DNA of 64,000 bases, taken from the NCBI RefSeq assembly GCF_007995015.1, contig NZ_VORB01000005.1, positions 62,001 through 126,000 of the forward strand, given 5' to 3'. The position numbers and the translations under genes are program-made. Below are positions 1 through 64,000 of this stretch, piece after piece. The notes below the pieces were generated by a model that saw only the letters and a program-made list of their open reading frames with translations, was not told the origin of the DNA and made no database searches. Position 1 is the first letter of the stretch; each line of letters begins with the position of its first letter. Source of the stretch: Luteibaculum oceani (GTDB lineage: Bacteria > Bacteroidota > Bacteroidia > Flavobacteriales_D > Luteibaculaceae).

Positions 1-2098
1 TATTGAATTGAGATGGATCTAAAGCATCGATGTTAATGAAATCGTCTCCATCTGGATCTAATCCTAGTGATGCTCTTAAGCTTCTATCGAAGTAGCTTTG
101 GTTAGCAGAGTCAATACGCGTAGCGTAGTTAACATAAAGAGCTCCATTTATTTCAGTTGTATCAGGAGAAGGAGTAAGCACCTGAGCTGTATCTCCATTA
201 GCATCGAAAATAACAACTGGCTCATTGAAAAGCTCCTTGATGTGCGAGTTAGCACGTGCTCTCATTACAGACCAAAGGTTGTTGTTACGGTTTCTTTCGT
301 CACCAGCTAATCCGTTAAAAGACCAGTTTCGGTCAACACGCTGCTCGTACTCAAATCCTAGTGTTACCGCGTGGTTACCAAGGTCGGCAGATCCTGAAGC
401 AGAAACACGATACTGGTTATCATCATTGATCCCGTATCCACCTACTGGCATACCTAGGTTGGTAAAACGACCATAAAGACGATCTGGACCATCCCCGTTT
501 CTAAAACCTACTAGGTTATCCATACGATCGTAACGCTGAGAGTTTTGATCGAACTCATTAAAGAAAGCCTCTACATAGTTAGAGCTTAACTCGTTTACCA
601 TACTTCTTTCGAAGGTTACAAGTGTATCTCCGTCAACTGCGTTTCTTACGAAAAGTGGCTGTCCGTTGAAAATGGTATCAAAAGCCCACTGAGCACTATC
701 CTTAAAGATGTTGTACTTACCATTGTAACCATATGCAAAGTAGTTATCTCCGTGTAGGGCACTTTCAGTTTTGTCGTAAGACTTACTGTAGTCCAACATA
801 ATAGAGTAATAAAGATTCTTAAGAAGACCTTCACTCTCTTGGTCATTAAATAATCTGTGTGAGAATCTTACATAACCACGGTAATCTAATGAAGTGGTAA
901 TCGGGCTGATATCCGCATTCATTAGGTGGTTAACAAAGCTATACCCGTTATTCTTAGAGAATACGGCAGAACCACCGAAGGTAAGGTCCATATCGTTCCC
1001 AAGATCAACAGTTAATTTGGTTTGAAGGAAAGCGTTTCTATTCTCAGTATTAATACTGGTAGGAACGTTAGTGAAGTCGCTTTTTCTTAGGAAAGAAGAG
1101 TTATAGTTAACCCCAGACTCCGCACCTGGCACACGAGAAATAGGATCTGCGATTAATGCAGCTCTTGCCTCATCAGAAAGTACGTTATGCCCAATAATAG
1201 AAGGTTGTCCATCTACATTAGAGGTATAGTTACCAGAAACTCTATATCCTATTAAAGACTCGCCCTTAGTTCCGTCTTCGTTCTTCTTTCTGATTAGCGG
1301 ACCAGAAAAAGAAGCCTCAAGAATGTTGGAACCGAACTTATCTAACAAGTTAATTTGTTGGTCACCTACTTTAAACCCAGAAGTAATAGCCTCAACCGAA
1401 CCATTAAATTCAGAAGCAGGACCTCTAGTAGTAATAGAGATAATTCCACCTGTAGCATCCCCGTAGTTAGCAGGAACCCCTCCGGTAATTACGTTTACCT
1501 CTTGAAGTGCACTTTTTGGTAGCGAAGAAGATCCACGCACTTTCACCCCATCGATGTAGATGAAGTTTCCACCCGTTCTAGACCCTCTAATAGAAATACC
1601 ACCACCGGTACCGGCAGTAGATACCCCACCAACAGTGGTTGCAATACCAGCCGCAGAACGCGTAGGCATCTTAGCAATCTCTTCAGAAGTTACAGAACCC
1701 CCAGAAGCTCCACCATCTTTGTTAATAAGAGGTTTCTTATACTGTACAATCTCAACCTCACCTAAATCAACACCCGAAGTTAACTTCATGTCTTGGAAGG
1801 TGATAATGTTAGAACGTACAATTACGTCGGTAACTCTTTTGGTTGTGTAACCAACAAAAGAAGCCTGGACATCGTATTGCCCTGGATCTATAGGTTTGAT
1901 GGTAAACTTACCGTTAAAGTCAGACGTAGTCCCTTTAATTTGCTTGTCCCCTTTGAAAATTGCCACGTTTACAAATGGCAGAGGCTCTCCGGTGCTCTCG
2001 TCGATAACTTTCCCTTGAAGCGTACCGCTACCTACTTGAGCGTAAGTAACAGTCGCACAAATGAAAGCGACAAGTAGAGCGCATAACTTTTTACCCAT
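1..2098 (-). CDS. TonB-dependent receptor with carboxypeptidase-like regulatory domain (3' end missing)
   Basis: Reading the minus strand from an ATG at 2098 gives about 699 codons without a stop up to the window edge, so the C-terminal end lies outside. The product begins with a signal peptide (MGKKLCALLVAFICATVTYA, then Q). Residues about 24-105 form a carboxypeptidase-D regulatory-like beta-sandwich (GTLQGKVIDESTGEPLPFVN, later GKFTIKP and VGYTTKRV). A plug domain follows, with IRGSRTGGNFIYIDGVKV and VPANYGDATGGIISITTRG, and then beta-barrel sequence rich in aromatic and Asn/Asp residues. Proteins of this architecture are outer-membrane transporters energised by TonB, or related structural receptors; the ligand cannot be told. 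The gene is preceded by its own promoter candidate and stands apart from the gene at 2295. Confidence 0.93.
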   Translation of the reverse strand, partial: MGKKLCALLVAFICATVTYAQVGSGTLQGKVIDESTGEPLPFVNVAIFKGDKQIKGTTSDFNGKFTIKPIDPGQYDVQASFVGYTTKRVTDVIVRSNIITFQDMKLTSGVDLGEVEIVQYKKPLINKDGGASGGSVTSEEIAKMPTRSAAGIATTVGGVSTAGTGGGISIRGSRTGGNFIYIDGVKVRGSSSLPKSALQEVNVITGGVPANYGDATGGIISITTRGPASEFNGSVEAITSGFKVGDQQINLLDKFGSNILEASFSGPLIRKKNEDGTKGESLIGYRVSGNYTSNVDGQPSIIGHNVLSDEARAALIADPISRVPGAESGVNYNSSFLRKSDFTNVPTSINTENRNAFLQTKLTVDLGNDMDLTFGGSAVFSKNNGYSFVNHLMNADISPITTSLDYRGYVRFSHRLFNDQESEGLLKNLYYSIMLDYSKSYDKTESALHGDNYFAYGYNGKYNIFKDSAQWAFDTIFNGQPLFVRNAVDGDTLVTFERSMVNELSSNYVEAFFNEFDQNSQRYDRMDNLVGFRNGDGPDRLYGRFTNLGMPVGGYGINDDNQYRVSASGSADLGNHAVTLGFEYEQRVDRNWSFNGLAGDERNRNNNLWSVMRARANSHIKELFNEPVVIFDANGDTAQVLTPSPDTTEINGALYVNYATRIDSANQSYFDRSLRASLGLDPDGDDFINIDALDPSQFN

Positions 2099-2111
2099 AA
2101 ACTACTTGATA

Positions 2112-2156
2112 TAATTAAGGTTGATTTTTAGCAGCGGACAAAATTAACCTTAATTA
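2112..2156 (-). promoter_or_regulatory. Promoter candidate with inverted repeat upstream of the TonB-dependent receptor
   Basis: On the minus strand a perfect Bacteroidota -7 box, TAATTTTG (2146 to 2139), lies about 40 bases before the ATG at 2098. No good -33 TTTG is seen at the usual distance. The box is bracketed by a perfect 11-base inverted repeat, TAATTAAGGTT at 2112-2122 and AACCTTAATTA at 2146-2156, which would place one arm on the -7 box and the other in the 5' leader. It could be an operator or an RNA hairpin. Confidence 0.45.
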
Positions 2157-2230
2157 AGACAGAATACTAAATGTTAAGCCCCTGTTACTTTTCTCTTATG
2201 TGGTGAAATCTTTAATTCCTAAAAAATTAA

Positions 2231-2252
2231 AAAGGGGCAATAAAGCCCCTCT
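2231..2252 (-). terminator. Rho-independent terminator of the basic secreted protein gene
   Basis: Stem AGGGGC at 2233-2238 pairs with GCCCCT at 2245-2250. On the minus strand it is followed by a T-rich run. It lies about 45 bases downstream of the stop of the minus-strand gene that ends at 2295. Confidence 0.7.
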
Positions 2253-2294
2253 TTTAAATCCGTCGATTCTATTTTACCGTTTATCTAAAGTTTT

Positions 2295-2705
2295 TTAATT
2301 GGAATGACGCTTTTTATACCGCTTATGTTTTTTCAAATTTTTCTTCATGCGCTTTTTAGTCTTAGAAGACTGACTTTTAGCATGTTGCTTGCTTTTTCCT
2401 TTATAGCGAAATCCTGCAGCCTTTTCTTCTCTAGCCGCTATCTTACGTTGTAAGCGGACTATCTTTGCGTTACTGGGAACTTTCGCTTTCTTTTGGATGG
2501 CTATCAGTCTTTTTTTCAGGCGCTTCACCTTCGCCTCTTGCTTTCTAGCCTTGCGTTCCCACTTATCTATCTTTTCCTTTTTTGCTCTTTGATTTTTTGG
2601 TTTCTCCTGAGCAGTTAAATTTGCTGCAGCTCCAAATAAAATAAGAGAGAAACTTAAAAAGCTAAGAATTCGTTTTACCCTTTTAGTATTACTATTTGCC
2701 TTCAT
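2295..2705 (-). CDS. Small highly basic secreted protein, unknown function
   Basis: 136 residues. The N-terminus is a signal peptide (KR-rich start, then SFLSFSLILFGAAANLTA, probable cleavage before Q). The mature part is extremely rich in Lys and Arg (for example KRLKKRLIAIQKK and KTKKRMKKNLKKHKRYKKR) and probably helical or coiled between residues 35 and 100. No catalytic motif is recognised. A basic exported protein of this kind could bind acidic polymers or nucleic acid, but that is only a guess. The gene has its own terminator, and its start codon overlaps the start codon of the divergent lipoprotein gene. It is treated as real because of the signal peptide and terminator. Confidence 0.65.
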   Translation of the reverse strand: MKANSNTKRVKRILSFLSFSLILFGAAANLTAQEKPKNQRAKKEKIDKWERKARKQEAKVKRLKKRLIAIQKKAKVPSNAKIVRLQRKIAAREEKAAGFRYKGKSKQHAKSQSSKTKKRMKKNLKKHKRYKKRHSN

Positions 2706-3132
2706 GAAAAATTCTTCTTTCCTAACGATTTACTCCTCAATACTATTGTTTTTATTCCTACTTGCTTGTAAGAAAGAGGAAAATAATTTCATCCCCGTCC
2801 CCGCGGTTGACTTCACAGTAAACATTAATAATCCACAATACATAAATCTAAAATCGACAGGAGGTTGGGTTTATGTTAGTGGAGGAAGTAAAGGCATCAT
2901 TTTGTACCGATCAAGCGAAGAAAACATAAACGCCTTCGATAGGCATGCCACCTACCAACCAGATAATAATTGTAGAGTGATGGTTGATTCCTCTGATATT
3001 GCCGCCATTGATACCTGTAGTAATAGTCGCTATTTACTTAGCTCTGGTAATCCAATCTCAGGCCCTGCTACCCTGCCCCTTTACCAGTACGAAACCACCT
3101 TTAATGGTGATGTTTTAAGAGTATTCAATTAA
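2704..3132 (+). CDS. Lipoprotein with a Rieske-like fold lacking most cluster ligands
   Basis: 142 residues. A lipoprotein signal ends in LLFLFLLAC (Cys22), followed by KKEE, so the mature protein is membrane anchored. The rest resembles the Rieske ferredoxin fold: GGWVYV, GIILYR, a box-1 position reading AFDRHATYQ (residues 77-85), a box-2 position reading CSNSRYLLSSGNPISGPA (105-122), and the usual ending PLYQYETTFNGDVLRV. A true Rieske centre needs Cys-x-His and Cys-x-x-His. Here only His81 and Cys105 remain at plausible places, so a 2Fe-2S cluster is unlikely. Function is unknown. The gene overlaps the divergent neighbour in a shared CATG and ends at a strong terminator. Confidence 0.8.
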   Translation: MKNSSFLTIYSSILLFLFLLACKKEENNFIPVPAVDFTVNINNPQYINLKSTGGWVYVSGGSKGIILYRSSEENINAFDRHATYQPDNNCRVMVDSSDIAAIDTCSNSRYLLSSGNPISGPATLPLYQYETTFNGDVLRVFN

Positions 3133-3136
3133 AAAA

Positions 3137-3158
3137 GGGAAGCGAACGATCGCTTCCC
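3137..3158. terminator. Bidirectional terminator between convergent genes
   Basis: A perfect 9-base stem, GGGAAGCGA at 3137-3145 and TCGCTTCCC at 3150-3158, has a 4-base loop. It is preceded by a run of A and followed by a T-rich stretch, so it can stop the plus-strand lipoprotein gene and the minus-strand cargo gene ending at 3181. Confidence 0.85.
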
Positions 3159-3180
3159 TTCTTTTATATTTTAACTGGTT

Positions 3181-6100
3181 TTAGTGTTTTACAATCCGTT
3201 CCATTTTAACTGAACCTTGAGACTTAACGATTAACATATACACCCCTGCAGATAAATCTTCTGCACTTATTTTAAGGTGGATATGCTTGCTGGTTGAGTT
3301 CCCGTTAAATAGGGTTTTGATTTGTTTTCCGGAAAGATCCATAAGAGCAATCTCAATTTGCTCATTTAAAGCTACCCCAACGCTCACATTTAACTCAGCT
3401 TTAAAAGGATTGGGAAATACTGATAGTTCCTCTAAAACACCAGAGATGCTTGTAGTCTCTTCGAAGTCACCGCTTTTTCTCCCTTTACCTTTTCCGCCAC
3501 TTCCGGCCGAACCACCATCGTCATCGCTTGCCGTTGGAGGTACATAAGCTTCTGCCAATCCATCGTCTAAACAAGTTGGATTTGTTCCACAAGCACCCAG
3601 ATAGTCATCGTGCTCAGCTAAGTGATCCGCAACCGCATTTACAGAAATTGAAATGGTATGTGCATTTGCAGGATTCCCCGGTGGAACATGACAGATATCC
3701 ACCTTACCAGGTTTGATATTCCCCTTTTTATCGCGCGAACGGATATCGATAACGCATACCATTATGGCGTCTGAAATTTCACACCCATTTGCATCGGTTA
3801 CCGTTACCACATATTCGGTGCTGATTTCAGGACAAACTTGCTGGTCGGTTCCATCGAAACCATTAGACCAAGCGTAGGAATATGGAGCAACTCCACCTGA
3901 AATAGATAGACCAATATCTGCGCAAGCAGCTGGATCGTACCCTAAATAAACCGTTTGATTATCGCTAACAGATAATGACAAAGGAGTAGGTTCCGACAAC
4001 GTATAGCTCGCAGAAATTGAAGTTCCATTTGCATCGGTAATTACCACACCATAAGATCCGGCAATCAACCCTGATACATCCTCGGTAGAAGCACCATGGC
4101 TCCAGTCAAAGCTGTACGGTAAACATCCACCCTCAACTGTTAAATCTATGCTACCGTCGGCAGCTCCAAAGCAGCTTATGTTAAATCCACCCTCAAATAA
4201 AGAAAGTACACCCGACTGTATTAGAGGCTCTGGAGTAACAGTTACCACAAAAGAACAAGAAGTACTATTTCCTGATGGATCGGTTGCAGTGTACGTAACC
4301 GTTGTGCTACCTACAGGGAATTCATCTCCTGAGGCATGACTAGAGCTAACGGAAACCGAACAATTATCTGAAGCAACTGGCTCTTCCCAGAATATTTGCG
4401 GGTCACAATCATCTCTTTGCGCTACTATAGAAATATCTGCTGGGCAAGAAATACTTGGCGCCTCCACATCTGCTACTTCAACTACAATCTCGCATGAGGA
4501 ACTGTTTCCACTTGCATCTATTGCCGTTACGGATACGGTTGTACTTCCAAGAGGAAACTCACATTTTGCTGGCAATCCAGCATAAGTTAAATCCACGATT
4601 TCGCAGTTATCTGAAAAAAGGCCTAAGTCTATCTTATACAATTTAACTCCTATCCCACCGTAGTAGCTACTTACAATATCCATCCAGTCTCCCGATCCTC
4701 CCCAGAAATATAGGCGAAAAGTAATGCTTCCTTTTACGGTACCTAAACTACTTAAATCGTACTCTAAGATTTGACCAAAGGCCGGATTGGTGGCAATTTG
4801 ATCTATATCACTTGCAAAACCATCTACACTAGATCTAATGCTCGATACCGTTCCGCCTTGCTGGAAATAAGAATACTTTTGAAACGCAAGTGAAGCCAAA
4901 GCAGTAAATTCATTCAAACTAACGGTAAACTCAACGTACTGAGATACATCGACTGTAGATGACTGAGAAACCGGACCAACGGGTTTAACGTGATAATTAT
5001 ATTGGTTAGGATAACCCACCCCAAATAAAGGACCTCCTGTGACTCCAGAGCTGGTAGATGCTGGTAACACATGACTAGCCGAGGTTTGATACCCCACAGG
5101 ATCATAATGAAGAATTTCTTTTTTCAATTGAACTGAATGACAAGCCCCAGGATCAGTTGATGTACTGATATTAGTATGGCAAGTCACCGTGGGAGGAATT
5201 TCATCATGGACAATTACCGTTGCTAGACAGGAATCCATATTACCTGTATTGTCAGTTACAAAAAGTAGCACCTGATTACTTCCTATATCATCACAAGAAA
5301 ATGCTGATTTACTAATAGAAAGTTGCATAGGACCGCAGGTAACCGAGGACCCATCATCTATATCACTGGCACTTAAAGACGCAGCACCATTTTGGTCGAG
5401 GTAAAGCGTTACATCTTTACATCTGGCATCTATCACACAGTTATTTACTACGAGGGTAAAAGACTGGATTGCAGTCCCACCCTGATGATGGTTTAAATCC
5501 TGTGCTTCAAGATTAATTTGTAGAGTCCCTACATCTGCAGCACCTGGGGTTCCTGAAAGCGTACCCGTTCCATCACCATTATCCACAAAAGAAAGCCACG
5601 CCGGTAATCCTGGTGCATATAATTTAATGGAATCTCCATGGATTAAGTCCGGATCTGTTGCAACAACTTGATATGAATAAGCCTGTCCTCTATTTGCCTC
5701 CACAACGGGAGTGGAAGTAAATGTGGGTTGCGTATTTAAAAGAATCGCAATTTCGTGCTTAGCCTGATCTCCATAGCTATCTTCAGCTGTAAACACTACG
5801 TGCTTATGACCCCAATCGGATGCCGTGGTATTCCACGAAAAATTGCCAGATGTTGGGTTTCCCGCTGGGGATGGTAAAGGACCGAAACTAGCTCCTGGAT
5901 AAAGCGGGATCAAATTGCCACCCATATCTTTTCCATTTGCAGCAATTATCTGCACAAGGTCATTAACATCTGGGTCGGAAGCTTGAACTGGGAAAGATAT
6001 AGTTGCCCCCGGTTGATACACCAAGTGCACCAATTCCTGGGGAGTAGGTCCTACATCAAAGACCGGTTTGAGCGAAACGATGATCGACACATTGGTACTG

Positions 6101-7203
6101 GTTTGCACCCCAATATTATCGGTGGCAACAAAGTTAATTACCGAGGTTCCTAAGTCACCTACCCCAGGAGTCCAGTTAAAAGTAGTTTGCGATGGATTAC
6201 TCCCAGAAGTGGGCAGGCTTGGCGAAAAGGAAGATCCTGGAGGATTACCTACCGCATTAAGCGATACTGTACTTCCAGCATCTGTATCTGACGCTTTTAC
6301 TGTGAAATTCACATTTTGTCCAGGCGATACCTGGTAAATAGTTCCACTGGCAGGCGTTACCGAATAATCGAAAACTGGAGGTGTACTGGTTTGAACGATT
6401 TGAATAAGGAAATCGGCCATGGTTTTAGACTGACCATCCTCACCTACAATACCTACTGCCCATAATTGGCCAACAGGTTTACCAACGGTATTCCACGAAA
6501 CAACACCGGTTGAAGGGTTCACTGACAAACCACTCGGATTATTAGAGTTACCCATTTCGTTGTAGGTCGCTAAACGATATGAGAGGTTATCGCCATCTGG
6601 ATCTGTAAAAGGAACTTGGAACTGAGCATTGGATTGTCCAGTTTGCACGGCCACGATGGGTGGAACCGAGGTAACTGGTGAATTATTGTTGTTACCAATA
6701 TTTACAATGGTCTGCACATCCCAATATGCTCCTCCATTTCCAAGACCACCGATTCTACAACAGCTTCTCCAACGAGCATTGTAGTTACCATTAGCCCCGT
6801 AGGTTTTGGTGATTTCTGCTTCACCAAAAAACCATCCTGTCGAGGAATTTCCTTGAGCAGAAGTTACCGTTACCGAAATATTGGCACTACTACCATCGCC
6901 AAATTGCAAAGATCCAACGTTAACAGACTGTCCAACCTGTTGATTTGCCCACCTTCGGAAAGCAACGGAAACCTTAAATTTAACTTGGTTGGTGCTGTTG
7001 TTGATCTTTTGCCAACTGATAGAGCCATACCTAAAATGACTCGCCTCTGCGACAAATGCGGTACTAAGAAATAGTCCAATTAAGAAGACTACTTTAATTA
7101 AACTGTTGTGCCAAAAAAGATTGCTTCGTTGGACTTTTCCTGGTTGGGATGTTCGGTAGGAGCAGCAATTAACTCCATCATCCCCGTTTTTAAAGGTTTC
7201 CAT
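3181..7203 (-). CDS. Giant secreted multidomain protein with type IX sorting domain
   Basis: 1340 residues. After an N-terminal extension of about 35 residues comes the signal peptide (IKVVFLIGLFLSTAFVAEA). Next are an Asn/Gly-rich beta domain (about 55-170) and four cadherin/Ig-like modules (about 180-590) with repeated DPD and SGNFSWNT-type strands. Two HYR-type modules follow (about 670-690 resuming at 865-912, and 913-990), with an inserted domain of about 170 residues splitting the first. Then come a SprB-type repeat (ISCFGAADGSIDLTVEGG, about 1008-1070) and a further related repeat to about 1150. A Cys/His-rich piece reads DICHVPPGNP, and the C-terminal sorting domain starts SVFPNPFKAELNV and ends MERIVKH. 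Such proteins are exported by the type IX system and act as adhesins or surface polymers. It is terminated at 3137-3158. Confidence 0.92.
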   Translation of the reverse strand: METFKNGDDGVNCCSYRTSQPGKVQRSNLFWHNSLIKVVFLIGLFLSTAFVAEASHFRYGSISWQKINNSTNQVKFKVSVAFRRWANQQVGQSVNVGSLQFGDGSSANISVTVTSAQGNSSTGWFFGEAEITKTYGANGNYNARWRSCCRIGGLGNGGAYWDVQTIVNIGNNNNSPVTSVPPIVAVQTGQSNAQFQVPFTDPDGDNLSYRLATYNEMGNSNNPSGLSVNPSTGVVSWNTVGKPVGQLWAVGIVGEDGQSKTMADFLIQIVQTSTPPVFDYSVTPASGTIYQVSPGQNVNFTVKASDTDAGSTVSLNAVGNPPGSSFSPSLPTSGSNPSQTTFNWTPGVGDLGTSVINFVATDNIGVQTSTNVSIIVSLKPVFDVGPTPQELVHLVYQPGATISFPVQASDPDVNDLVQIIAANGKDMGGNLIPLYPGASFGPLPSPAGNPTSGNFSWNTTASDWGHKHVVFTAEDSYGDQAKHEIAILLNTQPTFTSTPVVEANRGQAYSYQVVATDPDLIHGDSIKLYAPGLPAWLSFVDNGDGTGTLSGTPGAADVGTLQINLEAQDLNHHQGGTAIQSFTLVVNNCVIDARCKDVTLYLDQNGAASLSASDIDDGSSVTCGPMQLSISKSAFSCDDIGSNQVLLFVTDNTGNMDSCLATVIVHDEIPPTVTCHTNISTSTDPGACHSVQLKKEILHYDPVGYQTSASHVLPASTSSGVTGGPLFGVGYPNQYNYHVKPVGPVSQSSTVDVSQYVEFTVSLNEFTALASLAFQKYSYFQQGGTVSSIRSSVDGFASDIDQIATNPAFGQILEYDLSSLGTVKGSITFRLYFWGGSGDWMDIVSSYYGGIGVKLYKIDLGLFSDNCEIVDLTYAGLPAKCEFPLGSTTVSVTAIDASGNSSSCEIVVEVADVEAPSISCPADISIVAQRDDCDPQIFWEEPVASDNCSVSVSSSHASGDEFPVGSTTVTYTATDPSGNSTSCSFVVTVTPEPLIQSGVLSLFEGGFNISCFGAADGSIDLTVEGGCLPYSFDWSHGASTEDVSGLIAGSYGVVITDANGTSISASYTLSEPTPLSLSVSDNQTVYLGYDPAACADIGLSISGGVAPYSYAWSNGFDGTDQQVCPEISTEYVVTVTDANGCEISDAIMVCVIDIRSRDKKGNIKPGKVDICHVPPGNPANAHTISISVNAVADHLAEHDDYLGACGTNPTCLDDGLAEAYVPPTASDDDGGSAGSGGKGKGRKSGDFEETTSISGVLEELSVFPNPFKAELNVSVGVALNEQIEIALMDLSGKQIKTLFNGNSTSKHIHLKISAEDLSAGVYMLIVKSQGSVKMERIVKH

Positions 7204-7561
7204 AACATACTGGATTTGTTTAACAAAAATTTAGGGGAGCAAGGAACCTCTAAATTCCAATAATGTCCAATTATCAATTTATAATCAGTAGACATACTGA
7301 CTATCATTAGTTTAATTAAACCACTGATTTACAGACCGATAATACTATTATATCGAATACCTTTTGTTTTTATTTATAGACAGATTACTTGCCGCTCTGT
7401 ATAAAGCGTAGAAAACAACAGACCAGTGACGGGCACAGAAAAAATTAGAAATCTAAAATATGCGAAGTGATTTGTTCGAAAAGAATTAAAGCAGGAATAC
7501 AGTAAGAAAGGAAGAGCTTAGCGTAATTTTTGCTTTATTTGAGCAATAAATCACCACAACC
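7204..7561. other. Intergenic region of 358 bases between divergent genes
   Basis: AT-rich spacer between the giant cargo gene (minus) and the lipoprotein gene (plus). It should carry both promoters, but no clean TTTG-N19-TAnnTTTG pair, RNA gene or repeat was recognised. Short open frames here look random. Confidence 0.5.
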
Positions 7562-8020
7562 ATGAGAGCACTTAGAGTTTTATTATTTGTGTTTATAGCT
7601 GCGGCTTTTACTCAATGTAAGAAAGAGGGATGCACCGATCCAAACGCCAATAATTACAACACCGAAGCCAAAAAAAGCGATGGATCTTGTACCTACCCTG
7701 TTATAACTGTCAGACAAGGAGGGGATGATGGAGACGTAACCGGAAGAGGAGGAAATGCTACCGCAACCCATACCTGGAACAACAGCTTAAATCAGGCAGA
7801 GTTAAACATGGATATTACCTCATCTAAAGGAGGAACTTATACCATTGTAGTTTTGGATGCCGATAATAACGAAGTGTTGAATGAGACCCTAACCGCAGGA
7901 GTAGGAGACGATTCCCTTACCCAATGTTCGGCTGCAGGAGTACCTGGAGAATGGAAGGTAACCATTACCCTAAGCAAGTTTAACGGAGACGGTAGTTTTA
8001 CCCTTTCTGCTGGATGTTAA
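7562..8020 (+). CDS. Small lipoprotein with a Cys-Asp-Pro-Asn-Ala-rich motif
   Basis: 152 residues. The signal peptide ends AAAFTQC followed by KKEG; Cys19 is the likely lipidated residue, although FTQC is a loose lipobox. Next to it is the motif GCTDPNANNYNTEAKKSDGSC (residues 23-43, with the two cysteines framing it), a short element often found in secreted Bacteroidota proteins. The remaining about 100 residues are beta-rich (THTWNNSL, GTYTIVVLDAD, GEWKVTITL, GDGSFTLSAGC) and look like one Ig-like or C2-like sandwich closed by the C-terminal Cys. Function is not recognised. It stands alone between the giant cargo gene and the cargo cluster at 8179-12075. Confidence 0.8.
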   Translation: MRALRVLLFVFIAAAFTQCKKEGCTDPNANNYNTEAKKSDGSCTYPVITVRQGGDDGDVTGRGGNATATHTWNNSLNQAELNMDITSSKGGTYTIVVLDADNNEVLNETLTAGVGDDSLTQCSAAGVPGEWKVTITLSKFNGDGSFTLSAGC

Positions 8021-8178
8021 CTCCTTGGATTTAAGGATTTCTTTACAAAGAGATAATATAGAAAGTTTGAAGTAATGTATACTTTTAAAAACCATGCAAA
8101 AATCTCCTGTCCATTAGACTGATTATTTGCAAGAGACGCAGCCACTAGAATGGTTCGCGAATAAAAATAACTCTATCA

Positions 8179-9171
8179 ATGTTAAGATTTAAAACATATT
8201 TCTTATCCACTGTCTTAACAGTTATCATGTTCGAAGCAATTGGTCAAAGCCAGAATTTTATTGACACTGGTATGGTATGGCAGGTTGAGAATGTATATAA
8301 TTTAGAGCAAAGGGTGGGTTCGCCTGAGTTGATTATTCATGAATACCTTTTCTTTAAAGGTGACACAACTATTTCGGACACTGTTTATAAGATTTTAGTG
8401 GCAAGGCAATTTAAAGCCACCGAGATACAGAATGGAAGTACCCATATAGATTCTACATTATATGAGCCTTATCCCAAGGCCTATTTCTTCGAAGACACTA
8501 TAAGCGGAATTACTTATATGCGGATGCCTGACGGTGAAAAGGCTTTTCCAAGGTTTTATAACAATCTTCAGGTGGGTGATACTGTGCAATATCAATTATT
8601 AGAATTAGATAGAAACGGTAATGTGTTCACCAATTTGATTGTAAAGTCAATTGCTCCTGTTACATACTTTGGCCAAATTCGATATAAGATTGAATTTAAG
8701 TACAATAGTGAAATTCCTGATGGATACTTCATTACAGGTTTAGGTGGTTCAAATGGCCTAATTAAATACTTACAATGGGTAGAAAATTATGATAGGGGTC
8801 AGATCAATTGTTTAAGATATGAAGGGGATTATGAGAAATTTTTTCAAAACGGAGGCATGGATTGTGAGTTCAAACACTCCCCTACTGCAATATCCGAAAG
8901 GGTAGTGCGGAATTTTAATTTTCACTTATTTCCTAACCCTGCAAAAGATGTGCTTAATATCACGGTTGTAAATGATCGATTGCAAACAATTGTTGTGCAG
9001 AATATTGCAGGTGAAATCGTTGAAAGTTTTTCTGGAATTTCAGAAAGGACCCTCACAAACAATCCAAATAAAATGGCTATAGATATCAAGAACCTAAGTG
9101 AAGGGGTCTATTTAGTTCTTGCAGTGGGTGAATCTGGATATAGGTATACTTTAAGATTTTTAAAAAAATAA
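8179..9171 (+). CDS. Type IX secreted protein, first of a paralogous cluster
   Basis: 330 residues. A signal peptide (LSTVLTVIMFEAIGQS) is followed by a domain of about 215 residues of unknown function and a type IX sorting domain (NFHLFPNPAKDVLNITVV, about 248-330, ending YTLRFLKK). The central domain shares many positions with the product at 11074-12075: YFF-D, ITYMRMPDGEKAFPR, VGDT, YFGQIRYKIEF, YFITGLGGSNGLI and a late Cys. The two are clearly paralogues. No catalytic motif is seen. Export to the cell surface or medium by the type IX system is inferred from the tail. Confidence 0.88.
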   Translation: MLRFKTYFLSTVLTVIMFEAIGQSQNFIDTGMVWQVENVYNLEQRVGSPELIIHEYLFFKGDTTISDTVYKILVARQFKATEIQNGSTHIDSTLYEPYPKAYFFEDTISGITYMRMPDGEKAFPRFYNNLQVGDTVQYQLLELDRNGNVFTNLIVKSIAPVTYFGQIRYKIEFKYNSEIPDGYFITGLGGSNGLIKYLQWVENYDRGQINCLRYEGDYEKFFQNGGMDCEFKHSPTAISERVVRNFNFHLFPNPAKDVLNITVVNDRLQTIVVQNIAGEIVESFSGISERTLTNNPNKMAIDIKNLSEGVYLVLAVGESGYRYTLRFLKK

Positions 9172-9260
9172 ACCTCAATTAATAATGAAAGTCAAATAAA
9201 ATGAGTTCAATAAGAGCAATTTTTGTACTACTGTTTTTGTTAGGAAATTATGTTTTCTGT

Positions 9261-9359
9261 TTTTGTAACATAATAAAGGTAATATACTTTATTTATTGTA
9301 ACAAAATAAAGGTGAATCACCCTGATTTTTGTAACAAAATGAGGGTATTTTAAGCTTGT
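9261..9359. repeat. Three tandem copies of a 33-base repeat
   Basis: The core TGTAACAaAATaAaGGT starts at 9264, 9297 and 9330, an exact period of 33 bases, with the second and third copies almost identical over the core. A 50-codon open frame (9201-9353) runs through it and would read FCN/YCN/FCN every 11 residues, but a gene here is doubtful. The repeat lies between two cargo genes and could be a binding-site array or a decayed element. Confidence 0.7.
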
Positions 9360-9687
9360 TATCATTCTACAGCAGCAAGTAGGTCACCTAATTAGGTTAA
9401 ATAGGATCAATACAAAAAGTTGCGCAGAAATTGAATAATCAGACCATCACAAAAATTTATTATCATGTCTTATTTGAGCCTCCTTATGCTATTGGTAACA
9501 GAATACCTCGTTAATTATGTTGATGTAATAAGGCATGAAAGTCGAGGAAGCGGCTGCATCTCTATTTTGAAGAATAGAATAAGGCTCCAATGGAGTACGC
9601 CAAAAGTATTAATAATGAACCTTAAAGATAAGACACTAATCGAAATGAAAACCCTATTTTTAGCTCAATAATTTTAAGTTTTTTTTA
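9360..9687. other. Intergenic sequence without a convincing gene
   Basis: The stretch before the second cargo gene has a 68-codon open frame at 9465-9671. It lacks a signal peptide or recognised family and its composition is unlike the neighbours, so it is left uncalled. It may be the remains of a decayed gene. Confidence 0.4.
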
Positions 9688-9741
9688 ATGTTTTCAATTT
9701 CTCGGGGTCTTTGGGTAGGATTTTTTTTTCGTAAAAACTTC

Positions 9742-10713
9742 GTGAAATTGAAAAGGCTGTTTCCTTATTTGTTTGCATTAATTAGTCATGTAGTTTATTC
9801 TCAGGACTCTGAAATAGTTAAGGAGGGAAATCATTGGGTTTCATCCTATGTAGAGGAGGACGCTTCATCCTCTACTAGATGTGGTGGGATTGAGGAATTT
9901 TATTTTCAAGGCGATTCAGTTATTGGTGATTCGACTTATGCGATCCTATGGGTAAAGGTATGGAATGAATATTGCTCAGGTCCAAATTCAAATTACAATC
10001 ATAGTTATGATAATCCCGTTCCAGAAATATTTGGTTTTTATTATGAGAATAAGGTAGAGAAAAAGATATACATGGTACCCAATGACCATGCATCTGATTA
10101 TTGTGATGAAGGGTTGATACTAGTATGGGATGAGTTGCTGGAGGTTGGAGATACCTCAACTACCTATAAATCCTCTTATGGTTGTGTAAGATTTAGGGTT
10201 GATTCTATTGTTGTTTCAACCGATAGTTTAGCACCAAGGAAAAAATATTTCATTTCTAGTGCTGATAATCACTTTGTGATTAATCCTAATACTTTTTTTA
10301 CGGAGGGAATAGGTCCAACAAATGAATTTGGTGGAGGGGTGTTTTTGGGATTTAATACTTACATACCCGACCATAATAGACAATACTTCTTAGATTGCTT
10401 TTACCAGGATAGTGTCAAAATTGTAGGGGGTGATTGTATTCTCGATATGACTACTAATATTGAAGATTTTGATAATCTTATAGATGTGGTGGTATATCCA
10501 AACCCAGCTCGTGAAATGGTTGGGGTGCAGGTGAATGGTACTTTTGATTTAAAAGTAATAAACATTCATGGAGCATTAATTTACAAGGAGGATGACATCA
10601 ATAGTAATCTGGAAATTGATACCAAAAGCTTTACTAATGGGATATACTTTTTGATCATTATTCAAGAAGGTTTGAATGAAATAATAACAAAGAAAATTGT
10701 AGTAGATAAATAA
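9742..10713 (+). CDS. Type IX secreted protein, second (divergent) member of the cluster
   Basis: The GTG at 9742 is preferred over the upstream ATG at 9688. It gives a normal short signal peptide (KLKRLFPYLFALISHVVYSQ), whereas the longer start adds about 18 residues encoded across a run of T. The product of about 323 residues has a central domain with the same plan as its neighbours (EFYFQGDSVIGDSTYAIL, then VGDTS, RFRVDSI, KYFIS) but is far more divergent and rich in Cys and Tyr. It ends in a type IX sorting domain (VVVYPNPAREMVGVQV to TKKIVVDK). Function is unknown. The T run at 9721-9729 is a possible slippage site. The next gene begins 5 bases after the stop. Confidence 0.8.
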   Translation: MKLKRLFPYLFALISHVVYSQDSEIVKEGNHWVSSYVEEDASSSTRCGGIEEFYFQGDSVIGDSTYAILWVKVWNEYCSGPNSNYNHSYDNPVPEIFGFYYENKVEKKIYMVPNDHASDYCDEGLILVWDELLEVGDTSTTYKSSYGCVRFRVDSIVVSTDSLAPRKKYFISSADNHFVINPNTFFTEGIGPTNEFGGGVFLGFNTYIPDHNRQYFLDCFYQDSVKIVGGDCILDMTTNIEDFDNLIDVVVYPNPAREMVGVQVNGTFDLKVINIHGALIYKEDDINSNLEIDTKSFTNGIYFLIIIQEGLNEIITKKIVVDK

Positions 10714-10717
10714 TTTA

Positions 10718-11035
10718 ATGAGGAGAAAGTTTATTGAAGTTCGATTAATATTTATTGTATCATGTTTCCTTTCAGGTTCAATGGTTGCCCAGAATGTGTT
10801 TACACAGGATGACAATTTATATAATCAGTTCCAGCAATTTTATGAACAAAATCAATCAATAAGCCCTGACAGTGGTTTAGGAAAGAAATTTAATCGTTTC
10901 GTCAAGTTTATTGGTCCACGGGTTTATCCCCACGGTTCTTTAGCGGAGTTAAACAATGGGTTTTATGATTATTTTATAAAATATGAGAAAACTAGATCTG
11001 TAAACGCAAGAAGCTGTTATCTTTACTTACTTTAA
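10718..11035 (+). pseudogene. Truncated N-terminal part of a large secreted protein
   Basis: 105 residues. A signal peptide (RLIFIVSCFLSGSMVAQ) precedes a segment reading KKFNRFVKFIGPRVYPHG. This resembles the conserved segment (roughly QFKRWEWFMEPRVYPSG, from memory) near the N-terminus of many very long Bacteroidota cargo proteins. After about 30 more residues the frame stops with no domain and no sorting tail. The simplest reading is a gene cut short by deletion, leaving its secretion signal. It could instead be a small secreted protein in its own right. It lies directly behind the second cargo gene. Confidence 0.55.
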
Positions 11036-11073
11036 AGCATCAAATAGTACTATCCACCACTTAGATTAAGGTT

Positions 11074-12075
11074 ATGAGGATCAAAATATTTTATCTAATT
11101 ATCTTTTTATTGACACAAATTTTTGATGGCAGGAGCCAGGAAACCAAGCTCGTAAACCATGATATGATTTGGTCTATAACAGATGTAATTTATTTCGATA
11201 CCAACCCAAATTCTTTCAAAAAATTATCCCTCTCGAAGTACTACTTTTTCGATGGAGACACTCTTATTGATGACACCCTATACGATGTTTTAAAATCTCG
11301 ACTTTATCATGTTTATGGAACTCAGGCAAATGGCGACAGCATAAACGACTCCACTTTACATGATCCAGAAACAGCAGCTTTTTTCTTTGACGATATAAAT
11401 ACTGAAATCACTTTTATGCGCCTTCCCGAGGGTGAAAAAGCCTTTCCAAGATATTTTTGGAATCCCGAGGTGGGCGATACCATTCGGTACCATATGATAG
11501 AATACCAGCCAGATGGTAGTTATTATTTCGATTTGGTGGTTGACAAAAAAGATACCGTGGAATACTTTGGAGAGGAAAGATATTGGATTGAATTTGAAGA
11601 AAACCCTGAGATCCTTCAACAGTATTTCATTACGGGTCTAGGAGGGGGAAATGGGTTAATTCATCATGTGCGAAATTTCAACTTTCCTGACCTCTCATAT
11701 ATTACTTGTATGAGTAAAAATGGAGAGTTTGAACAATTCTATTCTAACCAACAAAACTCGGATTGCCATTTTGAACACGATCAGCAGACAATAACAAACA
11801 TTTTAAACAGAAAAATGGAAAGCTTTGCGGTTGAGTTATCTCCCAATCCAGTAAATGAAATATTATCCATAACCTATAATAATCAACAAATAGAGGGGAT
11901 TCAAATCATCTCTAATTTAGGAATAGTAACGGTTTCGAACAACTTAAGACACCGTCATTATGAAGATAGAAAACAGATTGAAATAGACTTCAGTTCCTTT
12001 CCATCTGGGTTATACATTGTGAACTTTACCAGCAAAAACGGCTCTGTGTATAGTCGTAAGGTGGTAAAAAGATAA
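11074..12075 (+). CDS. Type IX secreted protein, third member of the cluster
   Basis: 333 residues with a signal peptide (IFYLIIFLLTQIFDGRSQ), a central domain and a C-terminal type IX sorting domain (FAVELSPNPVNEILSITY to YSRKVVKR). It is a close paralogue of the product at 8179-9171. Shared stretches include KYYFFDGDTLIDDTLYD, AAFFFDD, MRLPEGEKAFPRYFW, VGDTI, YFGEERYWIEFEE, YFITGLGGGNGLI and the cysteine-containing end of the domain. No known enzyme motif is visible. Tandem duplication followed by divergence is the likely origin. Confidence 0.88.
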   Translation: MRIKIFYLIIFLLTQIFDGRSQETKLVNHDMIWSITDVIYFDTNPNSFKKLSLSKYYFFDGDTLIDDTLYDVLKSRLYHVYGTQANGDSINDSTLHDPETAAFFFDDINTEITFMRLPEGEKAFPRYFWNPEVGDTIRYHMIEYQPDGSYYFDLVVDKKDTVEYFGEERYWIEFEENPEILQQYFITGLGGGNGLIHHVRNFNFPDLSYITCMSKNGEFEQFYSNQQNSDCHFEHDQQTITNILNRKMESFAVELSPNPVNEILSITYNNQQIEGIQIISNLGIVTVSNNLRHRHYEDRKQIEIDFSSFPSGLYIVNFTSKNGSVYSRKVVKR

Positions 12076-12109
12076 TTTCCGGAATCGCTTTATCTACGAG
12101 CGTGTACAG

Positions 12110-12129
12110 GTCCCGATAGCTATCGGGAC
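12110..12129. repeat. 20-base perfect palindrome
   Basis: GTCCCGATAG followed at once by CTATCGGGAC, positions 12110-12129, forms a perfect palindrome between the third cargo gene and the tRNA. From memory, the core CCCGATAGCTATCGGG is a widely dispersed intergenic palindrome in Bacteroidota. No other copy was noticed in this window. Confidence 0.7.
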
Positions 12130-12165
12130 GAATCTGAGGCCTAACTATGAAATTTTTTACAAAAA

Positions 12166-12193
12166 AAAGCGACCCAGATAACTGAATCGCTTT
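12166..12193 (-). terminator. Terminator of the initiator tRNA gene
   Basis: Stem AAAGCGA (12166-12172) pairs with TCGCTTT (12187-12193), with an inner CAG/CTG helix. On the minus strand it is followed by a run of eight T. It lies 7 bases beyond the 3' end of the tRNA. Confidence 0.75.
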
Positions 12194-12199
12194 ACGTAG

Positions 12200-12272
12200 T
12201 AGCGGGGACAGGACTCGAACCTGTGGCCTTCGGGTTATGAGCCCGACGAGCTACCAACTGCTCCACCCCGCA
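12200..12272 (-). tRNA. Initiator tRNA-fMet (anticodon CAT)
   Basis: Read on the minus strand, the 73 bases fold as a full cloverleaf. The acceptor is GCGGGG/CCCCGC with an unpaired first position (T1 opposite T72). The D arm includes GGTAGCTC, the anticodon arm is TCGGG-CTCATAA-CCCGA, and the T arm is ACAGG-TTCGAGT-CCTGT. The three G-C pairs next to the anticodon loop and the mismatch at 1-72 are marks of the initiator tRNA. CCA is not encoded. Confidence 0.95.
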
Positions 12273-12281
12273 ATGTGGGCG

Positions 12282-12312
12282 CAAATATATGTATTATTGC
12301 ATCTCAAACAAA
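12282..12312 (-). promoter_or_regulatory. Promoter of the initiator tRNA
   Basis: On the minus strand, TTTG (12312-12309), 19 bases, then TATATTTG (12289-12282), a perfect match to the Bacteroidota TTTG-N19-TAnnTTTG form. The -7 box ends about 9 bases before the tRNA. Confidence 0.8.
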
Positions 12313-12338
12313 CAACAACCAAAAAAATATTTTTTTCC

Positions 12339-13220
12339 ATGCACAAAGCTGGCTTCGTTAATATCCTTGGTTTGCCCAACATGGGGAAATCTACTCTGCT
12401 AAATGCCGTCTTTGGTGAAAAATTGGCCATCGTTACGCCCAAAGCGCAAACCACCAGACACCGCATGATTGCAGTATATAACGAAGACGACCTGCAAATT
12501 GTATTTTCGGATACCCCAGGGATTATTCAAAAAACCCATTACAAAATGCAGGAATCGATGATGGCCGAAATTAAACCGGCATTCGAAGATGCCGACGTGT
12601 TTGTTTGGGTACACGACGCGAAAACACCCACCGAAGGGCTTGAGGAAATCCTGAAAAAAATTGATAATTCTAAAATTCCTACCCTAGTTGTCATAAATAA
12701 AGTAGACCTTTGCACCCAAGAACAATTGCTAAAATCGGTCGAACACTGGCACAGCCTTTTACCTAAGGCTGAAATCCTCCCAATATCTGCACTTGAGGGT
12801 CTTAACCTGGATCTACTCCTTAAAAAGGTAAAATCGTGGTTACCAGAAGCTCCAGCTTATTACGATAAGGAAGAATTAAGTGATAGACCCATGCGTTACT
12901 TTGTAACCGAAATCATTCGCGAGAAAATTTTCTTGTCTTTCCAACAAGAAATACCCTACAGCTGCGAAGTGGTTATTAATAGCTACAAAGAAAAAGATGG
13001 TTTAGACGCAATTGAGGCTTATATAATTGTAGAACGCGACTCCCAAAAAAATATCATCATCGGAAAAGGTGGAGAGAAAATAAAACATCTGGGAATCGAC
13101 GCTCGAAAAGAAATTGAAGCTTTCCTACAAAAAAGAGTCTTTCTTAATTTGCAGGTGAAGGTGGATAAGGACTGGAGAAATAATCCAGCCAAACTAAAAA
13201 GATACGGATTTACAGAGTAG
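12339..13220 (+). CDS. era: GTPase Era, 30S ribosome assembly factor
   Basis: 293 residues from the ATG at 12339. An earlier in-frame ATG at 12237 is rejected because it lies inside the tRNA. The GTPase domain has the P-loop GLPNMGKST (residues 10-18), DTPG and NKVD. The C-terminal KH domain reads [21 protein letters not shown] and then [13 protein letters not shown]. Era binds the 3' end of 16S rRNA during small-subunit maturation at the membrane. der starts 2 bases after its stop, so the two GTPase genes are an operon. Confidence 0.97.
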
Positions 13221-13222
13221 TT

Positions 13223-14527
13223 ATGGGAAATGTAGTTGCCATTGTGGGGCGCCCAAATGTTGGAAAATCAACCTTGTTTAATCGCTTAACCGAGTCTAGA
13301 GACGCTATTGTTGATTCGGTAGCTGGTGTAACCCGAGATAGACACTACGGAAAAGCAGAGTGGCTTAACGTAGAATTTGGGTTAATCGATACCGGTGGAT
13401 ACACCCACAATACCGACGATATCTTTGAATCTGAAATTAGAAAGCAGGTAAATCTCGCCATCGAAGAGGCAAACATTATCCTTTTTCTTGTTGATGTGAA
13501 TAGCGGAATTACCGATTTCGATGAAGCTATTGCCAACCTACTTCGAAAATCGAAAAAGAAGGTTTTTGTTGTAGCCAATAAGGTTGACACCTACGATAGA
13601 ATTGCAGACATACACGAATTCTACAAATTTGGTCTTGGAGAGGTTTATCCCATATCCAGCTCTAACGGTTCGCAAACGGGTGATCTTTTAGATGCTCTTA
13701 TCGCCGCATTCCCAGAGAAAACTCCAGAAGAGGAAATAGACATTCCAAAATTAGCGGTAGTGGGAAGGCCCAACGTAGGGAAATCTTCCCTTATAAACGT
13801 TCTTACCGGTAAGGAAAATAACATTGTTACTCCCATAAGCGGAACAACCCGCGACTCTATAAATACCCGTTACCAAGCCTTTGGTTTCGACTTTATGTTG
13901 GTGGATACTGCGGGAATTAGAAAGCGATCTAAAATTACCGAAGACCTAGAATTTTACTCGGTAGTTAGGTCTATGAGAAGTATTCAGGAAAGTGACGTAT
14001 GTCTTCTACTACTCGATGCCAGCCTGGGTATCGAAAAACAAGATTTACATATCTACTCAGAGATTATAAAGGCCAAAAAAGGTATCGTTATTCTGGTGAA
14101 TAAATGGGATTTGATTGAAAAAGAATCAAAAACCATGGAACAGTTTAAAAAATCCATTTTAGAACGCATTGCTCCTTTTACGGACGTTCCAATTATTTTC
14201 ACCTCAACCATTACCAAGCAAAGAGTTCACAAGGCTCTTGAAACGGCAATGGAGGTATATCAGGCTAGAATTCAGAAAATCCCCACTTCTAAGCTTAATG
14301 ATGTTATGCTAGAAGAAATAGAACGCTATCCTCCTCCAGCAATCAAGGGTAAATACATAAGAATTAAGTACTGTATGCAACTTCCAACGCATACCCCTGC
14401 TTTTGCCTTCTACTGTAACCTACCCCAGTATGTAAAGGATCCATACAAGCGCTTTTTGGAAAATAAAATCAGAGACCACTTTAATTTCCACGGGGTGCCG
14501 ATTTCTATTTTTATGAGGAAAAAGTAA
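13223..14527 (+). CDS. der: GTPase Der (EngA), 50S ribosome assembly factor
   Basis: 434 residues, the usual length. Two GTPase domains in tandem are visible: GRPNVGKST (8-16) with DTGG and NKVD, and GRPNVGKSS (about 181-189) with DTAG and NKWD. A KH-like C-terminal domain follows and ends [13 protein letters not shown]. Der acts in large-subunit biogenesis. It is translationally close to era. Confidence 0.97.
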
Positions 14528-14704
14528 TTCCGGACAGTGCGGCAGCACTGATCCAGAATCCCACTAGGCCACTTTTTGAGTTTAGGTGCGGGCTTATTTG
14601 AAGCTGTGCTTCCTAATTAAGATTAATTAGGGTTGGAATGGTATTTAAAATGGTGGTTTATGTGAAAATTGATATTGCTTAATGATTTCAATTTAAATCA
14701 AAGG

Positions 14705-14725
14705 GTCCCTGATCAAGTCAGGGAC
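14705..14725 (+). repeat. Hairpin with 8-base stem
   Basis: GTCCCTGA (14705-14712), a loop of five, then TCAGGGAC (14718-14725) and TTTTG. It could be a weak terminator for der, 180 bases downstream, or a dispersed palindrome. The remaining 14528-14761 holds nothing recognisable. Confidence 0.5.
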
Positions 14726-14761
14726 TTTTGCTTTGATTTAAAGTTTGGAGTAAATTAAGGT

Positions 14762-15109
14762 ATGCCTACCACTGCAAAGTTTTATTTATACATCACAACC
14801 AATAAGTATCGCGGTACTCTTTACGTTGGGATTACCAACAATCTTCCCAGAAGGATATTAGAACACCAAAGTGGTTATGGAGGTAAATTTTCCTACACCT
14901 ATAATTGCAAACTTCTTGTTTATTTCGAGCCACATGACTGCTACAAAGTTTTGCAAAGACGAGAACAGGTAATTAAACGCTGGAGGCGAAACTGGAAGTT
15001 AGAATTGATTGAAAAAAACAACCCTGATTGGAGGGATTTATGTGAGGAAATTTTACCCAAAAATTGGGAAGAAATAAAACTCAGAAAATTTATCCGGAAG
15101 GAGTACTAA
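14762..15109 (+). CDS. GIY-YIG domain protein (UPF0213-like nuclease)
   Basis: 115 residues, nearly all one GIY-YIG domain. FYLYI (residues 7-11) stands for GIY and TLYVGITNNLPRRILEH (19-35) carries the YVG motif, the conserved Arg and the following His. A Glu in RREQVIKRWRR (about 67-77) is the expected metal ligand. Small stand-alone members of this family are very common in Bacteroidota. A DNA-related nuclease role is assumed from the fold and the physiological role is unknown. The gene is isolated and ends at a short inverted repeat that recurs beyond the ABC transporter gene. Confidence 0.88.
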   Translation: MPTTAKFYLYITTNKYRGTLYVGITNNLPRRILEHQSGYGGKFSYTYNCKLLVYFEPHDCYKVLQRREQVIKRWRRNWKLELIEKNNPDWRDLCEEILPKNWEEIKLRKFIRKEY

Positions 15110-15119
15110 TTAGCCAATT
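15106..15119. repeat. Left copy of a 14-base inverted repeat flanking the ABC transporter gene
   Basis: CTAATTAGCCAATT here is the exact reverse complement of 16962-16975. The two copies bracket the minus-strand ABC transporter gene on either side. Confidence 0.6.
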
Positions 15120-15129
15120 CACCAATCAG

Positions 15130-16953
15130 CTATATGTACCCACTCGCCTGCAAATTAAACAGCTCGGCATAGAGCTTGGGCGAAGCCATTAGCTCCTCGT
15201 GTGTTCCTAACTCGTGGACTTTACCATCTTTTAAGACCAAAATTCTGTCTGCTATACGCACCGTGGAAAACCTGTGAGAAATGATGATTGCAGATTTTCC
15301 CTTGGTGAGATTAATAAATCGATCAAAGGTTTCGCTTTCCGCCCTAGCATCCAGAGCTGAGGTTGGCTCATCCAACACCAAAACCTCTGCATCTTTCATG
15401 TAAGCTCTTGCCATAGCCACTTTCTGCCATTGGCCCCCTGATAAATTTGTCCCCTTAGAAAATCTCCTTCCCAGCTTTTGATCTAAACCATCGGGAACCG
15501 CATTTATAACTTCGCTTGCCAAACTTTTTTCGCTCGCCGAATTAATTCGCTGCTGATCATCCAATGCTGAAATCGCGCCCACCGCAATATTTTCTCGCAT
15601 GGTAAGCTCAAACTTTACAAAATCTTGAAAGATCACACCAAAGTATTCCTGGTATTCCGCCCTATCAAACTCATTTATGGGTGTTCCATCCAAGTATATG
15701 CATCCTTCGGTAGGTTCGTAAAAATTGAGCAATAGCTTTATTAAAGTCGTTTTTCCCGCGCCGTTTTCTCCTACAAAAGCCAGCTTCTCACCAGCCTTAA
15801 ACTCAAAGTTTATCCCCCTTACTACCCAAATATCCGTCCCGGGATATTTAAAGCCTACATTCTCGAACTTAAAGCCTTCTTTAAGCTCGGCTGGCATGGG
15901 TTTTTTCCCATGCCCTGAATCCCCAATTTTTATGTCAAGAAAGTCGAAGTAATCCTGCAGGTATAAAGCGCTGTTGGTTATGGAAGTAAAGCGAATAAAG
16001 AAGCCCTGAATCCTACCCCTTAAGTTGTTAAAAGACCCAGATAAAAAAGTAAGATCGCCCAGAGTGAAAATCCCTCCAACCGTTTTAAAAATTATAAGAA
16101 TGTAAGCACCATAATATGCTAAGCTGCTTACGATATTAAATCCGCTTCCCCACAGAGCTCGGCGTTTAGAAAGGCTTTTGCTATCGGCATAATATTGCCA
16201 AGAAAGCTTCTCGAATCGGGAAGCCAGGTATCCTGCCAAACCAAATAGTTTCACCTCCTTGGCGGTAACATCGCTGGCGCCTGCGTAGCGTAAATAATCG
16301 AGCTCACGGCGTTCTTGTGTCCAACTTCGCGCCAAGGAATAACTGGTACCGCTAAATTTTATCTCATTTATTAATGTGGGAATCACCGATACCAGCAACA
16401 GAATAATAAGCACGGGTTCGAAAGCCACGATTCCGGCCATCAAGGAGATTACCACAATTAAATCTTGAACTTGGGTAAGGATGTTGGACATTAATCCTAC
16501 CCTACCAGTAGTTTGCTGGCGGGCTCTTTCTAGCTTGTCGTAAAAATCCGCGTCTTCTAACTGACTTAAATTTAAATCGGAAGTCTTCTTAATAATCTTA
16601 ACCGAGGATTGTATGGAGTACTGATCTCCCAAAAGCCCGTCGGTATAGGATGTGGTTCGAGCGATAATATCTGATGAAACTGCTAGCGCAAATTCCAATA
16701 GCACCCATTGCAACAGCACCTGGTAGCTAGCCTTTTCTGCGCCCATTTGTAGCACCACCTCGTCTACAATCAACTTGCCCACCCATAACATAGCCAGTGG
16801 CAGCAAAGCTGAAACTAATCGGCAAAGTGCATTAACTGTAAAAAGAATACGATTGGAATGATAGATTTCAACAAAGAAGCGCGGTACCGTCTTTAAAGCT
16901 GCTACGCTTTCCTTAAAGCTAAACTTATCGGGTTGAAATCCTTTTTTGGCCAT
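15130..16953 (-). CDS. ABC exporter, fused permease and ATPase
   Basis: 607 residues. The N-terminal half has about six membrane segments (for example TVNALCRLVSALLPLAMLWVG and LIVVISLMAGIVAF). The ATPase half has Walker A GENGAGKT (about 393-400), signature LSGGQWQKVAMARAY and Walker B VLVLDEPTSALD, then the H-loop ISHR. This is a half-size type IV exporter that works as a dimer, of the lipid or peptide export type. The substrate is unknown. It is a single gene between a GIY-YIG gene and metK and is flanked by 14-base inverted repeats. Confidence 0.93.
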   Translation of the reverse strand: MAKKGFQPDKFSFKESVAALKTVPRFFVEIYHSNRILFTVNALCRLVSALLPLAMLWVGKLIVDEVVLQMGAEKASYQVLLQWVLLEFALAVSSDIIARTTSYTDGLLGDQYSIQSSVKIIKKTSDLNLSQLEDADFYDKLERARQQTTGRVGLMSNILTQVQDLIVVISLMAGIVAFEPVLIILLLVSVIPTLINEIKFSGTSYSLARSWTQERRELDYLRYAGASDVTAKEVKLFGLAGYLASRFEKLSWQYYADSKSLSKRRALWGSGFNIVSSLAYYGAYILIIFKTVGGIFTLGDLTFLSGSFNNLRGRIQGFFIRFTSITNSALYLQDYFDFLDIKIGDSGHGKKPMPAELKEGFKFENVGFKYPGTDIWVVRGINFEFKAGEKLAFVGENGAGKTTLIKLLLNFYEPTEGCIYLDGTPINEFDRAEYQEYFGVIFQDFVKFELTMRENIAVGAISALDDQQRINSASEKSLASEVINAVPDGLDQKLGRRFSKGTNLSGGQWQKVAMARAYMKDAEVLVLDEPTSALDARAESETFDRFINLTKGKSAIIISHRFSTVRIADRILVLKDGKVHELGTHEELMASPKLYAELFNLQASGYI

Positions 16954-16961
16954 AGATTGCT

Positions 16962-16975
16962 AATTGGCTAATTAG
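16962..16975. repeat. Right copy of the 14-base inverted repeat
   Basis: AATTGGCTAATTAG, exact reverse complement of 15106-15119, sits just upstream of the ABC transporter start and before the metK terminator. Confidence 0.6.
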
Positions 16976-16980
16976 CAAAA

Positions 16981-17000
16981 AAGGCGGGATGACCCGCCTT
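16981..17000 (-). terminator. Terminator of metK
   Basis: AAGGCGGG (16981-16988) pairs with CCCGCCTT (16993-17000) over a 4-base loop, with A and T runs on either side. It lies 8 bases beyond the metK stop. Confidence 0.85.
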
Positions 17001-17008
17001 TTTGTTAT

Positions 17009-18262
17009 TTAGAAAAATACTTTTTTCAACTCGTCTAACTTGTCTAGCTTCTCCCAGGTAAACAGCTCTACATCTACCGTTTTCTTTTCTCCGGCTGGTG
17101 TAACAAATTCTTTGCTTACCACCTTTGACTCGCGGCCCATATGTCCATAAGCTGCGGTTTCACTGTAGATTGGGTTTCTTAATTTCAAATGCTTCTCTAT
17201 TAAACCTGGACGTAGATCAAACACTGATTTTAACTTCTCAGCAATCTCACCGTCAGTTAAATTCACCTTAGAAGTACCGTAGGTATCGATGAATAATGAA
17301 GTTGGTTCTACCACTCCAATAGCATAAGAAACTTGCACTAAAACTTGGTCTGCAATTCCAGCAGCAACAATATTCTTTGCCATGTGGCGCGCCGCATAAG
17401 CAGCAGATCTATCTACTTTACTTGGATCTTTTCCAGAGAAAGCTCCACCACCGTGTGCTCCTTTTCCACCGTAAGTATCTACAATAATTTTTCTACCAGT
17501 TAAACCAGTATCTCCGTGAGGACCACCAATTACAAACTTTCCAGTTGGATTGATGTGATACTTAATGTTATCAGTAAATAATTTTTGAATTTCTGGATCT
17601 AACTTGGCTACCAACCTAGGAATTACGATTTCGATAATATCCTTTTTGATTTTTGCCAACATCTTTTGCTCATCCGCATCAAACTCATCATGCTGCGTAG
17701 AAACAACAATAGCATCTATTCTTACCGGCTTATGATCGTCAGTATACTCAATAGTCACCTGAGATTTAGCATCGGGTCTTAAATAGGTAATTTCATTGTT
17801 CTCTCTTCTAAATGCAGCGAGTTCCTGAAGAATCTTGTGAGATAAATCCAAAGCCAGCGGCATGTAGTTTTCGGTTTCGTTAGAAGCGAATCCAAACATC
17901 ATTCCCTGATCTCCTGCTCCTTGCTCTTCTAGCTTACCGCGGTCTACCCCTCTATTGATATCGTCAGATTGCTCGTGAATTGCAGAGAAAACACCACAAG
18001 AATTAGCCTCGAACATATAATCGCTCTTGGTGTATCCTATTTTGGTAATTACATCACGTGCAATTTTCTGAACATCTAAATAAGTACTGGTTTTAACTTC
18101 TCCTGCCAATACTACCTGTCCAGTAGTTACTAGCGTTTCGCATGCTACCTTTGAGTATGGATCCCATGCTAAAAAGTTATCTAATAATGCGTCAGAGATC
18201 TGATCTGCAACTTTATCTGGATGCCCTTCTGAAACGGACTCCGAGGTAAATAAATAAGCCAT
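17009..18262 (-). CDS. metK: S-adenosylmethionine synthetase
   Basis: 417 residues, the usual size. The N-terminal [20 protein letters not shown] (6-25) carries the ATP-binding His and the metal-binding Asp. [10 protein letters not shown] (115-124) and [20 protein letters not shown] hold the phosphate-binding and catalytic Lys residues. The enzyme makes S-adenosylmethionine from methionine and ATP. The gene has its own promoter, a leader with a SAM-II-like aptamer, and a terminator. In the same window ahcY, bioB, bioA and miaB depend on the SAM cycle. Confidence 0.98.
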
Positions 18263-18301
18263 CTACTTTGAAAAATTAATCTGGAAGGGGAGCTGAGAGT
18301 A

Positions 18302-18357
18302 CTGCTTTTTAGCATTTTTTAATGTGGTTGCAATACGCGCAAATTTCTCCACCCAGA
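18302..18357 (-). ncRNA. SAM-II-like riboswitch in the metK leader
   Basis: The metK leader (minus strand, 18357 to 18302) matches the SAM-II aptamer core as I remember it. It has AUUU, then three bases, then CGUAUUGCAA in the P1 loop, and downstream AAAUGCUAAAAAG, which in SAM-II is AAAUG-nn-GCUAAAAAG. P1 would be GUGG/CCAC closing a loop of 21 bases. The GC of UUGCA can pair with the GC of GCUAAAAAG, giving the pseudoknot. At the next pseudoknot pairs the bases differ from the known RNA but stay complementary. The element starts within a few bases of the predicted transcript start and ends about 40 bases before the metK ATG. SAM binding would lower metK expression. Confidence 0.75.
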
Positions 18358-18367
18358 ATGTTCGGCG

Positions 18368-18398
18368 CAAAACTAATACACTTATGTGATTGTGCAAA
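18368..18398 (-). promoter_or_regulatory. metK promoter
   Basis: On the minus strand, TTTG (18398-18395), exactly 19 bases, then TAGTTTTG (18375-18368), a perfect TTTG-N19-TAnnTTTG. It places the transcript start near 18361, at the beginning of the riboswitch. Confidence 0.85.
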
Positions 18399-18422
18399 TG
18401 TATTTTGCTGATTATTCGACAA

Positions 18423-19331
18423 TTAATCTTTTGTTACGTCCTTAAATACTTCTTCTAAACTTCTTTTTTCCTTGTTAAGCCCTAAAACGGCTAGGTCTTT
18501 TTTAACGGCCAAATCGAACACAGATTTTCTTAAATCCATGCTGGCTTTGTATTCCAGCAACCACTGGTGATCTTTTAAGTGCTTGGCGGTTACTATACCC
18601 TCCAAGCTCAATAGATCTTTCTCTGCAATTGCACCTGAAAATTCAACAGATAATACCGCCGTATCTATTCCTTCCTCAACAATTTCATCCACCTGATTAT
18701 CTGCCACAATATTTCCCTTGTTAATAATAATAACGCGGTTACATATCGCCTCTACTTCCTGCATAATATGGGTAGAAAGCATTACCGTTTTAGATGCACC
18801 AACACGCTTAATCAGGTCTCTAATTTCTATTATTTGATTGGGATCTAATCCACTGGTAGGTTCATCCAAAATAAGTACCTCTGGATCGTGAATAAGCGCC
18901 TGCGCTAAACCAACCCTTTGTCGATACCCTTTTGAAAGCGCCCCAATTTTCTTTTTCTGCTCCCGAGTTAAACCCACCTGGGCTATCATGTCTTCTACTC
19001 GAGCCTTTTTATTCTTAATCCCAAAAATATCCGCAACAAAATGCAGGTATTCCTTAACGTACATATCCAAATAAAGCGGATTGTGCTCTGGTAGATAACC
19101 CACCTTTTCTCTAACCAAAAGTGATTGTTCCTCAACATCCAATCCAACAATAGAAGCCTTTCCCTCGGTAGGAGGAATAAAACCGGTTAAGATCTTCATC
19201 ATGGTACTCTTCCCTGCACCATTGGGTCCAAGAAATCCTACCACATCTCCCGTTTTAATTTCGAAAGACACTCCGTTTAACGCCTTCTGAATTCCGTATT
19301 CTTTGGTGATATTTTCAACAAGAATCGACAT
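18423..19331 (-). CDS. gldA: Gliding-associated ABC transporter ATPase GldA
   Basis: 302 residues. Walker A GPNGAGKS (35-42), signature LSKGY (132-136), Walker B LILDEPTSGLDP (153-164) and a switch His in STHIMQEVE are present, followed by a C-terminal domain of about 90 residues. The sequence GYLPEHNPLYLDMYVKEYL is typical of GldA, the ATPase that in Flavobacterium works with GldF and GldG in gliding. gldF and gldG are not next to it here. A generic ABC-2 type ATPase is the alternative. It is divergent from rsgA. Confidence 0.85.
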   Translation of the reverse strand: MSILVENITKEYGIQKALNGVSFEIKTGDVVGFLGPNGAGKSTMMKILTGFIPPTEGKASIVGLDVEEQSLLVREKVGYLPEHNPLYLDMYVKEYLHFVADIFGIKNKKARVEDMIAQVGLTREQKKKIGALSKGYRQRVGLAQALIHDPEVLILDEPTSGLDPNQIIEIRDLIKRVGASKTVMLSTHIMQEVEAICNRVIIINKGNIVADNQVDEIVEEGIDTAVLSVEFSGAIAEKDLLSLEGIVTAKHLKDHQWLLEYKASMDLRKSVFDLAVKKDLAVLGLNKEKRSLEEVFKDVTKD

Positions 19332-19397
19332 GTACTCTTTTAGTTTCGGGCGAAGTTAGAACAAAATCTACATCTTTACAGTCCTAGAATATTTGAT

Positions 19398-20342
19398 GTG
19401 AGAGGACAGGTTTACAAGTCGACAGGAAGTTGGTATAAAGTTAAAGACGAAAAGGGGGAATTTTGGAATTGCCGAACCAAGGGAAAACTACGGTTGGCGG
19501 GGATAAAATCTACGAACCCCGTGGCCGTTGGTGATTTTATAGAGTTCGAAAAAGACGAAAATAGTCCGGAGCAAGAGGGAATTATTAAGGAAATTTATGA
19601 CCGCAAAAATTACCTGCTACGTAAATCAACCAATCTTTCTAAGCAAACCCATGTTATTGCGGCAAATGTCGACCTGTTATTTTTGGTGGTTACCATAGAT
19701 AATCCTCCAACCTCTTTTGGGTTTATCGATAGATTTTTGGTGATGGCTGAAGCTTTTAACGTTCCGGTTCATATTCTCATTAACAAATGGGATTTATACC
19801 AAAACGAATCGCTTGAGAAGGCCGAAGAATACGTGCAATTATATACTTCGGTTGGATACCCTGTTACTCGACTTTCGGTAGAGACTGGTGAGGGTATTGA
19901 GGAACTAAAAACGCTAATAAAAGATAAGTGCATTGTTTTTTCAGGACACTCAGGAGTTGGGAAGTCTTCGCTTCTTAAATTATTGGCTCCAGACCTGGAT
20001 ATCAGAATTGGCGACACCTCCTCTGTACACCAAAAAGGTAAGCACACCACCACCTTTGCCGAAATGTTCGACCTAGATTTTAATGCCAGAATTATTGACA
20101 CCCCTGGAATAAAAGGATTTGGAATTACCCGTTTGGAGAAGGATGAAATTGCTTTATATTTTAAGGAAATGAAGGCGCTTTTAGACGACTGCAAATTCTA
20201 CAACTGTAAGCACCTAAACGAACCCAATTGTGCGGTTAAGGAGGCGGTTGTAGACGGAGAAATAGCCGAAAGCAGATACTACTCCTACTTAAACATGATG
20301 GAGGACGACGAAAGCAATTTTAGATCGAATAAATACCACTAA
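19398..20342 (+). CDS. rsgA: Ribosome small-subunit GTPase RsgA
   Basis: 314 residues with the circularly permuted GTPase order that marks RsgA. An N-terminal OB fold comes first, then NKWD (129-132), the P-loop GHSGVGKS (183-190) and DTPG (234-237). A C-terminal zinc site uses Cys265, Cys270, His272 and Cys278. It releases assembly factors in late 30S maturation. It is the first gene of a tight operon: dtd follows after one base. Confidence 0.97.
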   Translation: MRGQVYKSTGSWYKVKDEKGEFWNCRTKGKLRLAGIKSTNPVAVGDFIEFEKDENSPEQEGIIKEIYDRKNYLLRKSTNLSKQTHVIAANVDLLFLVVTIDNPPTSFGFIDRFLVMAEAFNVPVHILINKWDLYQNESLEKAEEYVQLYTSVGYPVTRLSVETGEGIEELKTLIKDKCIVFSGHSGVGKSSLLKLLAPDLDIRIGDTSSVHQKGKHTTTFAEMFDLDFNARIIDTPGIKGFGITRLEKDEIALYFKEMKALLDDCKFYNCKHLNEPNCAVKEAVVDGEIAESRYYSYLNMMEDDESNFRSNKYH

Positions 20343-20343
20343 A

Positions 20344-20796
20344 ATGAGGGTTGTTTTACAGCGAGTTAACCATGCATCGGTACAGGTAAACGGAAAAGCG
20401 ATAGGAGTAATCGCAAAAGGGCTTTTATTACTAGTGGGAATTGAAGATGCCGACACCATAGAAGATTTGGAATGGATGGCAAAAAAGGTGGCAGGAATGC
20501 GCATTTTTTCTGACGATGAAGGCAAAATGAATTTATCGGTTCAGGATATTTCCGGAGAGGTTTTGGTTGTAAGTCAGTTCACGCTGCATGCCTCTACCAA
20601 GAAGGGAAATAGACCAAGCTTTATCAAGGCAGGCAAACCCGATTTTGCGGCATCCATGATCTCAGATTTTCAGAACATCCTTAGTGTTAAGTACCAGCTT
20701 CCCATTCAAACTGGAGAATTTGGAGCCGATATGAAAGTGACCCTTGAAAACGACGGTCCCGTTACCATCGTAATTGATTCTAAAAACAAAGAGTAA
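20344..20796 (+). CDS. dtd: D-aminoacyl-tRNA deacylase
   Basis: 150 residues, full length. The start MRVVLQRVNHASVQV, the catalytic SQFTLHA segment (about 78-84) and the second motif near NDGPVTIVIDS are as expected for the family. It removes D-amino acids wrongly attached to tRNA. Its stop overlaps the next start in TAATG. Confidence 0.97.
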   Translation: MRVVLQRVNHASVQVNGKAIGVIAKGLLLLVGIEDADTIEDLEWMAKKVAGMRIFSDDEGKMNLSVQDISGEVLVVSQFTLHASTKKGNRPSFIKAGKPDFAASMISDFQNILSVKYQLPIQTGEFGADMKVTLENDGPVTIVIDSKNKE

Positions 20797-21125
20797 TGAC
20801 CATTTCCGAAGCGCAAGAAAAGGTAGACCAATGGATTAAAACCGTTGGAGTTCGATATTTCAACGAACTCACTAACATGGCACAGCTTACAGAGGAAGTG
20901 GGTGAAGTGGCACGCATTATTGCACGTAGATACGGCGAACAAAGCGAAAAAGAATCCGATAAAAAGAAAGATCTCGGCCAAGAACTAGCTGATGTACTGT
21001 GGGTGCTAATTTGTTTGGCAAACCAAACAGGCGTGGATTTAGAAAAAGAATTGAAAACGAATTTTGAAAGGAAAACGTTACGAGATAGCGACCGACACCA
21101 ACAAAATCCAAAATTGAAACAATGA
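20796..21125 (+). CDS. MazG-like nucleotide pyrophosphohydrolase
   Basis: 109 residues, one MazG-type all-alpha domain. The metal-binding EEVGEVAR (about 32-39) is followed by ELADVLWVL (about 65-73), giving the usual E-x-x-E and E-x-x-D set. Such enzymes hydrolyse nucleoside triphosphates, often non-canonical ones, to monophosphate and pyrophosphate. The exact substrate is unknown. The gene overlaps both neighbours and ends in ATGA with the subtilase gene. Confidence 0.9.
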   Translation: MTISEAQEKVDQWIKTVGVRYFNELTNMAQLTEEVGEVARIIARRYGEQSEKESDKKKDLGQELADVLWVLICLANQTGVDLEKELKTNFERKTLRDSDRHQQNPKLKQ

Positions 21126-22285
21126 AATTTAAAATAGCGATTGTATCTATATTGGTTTTAATCCTCGGATGTAAAAAGGAAAATCCAGTGGGTAACTGCG
21201 TGCAAAGCAACCTAGCCGCCCCAGTGGGTAATGAAAAAATGCTTCCCGATGAATTGCTAGTTTATCATCCATCCATTAGCACACCAGAAAACTTAGCCAG
21301 TACTTTAAAAGCCATACTTCCTGAATTAACCGTACTAAATAAATACAACTTAATGCCAGTCCTTCGGATTGCAGGTGGGGTTAACGAGTTGGAGCTACTT
21401 TCTAAAGCTCTTCCCGAATTGGTGGTGGAACCCGTACAGGCAATCTCCATTTTTCAATCTTGCTCCACTGCTCCTGTTGACCTCAACGAACAGGTAATTC
21501 CATGGGGAATATCTCGGGTAAGAGGAGGAGTAACCAGTCCGCGCAGAGCTTGGGTAGTGGATACGGGAATAGATCTAGACCATCCTGACTTAAATGTGAA
21601 TGATAGCCTAAGCGCCAATTTTGTAGGATCTGCTGGTTTAATCGGTATTCCCATAGGAGTTTTTGCCAACGACGTAAATGGGCATGGAACTCATGTAGCG
21701 GGAACTATAGGAGCTAAAAACAACAGCTTTGGGGTTATTGGAATGGCGCCAGGCTGCGAATTGGTATCGGTTAAGGTACTTGATGATGATGGCAGAGGGA
21801 ACTCAGGAGATCTAATGAATGGATTGGAATACATTAATGAAAATGGCGATCCGGGCGATGTAGTGAACTTAAGTTTAGGTGGAGCGAACAGCTTTCTGCT
21901 TAATCAAATGGTACAAACCCTTGGAAGTCGAGGTTTTTTAATTGCCATTGCTGCAGGCAACGACCGAGAAGACGCCAGTGGTACATCCCCAGCATCGGCT
22001 AATGGTGCCAATTTGTATACGGTTTCGGCTTTTTATAAGGGAGACAATTTTGCCTCCTTTTCCAACTTTGGCAATCCACCAATCGATGGGTCCTCGCCAG
22101 GAGTTGATATTCTATCTACCCTCCCCGATGGCAAATACGGGTACTCTTCTGGAACTTCGATGGCTGCTCCGCACATGGCGGGAGTGCTATTAATTTCGCA
22201 AGGCGAACATAACAATGGTGGGCAGGTGGATAATGATCCGGATGGTAATCCAGATCCCATTTTAATTGTAGGAGCTACGCCTTAA
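21122..22285 (+). CDS. Subtilisin-family (S8) serine protease lipoprotein
   Basis: 387 residues. The lipoprotein signal ends LVLILGC (Cys17) followed by KKE. A propeptide-like region runs from about 20 to 120 (LPDELLVYHP, AILPELTVLNKYNLMPVLRI). The catalytic triad is Asp147 (VVDTGI), His191 (GHGTHVAG) and Ser346 (SGTSMAAPH), with the oxyanion Asn in AAGN at 280, so it should be active. It is probably anchored in the periplasm or on the outer membrane. It is the last gene of the rsgA operon, an unusual partner for ribosome and tRNA quality-control genes. Confidence 0.92.
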   Translation: MKFKIAIVSILVLILGCKKENPVGNCVQSNLAAPVGNEKMLPDELLVYHPSISTPENLASTLKAILPELTVLNKYNLMPVLRIAGGVNELELLSKALPELVVEPVQAISIFQSCSTAPVDLNEQVIPWGISRVRGGVTSPRRAWVVDTGIDLDHPDLNVNDSLSANFVGSAGLIGIPIGVFANDVNGHGTHVAGTIGAKNNSFGVIGMAPGCELVSVKVLDDDGRGNSGDLMNGLEYINENGDPGDVVNLSLGGANSFLLNQMVQTLGSRGFLIAIAAGNDREDASGTSPASANGANLYTVSAFYKGDNFASFSNFGNPPIDGSSPGVDILSTLPDGKYGYSSGTSMAAPHMAGVLLISQGEHNNGGQVDNDPDGNPDPILIVGATP

Positions 22286-22295
22286 GGAGAACGTA

Positions 22296-23090
22296 TTAGC
22301 GTTTAGCAGAGCACAGACCATTAGCTGTCATTAGCACAAAATCTAATGCCAAATTATAGTCGAGAGACTCATACTCTAACCCTATCTTTCTTAGGTTATT
22401 GTAATAATCCCTAAGGTGGGTGTAATAATTTTTCTCAAGCTGTATTCCTGTTGCTTTAGGACCCAATTTTTGGAGAAAAAACCACTTTTCTAGTAACCTA
22501 GCTGTTCTGCCATTACCATCTTGGAAAGGGTGGATTTTAACGAAAACTAGATGGATTAGTGGTGCATAGAAAAACACCTCTTCAATCGATAACTCAGCTG
22601 CTAGAAGAAGCTGGATATCCTTAAACAAAGTATCCATTTCGCTAGCTAGTTTCATTTGTGATGCCGCCACATAATCTATTCGGTCGTCATCGCCAATTAC
22701 ATACATTGGATTGTTTCGATAAACTCCTCTGTGGTTAAGGGGAAGAATATTAGAAGTAATCAGTTTATGGGCCTTTTTTAGATTTTCCTCATTTAATTCT
22801 GCATCGTCTATCATTTCGTAGGCACCATACAAATCATCAGCTCGCTGGGTGTAATCTGGATTAAAGCGTACGTTTAGAAATTTATGCTTAAAAAAGCTAT
22901 CGAATTCAATATTTTCACCCTCAATTTTTGAAGAGTAAACCGAGGAAACTGACTTGTAAAACTGAAAATAATCGACGGGCATGTCAAACTCTTGGGCTTT
23001 TTCCAAGCATTTAACCAGATCGAAATTCATTACTTCCGAATAGCGTAAAAACAAGTCTTTTGGAAGTATGGATAGCTTCAGGTCTGACAT
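22296..23090 (-). CDS. Fic family protein, self-inhibited class
   Basis: 264 residues from the ATG at 23090. A start at 23144 adds 18 residues of odd composition and is less likely. The core motif HPFQDGNGR (187-195) is complete, so AMP transfer or a related reaction is expected. An N-terminal helix holds SSKIEG (53-58), which fits the inhibitory S-x-x-x-E-G motif of class II Fic proteins. No DNA-binding tail is clear. Targets are unknown. The gene is alone, convergent with the subtilase gene. Confidence 0.88.
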   Translation of the reverse strand: MSDLKLSILPKDLFLRYSEVMNFDLVKCLEKAQEFDMPVDYFQFYKSVSSVYSSKIEGENIEFDSFFKHKFLNVRFNPDYTQRADDLYGAYEMIDDAELNEENLKKAHKLITSNILPLNHRGVYRNNPMYVIGDDDRIDYVAASQMKLASEMDTLFKDIQLLLAAELSIEEVFFYAPLIHLVFVKIHPFQDGNGRTARLLEKWFFLQKLGPKATGIQLEKNYYTHLRDYYNNLRKIGLEYESLDYNLALDFVLMTANGLCSAKR

Positions 23091-23217
23091 ACAGCAAAGA
23101 TAGAGGAGAAATTCAGATGATTGCGCAGTCCAAAAGGAAACCATGGACCACTTTCAAAAGCAAAGGAGGCCAAATACAGTTTGTACTTGACCTCCGTTAC
23201 TCCCTGATAAATTAATT

Positions 23218-24957
23218 TTAATTCGCGAAAATCATTCGCTGAACCCCGAAGGATTTACCTTCAATCTCCAAGCTATACAGGTAGGTTCCAACAGCACCAT
23301 AACCATGGCGATACAACACCTCGTTATTTCCAAATTTAACTTCGGTTGCTAATTGCTTAACCACTTTTCCTTTTAAGTCCCTTATGGTAATAATGGCATC
23401 CTTCCCCTCCCATTGTGAGTCAGCCTCAAAAACAATGTAAGTAGCTTCGTCAAATGGATTGGGTCTATTTTGCTCCATTCTTATTCCAGCCGGAACATCA
23501 ATATTTCCTCTAGCATCATCGATTCCAACGGGGGTAAACAGTCTTTCCTCGTTGCTAAACAAACTCTCTATCCCCATAGCATCTACTGCACAGGCACTAA
23601 TAAAATGCTGAGGAGCTGTATCAATTCTTGGAATAGTATCTATAAGTTTGGTAGTCTCATAGATGGTATGAAAATCATGACCAAAGGCCCGAACACCAAT
23701 TTTATAACTAGGGGCTTCCTCCGCAGGTGTAATGATTACCTCAAATGCATTTTCTAGTTTATTTACTTGGATACTTGGGCTTAATGGTCCGTTAGCCGCT
23801 GCAGCCGCCGAGGCTCCATTTATAACCCCATTTCTTGCCAAATAATTGAAATCCACAAAAAAGCTATCCACTTTAAGGTCTCCATCGGTATCCACTCCTA
23901 AAACATCCGATTCGGTGTGCTGACGATCAACATAGCCTGCATCAATAGACGCATCGCCGTGTTCATTGGCTGCACAATAACGAATAGCTGGATATCCTCG
24001 CTGGCGAAATGGGATGTGGTCTCCTCCTCTTCCACCTCTATCCTCAGGCGACATAATCCTAAGCTCCATTGGAACCGAAACGATAGGTAATAAATCGTCT
24101 TGGTACTGCATTTTGGCAAATCGCGCTAAGCCCTTACTTGGTGAATCGGTAGCTCCGTGAGAAAATATCCTAACAGAAGTAGAATCCACATCTCCTTCTC
24201 CAGTACAACCTGGAGGCGAGGCTGTTTTCCCGCATATAATTCCTCCTATTACATCGTTATTGAAAACGGCCCTTACATTAATGTTGTTTTGTTCGCAATA
24301 TTCCGCAAAAGCAGCCGCGCCAAATAGTCCTTGCTCTTCGCCTATGGTAACCATGTACACAATGGTTCTTTTGGTTTTGTAGTTACCCATAACACGAGCT
24401 AACTCCATTACCAAAGCAGTTCCACTGGCATTGTCTTCAACACCTTCGGCATCACACTCTATGTCGCAAACCCCTTCGCATCGCGAATCAATATGCCCCT
24501 CCACCACGATAATGGACTTATCCGTTGTATCCGTTCCGGGCTGAACCGCAATAATATTTCTGTGCTGGGTAATGTCACATATCCGCTGATTAAACTGAAA
24601 ATAAGCCGGAATTAAACGAGGCGAACTCGCCGTAAATGATTCAAACTTACCATGCACCCACCTTCGTGCAGCGCCTATTCCAATACTATCAGAAAGGGTG
24701 TCAGAACCTGTATTTCTGTTCTTAAAAGAAGCTAGCTTAATGATATATGCCTTTAAGCTATCTGGATTGATCTGGGAGTTGACCGTGGACGGAAACTCCG
24801 AGCTTAAAATTTCTAATCCTGCATTAAAATTTGCGGGATTGTAATTACCTGAGATTACATTCTCGGCTGTGGCATTAGTAATAACAAAGCCAGTTTGAGC
24901 CATAATACCTGTGGTTAACAGGAAAAATGACATAACAAGGGATAACTGCTTTTTCAT
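23218..24957 (-). CDS. Secreted M28 zinc peptidase with type IX sorting domain
   Basis: 579 residues. The signal peptide ends TTGIMA (residue 20). The M28 domain (about 60-390) has the zinc ligands His155 and Asp157 (GHIDSRC), Asp175 (EDNASGTA) and the catalytic pair Glu207-Glu208 (IGEEQG). Cysteine-rich segments (CEGVCDIEC) suggest disulphides outside the cell. A fibronectin-like module follows (about 395-480), then a sorting domain starting RPNPFDEATYIVF and ending RMIFAN. It is predicted to be an extracellular aminopeptidase exported by the type IX system encoded at 40858-46736. Confidence 0.93.
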   Translation of the reverse strand: MKKQLSLVMSFFLLTTGIMAQTGFVITNATAENVISGNYNPANFNAGLEILSSEFPSTVNSQINPDSLKAYIIKLASFKNRNTGSDTLSDSIGIGAARRWVHGKFESFTASSPRLIPAYFQFNQRICDITQHRNIIAVQPGTDTTDKSIIVVEGHIDSRCEGVCDIECDAEGVEDNASGTALVMELARVMGNYKTKRTIVYMVTIGEEQGLFGAAAFAEYCEQNNINVRAVFNNDVIGGIICGKTASPPGCTGEGDVDSTSVRIFSHGATDSPSKGLARFAKMQYQDDLLPIVSVPMELRIMSPEDRGGRGGDHIPFRQRGYPAIRYCAANEHGDASIDAGYVDRQHTESDVLGVDTDGDLKVDSFFVDFNYLARNGVINGASAAAAANGPLSPSIQVNKLENAFEVIITPAEEAPSYKIGVRAFGHDFHTIYETTKLIDTIPRIDTAPQHFISACAVDAMGIESLFSNEERLFTPVGIDDARGNIDVPAGIRMEQNRPNPFDEATYIVFEADSQWEGKDAIITIRDLKGKVVKQLATEVKFGNNEVLYRHGYGAVGTYLYSLEIEGKSFGVQRMIFAN

Positions 24958-25074
24958 GATAGCGATTTTTCAGGTTTAAATCTATAAAAGAGTACGGCAC
25001 AATGGATTGTTCCTTTGGGGGATGTTTATAGGAAATTGAAATCCAAAGTTCACCTTGAATTGCTTCAAACAAAA

Positions 25075-25101
25075 AAGGGCCACTCAAAAAGAGTAGCCCT
25101 T
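25075..25101 (-). terminator. Terminator of bioB
   Basis: AAGGGC with ACTC on one arm and GAGT with GCCCTT on the other, one mismatch, loop of five A, and T-rich flanks on the minus strand. It lies 22 bases past the bioB stop. Confidence 0.75.
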
Positions 25102-25122
25102 ATATTTTATCTAAGCTGGATT

Positions 25123-26130
25123 TTACTCCGCCATTTCTTTAGCGTGCTTTGCACACACTTTTACTTTTTCTTCTTTAAATGACTCTCTTGCATTTAATCC
25201 CAGTTTCGCAAAAAGTTTCATGTCTTCATTTTCCGCTGGGTTCGGTGTGGTAAGTAGCTTATCTCCTGCAAAGATAGAGTTGGCTCCAGCCATAAAACAC
25301 ATCGCTTGTCCCTCTTCTGTCATGGAAAGTCTTCCAGCAGAAAGTCTAACCATAGATTTTGGCATTAGAATTCTTGCGGTAGCAATCATTCTCACCATAT
25401 CGAAAATATGTACATCTTCCTGGTCCTCTAATGGCGTACCTTCAACAGCGACAAGCTTGTTAATGGGCACAGATTCAGGCTGAGGATCCATATTTGCAAG
25501 GGTCTGTAACATCCCAATACGGTCGTTATCATCTTCCCCAAGGCCAATGATACCGCCAGAACAAATAGTTAATCCTGCCTTTCTAACATTTCCAAGGGTA
25601 TCTAATCTATCATCGTACCCACGGGTCGAAATTATATCACCATACTTCTCTTCAGAAGTATCAAGATTGTGGTTGTATGCATACAGTCCGGCCTCTTTAA
25701 GTCGAGATGCTTGATGCTCGTTAATCATACCAAGGGTGGCACAAACTTCCAGCCCCATATCATTAACCTCTTTAACCATTTCAACTACCTTGTCGAAATC
25801 ACGGTTATCTCTTACCTCGCGCCAAGCAGCACCCATACAAAAACGAGTAGAACCTGCGTCCTTTGCCTTTTGGGCATTGGCCAAAACCACGTTCTTATCC
25901 AATAGCTTATGTACGTTTACATCTGTACTATATCTAGCAGCCTGAGGACAATAAGCACAGTCTTCTGGGCATCCACCTGTTTTAATACTCAATAAAGTAC
26001 ATACTTGCACCTCATTTTCCATATGGTTGGCTCTGTGTACCTGTGCGGCATCGAATACCAAACTCAACAATGGTCTATTATAGATTTCCTCTATTTCTTG
26101 TCTAGTCCAATTCGTTCTAACTTCAGTCAT
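25123..26130 (-). CDS. bioB: Biotin synthase
   Basis: 335 residues from the ATG at 26130; an upstream ATG at 26166 is less likely. The radical-SAM cysteines are Cys54, Cys58 and Cys61 ([12 protein letters not shown]), and the enzyme also needs a second iron-sulphur cluster as sulphur donor. [11 protein letters not shown] and the SAGRLSM segment are typical. It converts dethiobiotin to biotin. It is the last gene of the biotin cluster, 96 bases behind the ketoacyl synthase gene. Confidence 0.97.
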
Positions 26131-26226
26131 ATCCCGAACTTCTTTGTAATTGGCGAAAATAAACATTGCGATTAAAAGCTCGGCCTTTCAACCACGGAAT
26201 CCTCGTTATTCTTCCAATTTTATCGA

Positions 26227-27369
26227 TTAAAAATCCTTTTCAATTAAAAGGCTAATGGAGTTTCCTCCAAAACCAATGGCATTTACAATTGCCGACCTCA
26301 ACTCCTGTTTTTTGGGTTTACCGGCTTTAATATAAGGTGGAAGAACAATTTCATTTTCTCTAAGCATCAACAATGCCATTTCAAGAGAAAAGCCACCAGA
26401 AGCACCAAAAGTGTGCCCTATTTTCCATTTATTATTGGTAACGGGTGGATGCGAACCACCAAAAACAGATCGTATGGCATTCATTTCAGATTGATCTCCC
26501 AGTATCGTACCTGGAGCATGACTTACAATAAAGTCTACCGTCCTTAACGATGCACTCTCCAAAGCCATCTGCATACTTTGCTGGCAGGCCAAACCATTTA
26601 AACTCACCCCGCTGGGTGATTTTACATTTTCTTTACTGATACCTATGGACCGGATTTTGAACTGGGAGTTTTGGTTTTTGCCTAATAAAACTCCAATCGC
26701 ACCTTCTCCAAGAATCATGGTATTGTCTTCCTTAGTCTCATCTAGTGCCCGACAGGGAATCGCCTGCTGTACATCTGCATTACTATAAATTCCAAGGCTT
26801 TTCATTTGCTGAAAAGTAAAAGGAGTAAGAGCCGCTTCGGAGCCAACTACCAAAAATTGTTCAGCCATACCTGCATTTAACCAGGCCGCGGCATTTGCCA
26901 CTCCATGAGAAAAAGTGGAGCAAGTAATACTGTGGGAAATTGCTATACCTGTAGAACCTATTTCTTGCGCTATAAAACTGGCAATATTTCCTGCCGTGGT
27001 CTGGGGAGATGTTTGTAATGGCACATCCCCGTTTTCTATAAATTGTTGAAACGACTCCTCTAATTTTCCGGTAGCACCCCTGCTAGATCCCGCATTAACA
27101 CCCAGCTGGTCTGACAAGTGGTTTTTACCTTTTAAACGATTGGCGACAAAAGCCCCCAGCGCTATACTTCGGTCGAGCTTCTGATAATATTTTTTGGTTT
27201 CGGTAAATGCGGAAATTTCCCTTTCCTGTTTATCCCAAAGCTTTCCACACCACAGATTTAGGTGCTGCAAACGGTGAGTCGGGCTCTTGTAATGATCCCA
27301 AATTTCTGAAACGGAAGAACCCAAAGGAGAAATGGATTCCCACCCTAAAACATCAAGATCTACTCGCAT
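26227..27369 (-). CDS. Beta-ketoacyl synthase-like enzyme in the biotin cluster
   Basis: 380 residues of the FabF/FabB type. The active-site set is complete: Cys150 (SITCSTFSHG), His283 (VSHAPGTILGD, replacing the usual E-x-HGTGT) and His318 (GHTFGASGG). It should condense malonyl units onto an acyl chain. It sits directly after bioA with the start touching the bioA stop, and before bioB. No bioC, bioH, bioW or bioI is visible in the window. A role in making the pimeloyl chain is therefore an attractive inference. It is shorter than normal FabF (about 410). Confidence 0.85.
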   Translation of the reverse strand: MRVDLDVLGWESISPLGSSVSEIWDHYKSPTHRLQHLNLWCGKLWDKQEREISAFTETKKYYQKLDRSIALGAFVANRLKGKNHLSDQLGVNAGSSRGATGKLEESFQQFIENGDVPLQTSPQTTAGNIASFIAQEIGSTGIAISHSITCSTFSHGVANAAAWLNAGMAEQFLVVGSEAALTPFTFQQMKSLGIYSNADVQQAIPCRALDETKEDNTMILGEGAIGVLLGKNQNSQFKIRSIGISKENVKSPSGVSLNGLACQQSMQMALESASLRTVDFIVSHAPGTILGDQSEMNAIRSVFGGSHPPVTNNKWKIGHTFGASGGFSLEMALLMLRENEIVLPPYIKAGKPKKQELRSAIVNAIGFGGNSISLLIEKDF

Positions 27370-28640
27370 TAAATTTTTTGAAGTGCGTTTTTAATCGATC
27401 CGTAAACCGTATCCAACTGCTCGTTTGAAATAATGTATGGAGGCATGATATAAACCGTATTTCCAAGCGGTCTTAATAACACTCCATCGGCGATAAAGCT
27501 CTTTTTAAGTTGCTCCTTTATATCTGAAAAATACCCCTCCGATTTATCTTGAACATCAAACGCCAAAATGGTTCCGCGCAACCTAATATTCTTAACCTTA
27601 TTAAATTGGGTTAACTCCGGAATAAAGCCTTTGTGCTTATTTTCTATACGTTCCCAGTTCTTCTTAGTTTCTCCACCAGAAAGTATTTCAAGGGTTTTAT
27701 TAGCCGCAGCACAACCTACAGGATTGGCAGTATAACTATGACCGTGATAAAAGACTTTATCTACCTGATCATTGTTAAAGGCCTCGGTAATTTTTTTATT
27801 GGCCAGTGTAAGACTCAGAGGCATAAAACCTCCTGTTAAACACTTAGAAACCGCCATTAAATCTGGTGCAATCTCGAGGTGGTCGGTGGCAAACATTTTA
27901 CCTGTCCTACCAAAGCCGGTCATAACTTCATCGGCGATACAAATAGTTCCGTATGACTTAGCAATGTTCATCAACTCGGCCAAAAATTCTGGAGAATACA
28001 TTTTCATACCACCCGCTCCCAGTACTAGGGGTTCAAAGATAAAAGCAGCTATATCCTTACTGGAAACTAATTCGGTAAAACCCTTTTTTAATTCCTCAAA
28101 ATTCTCTTCAGTGGGAACTTCTATTTGATGAACTTGGAATACAAAATCTTCGAAAGGCTTAAAGAATGTCCCTTTTTGGCCAACAGCCATTGCTCCGAAG
28201 GTATCCCCGTGGTAGGCATCCTTAAAACTTACAATACCCTTTCTCGGAGACCCTAAATTTGAAAAGTACTGTATTGCCAATTTTAACGCTACCTCAACAG
28301 CAGTACTTCCATTATCAGAAAAGAAAACTTTATCAAATGGATGTTTGGCTATTTCCTTAATGGTTTTAGAAAGTTGGATGGCAGGCTCATGTGTAAATCC
28401 AGCAAAAATTACATGCTCTAAGGTTAGCATCTGCTTGTAAACAGCATCTGCAATTTCCTTATGTGCATGCCCCAAAGGATTCACCCACCAAGAAGAAATC
28501 GCATCGATAAGCCTAGCTCCATTGTCCAATTCCAGATAAACGCCTTCACCTTTGGTAACCACCGGAAGATTTCCATCGGATTTTAGAGGTGAAAAAGGAT
28601 GCCAAACGTGTTTAAGATCCTCTGCCTTTAAATCTATCAT
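27369..28640 (-). CDS. bioA: 7,8-diaminopelargonate synthase (SAM-dependent aminotransferase)
   Basis: 423 residues, class III aminotransferase. HVWHPFSPL near the start and the SSWWVNPLGHAH segment are BioA marks. The PLP site includes ADEVMTGFGRTGKMFA and the Lys in SKCLTGGFMPLS. The substrate-side segment is YHGHSYTANPVGCAAA. It uses SAM as amino donor. It overlaps bioD by 4 bases. Confidence 0.97.
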   Translation of the reverse strand: MIDLKAEDLKHVWHPFSPLKSDGNLPVVTKGEGVYLELDNGARLIDAISSWWVNPLGHAHKEIADAVYKQMLTLEHVIFAGFTHEPAIQLSKTIKEIAKHPFDKVFFSDNGSTAVEVALKLAIQYFSNLGSPRKGIVSFKDAYHGDTFGAMAVGQKGTFFKPFEDFVFQVHQIEVPTEENFEELKKGFTELVSSKDIAAFIFEPLVLGAGGMKMYSPEFLAELMNIAKSYGTICIADEVMTGFGRTGKMFATDHLEIAPDLMAVSKCLTGGFMPLSLTLANKKITEAFNNDQVDKVFYHGHSYTANPVGCAAANKTLEILSGGETKKNWERIENKHKGFIPELTQFNKVKNIRLRGTILAFDVQDKSEGYFSDIKEQLKKSFIADGVLLRPLGNTVYIMPPYIISNEQLDTVYGSIKNALQKI

Positions 28641-29272
28641 AGCTCCTGCTGTAATATGGATGCTCTTACAATTTGTGCTTGCTCCTTAACAAAGGATGCA
28701 TTTAATGGTTTTGCCCAAGGAATTCGGGCAATAATGGGCAACTTACCCATTTCTTCATAAGCCTGCTCAGAACCTTCATTCTGATCGCCCATAATAATTA
28801 GTCCGGCCACATCTATGCTTCTACTTTGAAGCGCGGCAATGGATAAAAGCGTATGATTTATACTTCCCAGATAATTTTTAACCACTAAAAATACCCTAGG
28901 GTTTAACTCTGTGATATAATCTAAATAGGTAAATCTGGTGGTAATGGGAACCATTAACCCTCCCGCACCCTCGATAACCAGGTTATTTTCTGTAGCGGGT
29001 GGATCTAGAAGTTCTCTATCTATCTCTACTTGCTCTAATTCGGCAGCTTTATGAGGCGACATAGCAAACTTTAGGCAGTAACCTTCTGGAAGAACTTTAC
29101 CCTTATTTAGCGTGGCGTGTTTTTTTACAAAAATGCTATCACTATGCTCCAAATCTCCCGCCTGGACTGGCTTCCAGTAATCTGCATCTAAAGCGGTACA
29201 CAGAATAGATGAAAAGACAGTTTTCCCTATACCTGTTCCAATTCCCGTTACAAATAATGGTTTATTGTGCAT
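28637..29272 (-). CDS. bioD: Dethiobiotin synthetase
   Basis: 211 residues, P-loop enzyme. GIGTGIGKTVFS (about 10-21) is the nucleotide-binding loop and VIEGAGGLMVPI (about 99-110) is the family motif. It forms the ureido ring of dethiobiotin with CO2 and ATP. It overlaps bioF upstream by 11 bases and bioA downstream by 4. Confidence 0.97.
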   Translation of the reverse strand: MHNKPLFVTGIGTGIGKTVFSSILCTALDADYWKPVQAGDLEHSDSIFVKKHATLNKGKVLPEGYCLKFAMSPHKAAELEQVEIDRELLDPPATENNLVIEGAGGLMVPITTRFTYLDYITELNPRVFLVVKNYLGSINHTLLSIAALQSRSIDVAGLIIMGDQNEGSEQAYEEMGKLPIIARIPWAKPLNASFVKEQAQIVRASILQQEL

Positions 29273-30350
29273 GTGCCTGTAATATTTTCTTTAGTGAATC
29301 TATTTCAGATTTGGTGTTGTAACTATGTATGATGACCCTAAACCCCTCCATTTGTTCTGGAACGGTAGGATAGCGTATTGGAAAGACCTGTATTTGAGCT
29401 TCTTCCAACGCCTTTTTTATACCATCATGCTTAATTCGGGGGCAAGGTACAAACTGTATTGCACTTAGGCTGTTTGCTTCTCGGTTATTGCCTTCCCCAT
29501 GCCAATAAGCAAGGTTTAATTTCAAATTATCTCTTGCCTTATCTGCCTCAAACACCCGATCTATAGAATTTGCAACAGCTTCTGCAATAACCGGACTCGG
29601 AGCTGTTGTATATATGAAGCTTCGTGCAAAGTTGATTAGGTAATCTTTTAGTAGGTCCGAACCCGAAATAAAAGCTCCTTGAACCCCAAATGCCTTCCCC
29701 AATGGAAAAATGCGGGCGAAAAGGCTGGGATGTTCTTTATAAGCAAAAGAAATTCCTCTACCCTGTGCCCCCGTAATTCCAACGGAGTGCGCCTCATCCA
29801 AAATCAAAAATGCATGGTGCGTTTCACATAAATCTAAAAGTGCCGGTAAGTCTGGACCATCGCCGTGCATTGAGAAAATGCTTTCGGTAACCACATAGAT
29901 GTTATTATACCCAGATTTACCCTTCAAAAGCTGTGCAAGGTGCTGTAAGTCGTTATGTTTAAACTTCAAACTTTGGGCACGAGAAAGCTGAAGACCATCT
30001 CTAATACTAGCGTGAGAAAACTCATCGAACAAGTAAAGATCCCCACGCTGACCAACGGCTTGCAACAAACCTATATTGGCTTGATAACCCGAGTTAAAAT
30101 ACAAAGATGGAGCACCAAAAAAGGAAGAGGCATTTTCCTCTAGTTCCTCGATTTTAGAATAATTACCCGTAAGTAACCGCGAACCTCCAGATCCTAGGAG
30201 CTGATTTCCCGAAAAATGGTTCTTAGCAATCCCCAAGTAATCATTCGAACAAAAGTCTACCCACCCTTTTTTAGGAGGGGACAAAGACCGCAGTAAACCG
30301 AGTTCGGTTCTTTCCTCTAGTCGCTTTCGAATATTTTCTGGAACTGCCAT
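29262..30350 (-). CDS. bioF: 8-amino-7-oxononanoate synthase
   Basis: 362 residues from the ATG at 30350. The ATG at 30380 lies inside the atpC terminator and is rejected. It is a class II alpha-oxoamine synthase: DFCSNDYLGI near the start, GSGGSRLLTGN, DEAHSVGITGAQGRG, and the PLP Lys in FPLGKAFGVQGAF. It joins pimeloyl-ACP or -CoA with alanine. It is the first biotin gene and is separated from atpC only by a terminator. Confidence 0.96.
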   Translation of the reverse strand: MAVPENIRKRLEERTELGLLRSLSPPKKGWVDFCSNDYLGIAKNHFSGNQLLGSGGSRLLTGNYSKIEELEENASSFFGAPSLYFNSGYQANIGLLQAVGQRGDLYLFDEFSHASIRDGLQLSRAQSLKFKHNDLQHLAQLLKGKSGYNNIYVVTESIFSMHGDGPDLPALLDLCETHHAFLILDEAHSVGITGAQGRGISFAYKEHPSLFARIFPLGKAFGVQGAFISGSDLLKDYLINFARSFIYTTAPSPVIAEAVANSIDRVFEADKARDNLKLNLAYWHGEGNNREANSLSAIQFVPCPRIKHDGIKKALEEAQIQVFPIRYPTVPEQMEGFRVIIHSYNTKSEIDSLKKILQAHAQ

Positions 30351-30352
30351 AT

Positions 30353-30387
30353 AAAAAAAAACCCCGTTAGAAATATCCAACGGGGTT
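30353..30387 (-). terminator. Terminator of the atpDC operon
   Basis: AACCCCGTT (30360-30368) pairs perfectly with AACGGGGTT (30379-30387) over 10 bases. On the minus strand it is followed by nine T at once. It sits between atpC and bioF, so some read-through could feed bioF. Confidence 0.9.
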
Positions 30388-30407
30388 AATATACCTTGAA
30401 AAAATAA

Positions 30408-30638
30408 TTACTCTGCGAGAATAATCACCTTGTTTTTCATTACCTCAACAACCCCTCCGTTAATTTCGAAAGTGTTCTTATCGGCGCCTGAAACCTCAAC
30501 AATTCCCTTTTTCAGGGTAGAGATAAGAGGGGCGTGATTATCTAGTATTCCAAGCGATCCATCCACTGCAGGAACTACTACACTTTTGGCTTCGCCTTGG
30601 AATATTTTTTTCTCGGGAGAAATGATCTCGAGTAACAT
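30408..30638 (-). CDS. atpC: ATP synthase epsilon subunit, short form
   Basis: 76 residues. It covers only the N-terminal beta-sandwich (LEIISPEKKIFQGEAKSVVV, GSLGILDNHAPLIS, EINGGVVEV) and stops at VIILAE. The C-terminal two-helix domain of the usual subunit of about 130 residues is missing, so the inhibitory up-state of epsilon cannot form. Short forms are common in Bacteroidota (from memory), so this is probably not a truncation. It is 5 bases behind atpD. Confidence 0.95.
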   Translation of the reverse strand: MLLEIISPEKKIFQGEAKSVVVPAVDGSLGILDNHAPLISTLKKGIVEVSGADKNTFEINGGVVEVMKNKVIILAE

Positions 30639-30643
30639 AATAA

Positions 30644-32263
<1,620 letters not shown>

Positions 32264-32316
32264 CTAAAAAAGCATTGTTTTACTCCATTTAAAACTGGTT
32301 ATTTGCTCTGAATTTC

Positions 32317-33255
32317 ATGAAAATTTACAGAGATCTTTCCGAAACCAAAGGCATAAAAAATCCAGTTATCACAACTGGAACCTTCGATGGTGTGCACGTT
32401 GGCCACCAGAAAATTTTAACGCAACTCATCCACGAAGCTAAAAAAATTGATGGCGAGTCTGTAGTGCTTACTTTTTGGCCTCACCCTAGAATGGTTGTAT
32501 TCCCAGACGATCACAACCTTCAATTATTAAATACAATGGAGGAAAAGGCTCAGCTTTTAGAGTCATTTGGAATAGACCACTTTATTATTTACCCCTTTTC
32601 GAAAAAATTCTCACGCCTCTCGGCCAGAGAATATGTTAAAGACATCTTAGTAGATGGTATCGGTGTGAGCAAAATGGCCGTTGGTTACGACCACCGATTC
32701 GGAAAAAATAGAGAAGGAGATTTTAATACGCTCACAGAACTAGCTAAAGAGTACCAATTTCAGGTACAAGAAATTTCCGCAGAAGACGTAGAAAACGTTA
32801 ATGTTAGCTCTACAAAAATTAGAAAAGCTCTTCTCGATGGAGATGTCTCAACCGCAAAAGCCTATCTAAACTATCACTACTTTCTAAAAGGTAGGGTGGT
32901 AAGCGGAGAAGGTATTGGGAAACAATTAGGCTTTCCGACCGCAAACATTTTGGTTGAAGACAGCTACAAACTAATCCCGAAAATTGGTGTGTATGCCGTT
33001 AAGGTTAACCTTGGAGAACAAGTGTATAAGGGTATGATGAATATTGGGGTTAGGCCCACCGTAGCAAACAATGCCCCAAAAACAATAGAGGTACACCTTC
33101 TAGATTACAACGGTGATTTGTATAACCAAGAAATAAAAGTTTCCTTTATCCAGAGACTGCGAGACGAAATTCGTTTTGAAAACGTTTCGCAACTAAAAGA
33201 TCAACTTAATGAAGACAAGAAAAATTGCTTGGAGCTTTTTAGCCTTAATCCTTAG
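32317..33255 (+). CDS. ribF: Bifunctional riboflavin kinase/FAD synthetase
   Basis: 312 residues. The N-terminal FAD synthetase domain has TTGTFDGVHVGHQ (19-31) and the SSTKIRKALLDGD motif. The C-terminal riboflavin kinase domain has GKQLGFPTANI with the Thr-Ala-Asn metal site and GVRPTV. It makes FMN and FAD. Its last 47 bases are also the start of the next gene in another frame. Confidence 0.97.
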   Translation: MKIYRDLSETKGIKNPVITTGTFDGVHVGHQKILTQLIHEAKKIDGESVVLTFWPHPRMVVFPDDHNLQLLNTMEEKAQLLESFGIDHFIIYPFSKKFSRLSAREYVKDILVDGIGVSKMAVGYDHRFGKNREGDFNTLTELAKEYQFQVQEISAEDVENVNVSSTKIRKALLDGDVSTAKAYLNYHYFLKGRVVSGEGIGKQLGFPTANILVEDSYKLIPKIGVYAVKVNLGEQVYKGMMNIGVRPTVANNAPKTIEVHLLDYNGDLYNQEIKVSFIQRLRDEIRFENVSQLKDQLNEDKKNCLELFSLNP

Positions 33256-33805
33256 CACCTTCCCTTTTCTTGTTGATGCGCAAATAGACTATTGCAAATA
33301 CAAGCGAGAAAGCGATTGCATGAGCACTCGGGCTATTAAAATTAAAGCTCGGGACTTAGATGCATACCTTTTCGACCTTGAGAACTACAACGGTAAAGCC
33401 CCCAAATATATCTTTGTTCAAGGCGATTTATCCGATAGTAAAAACGCCGATAACCTCTCGAAATACGAAATCAAAACTCTGGTTCTTCGAAAAGCACGCC
33501 TGACCAAAATCCCAGATTGGGTGTTTGATATTAAAACTTTGGAAACTTTAGATCTTGGCGATAACTACATCGATGAACTAAGCCCAGAAGTTTGTAACCT
33601 ATACGAACTAAAGGAGCTTTATCTCTGGGTTAACGACCTCCATAATTTACCTTTTTGTGTAAATGAAATGGTTAACCTCAGACGAGTGGATATGACAGGT
33701 ATTAAGCTTAATATCGACGATCAAAAGAATCTGACTAACAGCTTTAGAGCCGTTAATTTTATTTTTTCGGAACCCTGCCTTTGCAATTTCGGTGAAGAGG
33801 ATTAG
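33209..33805 (+). CDS. Secreted leucine-rich-repeat protein
   Basis: 198 residues. The signal peptide (KTRKIAWSFLALILSTFPFLVDAQ) is encoded entirely or almost entirely inside the end of ribF, in another frame (33209-33255 overlap). After a Cys-rich segment of about 60 residues come three or four LRR units: IKTLVLRKARLTKIPDWVFD, LETLDLGDNYIDELSPEVCN and LKELYLWVNDLHNLPFCVNE. The C-terminus has a CLCNF end. No sorting domain is seen, so it probably stays in the periplasm or is exported by a simple route. A protein-binding role is likely. It is convergent with, and overlaps by 4 bases, the PAP2 gene. Confidence 0.85.
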   Translation: MKTRKIAWSFLALILSTFPFLVDAQIDYCKYKRESDCMSTRAIKIKARDLDAYLFDLENYNGKAPKYIFVQGDLSDSKNADNLSKYEIKTLVLRKARLTKIPDWVFDIKTLETLDLGDNYIDELSPEVCNLYELKELYLWVNDLHNLPFCVNEMVNLRRVDMTGIKLNIDDQKNLTNSFRAVNFIFSEPCLCNFGEED

Positions 33806-34455
33806 CCTCTACTGAAAGGAATTAGAGGTCTATCCAACCAATTCCCATCCTTTTTTAGCCAATATCTTTCGAAAAAAAGTAAGCAGACCACTGCAATTAC
33901 CGACCCCACCAAAATATCTACCATAAAGTGCTGGGAAATATACACCCTAGAAAATCCTGTAATAGCAGCCATACAAAAGCACAAAAATTTCGCCCACTGA
34001 GGCTTGACCAAAATTGCGAGCATAAAAAATACACTAAAGGCACTCTGTGTATGTCCACTTGGAAAACTGTGATGCCCACGTAATACCACTCCCTCTACCC
34101 AATGGTAATGCTCGTAAATTTGCATCATGTTTTTAGGACGCATAATGCCCGGAAATAAGACCAATTTCCCCAACATGGTTAAAACCCCTGCACTTAAATA
34201 ACCACAAGCAAAAGTTAGGGCTTTACGAGTGGACAGAACTGCACAAAAAAGGGCAACCAGAATAACAGGGATCCATTCACCCAGTTTGGTGATTCGAGGA
34301 AAAGCGTAATCGCCCCAAGTTCCATGAAATTGATTAATCCAAAATTGCCCCTCTAATTTGGGTACAGTAATCACAAATATTAAAACTGCGATGCCCACAA
34401 TGCCATGGGCTAACAAAAAGCCGCTGTGCTTTAATTTATTTAAGCTCAACTTCAT
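33802..34455 (-). CDS. PAP2-family membrane phosphatase
   Basis: 217 residues with about five or six membrane segments. The three phosphatase motifs are present: KLVLFPGIMRP (97-107), FPSGH (131-135) and SRVYISQHFMVD (169-180), with the catalytic His in the last. Family members dephosphorylate lipid phosphates such as undecaprenyl pyrophosphate, lipid A or phosphatidate. It overlaps the prenylglyceryl phosphate synthase gene by 20 bases, which suggests that its substrate may be that product (inference). Confidence 0.92.
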   Translation of the reverse strand: MKLSLNKLKHSGFLLAHGIVGIAVLIFVITVPKLEGQFWINQFHGTWGDYAFPRITKLGEWIPVILVALFCAVLSTRKALTFACGYLSAGVLTMLGKLVLFPGIMRPKNMMQIYEHYHWVEGVVLRGHHSFPSGHTQSAFSVFFMLAILVKPQWAKFLCFCMAAITGFSRVYISQHFMVDILVGSVIAVVCLLFFERYWLKKDGNWLDRPLIPFSRG

Positions 34456-35200
34456 TATGCAACTGGCATTTTATTGATATCTCATTAATTATATTAGGAT
34501 CCTGTTCTATTGCATTACCTATCACCACCAAATGCGCACCTGCGTTCCAAAATTCACTCACTTTTTCCGCAGATTTCACCCCTCCACCAACAATTAGAAA
34601 TGAATCTACCTGCTGCGCTACTTCGCTTACCAAGCTACATGGAACCGTACTTTTTGCACCACTACCTGCTTCTAAGTAAATATGATCCATTCCTAAAAAG
34701 CGTCCTGTTTTTATCCGAGTAAGAATGGCGGATATATCATCGTAGCGCATGCCCTTAGAACCAGAAACTTTTTCCACTGAAGTCTCAATTCCACCGTCTA
34801 GCACCATATATCCAGTTGGATAAATGTCAATGCTTTCTATTTTATCTATCGTTTCAATGGCCTTGGATTGCTCTTGAAATAAATACTTATACCTATCTGA
34901 AGAAATCAGACTGATAAACAACAAGCCATCGAGATACTTGTTTACCTGATTCCATTTCCCAGGAAAACCTATTATAGGTTTGTCACAGCGCTGCTGAATA
35001 AATTTTGTAACCTCTTCAAAATTGTTGCATAGGTTAGAGGATGCTCCAACTAAAACTAGCGCACAAAGCGACTGATTAATAAGGTCTATTTTTTTCCCCA
35101 GTTTACTTAAATCTGTCTCTTTTTCTGGGTCTATTAGAACCGCAAAACTGGGATTTTGAATACTACTTTTTAGGCTTTTAACTCTGCCAGGCATATGCAA
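34436..35200 (-). CDS. Geranylgeranylglyceryl (or longer prenylglyceryl) phosphate synthase
   Basis: 254 residues, a TIM barrel of the GGGPS/PcrB family. FAVLIDPEKETDL (19-31) holds the metal-binding Asp. YLEAGSGAKSTV (about 175-186), IVGGGVKSAEKV (about 207-218) and VIGNAIEQDP are the glycerol-1-phosphate binding loops. It joins a prenyl diphosphate to glycerol 1-phosphate, the committed step of archaeal-type ether lipids; homologues are known in Bacteroidota. Chain length cannot be judged here. It overlaps genes on both sides. Confidence 0.92.
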   Translation of the reverse strand: MHMPGRVKSLKSSIQNPSFAVLIDPEKETDLSKLGKKIDLINQSLCALVLVGASSNLCNNFEEVTKFIQQRCDKPIIGFPGKWNQVNKYLDGLLFISLISSDRYKYLFQEQSKAIETIDKIESIDIYPTGYMVLDGGIETSVEKVSGSKGMRYDDISAILTRIKTGRFLGMDHIYLEAGSGAKSTVPCSLVSEVAQQVDSFLIVGGGVKSAEKVSEFWNAGAHLVVIGNAIEQDPNIINEISIKCQLHNEVELK

Positions 35201-35805
35201 AAATTCTTATGTAGGGCGTATGACACATCAATGTTATCCTTCCCTTTCACCTCGCAAGAAAGGCTTTTTGTATCAATACCTGCAACATCGATTTTAATAT
35301 CCTTAAAAGGCAGATTGCTTCCATAAATTTTAAACACCGCTTCCTTCACCGCCCAGAACAAATCCATCCAAGGCTGTTCTCGATACTTCTCACAAAACTC
35401 AAACTCAAATTCATTTAAAAACTTGTGAGAAATCCGGGTTACCTTTTTATCGTAATGATGGATATCCATACCCAAGGGGTTTTCCCCAAAAGCATATCCA
35501 ACCAACTCTTTACAATGCGAAATGGTAATTTCATAAGGTTGATCTGGTAATTCCGGCTTTCCAGATTCTTGTTTTTGAATGATACCAGAGCTACCAAATT
35601 CTTGGGCGATAAGCCCCAAAACCGAAGCTTTCTGCTTGGTTTTCAGATCCGACTTTACTTTTTTTAACTCCTCCCTTTCCCTAGCTGCCAACCAGGTACT
35701 TAAAAATGAACCATCTGGGGAAAACCTAGAGATGTCATACAATCTAACTTGATGCCGACCTCCGTCTTCAATAAAATGGTTAATATTTTTTATCCCGGTA
35801 AACAT
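35170..35805 (-). CDS. 4'-phosphopantetheinyl transferase (Sfp type)
   Basis: 211 residues. The metal-binding Asp114 lies in LGMDIHHYD and the WAVKEAVFKIYG motif (151-162) holds Lys154 and Glu155. An upstream HCKELVGYAF segment is also typical. It transfers phosphopantetheine from CoA to acyl-carrier proteins. No AcpS is seen in the window, so it may serve fatty-acid synthesis. It overlaps the prenylglyceryl phosphate synthase gene by 31 bases. Confidence 0.93.
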   Translation of the reverse strand: MFTGIKNINHFIEDGGRHQVRLYDISRFSPDGSFLSTWLAAREREELKKVKSDLKTKQKASVLGLIAQEFGSSGIIQKQESGKPELPDQPYEITISHCKELVGYAFGENPLGMDIHHYDKKVTRISHKFLNEFEFEFCEKYREQPWMDLFWAVKEAVFKIYGSNLPFKDIKIDVAGIDTKSLSCEVKGKDNIDVSYALHKNFCICLAELKA

Positions 35806-35822
35806 TTGCTTTATCCATGTGT

Positions 35823-35854
35823 TTTGACTACCTGAAAGTAATAAACTAACTTTG
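35823..35854 (+). promoter_or_regulatory. ahcY promoter
   Basis: TTTG (35823-35826), 20 bases, then TAACTTTG (35847-35854), a perfect -7 box. Its end is 19 bases before the ahcY ATG, so the leader is too short for a riboswitch. Confidence 0.8.
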
Positions 35855-35872
35855 CAAAAATTTATTTATCAC

Positions 35873-37186
35873 ATGAGTGCTACTAAAGTAACTGAAGCCT
35901 ACAAAGTTAAAGATATCTCACTTGCTGCATGGGGCCGCAAAGAAATTCGATTAGCTGAGGCTGAAATGCCAGGTCTAATGTCTCTAAGAGAGGAGTTCGG
36001 AAAAGAGAAACCTCTTGCTGGAGCTAGAATTGCGGGATGTCTTCACATGACTATCCAAACTGCAGTATTAATTGAAACACTCGTTGAACTGGGTGCGGAG
36101 GTTACTTGGTCGAGCTGTAATATTTATTCTACTCAAGATCACGCAGCAGCTGCCATTGCAGAAGCTGGAATTCCTGTTTATGCATGGAAAGGCATGACAG
36201 AAGAAGAATTCGACTGGTGTATTGAGCAAACTTTGTTCGCCTTTAAAGACGGACAGCCACTTAACATGATTCTTGACGATGGTGGAGATTTAACCAACAT
36301 GGTATTAGATCGCTACCCAGAACTAGTTGCTGGAATCCGTGGAATTTCTGAAGAAACTACTACTGGTGTTCTTAGACTTCACGATAGAGAAAAAGCAGGT
36401 ACTTTACCTCTTCCTGCAATAAATATTAACGACTCAGTAACCAAGTCGAAATTTGACAACAAATACGGATGTAAAGAATCCCTTGTAGACGCGATCCGTC
36501 GTGCTACCGATGTAATGATTGCTGGAAAAGTTGCAGTTGTTGCTGGATATGGAGATGTTGGAAAAGGTTCTGCAGCTTCTTTAAGAGGTGCTGGAGCAAG
36601 AGTTCTTGTAACTGAGATCGATCCAATTTGTGCACTTCAAGCGGCAATGGACGGATACGAGGTTAAGAAAATGGATGATGCCGTTAAAGAAGCTGATATT
36701 GTTGTAACTGCTACGGGTAACAAAGACATCATCGTTGGTCGTCACTTCGAAAACATGAAGGACAAAGCTATCGTTTGTAATATCGGACACTTCGATAACG
36801 AAATTGATGTTGCTTGGTTAAAGAATAATCATGGTAATACCATGGACGAGATCAAGCCACAGGTAGACAAGTACACTATCAATGGAAAAGATATCATCCT
36901 TCTTGCTAATGGAAGATTAGTAAACCTTGGATGTGCAACGGGTCACCCATCATTTGTAATGTCCAACTCATTTACCAACCAAACCCTAGCACAAATTGAG
37001 CTATGGAAAAACGCTGGTAAGTACGAGAATAAAGTATACGTTCTTCCAAAACACCTTGATGAAAAGGTAGCTATGCTTCACCTTGCAAAAATTGGTGTTG
37101 AACTTGAAGAGCTTTCTGCAGACCAAGCTAAGTACATCGGTGTTCCAGTAAATGGACCATTTAAGAATGATGCTTACAGATACTAA
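35873..37186 (+). CDS. ahcY: Adenosylhomocysteinase
   Basis: 437 residues from the ATG at 35873, chosen because the promoter lies over the alternative upstream ATG at 35852. The NAD-binding [20 protein letters not shown] and the substrate segments [16 protein letters not shown] and [15 protein letters not shown] are canonical, and the C-terminus ends in PFKNDAYRY as in the family. It splits S-adenosylhomocysteine into adenosine and homocysteine, completing the SAM cycle begun by metK. Confidence 0.98.
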
Positions 37187-37208
37187 TATCTAATTTCAAT
37201 ACTTTTAA

Positions 37209-37233
37209 AACCTCCGAGCATTCCTCGGAGGTT
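37209..37233 (+). terminator. Terminator of ahcY
   Basis: AACCTCCGAG (37209-37218) pairs with CTCGGAGGTT (37224-37233) over a 5-base loop, followed by T residues. Confidence 0.9.
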
Positions 37234-37258
37234 TTTTGTTTTAAATAACTAAGAATCA

Positions 37259-38713
37259 ATGTCGAATTCAGTAAGAAATTTACAACCCAAAGCACTTTGG
37301 AATCACTTTGCAGATTTAAATGCGGTTCCAAGACCGAGTAAAAAAGAAGAACGCGTAATACAGTTTATGGTTGATTTTGGCACCCAACTGGGCTTGGAAA
37401 CCAAAAAAGATGCCATTGGTAACATTATCATCAAAAAGCCGGCAACAAAGGGAATGGAAGACCGTAAAACGGTAATTCTTCAATCGCATGTTGATATGGT
37501 ACACCAAAAAAACAACGATACCCAATTCGACTTCGATCAGCAGGGGATAGAAATGATGGTAGATGGGGATTGGGTAAAAGCCAATGGAACCACCCTAGGT
37601 GCAGACAATGGCATTGGAGTGGCAGCAATAATGGCGCTTTTATCATCCACAGATATTGAACACCCTGCTTTAGAGGCCATGTTTACTGTAGATGAAGAAA
37701 CAGGAATGACCGGTGCCAAACAGTTAGATCCTACCAACTTTTCTGGAGAAATATTACTTAATCTCGATACCGAGGACGATGATGAACTAAGTATAGGTTG
37801 CGCTGGAGGAATAGACACCAATACCAGTTACGATTATCAATCAGCCAACACCCCTGCTGGTGTTCAATCTTTTTCCATTGAGGTAAAAGGACTAATGGGT
37901 GGGCACTCAGGAATGGACATCGACAAAGGTAGAGCCAATGCCAACAAGTTGATGAACAGACTTTTAATGGACTTCTCTTTCCCCTTCTACCTTCACGAAA
38001 TTAATGGAGGAGGCTTGCGAAATGCAATTCCCAGAGAATCTCTTGCCACCATTTCTATTGACCCGAAGTTAAAAGCTGATTTAGAAGCTACGGTTAAGAC
38101 TAGCTTAGCAACTTTTAAAAGCGAGTTTACTCCGGTAGAAAAGAACATTCAGATTACTTTAGAGTCATGTTCCACACCGGCAAACTGTGTTGCTGAATCA
38201 GATCTAAATAAAATTTTAAACGCCATTGAAGCCGTTCATAATGGGGTGTTTAAAATGAGCCTGAATTTTGATGATCTAGTTGAAACCTCCTCGTCTTTGG
38301 CTCAGGTTATTGTAAAGGACGGTAAATTCCTTACCAAGTCACTGCAACGTAGTAGTGTTGAAAGTACCAAAAGTGCAGTAGCATCATCCATTAAGGCTTG
38401 TTTTGAGTTAATGGGTGCAACGGTGGAGCAAACTGGGGATTACCCAGGCTGGGAACCTAATCCAAACTCAGAAATTCTATCCATTATGGAGGCACTGTAC
38501 AAGGAGATGTACGAGGCCAAACCAAACGTTATGGCGTGCCATGCAGGATTGGAATGTGGAATACTTGGAAAACACCTTCCCGAAGTGGATATGATTTCTT
38601 TTGGACCAAACATCAGACATGCACACTCACCAGATGAATGCTGCCAAATTAGTTCGGTACAAAAGTTCTGGTACTACTTACTGGAAACCTTAAAAAGAAT
38701 ACCAAAAAAATAA
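37259..38713 (+). CDS. pepD: Aminoacyl-histidine dipeptidase (PepD, M20 family)
   Basis: 484 residues, the usual size. Zinc-binding segments are SHVDMVHQK (about 80-88), TTLGADNGIGVAA (about 114-126) and VDEETGMTGA (about 147-156) with the catalytic Glu. GLMGGHSGMDI marks the lid domain and HAGLECGIL and HSPDE the C-terminal ligands. It is a cytosolic dipeptidase of broad range, active on Xaa-His peptides. The DUF3820 gene starts right after its stop. Confidence 0.95.
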   Translation: MSNSVRNLQPKALWNHFADLNAVPRPSKKEERVIQFMVDFGTQLGLETKKDAIGNIIIKKPATKGMEDRKTVILQSHVDMVHQKNNDTQFDFDQQGIEMMVDGDWVKANGTTLGADNGIGVAAIMALLSSTDIEHPALEAMFTVDEETGMTGAKQLDPTNFSGEILLNLDTEDDDELSIGCAGGIDTNTSYDYQSANTPAGVQSFSIEVKGLMGGHSGMDIDKGRANANKLMNRLLMDFSFPFYLHEINGGGLRNAIPRESLATISIDPKLKADLEATVKTSLATFKSEFTPVEKNIQITLESCSTPANCVAESDLNKILNAIEAVHNGVFKMSLNFDDLVETSSSLAQVIVKDGKFLTKSLQRSSVESTKSAVASSIKACFELMGATVEQTGDYPGWEPNPNSEILSIMEALYKEMYEAKPNVMACHAGLECGILGKHLPEVDMISFGPNIRHAHSPDECCQISSVQKFWYYLLETLKRIPKK

Positions 38714-38923
38714 ATGGATAAAACCCATTTAATAAAACTGGCTAACACAAAAATGCCCTTCGGTAAATACGAAGGGCGTTTTTTAATCAATTTACCCGAA
38801 CATTACTTGGTTTGGTACCGAACTAAGGGCTTCCCAAAAGGGAAATTGGGTCAAATGATGGAAGAGGTTCTAGAATTAAAAATTAATGGTTTAGAGCCCC
38901 TTATAAGGACTTTAATCCAGTAG
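38714..38923 (+). CDS. DUF3820-family small protein
   Basis: 69 residues. The sequence MPFGKYEGRFLINLPEHYLVWY and then GKLGQMMEEVLELKINGLE fits the DUF3820 family, whose members were once named putative quorum-regulated virulence factors and have no proven reaction. No metal site is evident. It starts on the base after the pepD stop codon, so the two are co-transcribed and probably translationally coupled. It is convergent with the ABC-F gene. Confidence 0.88.
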   Translation: MDKTHLIKLANTKMPFGKYEGRFLINLPEHYLVWYRTKGFPKGKLGQMMEEVLELKINGLEPLIRTLIQ

Positions 38924-38924
38924 C

Positions 38925-40799
38925 CTACATATCTGCCCACTTTTCCATTAAAACATTTAGTTTGCTATCTAATTCCCCGTATTTGGAAAGAATTTCATCT
39001 TGTTCCTTCCCTGGCTTTACCTCGTCAAGTTTTTTCGTGAGGATACCCAGTTCGGCTTCTACCTTTTCAATCTCTTTTTCCAGCTTTACTTTTTCCCGTG
39101 AATCGCTATTTGCTTTTGGCTTTTGGTCTACTTTCGGTTTCGGCTCCTTTTTAGCTTTAACCGATTTTTCCGTCATGGAATAAGCGGTAAGATCTTCCTT
39201 CTCCTTTTCTTTTAAGAAAGCATCAATATCCCCTGGGAACTCTTTACTCTCTCCCTCTCTTAACTCTATCACCTTGTTACACCAACCCGCCAAAAATTCT
39301 CTATCGTGGGAAACAACGATTACCGTTCCTGGATAGGATCTTAAGGCATCTTTAAGGTGATCCTTAGAGGGAATGTCCAAGTGGTTAGTAGGCTCATCTA
39401 ATACCAGAATATTACTGGGGTTGATTGCTAACTGTGCCAACACCAAACGCGTTCTTTCACCTCCTGATAAAACCGTCACCTTTTTGTCAACATCATCCCC
39501 AGAAAATAAGAATGATCCTAAAATGGTTCGGCACATGGTAAATTGGTCGTTTGGAGCAAACAATTCCATGTGCTCTAGTGGAGTTCTGTTTTTGGGAATT
39601 AGGTCGGGGCCATCCTGACTAAAATATTGGACCTCTGCATTATGACCCCATTTGCATTCCCCACCATCCTCCTTAAGTGCGCCACACGCTATTTTTAAGA
39701 TGGTAGATTTTCCAACTCCGTTTTTTCCTACTAAGGCTACTTTATCCCCACGCTCAATTTCAAAACTGATATCGTTGAATATCGTTTTGTCTCCAAAACT
39801 TTTTGCGAGACTTTCTACTCTCAATGCAATTTTTCCTGGATCTTTAGAATACAAGAACTTACCAGCAATCGATTTCTGGTTGAAGTCGTCAACTTCAATC
39901 ACGTCCATTCTATCCAGCTTCTTTTCCAAGGATTTAGCCATGGAAGCCTTTGTTGCCTTTGCTTTAAAGCGATCTATAAGTTGCTTCGTTCGCTCTATTT
40001 CTTTTTCCTGATTTCTTTGAGTAGCTAATTGCTGCTCATTTCTAATTTCTCTTTCAACAAGATATTTTGAATAGGTAAAAGGATAATCGTAAGCTTTGCC
40101 CTTAACGATTTCAATGGTTCTGGAGGTTATATTATCAAGGAATCTTCTATCGTGGCTAATTAGAATTATTGCGCCTCTAAAGTCCTTTAAATAGCGTTCT
40201 AACCACACCACAGAATTTATATCTAAGTGGTTGGTAGGCTCATCCAGCATTAATAAGTCTGGATCCTCTAATAAAATTTGAGCAAGGGAAATTCTCATTT
40301 TCCATCCACCCGAAAAGGTTGAACAAGGCTTGGAAATATCCTCATCCGTAAAGCCCAATCCCTTCAATACTTTTTCAGCCTTAGCCTCAATTTCATGGGG
40401 ATTAACAGTCCCCAATTTTTCCGATAGCTCAGAAACCTTCTCAATAGCCTTGGTATATTCCGCACTTTCGTAATCAGTTAGGGTAACCAACTGGTTATTG
40501 TAGAATTCAAGTTCCTCTTCAAGGCCAGACAATTCTTCTTGAGAAGAAAGCACTTCATCTAAAACGGTTTTTTCCGACTGCCATGGTAGATGCTGAGGTA
40601 GATACCCAATTCTACAATTGCCAGCCAGGGCAATTTCCTTAGGTCTTGGAGTTCCTGCTATTTTTCCTAGTAAGGTTGTTTTACCAGACCCGTTGATTCC
40701 AGCCAGAGCAATTTTTTCCCCAGGACCTACGAAAAATGAAATATTATCGAATAGGGCTCTTTCCCCTAAATGGTATGTATAACCGTTAATTGAAAGCAT
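38925..40799 (-). CDS. ABC-F family ATPase (Uup-like)
   Basis: 624 residues with two ATPase domains and no membrane segments. The first has Walker A GINGSGKTT and signature FSGGWKMR with DEPTNHLD. The second has GKNGVGKST and LSGGERTRL with DEPTNHLD. A linker of charged helices (REIRNEQQLATQRNQ) lies between, and the C-terminal coiled coil (about 550-624) resembles Uup. ABC-F proteins act on the ribosome or on nucleic acids, not in transport. Resistance-type members exist but nothing points there. Confidence 0.93.
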   Translation of the reverse strand: MLSINGYTYHLGERALFDNISFFVGPGEKIALAGINGSGKTTLLGKIAGTPRPKEIALAGNCRIGYLPQHLPWQSEKTVLDEVLSSQEELSGLEEELEFYNNQLVTLTDYESAEYTKAIEKVSELSEKLGTVNPHEIEAKAEKVLKGLGFTDEDISKPCSTFSGGWKMRISLAQILLEDPDLLMLDEPTNHLDINSVVWLERYLKDFRGAIILISHDRRFLDNITSRTIEIVKGKAYDYPFTYSKYLVEREIRNEQQLATQRNQEKEIERTKQLIDRFKAKATKASMAKSLEKKLDRMDVIEVDDFNQKSIAGKFLYSKDPGKIALRVESLAKSFGDKTIFNDISFEIERGDKVALVGKNGVGKSTILKIACGALKEDGGECKWGHNAEVQYFSQDGPDLIPKNRTPLEHMELFAPNDQFTMCRTILGSFLFSGDDVDKKVTVLSGGERTRLVLAQLAINPSNILVLDEPTNHLDIPSKDHLKDALRSYPGTVIVVSHDREFLAGWCNKVIELREGESKEFPGDIDAFLKEKEKEDLTAYSMTEKSVKAKKEPKPKVDQKPKANSDSREKVKLEKEIEKVEAELGILTKKLDEVKPGKEQDEILSKYGELDSKLNVLMEKWADM

Positions 40800-40811
40800 A
40801 TAAAATAAAAA

Positions 40812-40830
40812 AGCGCCCCAAAAGGGCGCT
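40812..40830 (-). terminator. Terminator of the topA-gldN operon
   Basis: AGCGCCC (40812-40818) and GGGCGCT (40824-40830), loop of five, followed on the minus strand by a run of T. It lies 28 bases behind gldN. Confidence 0.85.
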
Positions 40831-40857
40831 CAAAATTAATCTAATTGAAAAGAAATT

Positions 40858-41745
40858 TTAGTAACTCCAAAGATCGTGTTCGAAATTGAAAATCTCTTGT
40901 TTGATTTCCTCAGATTTCAACAACTGATCGTAAGGTGAAGTGTAAACAGATGCAATCGATCTGTCGTAAACGTTTTCTTCCTTAATGATGTGAGAAGAAA
41001 AATATCTTTTTCTGAAAATATCGTCGAAAGTAATTCTCTGGGTTTTGTTTCTTCTGTTAAATGCCTCGTAGTTAACCAATACGTGACGAACCTCTGGGAA
41101 ATAGAACCAAGCAGTTTGCTGTGTTTTTACAGTTCCGTCCTCATCAGTGTATTTACAAATTGGCATAATACCAAGAATCTTAACCCTTAGCTCAGATCTT
41201 TGCTTATCGAAATACCAATCCTCTTTAATTCTATATCTAACAACATCTTCCGCTTCGAAATCCTGCGTTTTTGTGATGTAATTGGTTTCACCAAACTCAT
41301 CGATGTCAGTTAAAGTAATTTTTCTTGAGAATAACTTAGCATCTGCAGTATCTGCTGGAATAGGAAATCTAAACTCATCAGATCCAATAAATCTAGAATC
41401 GAATGCTTGGATTAATCCTGCTTGATACGCATCGCGAAGAACATCAAATAGATTTTTTCTATCTGCAATATCATCTAACGGGTAATAAAGAGGAAGGTTA
41501 ACCTTCTCAGCCACCTCAATTTCTCTCCATACTCTCTTAGACCATAAAACATCGGCCTCTCTAATTGGAGGATCTGGAAGCACTTCCTTTTGCTGGAAGT
41601 TTCTTACAGAATCAATGTCTAATTCTGGGTCGTAATCTAGGAATGTATCTTTATACATTCTTTTTTTCATCTCAGGAGTAAGAACCTGAGCTTGCGCAAC
41701 TGTAGCTACCGCTACCGTAAGCAAAATTCCAATTACTCTTTTCAT
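40858..41745 (-). CDS. gldN: Type IX secretion/gliding protein GldN (PorN)
   Basis: 295 residues. The signal peptide (RVIGILLTVAVATVAQAQ) is followed by the GldN domain: READVLWSKRVWREIEVAEKVN, PLYYPLDD and VLRDAYQAG, then YRIKEDWYFDKQRSEL, VRILGI-type strands and AWFYFPEVRHVL. GldN forms a periplasmic ring with the lipoprotein GldK beneath the outer membrane. It follows gldM after one base and is the last gene of the operon. Confidence 0.96.
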   Translation of the reverse strand: MKRVIGILLTVAVATVAQAQVLTPEMKKRMYKDTFLDYDPELDIDSVRNFQQKEVLPDPPIREADVLWSKRVWREIEVAEKVNLPLYYPLDDIADRKNLFDVLRDAYQAGLIQAFDSRFIGSDEFRFPIPADTADAKLFSRKITLTDIDEFGETNYITKTQDFEAEDVVRYRIKEDWYFDKQRSELRVKILGIMPICKYTDEDGTVKTQQTAWFYFPEVRHVLVNYEAFNRRNKTQRITFDDIFRKRYFSSHIIKEENVYDRSIASVYTSPYDQLLKSEEIKQEIFNFEHDLWSY

Positions 41746-41746
41746 A

Positions 41747-43432
41747 TTAGATTACTTTAAATGACAAGTTTGCCAATTTCTTTTCTTCACCATCAGGACC
41801 AATAGCCCAAATGTTATTAAAGGTAACGATTTGGTTTTTACGAACCTCACTTAAGGCACGCTTAACCTCACCACCAATCTTATTACCTCTTTGATCAAAG
41901 TTTACTACGTTACCTCCTTTTGTCATACTTAGAGAGAACTTAGTCACTTTAAACTGTACCCCTTCGAAAAGGAAGTCTTCTAGAATACACTTAATTTCAT
42001 CTCCAGTGGTAAGTGCTACTAACGGAATAACGTTATCCGTAGGCTTCTTACCCATAAAGAACGGAGTTGGAGGTGGAATCTTTTTAATACGGAAAGTTTT
42101 TTCTCCAGCCTGCTTCATATTTCCAGAAACATTTTCAGCAGATACTATCAATTTACACTCCCTCGCATCTACAGATCCAGGAACGTTAATAAGATACTTT
42201 CCAGCACCACCTGCAGGATCAGGCTTGATCTTTACACCTGCTACATTACAAGTAACTCTCAATTTATCCGAGTCGGCACCAGGAACTGATACAGAAACTG
42301 GGTTATCGAGTCCCTTGTAGAATACATTCATTTTAGATGGATCGATTACCGCATCGGCATCAGAAACTTTAAACGTAAACTCGAATGGGTAAGGAACAGT
42401 TCTTCCACCAGAAACTTCGTAGTTAATTACACCTTTCCAAGTTTTCTCTCCGGTTGTTGTTCCCTTCATTCTGATTTTACCAACTCCATCAACCACATCA
42501 ATATCCACAGGTTCTCCTTTAAATTGACGAGATTCTTGGTCGTAATCAGATCCAATTTTAATCTCTGGGAATTTAGTAGAGTCGTACGCTGCTAGAAAAA
42601 CATCAGCTCTAAACGAATCTCCAACTGCGATGTAATTCGACTGTGTATTTACAACAGCCATAAGCTTGTTAAACTTAAAGGAAGCAGCATCTACAGATTG
42701 ATACAGGTATGCAATCACATCCGATTCCGCCGTTCTAACATCAGCCTGCATTTTAGAAAGCATGGTTAGCGTTGCCGCAACAGTCTGGTGATAGAAAGTA
42801 AGCGATGCCCACTCCATTTTAACTCCAGACTTATCTTTACCACCTTCGAATTTGAACTCTTCTTGTAAACGCTCTACAAACTGAGGATCGTCTTTTACCA
42901 TGTTGATTAATTCATCGCGGAACTTCAACATTTCGTTTTGTAGCGCCTTTGCAGAATGCTCATCCTCCTTTAATTTCTTTGCGGGATCTGGCCCTAACAA
43001 GAAAAATCCTGGAGAATCGTAATCGTCCTTCTTTTCAATGTACTCAATACCTAAAACAGTATCCCTTCCAGAAGCATTCTTTCCCATGTACTCCTGAAAA
43101 TTTTCAGGGTTTTGAGTATTAGTATAAGCGATCACTTTAGCCTTCATCGTATTGATATACTGATGTAGGTCGTTGGCAAGTGTTTCTACTTTCTTAGCCT
43201 TTTGGTAATAAGGCTCTACTTTCTTTTGGTTTTCGTTGTAGGATGCTAAGAAATCCGACATCTGACCATCGATTTTATCTTGGAAACTTGAGGTACTTTT
43301 CTCAATTCCTTCATCAATGATGGCAAATGCGTCTAGGATGTCCTTAGATACGTTTAGTGCTAACAGAGCTGTTAGCACTAAGTACATCATCCCAATCATT
43401 TTCTGCCGTGGGGTTTCCTTTCCTCCAGCCAT
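41747..43432 (-). CDS. gldM: Type IX secretion motor protein GldM (PorM)
   Basis: 561 residues, somewhat longer than the Flavobacterium protein (about 515, from memory). One N-terminal membrane helix (MIGMMYLVLTALLALNVSKDIL) starts a long periplasmic part with a helical first domain (25-220) and beta domains after it, ending in the GEEKKLANLSFKVI strand. The conserved Glu or Lys contacts with GldL cannot be checked here. It couples the proton-driven GldL/GldM motor to the GldK/GldN ring. Confidence 0.97.
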   Translation of the reverse strand: MAGGKETPRQKMIGMMYLVLTALLALNVSKDILDAFAIIDEGIEKSTSSFQDKIDGQMSDFLASYNENQKKVEPYYQKAKKVETLANDLHQYINTMKAKVIAYTNTQNPENFQEYMGKNASGRDTVLGIEYIEKKDDYDSPGFFLLGPDPAKKLKEDEHSAKALQNEMLKFRDELINMVKDDPQFVERLQEEFKFEGGKDKSGVKMEWASLTFYHQTVAATLTMLSKMQADVRTAESDVIAYLYQSVDAASFKFNKLMAVVNTQSNYIAVGDSFRADVFLAAYDSTKFPEIKIGSDYDQESRQFKGEPVDIDVVDGVGKIRMKGTTTGEKTWKGVINYEVSGGRTVPYPFEFTFKVSDADAVIDPSKMNVFYKGLDNPVSVSVPGADSDKLRVTCNVAGVKIKPDPAGGAGKYLINVPGSVDARECKLIVSAENVSGNMKQAGEKTFRIKKIPPPTPFFMGKKPTDNVIPLVALTTGDEIKCILEDFLFEGVQFKVTKFSLSMTKGGNVVNFDQRGNKIGGEVKRALSEVRKNQIVTFNNIWAIGPDGEEKKLANLSFKVI

Positions 43433-43480
43433 ATATTATTAGAATAACTTAATTCTTAATTCTACGAATGATTCTCGACC

Positions 43481-44278
43481 TTATGCGTTGGTCTTGTTGT
43501 AATTCATGGCAGCAAGCATGTTACCATAAACTGTATTTAGCGAGGTTAAATTCTCAGATAATTGAGAAATATTGTCCTTGTAACGCTTAGTATCCTCAAC
43601 AGAGTCTTTAAGATTTCTCACTAACTCTTCGATACCAGCAAAAGCCTCACCGGAAGATCTTAAATGATCGGTTGCACCCTGTAGTTGCAATTCGTAAGCC
43701 TCGTTAAGCTTGTTAAGGTTAGCAGTTAAGCGCTGAAGACCTTCACCAGCTTGTGAACTGTAGTCGCCAGACTCCATTAAACCAACAAGAGACTCAGATG
43801 CTTTTTGATAGTTATCGGAAAGCTCAGTAACCTTAGATGAAGCACCTTTAAGAGAGGTAACATACTCATCAGTTGCAACCGTGGCATCAGCTATTTCATT
43901 AAGCTTAGACGCTTGATTTGAAAGGGTTCTGAAACCATCGCCTAAATTTTCTAATAACTCAGGAGTAATTTTGGCTTCTTCCAACATGTGGTCTAAATCA
44001 CCTAAACCAGCTGATTTCTTTCTTCTTGGCCCTAGTTCTTCTGAGTCTTCCATTTCGTTAAACTCATCATATACCAATGACCAATCGTATTCTTTTGGAA
44101 TAGGTTCGAAAGCTGAGAAAACGAAGATTATCGCCTCTGTACTTAACCCCACAATAAGAAGAATCCCTGAATATGGCCAGTGCATGATTTTAAATAGTGC
44201 ACCAATAATTACAACTGCGGCACCAATACCATACAGTTTGGCCATGAACTTCTTCCATCCTTTACTTCCTGGTTTCAT
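43481..44278 (-). CDS. gldL: Type IX secretion motor protein GldL (PorL)
   Basis: 265 residues. Two membrane helices (LYGIGAAVVIIGALFKIMHW and ILLIVGLSTEAIIFVFSAF) lie at residues 14-55, with the conserved KIMHWPY between them and a Glu (STEAII) in the second helix, the expected proton-path residue. A long cytoplasmic coiled-coil tail follows (80-260). With GldM it is the proton-driven motor of the type IX system and gliding. Confidence 0.97.
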   Translation of the reverse strand: MKPGSKGWKKFMAKLYGIGAAVVIIGALFKIMHWPYSGILLIVGLSTEAIIFVFSAFEPIPKEYDWSLVYDEFNEMEDSEELGPRRKKSAGLGDLDHMLEEAKITPELLENLGDGFRTLSNQASKLNEIADATVATDEYVTSLKGASSKVTELSDNYQKASESLVGLMESGDYSSQAGEGLQRLTANLNKLNEAYELQLQGATDHLRSSGEAFAGIEELVRNLKDSVEDTKRYKDNISQLSENLTSLNTVYGNMLAAMNYNKTNA

Positions 44279-44340
44279 AAATAACTTTGTTGTGTGTATT
44301 AAACGGTTGGGTAATTACTATTATTATTCTAGACCATTAA

Positions 44341-45690
44341 CTAGTTAGCCATTCCAGCTCCAGTAACGTCTTGACCTCTTCCTAAGTAAGACATTGCAGA
44401 TCTAAATCCAATGTATGACTTCGCAGAATCTTGGTACTCGTAAGCTCTAGTTCCAACTTGTAAGTAGTATGGAATATCTTTCCAAGAACCACCACGAATA
44501 ACTTTTCTCTTGAATACTGGAAGCTCATTTTGCTTAGCATCATACGTATAATCTGGGTTCAACTCTCCCATATACTCGTATACCGACTCATCATAAGCAG
44601 TTACGGTCCATTCTGCAACGTTACCAGCCATGTTAAATAATCCGTAGTCGTTTGGCTCGTATGAATCCACTCTTACTGTGTAGAATCCACCATCCTCAAC
44701 ATAGTCACCTCTAAGTGGCTTAAAGTTAGCTAAAGGACAACCCTGACGGTTTCTTAAATAAGGACCACCCCATGGGTACTGACCTAAATCTAATCCACCT
44801 CTTGCAGCATATTCCCATTCTGCCTCTGTAGGAAGTCTGAATGAAGGCATTGCAAGATCTCCTCTACGCTTCTTACCTGTATTCATTAAGTTGGTTCTCC
44901 AAACGTTGAACGCTTTAGCCTGGCTCCAAGAAACACCTACAACAGGATAATCATCGTAAGCAGGATGCCAGAAATAGTTCTCGCTCATTGCATCGTTGTT
45001 TGAACCAACGAAATCGTGAATCCAACAAAGTGTATCTGGATATACAGAAACTAATTCCTTAACAATGTACTTTTTACGGTTGTTGTGAGAAAGCACTGGA
45101 GAAGCACCACCTTTAGAGTTAGTGAACATTTGCGTGTTGTCTCTTTCTAAACGAGTTGATGCAGAACGAAAATCTACCCAATAGTATTCGTACACCAACT
45201 GACGTGGATCGATTTGACGCTTCCCGTAGAATTGCTCATCCTCTTCGATAAACAATTGCTCTAAAACTTCTTTCTCTTCCTCACCATACCAATCGATGTC
45301 AGCTCTCCAGTTAAGAATAAACTCACCAGTCTCTTCATCCTCGGTGTAGTAATCTTCTAAACCTTCCTCTGCCAATAGGTAAAGTGCAACAGAATCTCTC
45401 ACGTAGTAAACAAACTGACGGTATTCTGTGTTAGAGATTTCAGTATCATCAATGTAAAAAGATGAAACTGATACTGTTCTTGGTCGGGTGGTGTGCGTAT
45501 AAGCAAGATCATTGTCGTTGTTACCCATGGTAAACGACCCCATGTGGATATACTGCATACCATATGGTGTTGTTGGAGTGTACCCATCGAAACGGCTTAC
45601 ACCAACTAACTCATAATTTCCTCCACTCGAACATGAAAATGCGGTAACTGCAATTAATGCAATCGCCGCGAAACGAATCCACTGCTTCAT
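44341..45690 (-). CDS. gldK: Type IX secretion lipoprotein GldK (PorK)
   Basis: 449 residues from the ATG at 45690. The lipoprotein signal ends IAVTAFSC followed by SSGG. A formylglycine-generating-enzyme-like (SUMF1) domain fills the rest: YIHMGSFTMGN, FYIDDTEISNTEYRQF, YPVVGVSWSQAKAF, RLPTEAEWEYAARGG, VAEWT, and the end GTRAYEYQDSAKSYIGFRSAMSYLG. GldK and GldN make the ring of the type IX complex. The paralogue GldJ also has this fold, but the operon context fixes it as GldK. Confidence 0.95.
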   Translation of the reverse strand: MKQWIRFAAIALIAVTAFSCSSGGNYELVGVSRFDGYTPTTPYGMQYIHMGSFTMGNNDNDLAYTHTTRPRTVSVSSFYIDDTEISNTEYRQFVYYVRDSVALYLLAEEGLEDYYTEDEETGEFILNWRADIDWYGEEEKEVLEQLFIEEDEQFYGKRQIDPRQLVYEYYWVDFRSASTRLERDNTQMFTNSKGGASPVLSHNNRKKYIVKELVSVYPDTLCWIHDFVGSNNDAMSENYFWHPAYDDYPVVGVSWSQAKAFNVWRTNLMNTGKKRRGDLAMPSFRLPTEAEWEYAARGGLDLGQYPWGGPYLRNRQGCPLANFKPLRGDYVEDGGFYTVRVDSYEPNDYGLFNMAGNVAEWTVTAYDESVYEYMGELNPDYTYDAKQNELPVFKRKVIRGGSWKDIPYYLQVGTRAYEYQDSAKSYIGFRSAMSYLGRGQDVTGAGMAN

Positions 45691-45755
45691 AATAAACACG
45701 CTTAGGTTGCGAAATAACTCTTATTTTCTCAATTCTGAATTAACAAATTTAAAAA

Positions 45756-46736
45756 TTATAGGAATCTCACGTTTTTATATCGATTGATTACTGTTGGTCT
45801 ATCGATAAAATGACTGTATTTCACCGAAATTTCATGACTACCATTAGAAACGTTAGAAATGGTAGTTGTAGTATAGTCGTAACTATAGGTAACTCTAAAT
45901 CTACCCAAAGAGTTATACCATTGATACCCCGCTACAGGAGCAATAGCATCAAAAGACCGATAACTCGCACCAATAAAGAATTTCTCCTTATACAAGGCCA
46001 ATAAACTCAAATCCACCACATAAGCGGAAATACTATTTAAATCAGACTTAAACATTAAGCTTGGATGCAAGGTTATCTCCTGACTACCAGGTAATTGATA
46101 ATCTAATCCAGCTTGGATTTGCACATTTCTACTCCCTAACTTCGAAATTTCTTCAAATCGGGGAGCCAGAATATTTGCAAAGGATAAACCCACAAAATAT
46201 TGCGGAGCTCTAAACAAAAACCCAAAGCTTAAATCAAACCGAGTTGATGCGTTAGCAATACCGTTTAAAACGGGATCGAGCTCTGGGTTATCTATAGCAT
46301 TTAACTGATTTCCAAAGGAATATGAATAAACTGCTGGGGCAATTCCAAATCTAAAAGTATTTAGACCCATCCTCTTTTCCCCTGCAACACTGAAATTTGC
46401 ATTAACTGAGGTGTAAGCTCCAATCTTTTCGTAGTTAATGTTAACGCCAGCACCAAGGTTGAGTGGCAATACTTTTGTGCTGAAATTCAGTGTATTGGAC
46501 TGAGGAGCACCGTCTAAACCAACCCATTGTTGTCGAGAAATAAAAGAAACATCAGTTTGATAATCTCGACCTGCAAATGCCGGATTATAGAAAAGGTAGT
46601 TATTAAAATATTGCGTGTATTGTGTTAGTTGCTGCCCAAAGACATTGGGTGTAATCCAAAAAAATCCTAAGATCAATATTGGAAGCCTAAAACTTGTAAG
46701 TATTTTCAAATTCGACGAGTTTATCAACACCAGCAT
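45756..46736 (-). CDS. porP: PorP/SprF-family type IX outer-membrane protein
   Basis: 326 residues. A signal peptide (LPILILGFFWITPNVFGQ) is followed by QYTQYFNNYLFYNPAFAGRD, the family mark at the mature N-terminus. The rest is an outer-membrane beta barrel (YKEKFFIGASYRSFDAIAPVAGY, FRVTYSYDYTTT). PorP links the motor-ring complex to the surface, and SprF members serve particular cargo proteins. Its place just before gldKLMN matches the porPKLMN order of Porphyromonas gingivalis. Confidence 0.95.
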   Translation of the reverse strand: MLVLINSSNLKILTSFRLPILILGFFWITPNVFGQQLTQYTQYFNNYLFYNPAFAGRDYQTDVSFISRQQWVGLDGAPQSNTLNFSTKVLPLNLGAGVNINYEKIGAYTSVNANFSVAGEKRMGLNTFRFGIAPAVYSYSFGNQLNAIDNPELDPVLNGIANASTRFDLSFGFLFRAPQYFVGLSFANILAPRFEEISKLGSRNVQIQAGLDYQLPGSQEITLHPSLMFKSDLNSISAYVVDLSLLALYKEKFFIGASYRSFDAIAPVAGYQWYNSLGRFRVTYSYDYTTTTISNVSNGSHEISVKYSHFIDRPTVINRYKNVRFL

Positions 46737-46765
46737 CTTAATAACGCAAGTATAAAGGTAAGGTA

Positions 46766-47914
46766 TTAATTGTCTTTAAATAAAGATACCCACCAAGATT
46801 CTGGTATTCGATTGTTCTTTGCCGCCTCAAAATCTTCTTTTCCACAGGGTATCATATCCAACCTCGATCGCATGGAATTTTCATTCCCGCGAGATGGAGC
46901 TTCGAACCACCATCTTCCAGAGTGAAGTGATTTATAGAAAATAATCTCCCGACTAAATTCATCCATGAATACTGAGTACTTTCTAAATCTCCCGTCTTCC
47001 ACATTGGGCAACTCCACCTTTCTTTGAGATAATCCCTCTAGAAAACACCAAATTACCTCAGATACCAATTTCGCTCCCGTATTACTCATAAACTGATTCG
47101 GGAAAGTGAAATCGAAAAGACCAAACACCTTTACGTAATCACTAAAGCCAGCATATCGTGCCATTTGACAAAACTCCTCGGTATAAAACCCATTGGGATT
47201 TGCCTCAATTCCGCATTGCGACTCCCCATACTTTAAAGCGGAAAAATCGAAGAAAACCAAATCTGCCAACCTGAAAACCGGTTCAGAGCTCGCAATGTTC
47301 CCCCGCAATTTTCCTAGGCGAGAAGCATCGTAATTTACCGACTTAAAAAATTTAAGAACCTCCTGGTTTTGAAGATAATTCTGAAGTCCTAAATGTAAAT
47401 ACTGATAAATGAACCCCGGACTATCTGCAAAGAACTTATACAAGTAGTTTTTGTGGCTTATTTCATCCTGGTTTGGATCAAAATCTATTCTGTAATCCAC
47501 CGAGACAGCAGCATACAATTGCTCGAACTTTTCTTGTGCTTTAAGCAGCGGTAAGGCTAAATCGCCACTACCTCCAAGAACAATAAGTACAGCATTTCTC
47601 TTCCCTACCTCTACCGATATTTGCTCCAGAGCAAAGTAAGTATCCTGCAAAGAAGCGCCTGGATTTATATTACCTAAATCACAGATTTTAGATTTAAAAA
47701 ATTGTGGAAACAGATGATACAGACGCTCGCGAATCTGATCGGGTTCTCCATTACTATTTAAACCCGCCCCACGGTACTCTGGTACTCCAACAATATATAC
47801 AGAATGGGAAGTTTCATTTTGATTGAAACCAATTAATTCTGCACCTATACTACCTGGGACGCAATGCTCCCTCGAAATTTTACTTGGAACAAGAAATTCG
47901 GAAGGAAGACTCAT
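46766..47914 (-). CDS. Ureohydrolase-fold protein with degenerate metal site
   Basis: 382 residues with the arginase/agmatinase/formimidoylglutamase fold (VYIVGVPEYRGAG, VLIVLGGSGDLALPL, YAAVSVDYRIDFDPN, then a late VSEVIWCFLEGL). The dimanganese ligands are changed: the GGDHS position reads GGSGD (114-118), and the DAHxD position reads VDYRID (139-144), so the two His ligands are gone. Hydrolase activity is doubtful. It overlaps topA by 4 bases and is followed by porP after 29 bases, in the same operon as the type IX genes. A structural or regulatory role there is possible. Confidence 0.85.
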   Translation of the reverse strand: MSLPSEFLVPSKISREHCVPGSIGAELIGFNQNETSHSVYIVGVPEYRGAGLNSNGEPDQIRERLYHLFPQFFKSKICDLGNINPGASLQDTYFALEQISVEVGKRNAVLIVLGGSGDLALPLLKAQEKFEQLYAAVSVDYRIDFDPNQDEISHKNYLYKFFADSPGFIYQYLHLGLQNYLQNQEVLKFFKSVNYDASRLGKLRGNIASSEPVFRLADLVFFDFSALKYGESQCGIEANPNGFYTEEFCQMARYAGFSDYVKVFGLFDFTFPNQFMSNTGAKLVSEVIWCFLEGLSQRKVELPNVEDGRFRKYSVFMDEFSREIIFYKSLHSGRWWFEAPSRGNENSMRSRLDMIPCGKEDFEAAKNNRIPESWWVSLFKDN

Positions 47915-50223
47915 TTTTTCTTCTTGGTTTTAGTCTTCTTCGCCGGTGCTTCATTAATAATTTGCTCGCACTGTGCTCTATCTAATTCTTCAGGTTCAAA
48001 TCCTTTTGGGATTTTAAAATTCTTTCTACCCACAGCAATGTAAGGTCCGTATCTTCCTTTCAAGACCTTTATCACAGGCTTACCATCAAAAATGTTAATG
48101 GTTTTTTCCTTGTCTGCTTTAACTTTTTCCTGAATTAGCTCAACAGCTTGGTCGTAATCTACTTCCATAGGATCCAATCCAGAAGCCTTTAAACTTGCAA
48201 AAGTGCTTCCCCATTGAACATAGGGTCCAAAACGACCAATATTAGCTTGAACTTTTTTACCTTCTAACTCTCCTAAAACTCTAGGTAATTTAAACAACTC
48301 TAATGCATCTTCTAAGGTAATAGTAGCAATAGACTGGTCTGATCTTAAAGAGGCAAACTGCGGCTTATCCTCTTCCTCATCCGTTTTTCCTAACTGCACC
48401 ATGGGGCCATAACGACCGATGCGCGCTATTACTTCCTTACCGGTTTTTGGATCTTCACCCAAATGACGCTCTCCAGTTGCCCTTTCAGAGTGCTCCAGAG
48501 TATTCTCAACCGTTTCATGAAAAGGTCCGTAGAACTTTTCTATCATTTTTTTCCATTGGATTTCACCAGAGGCTATTCTATCAAACTGATCTTCGACCTC
48601 TGCAGTAAATCCATAGTCCAATATCCCCTCGAAGTTTTCTACCAAGAAATCATTTACAACCATTCCTATATCGGTGGGAAATAATTTTCCTTTTTCCGCA
48701 CCAGTAATTTCCGTTTTTTGACTTCTAGCCACTTCTTTACCGGCTAATTCCAACTGAATATAAGATCGCTCTTTCCCAGGTCTTTCCTCTTTTACTACAT
48801 AACCTCTTTTTTGAACGGTTGAAATGGTTGGAGCATAGGTGGATGGTCTTCCTATCCCTTGTTCCTCTAATTTCTTAACCAAACGAGCTTCAGAATATCT
48901 TGGAGGATGATGCGTAAATCGCTGCGTTCCTGTAATTACATCGTATGCAATACTCTCCCCAATTGTCATCGATGGTAATATCCCAGCCTCTTCCGCCGGC
49001 TCATCGTCAGTAGATTCTATATATACCTTTAAAAATCCATCGAACTTTATTACTTCTCCCTTCGCTCTAAAATCGTAATTAATCGCGTTATTCTCTAGGA
49101 GAACTGTAGTGCGCTCAATCTCGGCATCGCTCATTTGACTGGCAATAGCACGCTTCCAAATTAGCTCATACAATCGTTGTGCTTGATTGTCTCCTGAAAT
49201 TTCAGCTCGAGTAAAATCGGTTGGACGAATGGCTTCGTGCGCCTCTTGCGCCCCCTTCGATTTACTGGTATATTGGCGTTGCTTATGATATTTATTTCCG
49301 AACTCAGAAGTAATCGCATCCCGGGCTCCATTAAGAGCGGTTTCCGATAAATTCACAGAATCCGTTCTCATATAAGTAATATATCCAGCTTCATACAGCT
49401 TTTGTGCTACTCCCATGGTCTGGGAAACAGAAAAGGATAGCTTTCTAGAAGCCTCCTGCTGAAGCGTAGATGTTGTAAATGGCGGAGCAGGTGTTTTCTT
49501 TCCCGGTTTAACCTGAAGGTCTTTTACCGAAAAATGATCTCCTTTAACTGCTTCAAGAATTTCTTTTACCTCCGCTTCGGAGTTAAGCTTATCGGAAATT
49601 TCAGCCTTAAATAGCTCCCCTTTCGTATTCTTAAATTTCCCGTTTACCTTAAAATAAGTTTCAGGCTTAAAATCGAGAATTTCTCTTTCTCGTTCCACTA
49701 TAAGTCGCACAGCAACCGATTGCACCCTACCTGCAGATAGCGCTGGTTTTACTTTTTTCCAAAGAACGGGCGACAGTTCAAATCCAACCAAACGGTCTAA
49801 AACCCTACGCGCCTGTTGCGCATCTACCAAATTGTTATTTATGGTTCTTGGGTTTTCTAAAGATCTTAAAACTGCAGGCTTAGTAATTTCATTAAAAGTT
49901 ATCCTTTTGGTTTTATCTGGATTCAATTTCAAAGCTTCCGCTAGGTGCCAACTAATAGCCTCCCCTTCGCGGTCCTCATCCGTTGCAAGCCATACCATTT
50001 CGGCATCCTTCGCTAACTTTTTAAGTTCGGTTACTAGCTTTTTTTTATCCGGATCTATAACGTAAACCGGCTCAAAACCATCCTCGATTTTTACCCCAGT
50101 TTCTTTCTTCTCTAAATCTCTAATATGTCCGTAGCTCGACTTAACCACGAAATCTTTTCCAAGATATTTTTCAATGGTTCCCGCCTTTGCTGGTGACTCG
50201 ACAATCAATAAGTTTTTGGCCAT
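47911..50223 (-). CDS. topA: DNA topoisomerase I
   Basis: 770 residues from the ATG at 50223 (a frame extension to 50286 lacks similarity). The TOPRIM domain starts NLLIVESPAKAGTIEKYLG and includes TDEDREGEAI (81-90). The active Tyr is Tyr284 in YITYMRTDS. Instead of Cys4 zinc fingers, the C-terminus has three zinc-less repeats: GRYGPMVQLG, GRFGPYVQWG and GRYGPYIAVGRKNF. A Lys-rich tail follows. It relaxes negative supercoils. It is first in the operon that ends with gldN. Confidence 0.97.
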   Translation of the reverse strand: MAKNLLIVESPAKAGTIEKYLGKDFVVKSSYGHIRDLEKKETGVKIEDGFEPVYVIDPDKKKLVTELKKLAKDAEMVWLATDEDREGEAISWHLAEALKLNPDKTKRITFNEITKPAVLRSLENPRTINNNLVDAQQARRVLDRLVGFELSPVLWKKVKPALSAGRVQSVAVRLIVEREREILDFKPETYFKVNGKFKNTKGELFKAEISDKLNSEAEVKEILEAVKGDHFSVKDLQVKPGKKTPAPPFTTSTLQQEASRKLSFSVSQTMGVAQKLYEAGYITYMRTDSVNLSETALNGARDAITSEFGNKYHKQRQYTSKSKGAQEAHEAIRPTDFTRAEISGDNQAQRLYELIWKRAIASQMSDAEIERTTVLLENNAINYDFRAKGEVIKFDGFLKVYIESTDDEPAEEAGILPSMTIGESIAYDVITGTQRFTHHPPRYSEARLVKKLEEQGIGRPSTYAPTISTVQKRGYVVKEERPGKERSYIQLELAGKEVARSQKTEITGAEKGKLFPTDIGMVVNDFLVENFEGILDYGFTAEVEDQFDRIASGEIQWKKMIEKFYGPFHETVENTLEHSERATGERHLGEDPKTGKEVIARIGRYGPMVQLGKTDEEEDKPQFASLRSDQSIATITLEDALELFKLPRVLGELEGKKVQANIGRFGPYVQWGSTFASLKASGLDPMEVDYDQAVELIQEKVKADKEKTINIFDGKPVIKVLKGRYGPYIAVGRKNFKIPKGFEPEELDRAQCEQIINEAPAKKTKTKKKK

Positions 50224-50360
50224 ACTGGCTTCTTTAATTTTCCACAAAAAAACAGAATTATAATGAATACTGTTCCTTAAGCTCATTTATACGACTGAAA
50301 AGTGAAAATAGTTTCTGTGATAATAAGTGTCAAAATGTCAGTCAAATCATCTTTAAATAG

Positions 50361-50368
50361 TACCTTTG
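50361..50368 (+). promoter_or_regulatory. Promoter -7 box upstream of miaB
   Basis: TACCTTTG at 50361-50368 is a perfect TAnnTTTG, 18 bases before the miaB ATG. A -33 TTTG is not evident. Confidence 0.55.
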
Positions 50369-50386
50369 CTGTAAATTATTAGTGCG

Positions 50387-51805
50387 ATGACGGGGAAGGA
50401 AAAGTTGTTAGCAGAGGAGTTACAAGGATCGCCCACGGTGATAGACACCAAAACGGGTAGCAAAAAATTATTTTTAGAAAGTTACGGTTGTGCAATGAAT
50501 TTTTCGGATAGCGAAATTGTTGCCAGCATTCTTGCTGAAAATGGCTACCAAACTGTTGACCAAATAGACGATGCAGATTTAATTTTAGTAAATACCTGCT
50601 CTATTAGAGATAAGGCAGAACAAACGGTTAGAAATCGTTTGAATCACTTTAAAGGATTAAAGCGCAAAAACCAACACCTTAAAGTTGGTGTTCTCGGTTG
50701 TATGGCCGAACGCTTGAAATCTCAATTACTAGAAGAGGAAAAATTGGTGGATTTGGTTGTTGGACCTGACGCCTACAGAGATATACCAAAATTATTAGAC
50801 GAGGTTGAAGAAGGTCAAAAAGCAGTTAATGTTCTTTTAAGTAGAGAAGAAACCTACGCCGATATCAACCCGGTTAAATTAAACACCAACGGAATTACCG
50901 CTTTCATTTCTATCATGAGAGGCTGTGACAACATGTGCACCTTTTGTGTAGTTCCCTTTACCAGAGGTAGAGAGCGAAGTAGAGATCCAAAATCTATTGT
51001 TGAAGAAGCAAGACAACTTGCTGAACAAGGCTACAAAGAAGTAACCTTACTTGGTCAAAATGTAGATTCATACCGTTGGAATATCACCAAAAAGGGGGAG
51101 GTAATAAACCCAGACGAAGAAGTAGTAAACTTTGCCAACCTTATGGAAATGGTGGCACAAGTATCTCCAGATTTAAGGGTTCGTTTTTCTACCTCACATC
51201 CAAAAGACATGACCGACGAAGTCCTGCAGGTGATGGCGAAATACGAAAACATCTGCAACTACATTCACCTACCCGTACAATCAGGTAATTCTGAGGTTTT
51301 AAAGAAAATGAACCGCGGATATACCAGAGAATGGTACATGGATAGAATTGCCGCTATTAATAAGTACATACCCGATTGTGCAATTAGCACAGATATTATT
51401 ACTGGTTTCTGTGGAGAAACTGAAGAGCAGCACCAAGAAACCTTGAGTTTAATGGAGCAGGTAAAGTATGACTTTGCTTATATGTATAAGTACTCCGAAA
51501 GGCCAAAAACCCTAGCTGAAAGAAAATACGAGGACGATGTTCCAGAGGAAGTAAAAAGCAGAAGACTTACGGAAATTGTAGACCTACAAATGAAACACTC
51601 TTTGGAGCGCAATAAAAAAATGGTTGGTAAGGACTACAAAATCCTAATCGAAGGAGTTTCCAAGAAAAATAAAGACGAACTTTTCGGAAGAACTAGCCAA
51701 AACACGGTTGTTGTATTCCCAAAAAAGGATGCCGTTCCTGGCACCTATGTTAATGTTCACGTACACGATTGTACTGCGGCAACTTTAAAAGGAGAGTTGA
51801 TTTAA
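50387..51805 (+). CDS. miaB: tRNA 2-methylthio-N6-isopentenyladenosine synthase MiaB
   Basis: 472 residues. The N-terminal domain has three cluster cysteines (Cys35, Cys71, Cys105). The radical-SAM domain has Cys180, Cys184 and Cys187 ([20 protein letters not shown]), with the MiaB-type HLPVQSGN segment. A C-terminal TRAM domain (about 400-470) binds tRNA. It adds the methylthio group at A37 of tRNAs. The next gene follows 2 bases after the stop. Confidence 0.97.
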
Positions 51806-51807
51806 AA

Positions 51808-53031
51808 ATGACCCCTGACATCCAACAAATAAAACAGCGCTTTGGCATTATTGGGCACAACCCTTTGCTGAATAGAGCATTGGAAATTGCAAAACAGGTA
51901 GCTCCAACAGATATGTCTGTTTTAGTTACTGGGGAAAGCGGTTCGGGTAAGGAGGTAATGCCTCAAATTATCCATCAATTTTCGCATCGCAAACACAACC
52001 CCTACATTGCTGTTAACTGTGGAGCTATCCCAGAAGGCACAATAGATTCAGAGCTTTTTGGCCACGAAAAAGGATCCTTTACCGGAGCAACCGACTCTAG
52101 AAAAGGTTACTTCGAAGAAGCCAATGGAGGTTCTATTTTCTTGGATGAAGTGGCCGAACTGCCGCTACAAACTCAAGTACGTTTATTAAGAGTTTTAGAA
52201 ACGGGTGAATACCTTAGAGTAGGTTCTTCGAAAGTGCATAAAACCGATGTTAGAATTATTGCAGCTACCAATGTTAATATGGAGCAAGCAGTAAAAAACG
52301 GGAGCTTTAGAGAGGATTTATTCTACCGTTTAAACTCGGTTCCAATAGAAATTCCGCCCTTGCGCAAACGAGGAGAAGACATCTATTTGTTATTTAGAAA
52401 ATTTTCAGCTGACTTTGCTGACAAGTATAAAATGCCTCCGGTACAGCTTACCGAGGATGCCAAAGAAATTTTAATGCGCTACAGCTGGCCGGGAAATATA
52501 AGGCAACTTAAAAACGTTACAGAACAAATTTCTATCCTGGAACCCACCCGAGAAGTGGATAGCCAGACGATGACCAAATACCTTCCGCCGGCTTTTAAAA
52601 AGCAAGTTCCAGTAGTTTATAAAGACGAGAAAAAGAATCAAGAATCTTTTTCGGAAAGGGAAATACTCTATAAGGTTTTATTCGATCTAAAAAATGAGTT
52701 GAGCGAATTAAAACAGCTGGTTATGCGCGGCAACATGACGGGTAATCAGGATTATAGCGGAGCCGGAGCAGTAAGTTATTACGACAATAGCAGCTACGAA
52801 ACTTCGGATCAGTTAAATCCACCGCCCCCACTGCAATTACCTCCAAAAAAGAGCGAGGATTTTGATATTCACGAGGAAGTGGAGGAAAATTACAGTATTG
52901 CAGAAACCGAAAAAGACCTGATTAAGAAAGCCCTGGCAAAGCATAATAACAAAAGAAAAAGTGCGGCCAAGGAGCTAGGAATTTCGGAGCGAACCCTTTA
53001 CCGAAAAATTAAAGAGTACGATTTAAACTAA
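51808..53031 (+). CDS. Sigma-54-dependent transcription activator without receiver domain
   Basis: 407 residues from the ATG at 51808, just behind miaB. The AAA+ domain begins almost at once: Walker A GESGSGKE (42-49), the sigma-54 contact loop GSFTGA (89-94) and Walker B IFLDEVAELP (110-119), then the R-finger region RVLETGEYLRVGS. A less ordered linker (about 255-355) leads to a Fis-type helix-turn-helix (KRKSAAKELGISERTLYRKI). There is no receiver, PAS or GAF input domain. It overlaps the lptE-like gene in TAATG. A sigma-54 promoter candidate before groES is about 3 kb downstream. Confidence 0.94.
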   Translation: MTPDIQQIKQRFGIIGHNPLLNRALEIAKQVAPTDMSVLVTGESGSGKEVMPQIIHQFSHRKHNPYIAVNCGAIPEGTIDSELFGHEKGSFTGATDSRKGYFEEANGGSIFLDEVAELPLQTQVRLLRVLETGEYLRVGSSKVHKTDVRIIAATNVNMEQAVKNGSFREDLFYRLNSVPIEIPPLRKRGEDIYLLFRKFSADFADKYKMPPVQLTEDAKEILMRYSWPGNIRQLKNVTEQISILEPTREVDSQTMTKYLPPAFKKQVPVVYKDEKKNQESFSEREILYKVLFDLKNELSELKQLVMRGNMTGNQDYSGAGAVSYYDNSSYETSDQLNPPPPLQLPPKKSEDFDIHEEVEENYSIAETEKDLIKKALAKHNNKRKSAAKELGISERTLYRKIKEYDLN

Positions 53032-53537
53032 TGAGGATACTACAAATCGCATTTTTTGGCCTAGTCGTTCTTTGCTTAAACAGTTGCAGGGTTTCTTATT
53101 CCTTTTCGGGGGCAGACATTCCGGCGGAAGCAGAAACATTTTCCGTAGACTATTTCACCAGTACCGCTGCCTTGGTATCTCCAAATTTTAACCAACAATT
53201 TACCGAGGCCCTTAAAGATTTGTTACTCGCTCAAACGCCTTTAGATATCGTGCGAAGCAACGGAGACATTATGTTTTCGGGTACCATAGTAAAATACGAA
53301 ACCCGTCCCGTAGCAGCCCAAGGAAACCAAACTGCGGCACTGGATAGATTTACCATAGAAGTAGAAGTTTCTTATATAAATAGGATAGAACCTGATAAAA
53401 ATTTTGAAAAACGTTTCTCAAGATTCGTAGATTTCGAATCGCAACGAAATTTTAGTGACGTTGAAGAAGGATTAGCGCAAGAAATAACCGAGCAACTAAT
53501 CCAAGAAATTTTTAATGCCTCGGTTGGTAATTGGTAA
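53031..53537 (+). CDS. LptE-like lipopolysaccharide-assembly lipoprotein
   Basis: 168 residues. The lipoprotein signal ends VVLCLNSC followed by RVSYSFSG, the family start, and a short mixed alpha/beta domain carries [24 protein letters not shown]. LptE plugs the LptD barrel for lipopolysaccharide insertion in the outer membrane, and the Bacteroidota family is named by its similarity. The position after the sigma-54 activator is one I remember as conserved in the phylum. Confidence 0.85.
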
Positions 53538-53538
53538 T

Positions 53539-55647
53539 ATGGACAAGTCGAGATTTAACGAGCTTTTAAGTAACCCAAAGGACATCAGTAGTGATGACTT
53601 AAATGCATTGGAGGAAAGTCTAGAACGTTTCCCCTACTTCTCACTTGGCCACATGTTACTTTTAAAAGGCAAGGCGAAATTTTCTACGGATGATAACGGC
53701 CGGGAAGTTAACGATCACTCCATTTTTGTTAACGATCGATTTGTACTTCAACAGTTTTTACTCAACGATTTCCCAGAACCTGAAAAGGAAACAGAAGAAT
53801 TAGATTTTGTAATTCCGAAGGATAGCAGAGGTAATCAAACCACTGAGCAAATTGAAAGCCAGCAGTTAGAAGAGGAAACGGAAGAGGATAACAATTGGGA
53901 AGCCGATATATATTACTTCGATCCCAACACCGACAAAAAAGCGGAAACCAGAAAGGAAATATCCAACTGGCAGAGTAAAGATTCCAACCTAGATGAGGAT
54001 GAAGAATCTGACCAAGATGAAGAAATCATTCAAGTTACTGATCCCTACGAGAGCCGCGAATTTGAAACCAGACTTGCTAGAGATCAAGAGGGTGAAAAGG
54101 AAAAGAATGAACCTTTTGCTCTATCTGGAATAGAATCTATTGAGCCCAAATCGCAAGTCGAGGAGAACAAAAAACAAGGAGAAGAATTAGACTATATTCC
54201 TGAACCTCCTACGAAAAAGGAGAACCAAAGGGAGCAAATTCCCAATCAAGATTTAGAAGATTTATCTCTTTGGAAAAGCAAACTGGAGTTGGCCGATGAG
54301 GAAGAAGAAATTGCGATTACCGGCACTACAGAAACGGTAGAATTTACCGCGCCAAGTGAAAAAAGTGAAGCTAAGGAAAAGGAAGAGTTTACAGATATTA
54401 ATGAGGAAGCTCCAGGTAAAAAATCGAGTTCGCCGTGGACGAGCAAGCTGGATCTAGAGGAGGATGACGAAGAAATAACCGTTACGGGAGGCCTAAACAC
54501 AGATGAAACTGTGGAAAGCCCTTCCGACGAAGAAGTCGCAAAAGAATCGGCAAACGAGGAGTTAATAATTGAAACTTCTGCTACCAAATCTCAAATGGAT
54601 GAGGTAGATCCAGAAACCCACATTACTTCACTCTCAGACGACATAGAAGAAAACCAAGAATTTGGATTTTCATTGGGAACTTGGGAGGAAGGAAAAGAAG
54701 AGCAGGTGGGTTCTCTGTCCTTTTCATCGAGTGGATTTGATGGCAATGTAGATGAAATTGAATCTCAAGAAGATTTCGAAGAACCAAGCCAAAAAACTAC
54801 CCCTAAAAGTAAAGAAACTAAAGACGACGAAGCCGAAAAGGAAACCAAGTTCCTCAACGATCTTTTAGCGGCAGAGGTAGCAAATGCTGTGCAACTAAAG
54901 AGCGCTGCTGATTTTGATATCGAATCAAATATAGAGGACAACGCAGTTCAAAAGGAACATGTTGAGCATAGCGCTGAGTTACAAGAAACAGAAGAGGTTA
55001 AAGATAGCCCTGAGACCACGGCACAAAAAAATTTCACCGGAGGTGAGAGCAAGCCATTTAGCTTAGCCGACTGGTTAGCGGCTCAAGAGCCTGTAAGCCA
55101 GGAAACTTCCTCTCATACCGAAAGTAAGCAGGAGCCGGAAGAAAATATAGCACCAGATAAAGCTATTGCCAAGGAGGAAAAAGAGACTACTAAAGAAAAG
55201 GACAAAGAGGAGTCTAAACCACAAACCAAGGCCACCAATCCACCCAAAAAGGACAAGGAAAACAAGGCAAGCAATAAGGTTTCCGATAAAAAAGAGACGA
55301 GCAAAAGCGAGGAAGGAGTTAGCGAAAAAGCAGAAATAAAGGAGGATAAAGAGCCTGCCAAACAAGAAGGCAAAGACAAATCTGAGATTATCGAAAGCTT
55401 CATAGCAACTAATCCAACCATAAGTAAACCCAAGAAACAAGAGATGTTTAATCCCATTAATGTTGGGAAAAGAAGCATAGAAGATAACGAGAGTTATGTA
55501 ACCGAAACCCTGGCAAAGATTTACGCTGGACAAGGGGAAATAGAAAAGGCGATTCGCACCTACAATATTTTAGCCTTGAATTATCCCGAAAAAAGCAGTT
55601 ACTTTGCCGACCAAATTTCTGAATTAAAAGAAAAATCTAAGGCATGA
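53539..55647 (+). CDS. Large acidic protein with C-terminal TPR-like repeat
   Basis: 702 residues from the ATG at 53539. An N-terminal helical domain (1-75: [37 protein letters not shown]) is followed by about 520 residues very rich in Glu, Lys, Ser and Asp, probably disordered. Within it a motif occurs twice, at about 239-258 ([19 protein letters not shown]) and 301-319 ([19 protein letters not shown]). The C-terminus (about 638-702) resembles one or two TPR units ([32 protein letters not shown]). No signal peptide is seen, so it is cytoplasmic. Function is unknown. secG overlaps its end. Confidence 0.85.
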
Positions 55648-55934
55648 ACACCGCCATTTTCATTCTAATCATCCTAGCATGTTTACTGCTAGCGCTTATT
55701 ATTCTAATTCAAAATCCTAAAGGGGGTGGATTAGATTCGAGCTTTGGATCAGCAAGCCAGCTGGGCGGAGTTCAAAAAACAACCGACTTTTTAGAGAAAG
55801 CCACTTGGGGACTAGCGATTTTTATCGTGGTTTTAAGTTTAGTAGCTTCAATGAACACTGGATCTGGCGACGGAGTAACCGGTGGAGATGAAACCTACAG
55901 AGACGAGCTACCTCAAGCTCCAGTTCAGGAGTAA
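55644..55934 (+). CDS. secG: Protein translocase subunit SecG
   Basis: 96 residues with two membrane helices ([20 protein letters not shown] and [18 protein letters not shown]) joined by the typical [24 protein letters not shown] loop. SecG stimulates the SecYEG channel. It is the last gene before the terminator at 55959, with a 4-base overlap with the acidic protein gene. Confidence 0.96.
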
Positions 55935-55958
55935 GCTTCTACATAAAAAATTGATAAA

Positions 55959-55991
55959 AAATGTCAGTGTGTCAGCGATGCACTGACATTT
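55959..55991 (+). terminator. Terminator after secG
   Basis: AAATGTCAGTG (55959-55969) pairs with CACTGACATTT (55981-55991), loop of 11, followed by a T run. It separates the miaB-secG unit from groES. Confidence 0.9.
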
Positions 55992-56029
55992 TTTTTTGCG
56001 CTTAGGTCAAATTTTCCATTTTTCAGAAT

Positions 56030-56045
56030 TGGCACGAAGCGTGCA
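56030..56045 (+). promoter_or_regulatory. Sigma-54 promoter candidate of groES-groEL
   Basis: TGGCACG (56030-56036), four bases, then GTGCA (56041-56045), against the consensus TGGCACG-N4-TTGCA: one mismatch, and the GG to GC spacing is the required 12. The start would be near 56056, about 30 bases before groES. The same bases form a small palindrome, GCACG-AAG-CGTGC, so an operator is an alternative. No CIRCE element is present. Confidence 0.65.
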
Positions 56046-56086
56046 ATAGGTGGGTTGTTTGAAATTAAACTTAAACATCAATAATT

Positions 56087-56362
56087 ATGTCAGTAAACGT
56101 TAAACCACTAAGCGACCGTGTTTTGGTTGAGCCAGCAGTTGCAGAAGAGAAAACTGCGGGAGGAATTATTATTCCAGATACAGCAAAAGAAAAACCACAA
56201 AAAGGTAAAATCGTTGCTGTAGGTAATGGAAAAAAAGATGAGCCTATCACCGTTAAAGTGGGCGACAGTGTGCTTTATGGTAAGTATGCTGGTACCGAAA
56301 TTAACATCGAAGGGAAAGATTATTTAATCATGCGCGAATCTGACATTTTCGCAATTGTCTAA
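56087..56362 (+). CDS. groES: Co-chaperonin GroES
   Basis: 91 residues, full family length. The first segment, [21 protein letters not shown], flows into the mobile loop ([16 protein letters not shown]), and [15 protein letters not shown] follows. It caps the GroEL ring. groEL follows after 40 bases. The only promoter-like signal upstream is of the sigma-54 type. Confidence 0.98.
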
Positions 56363-56393
56363 GTCCATTTAACTAGTACGAACAAGTAAATAA

Positions 56394-58046
<1,653 letters not shown>

Positions 58047-58068
58047 TCAATCTTCATTCATTATATAA

Positions 58069-58094
58069 AAACCCCGGCGATTTCGTCGGGGTTT
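58069..58094 (+). terminator. Terminator of groES-groEL
   Basis: AAACCCCG (58069-58076) pairs with CGGGGTTT (58087-58094), followed by more T. Confidence 0.88.
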
Positions 58095-58529
58095 TTTTTG
58101 TGCCATAAACAAAGCATGTAGGTTAGATACATTGCTCTAACCAAATTCTAAACTGTTGGAATCTCGAAAAAATACGACTTAGATGGAATTGGACTGATTT
58201 CAATTAATATATATAATGACCTAGCTTAGTTTTTCATTTATTTAAACTATCTAAGATTGCCGCATTAGAAAAAACCACACTAACTTGACCCATAGGAATC
58301 CATCTAGACCTATTTCAGGCAATTTATACACAATCGTTTCAGGGCTCAAAACCCGCCGTATAACCTACATTTTAAACCGCTTATCCTAGATTTAAAGTAA
58401 ACAAACGTTAATATTCGCTATGATTTCGAATGGATTTTCTTTAGTTTTAGGCAGTTTTGGATTTTTGACCCTCGTTTAAAATCCAACTTTTAACAATTGA
58501 GTAAAAGTTTAAATCAAAAACAACAATCT
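58095..58529 (+). other. Long leader/intergenic region before susC-like gene
   Basis: 435 bases without a gene. An inverted repeat with 9-base arms, TTGGATTTT (58457-58465) and AAAATCCAA (58478-58486), lies about 45 bases before the start codon and may be a control site or leader hairpin. No clean TAnnTTTG box was found. The rest shows no recognisable signal. Confidence 0.45.
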
Positions 58530-61500
58530 ATGAAAAAGCAATCAGCATTATTGTTGATCTGTTCTTTCCTACTGAGTGTCCAGCTTTGGGCTCAGGAAAG
58601 AACCATTCGGGGGACGGTAATCTCCGCCGATGACCAAACGCCCTTACCAGGGGTATCCGTCAGGATAGCAGAAAATGAATCAGTAGGTACGATTACCGAC
58701 ATCGACGGTAAGTACGAACTGAAAGTAGGATCCGATGCTACCGCCCTCATCTTCTCTTTCGTTGGATTTGAAAGAAAGAAAGTAGCCATTGGTGCCGAAA
58801 ACACTATTAATGTTTCTTTACGTACCAGCTCACTCGACCTAAACGAGGTAGTAGTAACAGCCAACGCAATTGTTCGTGAGAAGAAAGAGCTTGGTTACGC
58901 AGTTACTACTATTGACGGTGAAGAAACAACCAAAGCAAGGGACGCGAACGTTCTTAACACCATGGCAGGAAAAGTTCCTGGAGTGCGTGTTACCAGTCAG
59001 TCGGGTTCTCTTGGGGGTGGTGCTAAAATCATTATCCGTGGAGCAACTTCGCTTTCGGGTAATAACCAGCCACTGTTTGTAGTAGATGGTAACCCACTTT
59101 CTAACTCCGGATTTAACGGAACTCGTAACGACATTATTACGGGAGGTGTAGACGTTGGTAACCGTGCTGCAGACATTAACCCAGATGATATCGAAAGCAT
59201 CTCGGTTCTTAAAGGTGCAGCTGCAACCGTACTATACGGTTCTCGTGCTAAGAACGGGGCCATCATCATTACCACTAAATCAGGGAAGAGTTTAAAGGGA
59301 TCTGGCAAGAAAACAGCTGTTACTTTAAACTCTTCTGTGCGTTTTGACAATCCGTTGAGACTTCCTGATTTCCAAAATGAGTACGCTCAGGGGGATCAAG
59401 GAAACTATGACGCGCAGAACTTTGCCAATGGTTGGGGGCCAAAAATTAATGGGCAAAGAGTATTAGATTGGAAAGGTGACTCTACTAATTTAAGAGCTTA
59501 TCCAGATAACGTAAAGAACTTTTACGAAACAGGAGCTACTTATATTAATAGTGTTTCTCTTTCACAGGGTGATGAAAACGGTGATTTCCGCTTTGGTTAC
59601 ACCAACCTTTCTCAGTCTGGTATTATTCCAAACTCTAGTTTAGAACGTAATACATTTACTATTAACTCGGGAAGACAGCTTACAGAAAAACTGCACATGC
59701 AAGTTGCTGGTAGTTATATCAACACTGTAACCGAGGGTAACGCTAGACAAGGGGGGAATAACCCTTCTACCACCATCGCATTAATCAATGGACTTCCGAG
59801 AACCATTTCTCAGGAAGAATTACAAAACAACGTAGTGGATGAGTTCGGTAACCCCTATGGATTAGATGGTAACAGAACCATAAACAACCCATACTGGGTA
59901 ACTGCTCACAACAATACCCTTAACGATGTAGATCGTTTTTACGGTAACGCAACTTTAAATTACAAGTTTAGCGATAACGTATCGGCTACGTACCGTTTAG
60001 CAAATGACTTCTATAGCGACGTTCGCGAAAACGTAATGCGTAAAGGAACTTTGGGTAGAGTAAACGGAGAATATGAAGTAAGAGACATTTTCTACAACTC
60101 CATTAACTCCGAGTTGATGTTAAACGTATCCAAGCAACTTAATGAAGATTTTAAATTCGACGGGTTATTTGGACATAACGTTAACCAGAGAAGTGTAAAT
60201 TCTACGCGTATCCAGGGTGCTGACCTATTAGCAAAAGATCTATACACTTATGCAAACGCACAGAGTATTTCTAATACCTCTGACTCTGAGTTGAGAAGAC
60301 TATATGGATTATTCGCTCAGTTAAGATTTGGTTACAAGGATTACTTATTCTTGGAATTAACAGGAAGAAACGACTGGTCTTCTACCCTTCCGGTAGATAA
60401 CAGATCTTACTTCTACCCTGGTGCTTCTGCATCTTTCATGTTCTCTGAAATTCTTCCAGAAAGCACTAAAGAGTGGTTATTCTCAGGTAAGTTAAGAGCG
60501 AACATTGCAGCTGTAGGTTCTGATGAGGATCCATACAGATTGAACTTCTTCTTTACTCCACTTTCAGATGCATTTACCCAGTTTGTACCTAACCTGCTTT
60601 ACCCACACAACGGTAGACCAGCGTTTGCTGCAACCAACACCATTCCTAACGCTAATCTTAAGCCACAGCGTCAGATTACTAAGGAATTTGGTACGGAGTT
60701 AATCTTCTTCGGAGGTAGATTAAGAACGGACATTAACTACTACAACATCCAAACTAAAGACCAAATCGTTCAATTAACAGTTCCTCAGTCTACAGGATTT
60801 AACCTTAAAACTGTAAACGCAGGAACCATCCAAAACGAGGGTATCGAAATCTTACTTTCTGGTATTCCGGTACAATTGGATAACGGATTTACTTGGACAT
60901 CTACCTTTAACTTTGGATCGAACAAGCAAATTGTAAAAGAGCTTGCACCGGGTCTTGAGGAGTACACCTTAACTTCAGGATTTAGTGGTCTACAAATTAA
61001 AGCTGAAGAAGGAGAAGAATTCGGTCTTTACGGTGGTGGTTACGTAAGATCTCCAAACGGAGATGTAGTAATCGATGAGACTACTGGATTAAGACAATTC
61101 GAATCTGGAGTTCGTTTAGGAGATATTTACCCAGACTGGACTTTAGGTATCAACAACGAATTTAGCTACAAAGGTGTTACCGCTTCTTTCCTTATCGACA
61201 TTAGAAAAGGTGGAGTAATTTACTCTAACACTGTACAAGATTTACGCTTCTCTGGTTTAGCGGCAGAAACTGCTGAAAACGGAAGAGCTGACTTTGTTGA
61301 TGAAGGAGTAAACGTTGTTAGAGACGGAAGTGGTGCTATCACTGGATACAAGCCAAATGAAACAAGTGTTTCTGCACAAGACTACTGGCAACAAATTTCT
61401 AACAACAGTTTAGCAGAGCCATCTACTTACGCAGCTGACTTTGTGAAACTAAGAGAACTTAAAATTGGTTACAACCTTCCAAAAAGATGGATAGCTAATA

Positions 61501-61682
61501 GCCCATTTGCATCAGTATCAATAGGTATCGAAGGAAGAAACTTATGGTTAATTGATAGTGAGGTTCCTCACATCGATCCTGAGGTAAACTTCTTCGGAAC
61601 TAGCTTAACTGGTGAAGGGGTAGAGTTTGCTTCTGTACCTAGTACAAGAACTATTGGATTTAACCTACGTGTAACCCTTTAA
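58530..61682 (+). CDS. SusC/RagA-family TonB-linked outer-membrane transporter
   Basis: 1050 residues from the ATG at 58530, which directly gives a signal peptide (KKQSALLLICSFLLSVQLWAQ). A regulatory-like beta domain (RTIRGTVISADDQTPLPGVSV, about 24-105) precedes the plug (NVLNTMAGKVPGVRV, IIIRGATSLSGNNQPLFVVD, ATVLYGSRAKNGAIIITTK) and a 22-strand barrel type sequence ending GFNLRVTL. SusC takes up oligosaccharides or peptides delivered by SusD. No glycoside hydrolase or peptidase gene is adjacent, so the substrate is unknown. Pairs with the SusD-like gene 15 bases downstream. Confidence 0.96.
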   Translation: MKKQSALLLICSFLLSVQLWAQERTIRGTVISADDQTPLPGVSVRIAENESVGTITDIDGKYELKVGSDATALIFSFVGFERKKVAIGAENTINVSLRTSSLDLNEVVVTANAIVREKKELGYAVTTIDGEETTKARDANVLNTMAGKVPGVRVTSQSGSLGGGAKIIIRGATSLSGNNQPLFVVDGNPLSNSGFNGTRNDIITGGVDVGNRAADINPDDIESISVLKGAAATVLYGSRAKNGAIIITTKSGKSLKGSGKKTAVTLNSSVRFDNPLRLPDFQNEYAQGDQGNYDAQNFANGWGPKINGQRVLDWKGDSTNLRAYPDNVKNFYETGATYINSVSLSQGDENGDFRFGYTNLSQSGIIPNSSLERNTFTINSGRQLTEKLHMQVAGSYINTVTEGNARQGGNNPSTTIALINGLPRTISQEELQNNVVDEFGNPYGLDGNRTINNPYWVTAHNNTLNDVDRFYGNATLNYKFSDNVSATYRLANDFYSDVRENVMRKGTLGRVNGEYEVRDIFYNSINSELMLNVSKQLNEDFKFDGLFGHNVNQRSVNSTRIQGADLLAKDLYTYANAQSISNTSDSELRRLYGLFAQLRFGYKDYLFLELTGRNDWSSTLPVDNRSYFYPGASASFMFSEILPESTKEWLFSGKLRANIAAVGSDEDPYRLNFFFTPLSDAFTQFVPNLLYPHNGRPAFAATNTIPNANLKPQRQITKEFGTELIFFGGRLRTDINYYNIQTKDQIVQLTVPQSTGFNLKTVNAGTIQNEGIEILLSGIPVQLDNGFTWTSTFNFGSNKQIVKELAPGLEEYTLTSGFSGLQIKAEEGEEFGLYGGGYVRSPNGDVVIDETTGLRQFESGVRLGDIYPDWTLGINNEFSYKGVTASFLIDIRKGGVIYSNTVQDLRFSGLAAETAENGRADFVDEGVNVVRDGSGAITGYKPNETSVSAQDYWQQISNNSLAEPSTYAADFVKLRELKIGYNLPKRWIANSPFASVSIGIEGRNLWLIDSEVPHIDPEVNFFGTSLTGEGVEFASVPSTRTIGFNLRVTL

Positions 61683-61697
61683 AACCGATTTACAACA

Positions 61698-63119
61698 ATG
61701 AAACTGAATAAAACATTTATAGGCATCTTACTATTGAGCACCATGGCTCTAGTAAGCTGTAAAAAGGATTGGTTAGACGTTAACCAAGATCCTGAGACAA
61801 CCAGCAATGTAGATCCAGAATTCTTGATTTACACGGCTCAATCTGAATACGCTACCAACAGAACCACAGAGATCGGATTATCGGGATCTATGTGGACCCA
61901 ATTATGGGCCTCAGGTGCTTCTGCATCCGTATTTAGAAATCCGGAGCGTTACATTTTCTCTGTATTTACTACAGGTAACACTTGGAGAAACCACTATCCA
62001 AACTCTCAGAAAAACCTGAAGTTTGCTATTGACATCGCAGAAAATCCAGAGAGTGGACCTGCTAAACCAAACATCGCGGCACAAGCCAAGGTGATGCGTG
62101 CACTTATTTTCTACACAACTACCATGTTGTGGGGCGATGTGCCATATTCACAAGCAATTAATTCAGACATCGATGCTCCTAAATTCGATAGACAAGAGGA
62201 CATCTTAAATGGCCTACTTGGAGAATTAGATGCTGCAATTGCCCAGTTTGATCCAAACGATGTAAACGTGGCGAACGACCACTATTTTGCAGGAAATGTA
62301 CCAAAGTGGATTGCATTTGCTAAATCACTTAAGTTTAGAATCTTGATGACTATGGTTGATTCAGATCCTTCTAAGCAAAGTGAAATTCAAGCAATGCTAG
62401 CGGAAGGTGGAATGATTTCATCCAATGCTGAAGCTGCAGAATATGGATTCTACAACGAGTCTGGACACTACAATCCAAACTGGAACGTACTAAACACCTT
62501 TGCTGGTGGTCAGAACCTATTCTATTTTGCTTCTGAAGTAACTGTAGAAACTATGAAGAAGTACAACGATCCTAGATTGAACATTTACTTCTTCCCTGGA
62601 AACGACACTACTGGAATTAGAGGTGTTGAGCCTGGTACATCTGGAGACTACGACAAGGATGCTAGAATTAGCCTTAACGTTGTACGTCCTGACGCACCAG
62701 AGCGCGTATTTACATACACAGAGCAGCTGTTCTTGGAAGCAGAAGCTGAATTTAGATTTGGATCTGCGGTAAATGCAGATGCAAAAATGCGCGCTGCGAT
62801 CACTAACTCTATGCAATACTGGGGTGTAGACCAAACGGCTATTGATGCTTACTTGGTAACCCTTCCAAACTTAGCTACTCAAACTCCAGCACAAGGACTT
62901 CAGTTAATAGCTGAGCAACACTGGATTGCTTCTATTGACAAGCCTATTGAAGCTTGGACGAACTGGAGAAGATTGGAGTTCCCAGCTCTTTCTCTACCGG
63001 ATGGAGCAACATTAGGAGATATTGTTAGAAGGCTTCCTTATCCACCAGATGAGGTAAACTCTAACCCTAACGCTCCAACGCAACCATCTCTTGATACTAA
63101 GATGTGGTTCGATAAATAA
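61698..63119 (+). CDS. SusD/RagB-family lipoprotein
   Basis: 473 residues. The lipoprotein signal ends STMALVSC followed by KKDWLDVNQDPETTSNVDP, the usual mature start of the SusD-like_2 group. TPR-type helices follow (KVMRALIFYTTTMLWGDVPYSQA, IAFAKSLKFRILMTMV, TEQLFLEAEAEFRFG), and the end is near RLEFPALSLP and RRLPYPPDEVNSNP. It captures ligand for the SusC barrel at the surface. It ends at a strong terminator. Confidence 0.96.
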   Translation: MKLNKTFIGILLLSTMALVSCKKDWLDVNQDPETTSNVDPEFLIYTAQSEYATNRTTEIGLSGSMWTQLWASGASASVFRNPERYIFSVFTTGNTWRNHYPNSQKNLKFAIDIAENPESGPAKPNIAAQAKVMRALIFYTTTMLWGDVPYSQAINSDIDAPKFDRQEDILNGLLGELDAAIAQFDPNDVNVANDHYFAGNVPKWIAFAKSLKFRILMTMVDSDPSKQSEIQAMLAEGGMISSNAEAAEYGFYNESGHYNPNWNVLNTFAGGQNLFYFASEVTVETMKKYNDPRLNIYFFPGNDTTGIRGVEPGTSGDYDKDARISLNVVRPDAPERVFTYTEQLFLEAEAEFRFGSAVNADAKMRAAITNSMQYWGVDQTAIDAYLVTLPNLATQTPAQGLQLIAEQHWIASIDKPIEAWTNWRRLEFPALSLPDGATLGDIVRRLPYPPDEVNSNPNAPTQPSLDTKMWFDK

Positions 63120-63124
63120 ACCTT

Positions 63125-63148
63125 AAAAGGAGGCTTCGGCCTCCTTTT
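63125..63148 (+). terminator. Terminator of the SusC/SusD operon
   Basis: Ten-base perfect stem AAAAGGAGGC/GCCTCCTTTT with a TTCG tetraloop, then T and G. It lies 5 bases behind the stop codon. Confidence 0.95.
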
Positions 63149-63155
63149 TGCATTT

Positions 63156-63184
63156 AACCCCAGGCAGTTAAACTGTCTGGGGTT
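63156..63184 (+). terminator. Second hairpin behind the SusD-like gene
   Basis: AACCCCAG (63156-63163) pairs with CTGGGGTT (63177-63184) with an imperfect inner extension, followed by TTG. It is a probable back-up terminator. Confidence 0.65.
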
Positions 63185-63325
63185 TTGTGTTTTGGGGTTT
63201 ATTAAAATGCTAGTAAGCATTTCATAAGCCAATAAGCACAACTCTTGCGTGCGTACTCCAAGAGACTCTTCTATCTTTCACATGGCTGACTTACAAATCC
63301 AGCAGCGCCGTGCGGTGGGGTTTAG

Positions 63326-63400
63326 CGAGCAGCCCCCTACATCCAAGACAAATAGAACAGTCAGAATTTCAATAGATATAGTTATGTTTGGAATAACCCT
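63326..63400 (+). pseudogene. Remnant of an RHS repeat-associated core
   Basis: In the frame of the downstream gene this reads PYIQDK, a TAG stop at 63353-63355, then NSQNFNRYSYVWNNP, running on into MKYTDPSG. This is the classic RHS core end (YIQDx-NTQNFNRYSYVLNNPLKYTDPSGY, from memory), with one stop where TGG or another sense codon would fit. The rest of the RHS protein is absent upstream: another stop lies at 63323. Confidence 0.7.
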
Positions 63401-64000
63401 ATGAAATATACCGACCCCAGCGGGTACATTATTGAACCGGAAGCCGTAGAAAGAGATCCTGTTGTTATTAATAATGGAGGTTCACATAACAACTTCGGCT
63501 TCGGACATAGAAACATCTACAATCCAATGGATTCTTATAATTGGTATGGTAGTCATGGATGGAATGTGAGCTGGGAACCAACCAGATGGGTACCACCACC
63601 CCCTCCACCAGAAAACAAAGACGAGAGTAAGGATAAGGATAGCGAAGTGGAAGCTCCAACTGAAATCCAAAACTTTTACATTGGAAATCCCAATGCCAAT
63701 GTGGCTCACCTAAGATTTTTGTTGCAATATTTCGAATTTGAGGGTGGAGAGTTTTACATAACCTTTGGAACCAAATTTCATGCTGAGGGTGTAGTGCAGA
63801 CAGAGGTTGAGCGAGGTGGGGGGAATACAATTTCAGGAATTCCGTCTGACATTTCAGGGGGTGGCTCTATTGTTACTACAGAAGTTGGTTTGGCTGCGGA
63901 TTTGACTATTAAAGAAATGGCCAAAAAAGCCCCTCAATCTTTGAAAGTTATTTCTAAAGTTTCGAATGGAGGAGGTGGTGTTTTAGGTGCTTTTGATAAT
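63401..64000 (+). CDS. Orphan RHS C-terminal (effector-tip) protein, 3' end outside window
   Basis: From the ATG at 63401 there are 200 codons open to the window end. The first residues (MKYTDPSGYI) are the junction between an RHS core and its variable C-terminal domain. Then come a Gly/Asn/Tyr/Trp-rich segment (GGSHNNFGFGHRN), a Pro run (WVPPPPPPENK), a charged linker and a beta-rich part (FLLQYFEFEGGEFYITFGTKF). A Gly/Ser stretch leads to LADLTIKEMAKKAPQSLKVI. No toxin motif is recognised in the visible part. Since the core upstream is broken, translation could start at this ATG. It may be a leftover or silent tip cassette. Confidence 0.6.
   Translation, partial: MKYTDPSGYIIEPEAVERDPVVINNGGSHNNFGFGHRNIYNPMDSYNWYGSHGWNVSWEPTRWVPPPPPPENKDESKDKDSEVEAPTEIQNFYIGNPNANVAHLRFLLQYFEFEGGEFYITFGTKFHAEGVVQTEVERGGGNTISGIPSDISGGGSIVTTEVGLAADLTIKEMAKKAPQSLKVISKVSNGGGGVLGAFDN

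Follow-up and report, generated by a model that had tools for sequence, protein, structure and literature searches.

A long-loop SAM-II element before metK in a Bacteroidota genome and a candidate competing helix formed with a downstream strand

The SAM synthetase gene metK of Luteibaculum oceani is preceded by a leader that resembles a SAM-II riboswitch, which raises the question of what class the element belongs to and how it could report SAM to the gene. The usual promoter boxes are missing in Bacteroidota, which are also generally held not to depend on Shine-Dalgarno pairing; for these reasons, the textbook SAM-II mechanism is not simply transferable to them. With a conserved strand competing against the aptamer, there is an explanation of SAM reporting by these riboswitches that can be tested directly. 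Within the window, meaning the whole 64,000-nucleotide stretch of DNA analysed, the leader and its gene comprise the following parts:

18395-18398, minus strand: -33 promoter element TTTG (sequence and pattern search; Bacteroidota primary sigma consensus, PMC7366714)
18368-18375, minus strand: -7 promoter element TAGTTTTG, of the TAnnTTTG type (sequence; box position in relatives)
18299-18358, minus strand: SAM-II long-loop aptamer (RF01726 and a covariance model of relatives only)
18349-18352, minus strand: P1 5' strand GUGG (Rfam, relatives and relatives-only model)
18341-18344, minus strand: L1 AUUU (AUUUG invariant in aligned relatives)
18328-18338, minus strand: P2 pseudoknot 5' strand GCGUAUUGCAA (little or no variation of UUGCAA among relatives)
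18324-18327, minus strand: P1 3' strand CCAC (Rfam, relatives and relatives-only model)
18304-18314, minus strand: P2 pseudoknot 3' strand UGCUAAAAAGC (GCUAAA invariant in alignment A1, described below)
17009-18262, minus strand: metK, SAM synthetase, 417 aa (open reading frame; 70-80% identity to its best relatives in other Bacteroidota)

We take metK to be the gene regulated by the leader.

Class of the metK leader element

In an Rfam scan of 221 nt, the minus-strand leader at 18299-18358 matched RF01726 (SAM-II long loops) with 42.3 bits (E 3.8e-7), falling 1.7 bits short of the curated 44-bit gathering cut-off, which is a detection threshold and not a structural feature. RF00521 (SAM_alpha) gave 19.5 bits and SAM-V (RF01826) 16.5 bits, below their cut-offs of 36 and 41 bits. 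A preliminary description of this DNA had named covariance scores below threshold as a refutation of the assignment, and in form that outcome was obtained, as all three models stayed under gathering. A covariance model built from alignment A1, which holds 43 aptamers of other genomes and excludes the window, was then searched against the window; it scored the leader at 55.7 bits (E 4e-11) and the runner-up at 10.5 bits, a large gap beside E-values that are rough for this model. Over the whole 2.92-Mb genome, the leader is the single RF01726 match, with the second best at 19.3 bits. Other RF00521 matches in the genome lie at noise level (17.6 bits or less).

Judged by its sequence, the metK leader belongs to the long-loop kind of SAM-II aptamer that occurs in Bacteroidota (RF01726), which agrees with the SAM-II-type aptamer originally proposed. 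The below-cut-off Rfam scores are overruled because the core is conserved before metK in relatives and because the relatives-only model recovers the leader. SAM-V has the same binding core (PMC6061858) and had been offered as an alternative class, yet it fits worse by its Rfam score, and a long-loop SAM-II element occupies the equivalent position in 40 further genomes of the order and about 60 of the class. It is extremely improbable that the element is SAM-V or a chance match, an identity refuted by the Rfam scores, the distribution over order and class, and the relatives-only model.

The leader contains AUUU, UUGCAA and GCUAAA in that order. On the minus strand, AUUU and CCAC are separated by GCG followed by CGUAUUGCAA, and AAAUGCUAAAAAG, downstream of CCAC, ends at 18305. 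Re-reading found the preliminary account of TTTG, 19 nt, TAGTTTTG and then the SAM-II core to be accurate. Its complementary pseudoknot bases are also present, since the outer P2 pairs read from the sequence are G18338-C18304 and C18337-G18305. By analogy with SAM-II and SAM-V structures, the L1 AUUU would form the third strand of the SAM-binding triplex (PMC6061858).

The element shares with RF01726 its P1, AUUU L1, UUGCAA and GCUAAA core, spacing and phylum, and differs by one extra L1 base and by the classic GCGUAUUGCAA form in place of GACUGAUUGCAA. With SAM_alpha/SAM-II (RF00521; PMC1273637), it has in common the pseudoknot architecture, the binding core and a start close after the promoter; unlike RF00521, it stands on metK, without a terminator, with no Shine-Dalgarno sequence in P2 and with the alternative helix P_alt downstream. 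SAM-V has a near-identical SAM-binding core, but its 3' helix usually carries the Shine-Dalgarno sequence (PMC6061858).

The class, phylum and gene setting of the element were already known, and it is an unremarkable representative of an established riboswitch family. SAM-II in Bacteroidota is no surprise, its presence there having been on record since 2005, when Corbino et al. mentioned a few Bacteroides-group cases (PMC1273637). The kind also has its own Rfam family, and Weinberg et al. 2010 list SAM-II long loops for Bacteroidetes and marine sources (PMC2864571).

Conservation and promoter in related leaders

Within the order, 41 of 349 genomes carry RF01726, and within the class 61 of 395 do. 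Among 100 loci examined, metK lies directly downstream in all 98 that could be read; in the other two, metK was unreadable and the match lay less than 150 bases from a contig end. A pattern search of 63 metK leaders from a collection of named genomes found the core in 37, including Chryseobacterium, Polaribacter, Maribacter, Daejeonella and Parapedobacter.

Conservation extends to structure, with P1, L1 and the binding core kept before metK. P1 is GUGG/CCAC in 81 and GAGG/CCUC in 14 of 97 leaders, a U-A to A-U change on both sides that bears out the P1 helix first proposed from the window; its pairs are kept in 95 leaders, and one pair is broken in two. Hardly any variation is seen in L1, in the two halves of the binding core or in the inner P2; in some families, L1 or L3 contains additional hairpins. 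For the outer P2, a one-base offset pairs best across relatives (0.53, against 0.33-0.48 at other offsets), with the window at zero offset. The metK leader of locus L136 (G100:C115) has a long insertion between CCAC and AAAUGCUAA; it is the weakest match at the order level (31.9 bits), yet retains GUGG/CCAC and the core.

The proposed promoter gains its support from position. The pattern by itself is unconvincing, with 4 matches where 2.16 would be expected in the window, but a TAnnTTTG-type box precedes P1 in 87 of 97 leaders at a median gap of 12 nt, where the rate further upstream gives an expectation of about 0.09 per 40 nt. The metK transcript is predicted to start at about 18361-18363, a position inferred from the span of TAnnTTTG in Flavobacterium psychrophilum, where it covers -12 to -5 (PMC9723704). 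A second promoter-like match of the form TTTG-N-TAnnTTTG lies at 12282-12312 on the minus strand, and a tRNA gene (12200-12272) follows it after 10 nt in the same orientation. The immediate upstream neighbour of metK, also on the minus strand, is an ABC transporter ATPase gene (18423-19331), and in several related loci a similar gene seems to end just before the metK promoter.

A competing helix and a model for switching

Side-by-side reading of the leaders gave rise to the idea of an alternative helix, P_alt, which was tested by comparing its duplex energy with the energies obtained when the downstream strand was dinucleotide-shuffled. Its two partners in the window, identified by the duplex test and by MFE and stepwise folding, are:

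18330-18357, minus strand: P_alt 5' partner (UCUGGG, GGAG, GUAUUGC)
18280-18305, minus strand: P_alt 3' partner (GCAGUAC, CUCC, UCCAGA)

The 5' partner overlaps P1 5', L1 and P2 5', and the 3' partner stops about 17 nt upstream of the metK AUG. The window duplex joins UCUGGG to UCCAGA, GGAG to CUCC and GUAUUGC to GCAGUAC at -22.2 kcal/mol (z -2.7 to -3.4). When the P2 5' strand was omitted, leaving P1 5' and L1, the window alone gave z -0.67 (p 0.26), which is not significant.

A first test across relatives used a shorter 5' segment and gave a median z of -1.26 (41 leaders). The segment was lengthened to P2 5' after this result was seen, and the extended version gave a mean z of -1.64 in 97 leaders, with negative values in 44 of 48 genera and 17 of 19 families (family-level Wilcoxon p 1.3e-5). 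Because of this later extension, the 37 separately drawn metK leaders of named genomes serve as a cleaner check: their mean z is -1.34, with 34 negative and p 2e-10, relatedness being uncorrected and some leaders sharing groups with the first set. As controls, the same 5' segment against the region upstream of the promoter gave a mean z of 0.03, and P1 3' with L3 against the downstream strand gave a weaker signal (mean z -0.46). Aptamers paired with their own downstream strand reached z -1.70, against -0.25 with strands from foreign families (p 3e-9; by family, p 5e-5). This loss of most of the signal on swapping strands between families is what co-variation of the two sequences would predict.

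Predicted folding points the same way. At least eight P_alt-type pairs occur in the MFE structures of 125 of 134 leaders, against 85 expected, and when the growing window leader is folded stepwise, the P1 hairpin persists until a length of about 64 nt, with P_alt replacing it from about 72 nt. Blocking the aptamer in the window leader raises the predicted energy from -33.4 to -15.3 kcal/mol; such secondary-structure energies leave out the pseudoknot, its triplex and the ligand, and pseudoknot and ligand would offset the rise. At the level of sequence comparison, these analyses show that the predicted P_alt pairing excludes the SAM-bound fold and is evolutionarily maintained. No account of the expression platform of Bacteroidota SAM-II was found in the open literature; P_alt, newly tested here and replicated, may account for the switching of the family in this phylum.

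A genuine aptamer could also work in the textbook way, with SAM-stabilised P2 hiding the ribosome-binding sequence and P_alt arising as a by-product of a purine-rich aptamer and a pyrimidine-rich leader. For metX SAM-II and SAM-V, direct occlusion is the generally accepted mechanism (PMC10907184; PMC6061858), and the downstream leader is indeed G-poor. In the window, however, the P2 3' strand ends about 40 nt before the AUG (18304 versus 18262) and has no Shine-Dalgarno-like sequence within it, and P_alt exceeds composition-preserving shuffles while own strands outdo foreign ones, all of which makes this explanation improbable.

The favoured explanation, which we hold to be quite probable, is that the leader acts as a SAM-II OFF switch for metK with P_alt as the competing state. 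Transcription would begin about 10 nt before P1, and the nascent RNA would form the P1 hairpin and then, as its homology implies, bind SAM as a SAM-II pseudoknot. When SAM is lacking, the RNA made next would capture P1 5', L1 and P2 5' in the longer P_alt, allowing metK expression; when SAM is bound, P_alt would be blocked, leaving the downstream strand free and metK repressed. Given the predicted order of folding, SAM binding to the nascent aptamer would need to precede the appearance of the competitor strand. In SAM riboswitches on methionine and SAM genes, bound SAM means repression, and by analogy it should do so for metK.

The confidence stated for the OFF switch covers this shared core, and two variants of the output depart from it in the last step only. 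Neither an intrinsic terminator nor Shine-Dalgarno occlusion is visible in the window, a search for an intrinsic terminator downstream of the aptamer having found none; the preferred view of the output is therefore premature transcription stop or blocked initiation, differing by lineage.

One variant, possible but on the doubtful side, holds that SAM binding frees a pyrimidine-rich Rho loading site and leads to Rho-dependent termination. The genome has a Rho gene, the lack of an intrinsic terminator would fit, and the freed strand is C-rich and G-poor; riboswitch control of Rho is known elsewhere (Hollands 2012, as cited in PMC12121620). However, metK leaders that have no riboswitch are equally C-rich and G-poor, and Rho-site composition was rejected as evidence because it is unspecific.

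In the other variant, which appears slightly less likely still, the downstream strand released on SAM binding pairs with the start-codon region and so prevents translation. This pairing is clear in some lineages, for example L067, where UAGACAAUUAUUCUU can pair with CAGAAUAACAUGUCUU, and L099, and the one leader tested from family f33 gave z -2.7; it is not general over 19 families (p 0.08) and is absent in the window (z +1.4). Nor does the aptamer-blocked fold clearly hide the start-codon region more (p 0.06). As a general rule, SAM-responsive hiding of the AUG is unsupported by the folding and pairing tests. In L067, L061, L099 and L112, which are Chryseobacterium-like or, in some cases, Bacteroidales, the downstream strand can pair with either the aptamer or the metK start-codon region.

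SAM-I and SAM-II in the same genomes

The window's genome also carries two SAM-I riboswitches (RF00162), which share the ligand of the metK element and have an unrelated fold. They score 90.8 and 90.5 bits and lie, as loci L196 and L197, at:

G000:C12:46237-46354: SAM-I riboswitch
G000:C2:166450-166557: SAM-I riboswitch

One precedes metH, and the other an OsmC-like gene followed by a Cys/Met-metabolism PLP enzyme, the genes being named by reading their translations. SAM-I scores above its cut-off in 54 of the 80 SAM-II-carrying Bacteroidia genomes that were tested. This co-existence runs against the 2007 statement of Barrick and Breaker, who found no species with both SAM-I and SAM-II (PMC2258182). 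Its frequency points to a division of labour that the 2007 survey did not see, with SAM-I in the window's genome acting on methionine synthesis and SAM-II on metK.

For the phylum as a whole, the evidence tips slightly towards a strand-capture platform that is shared by Bacteroidota SAM-II and undescribed for the class, operating without Shine-Dalgarno occlusion or a fixed terminator and co-existing with SAM-I in most such genomes.

At three loci (L134, L136 and L184, in G214:C92, G100:C115 and G479:C1), SAM-I and SAM-II lie no more than about 300 bases apart on opposite strands. Such pairs suggest that a single intergenic region controls metK and a second gene divergently.
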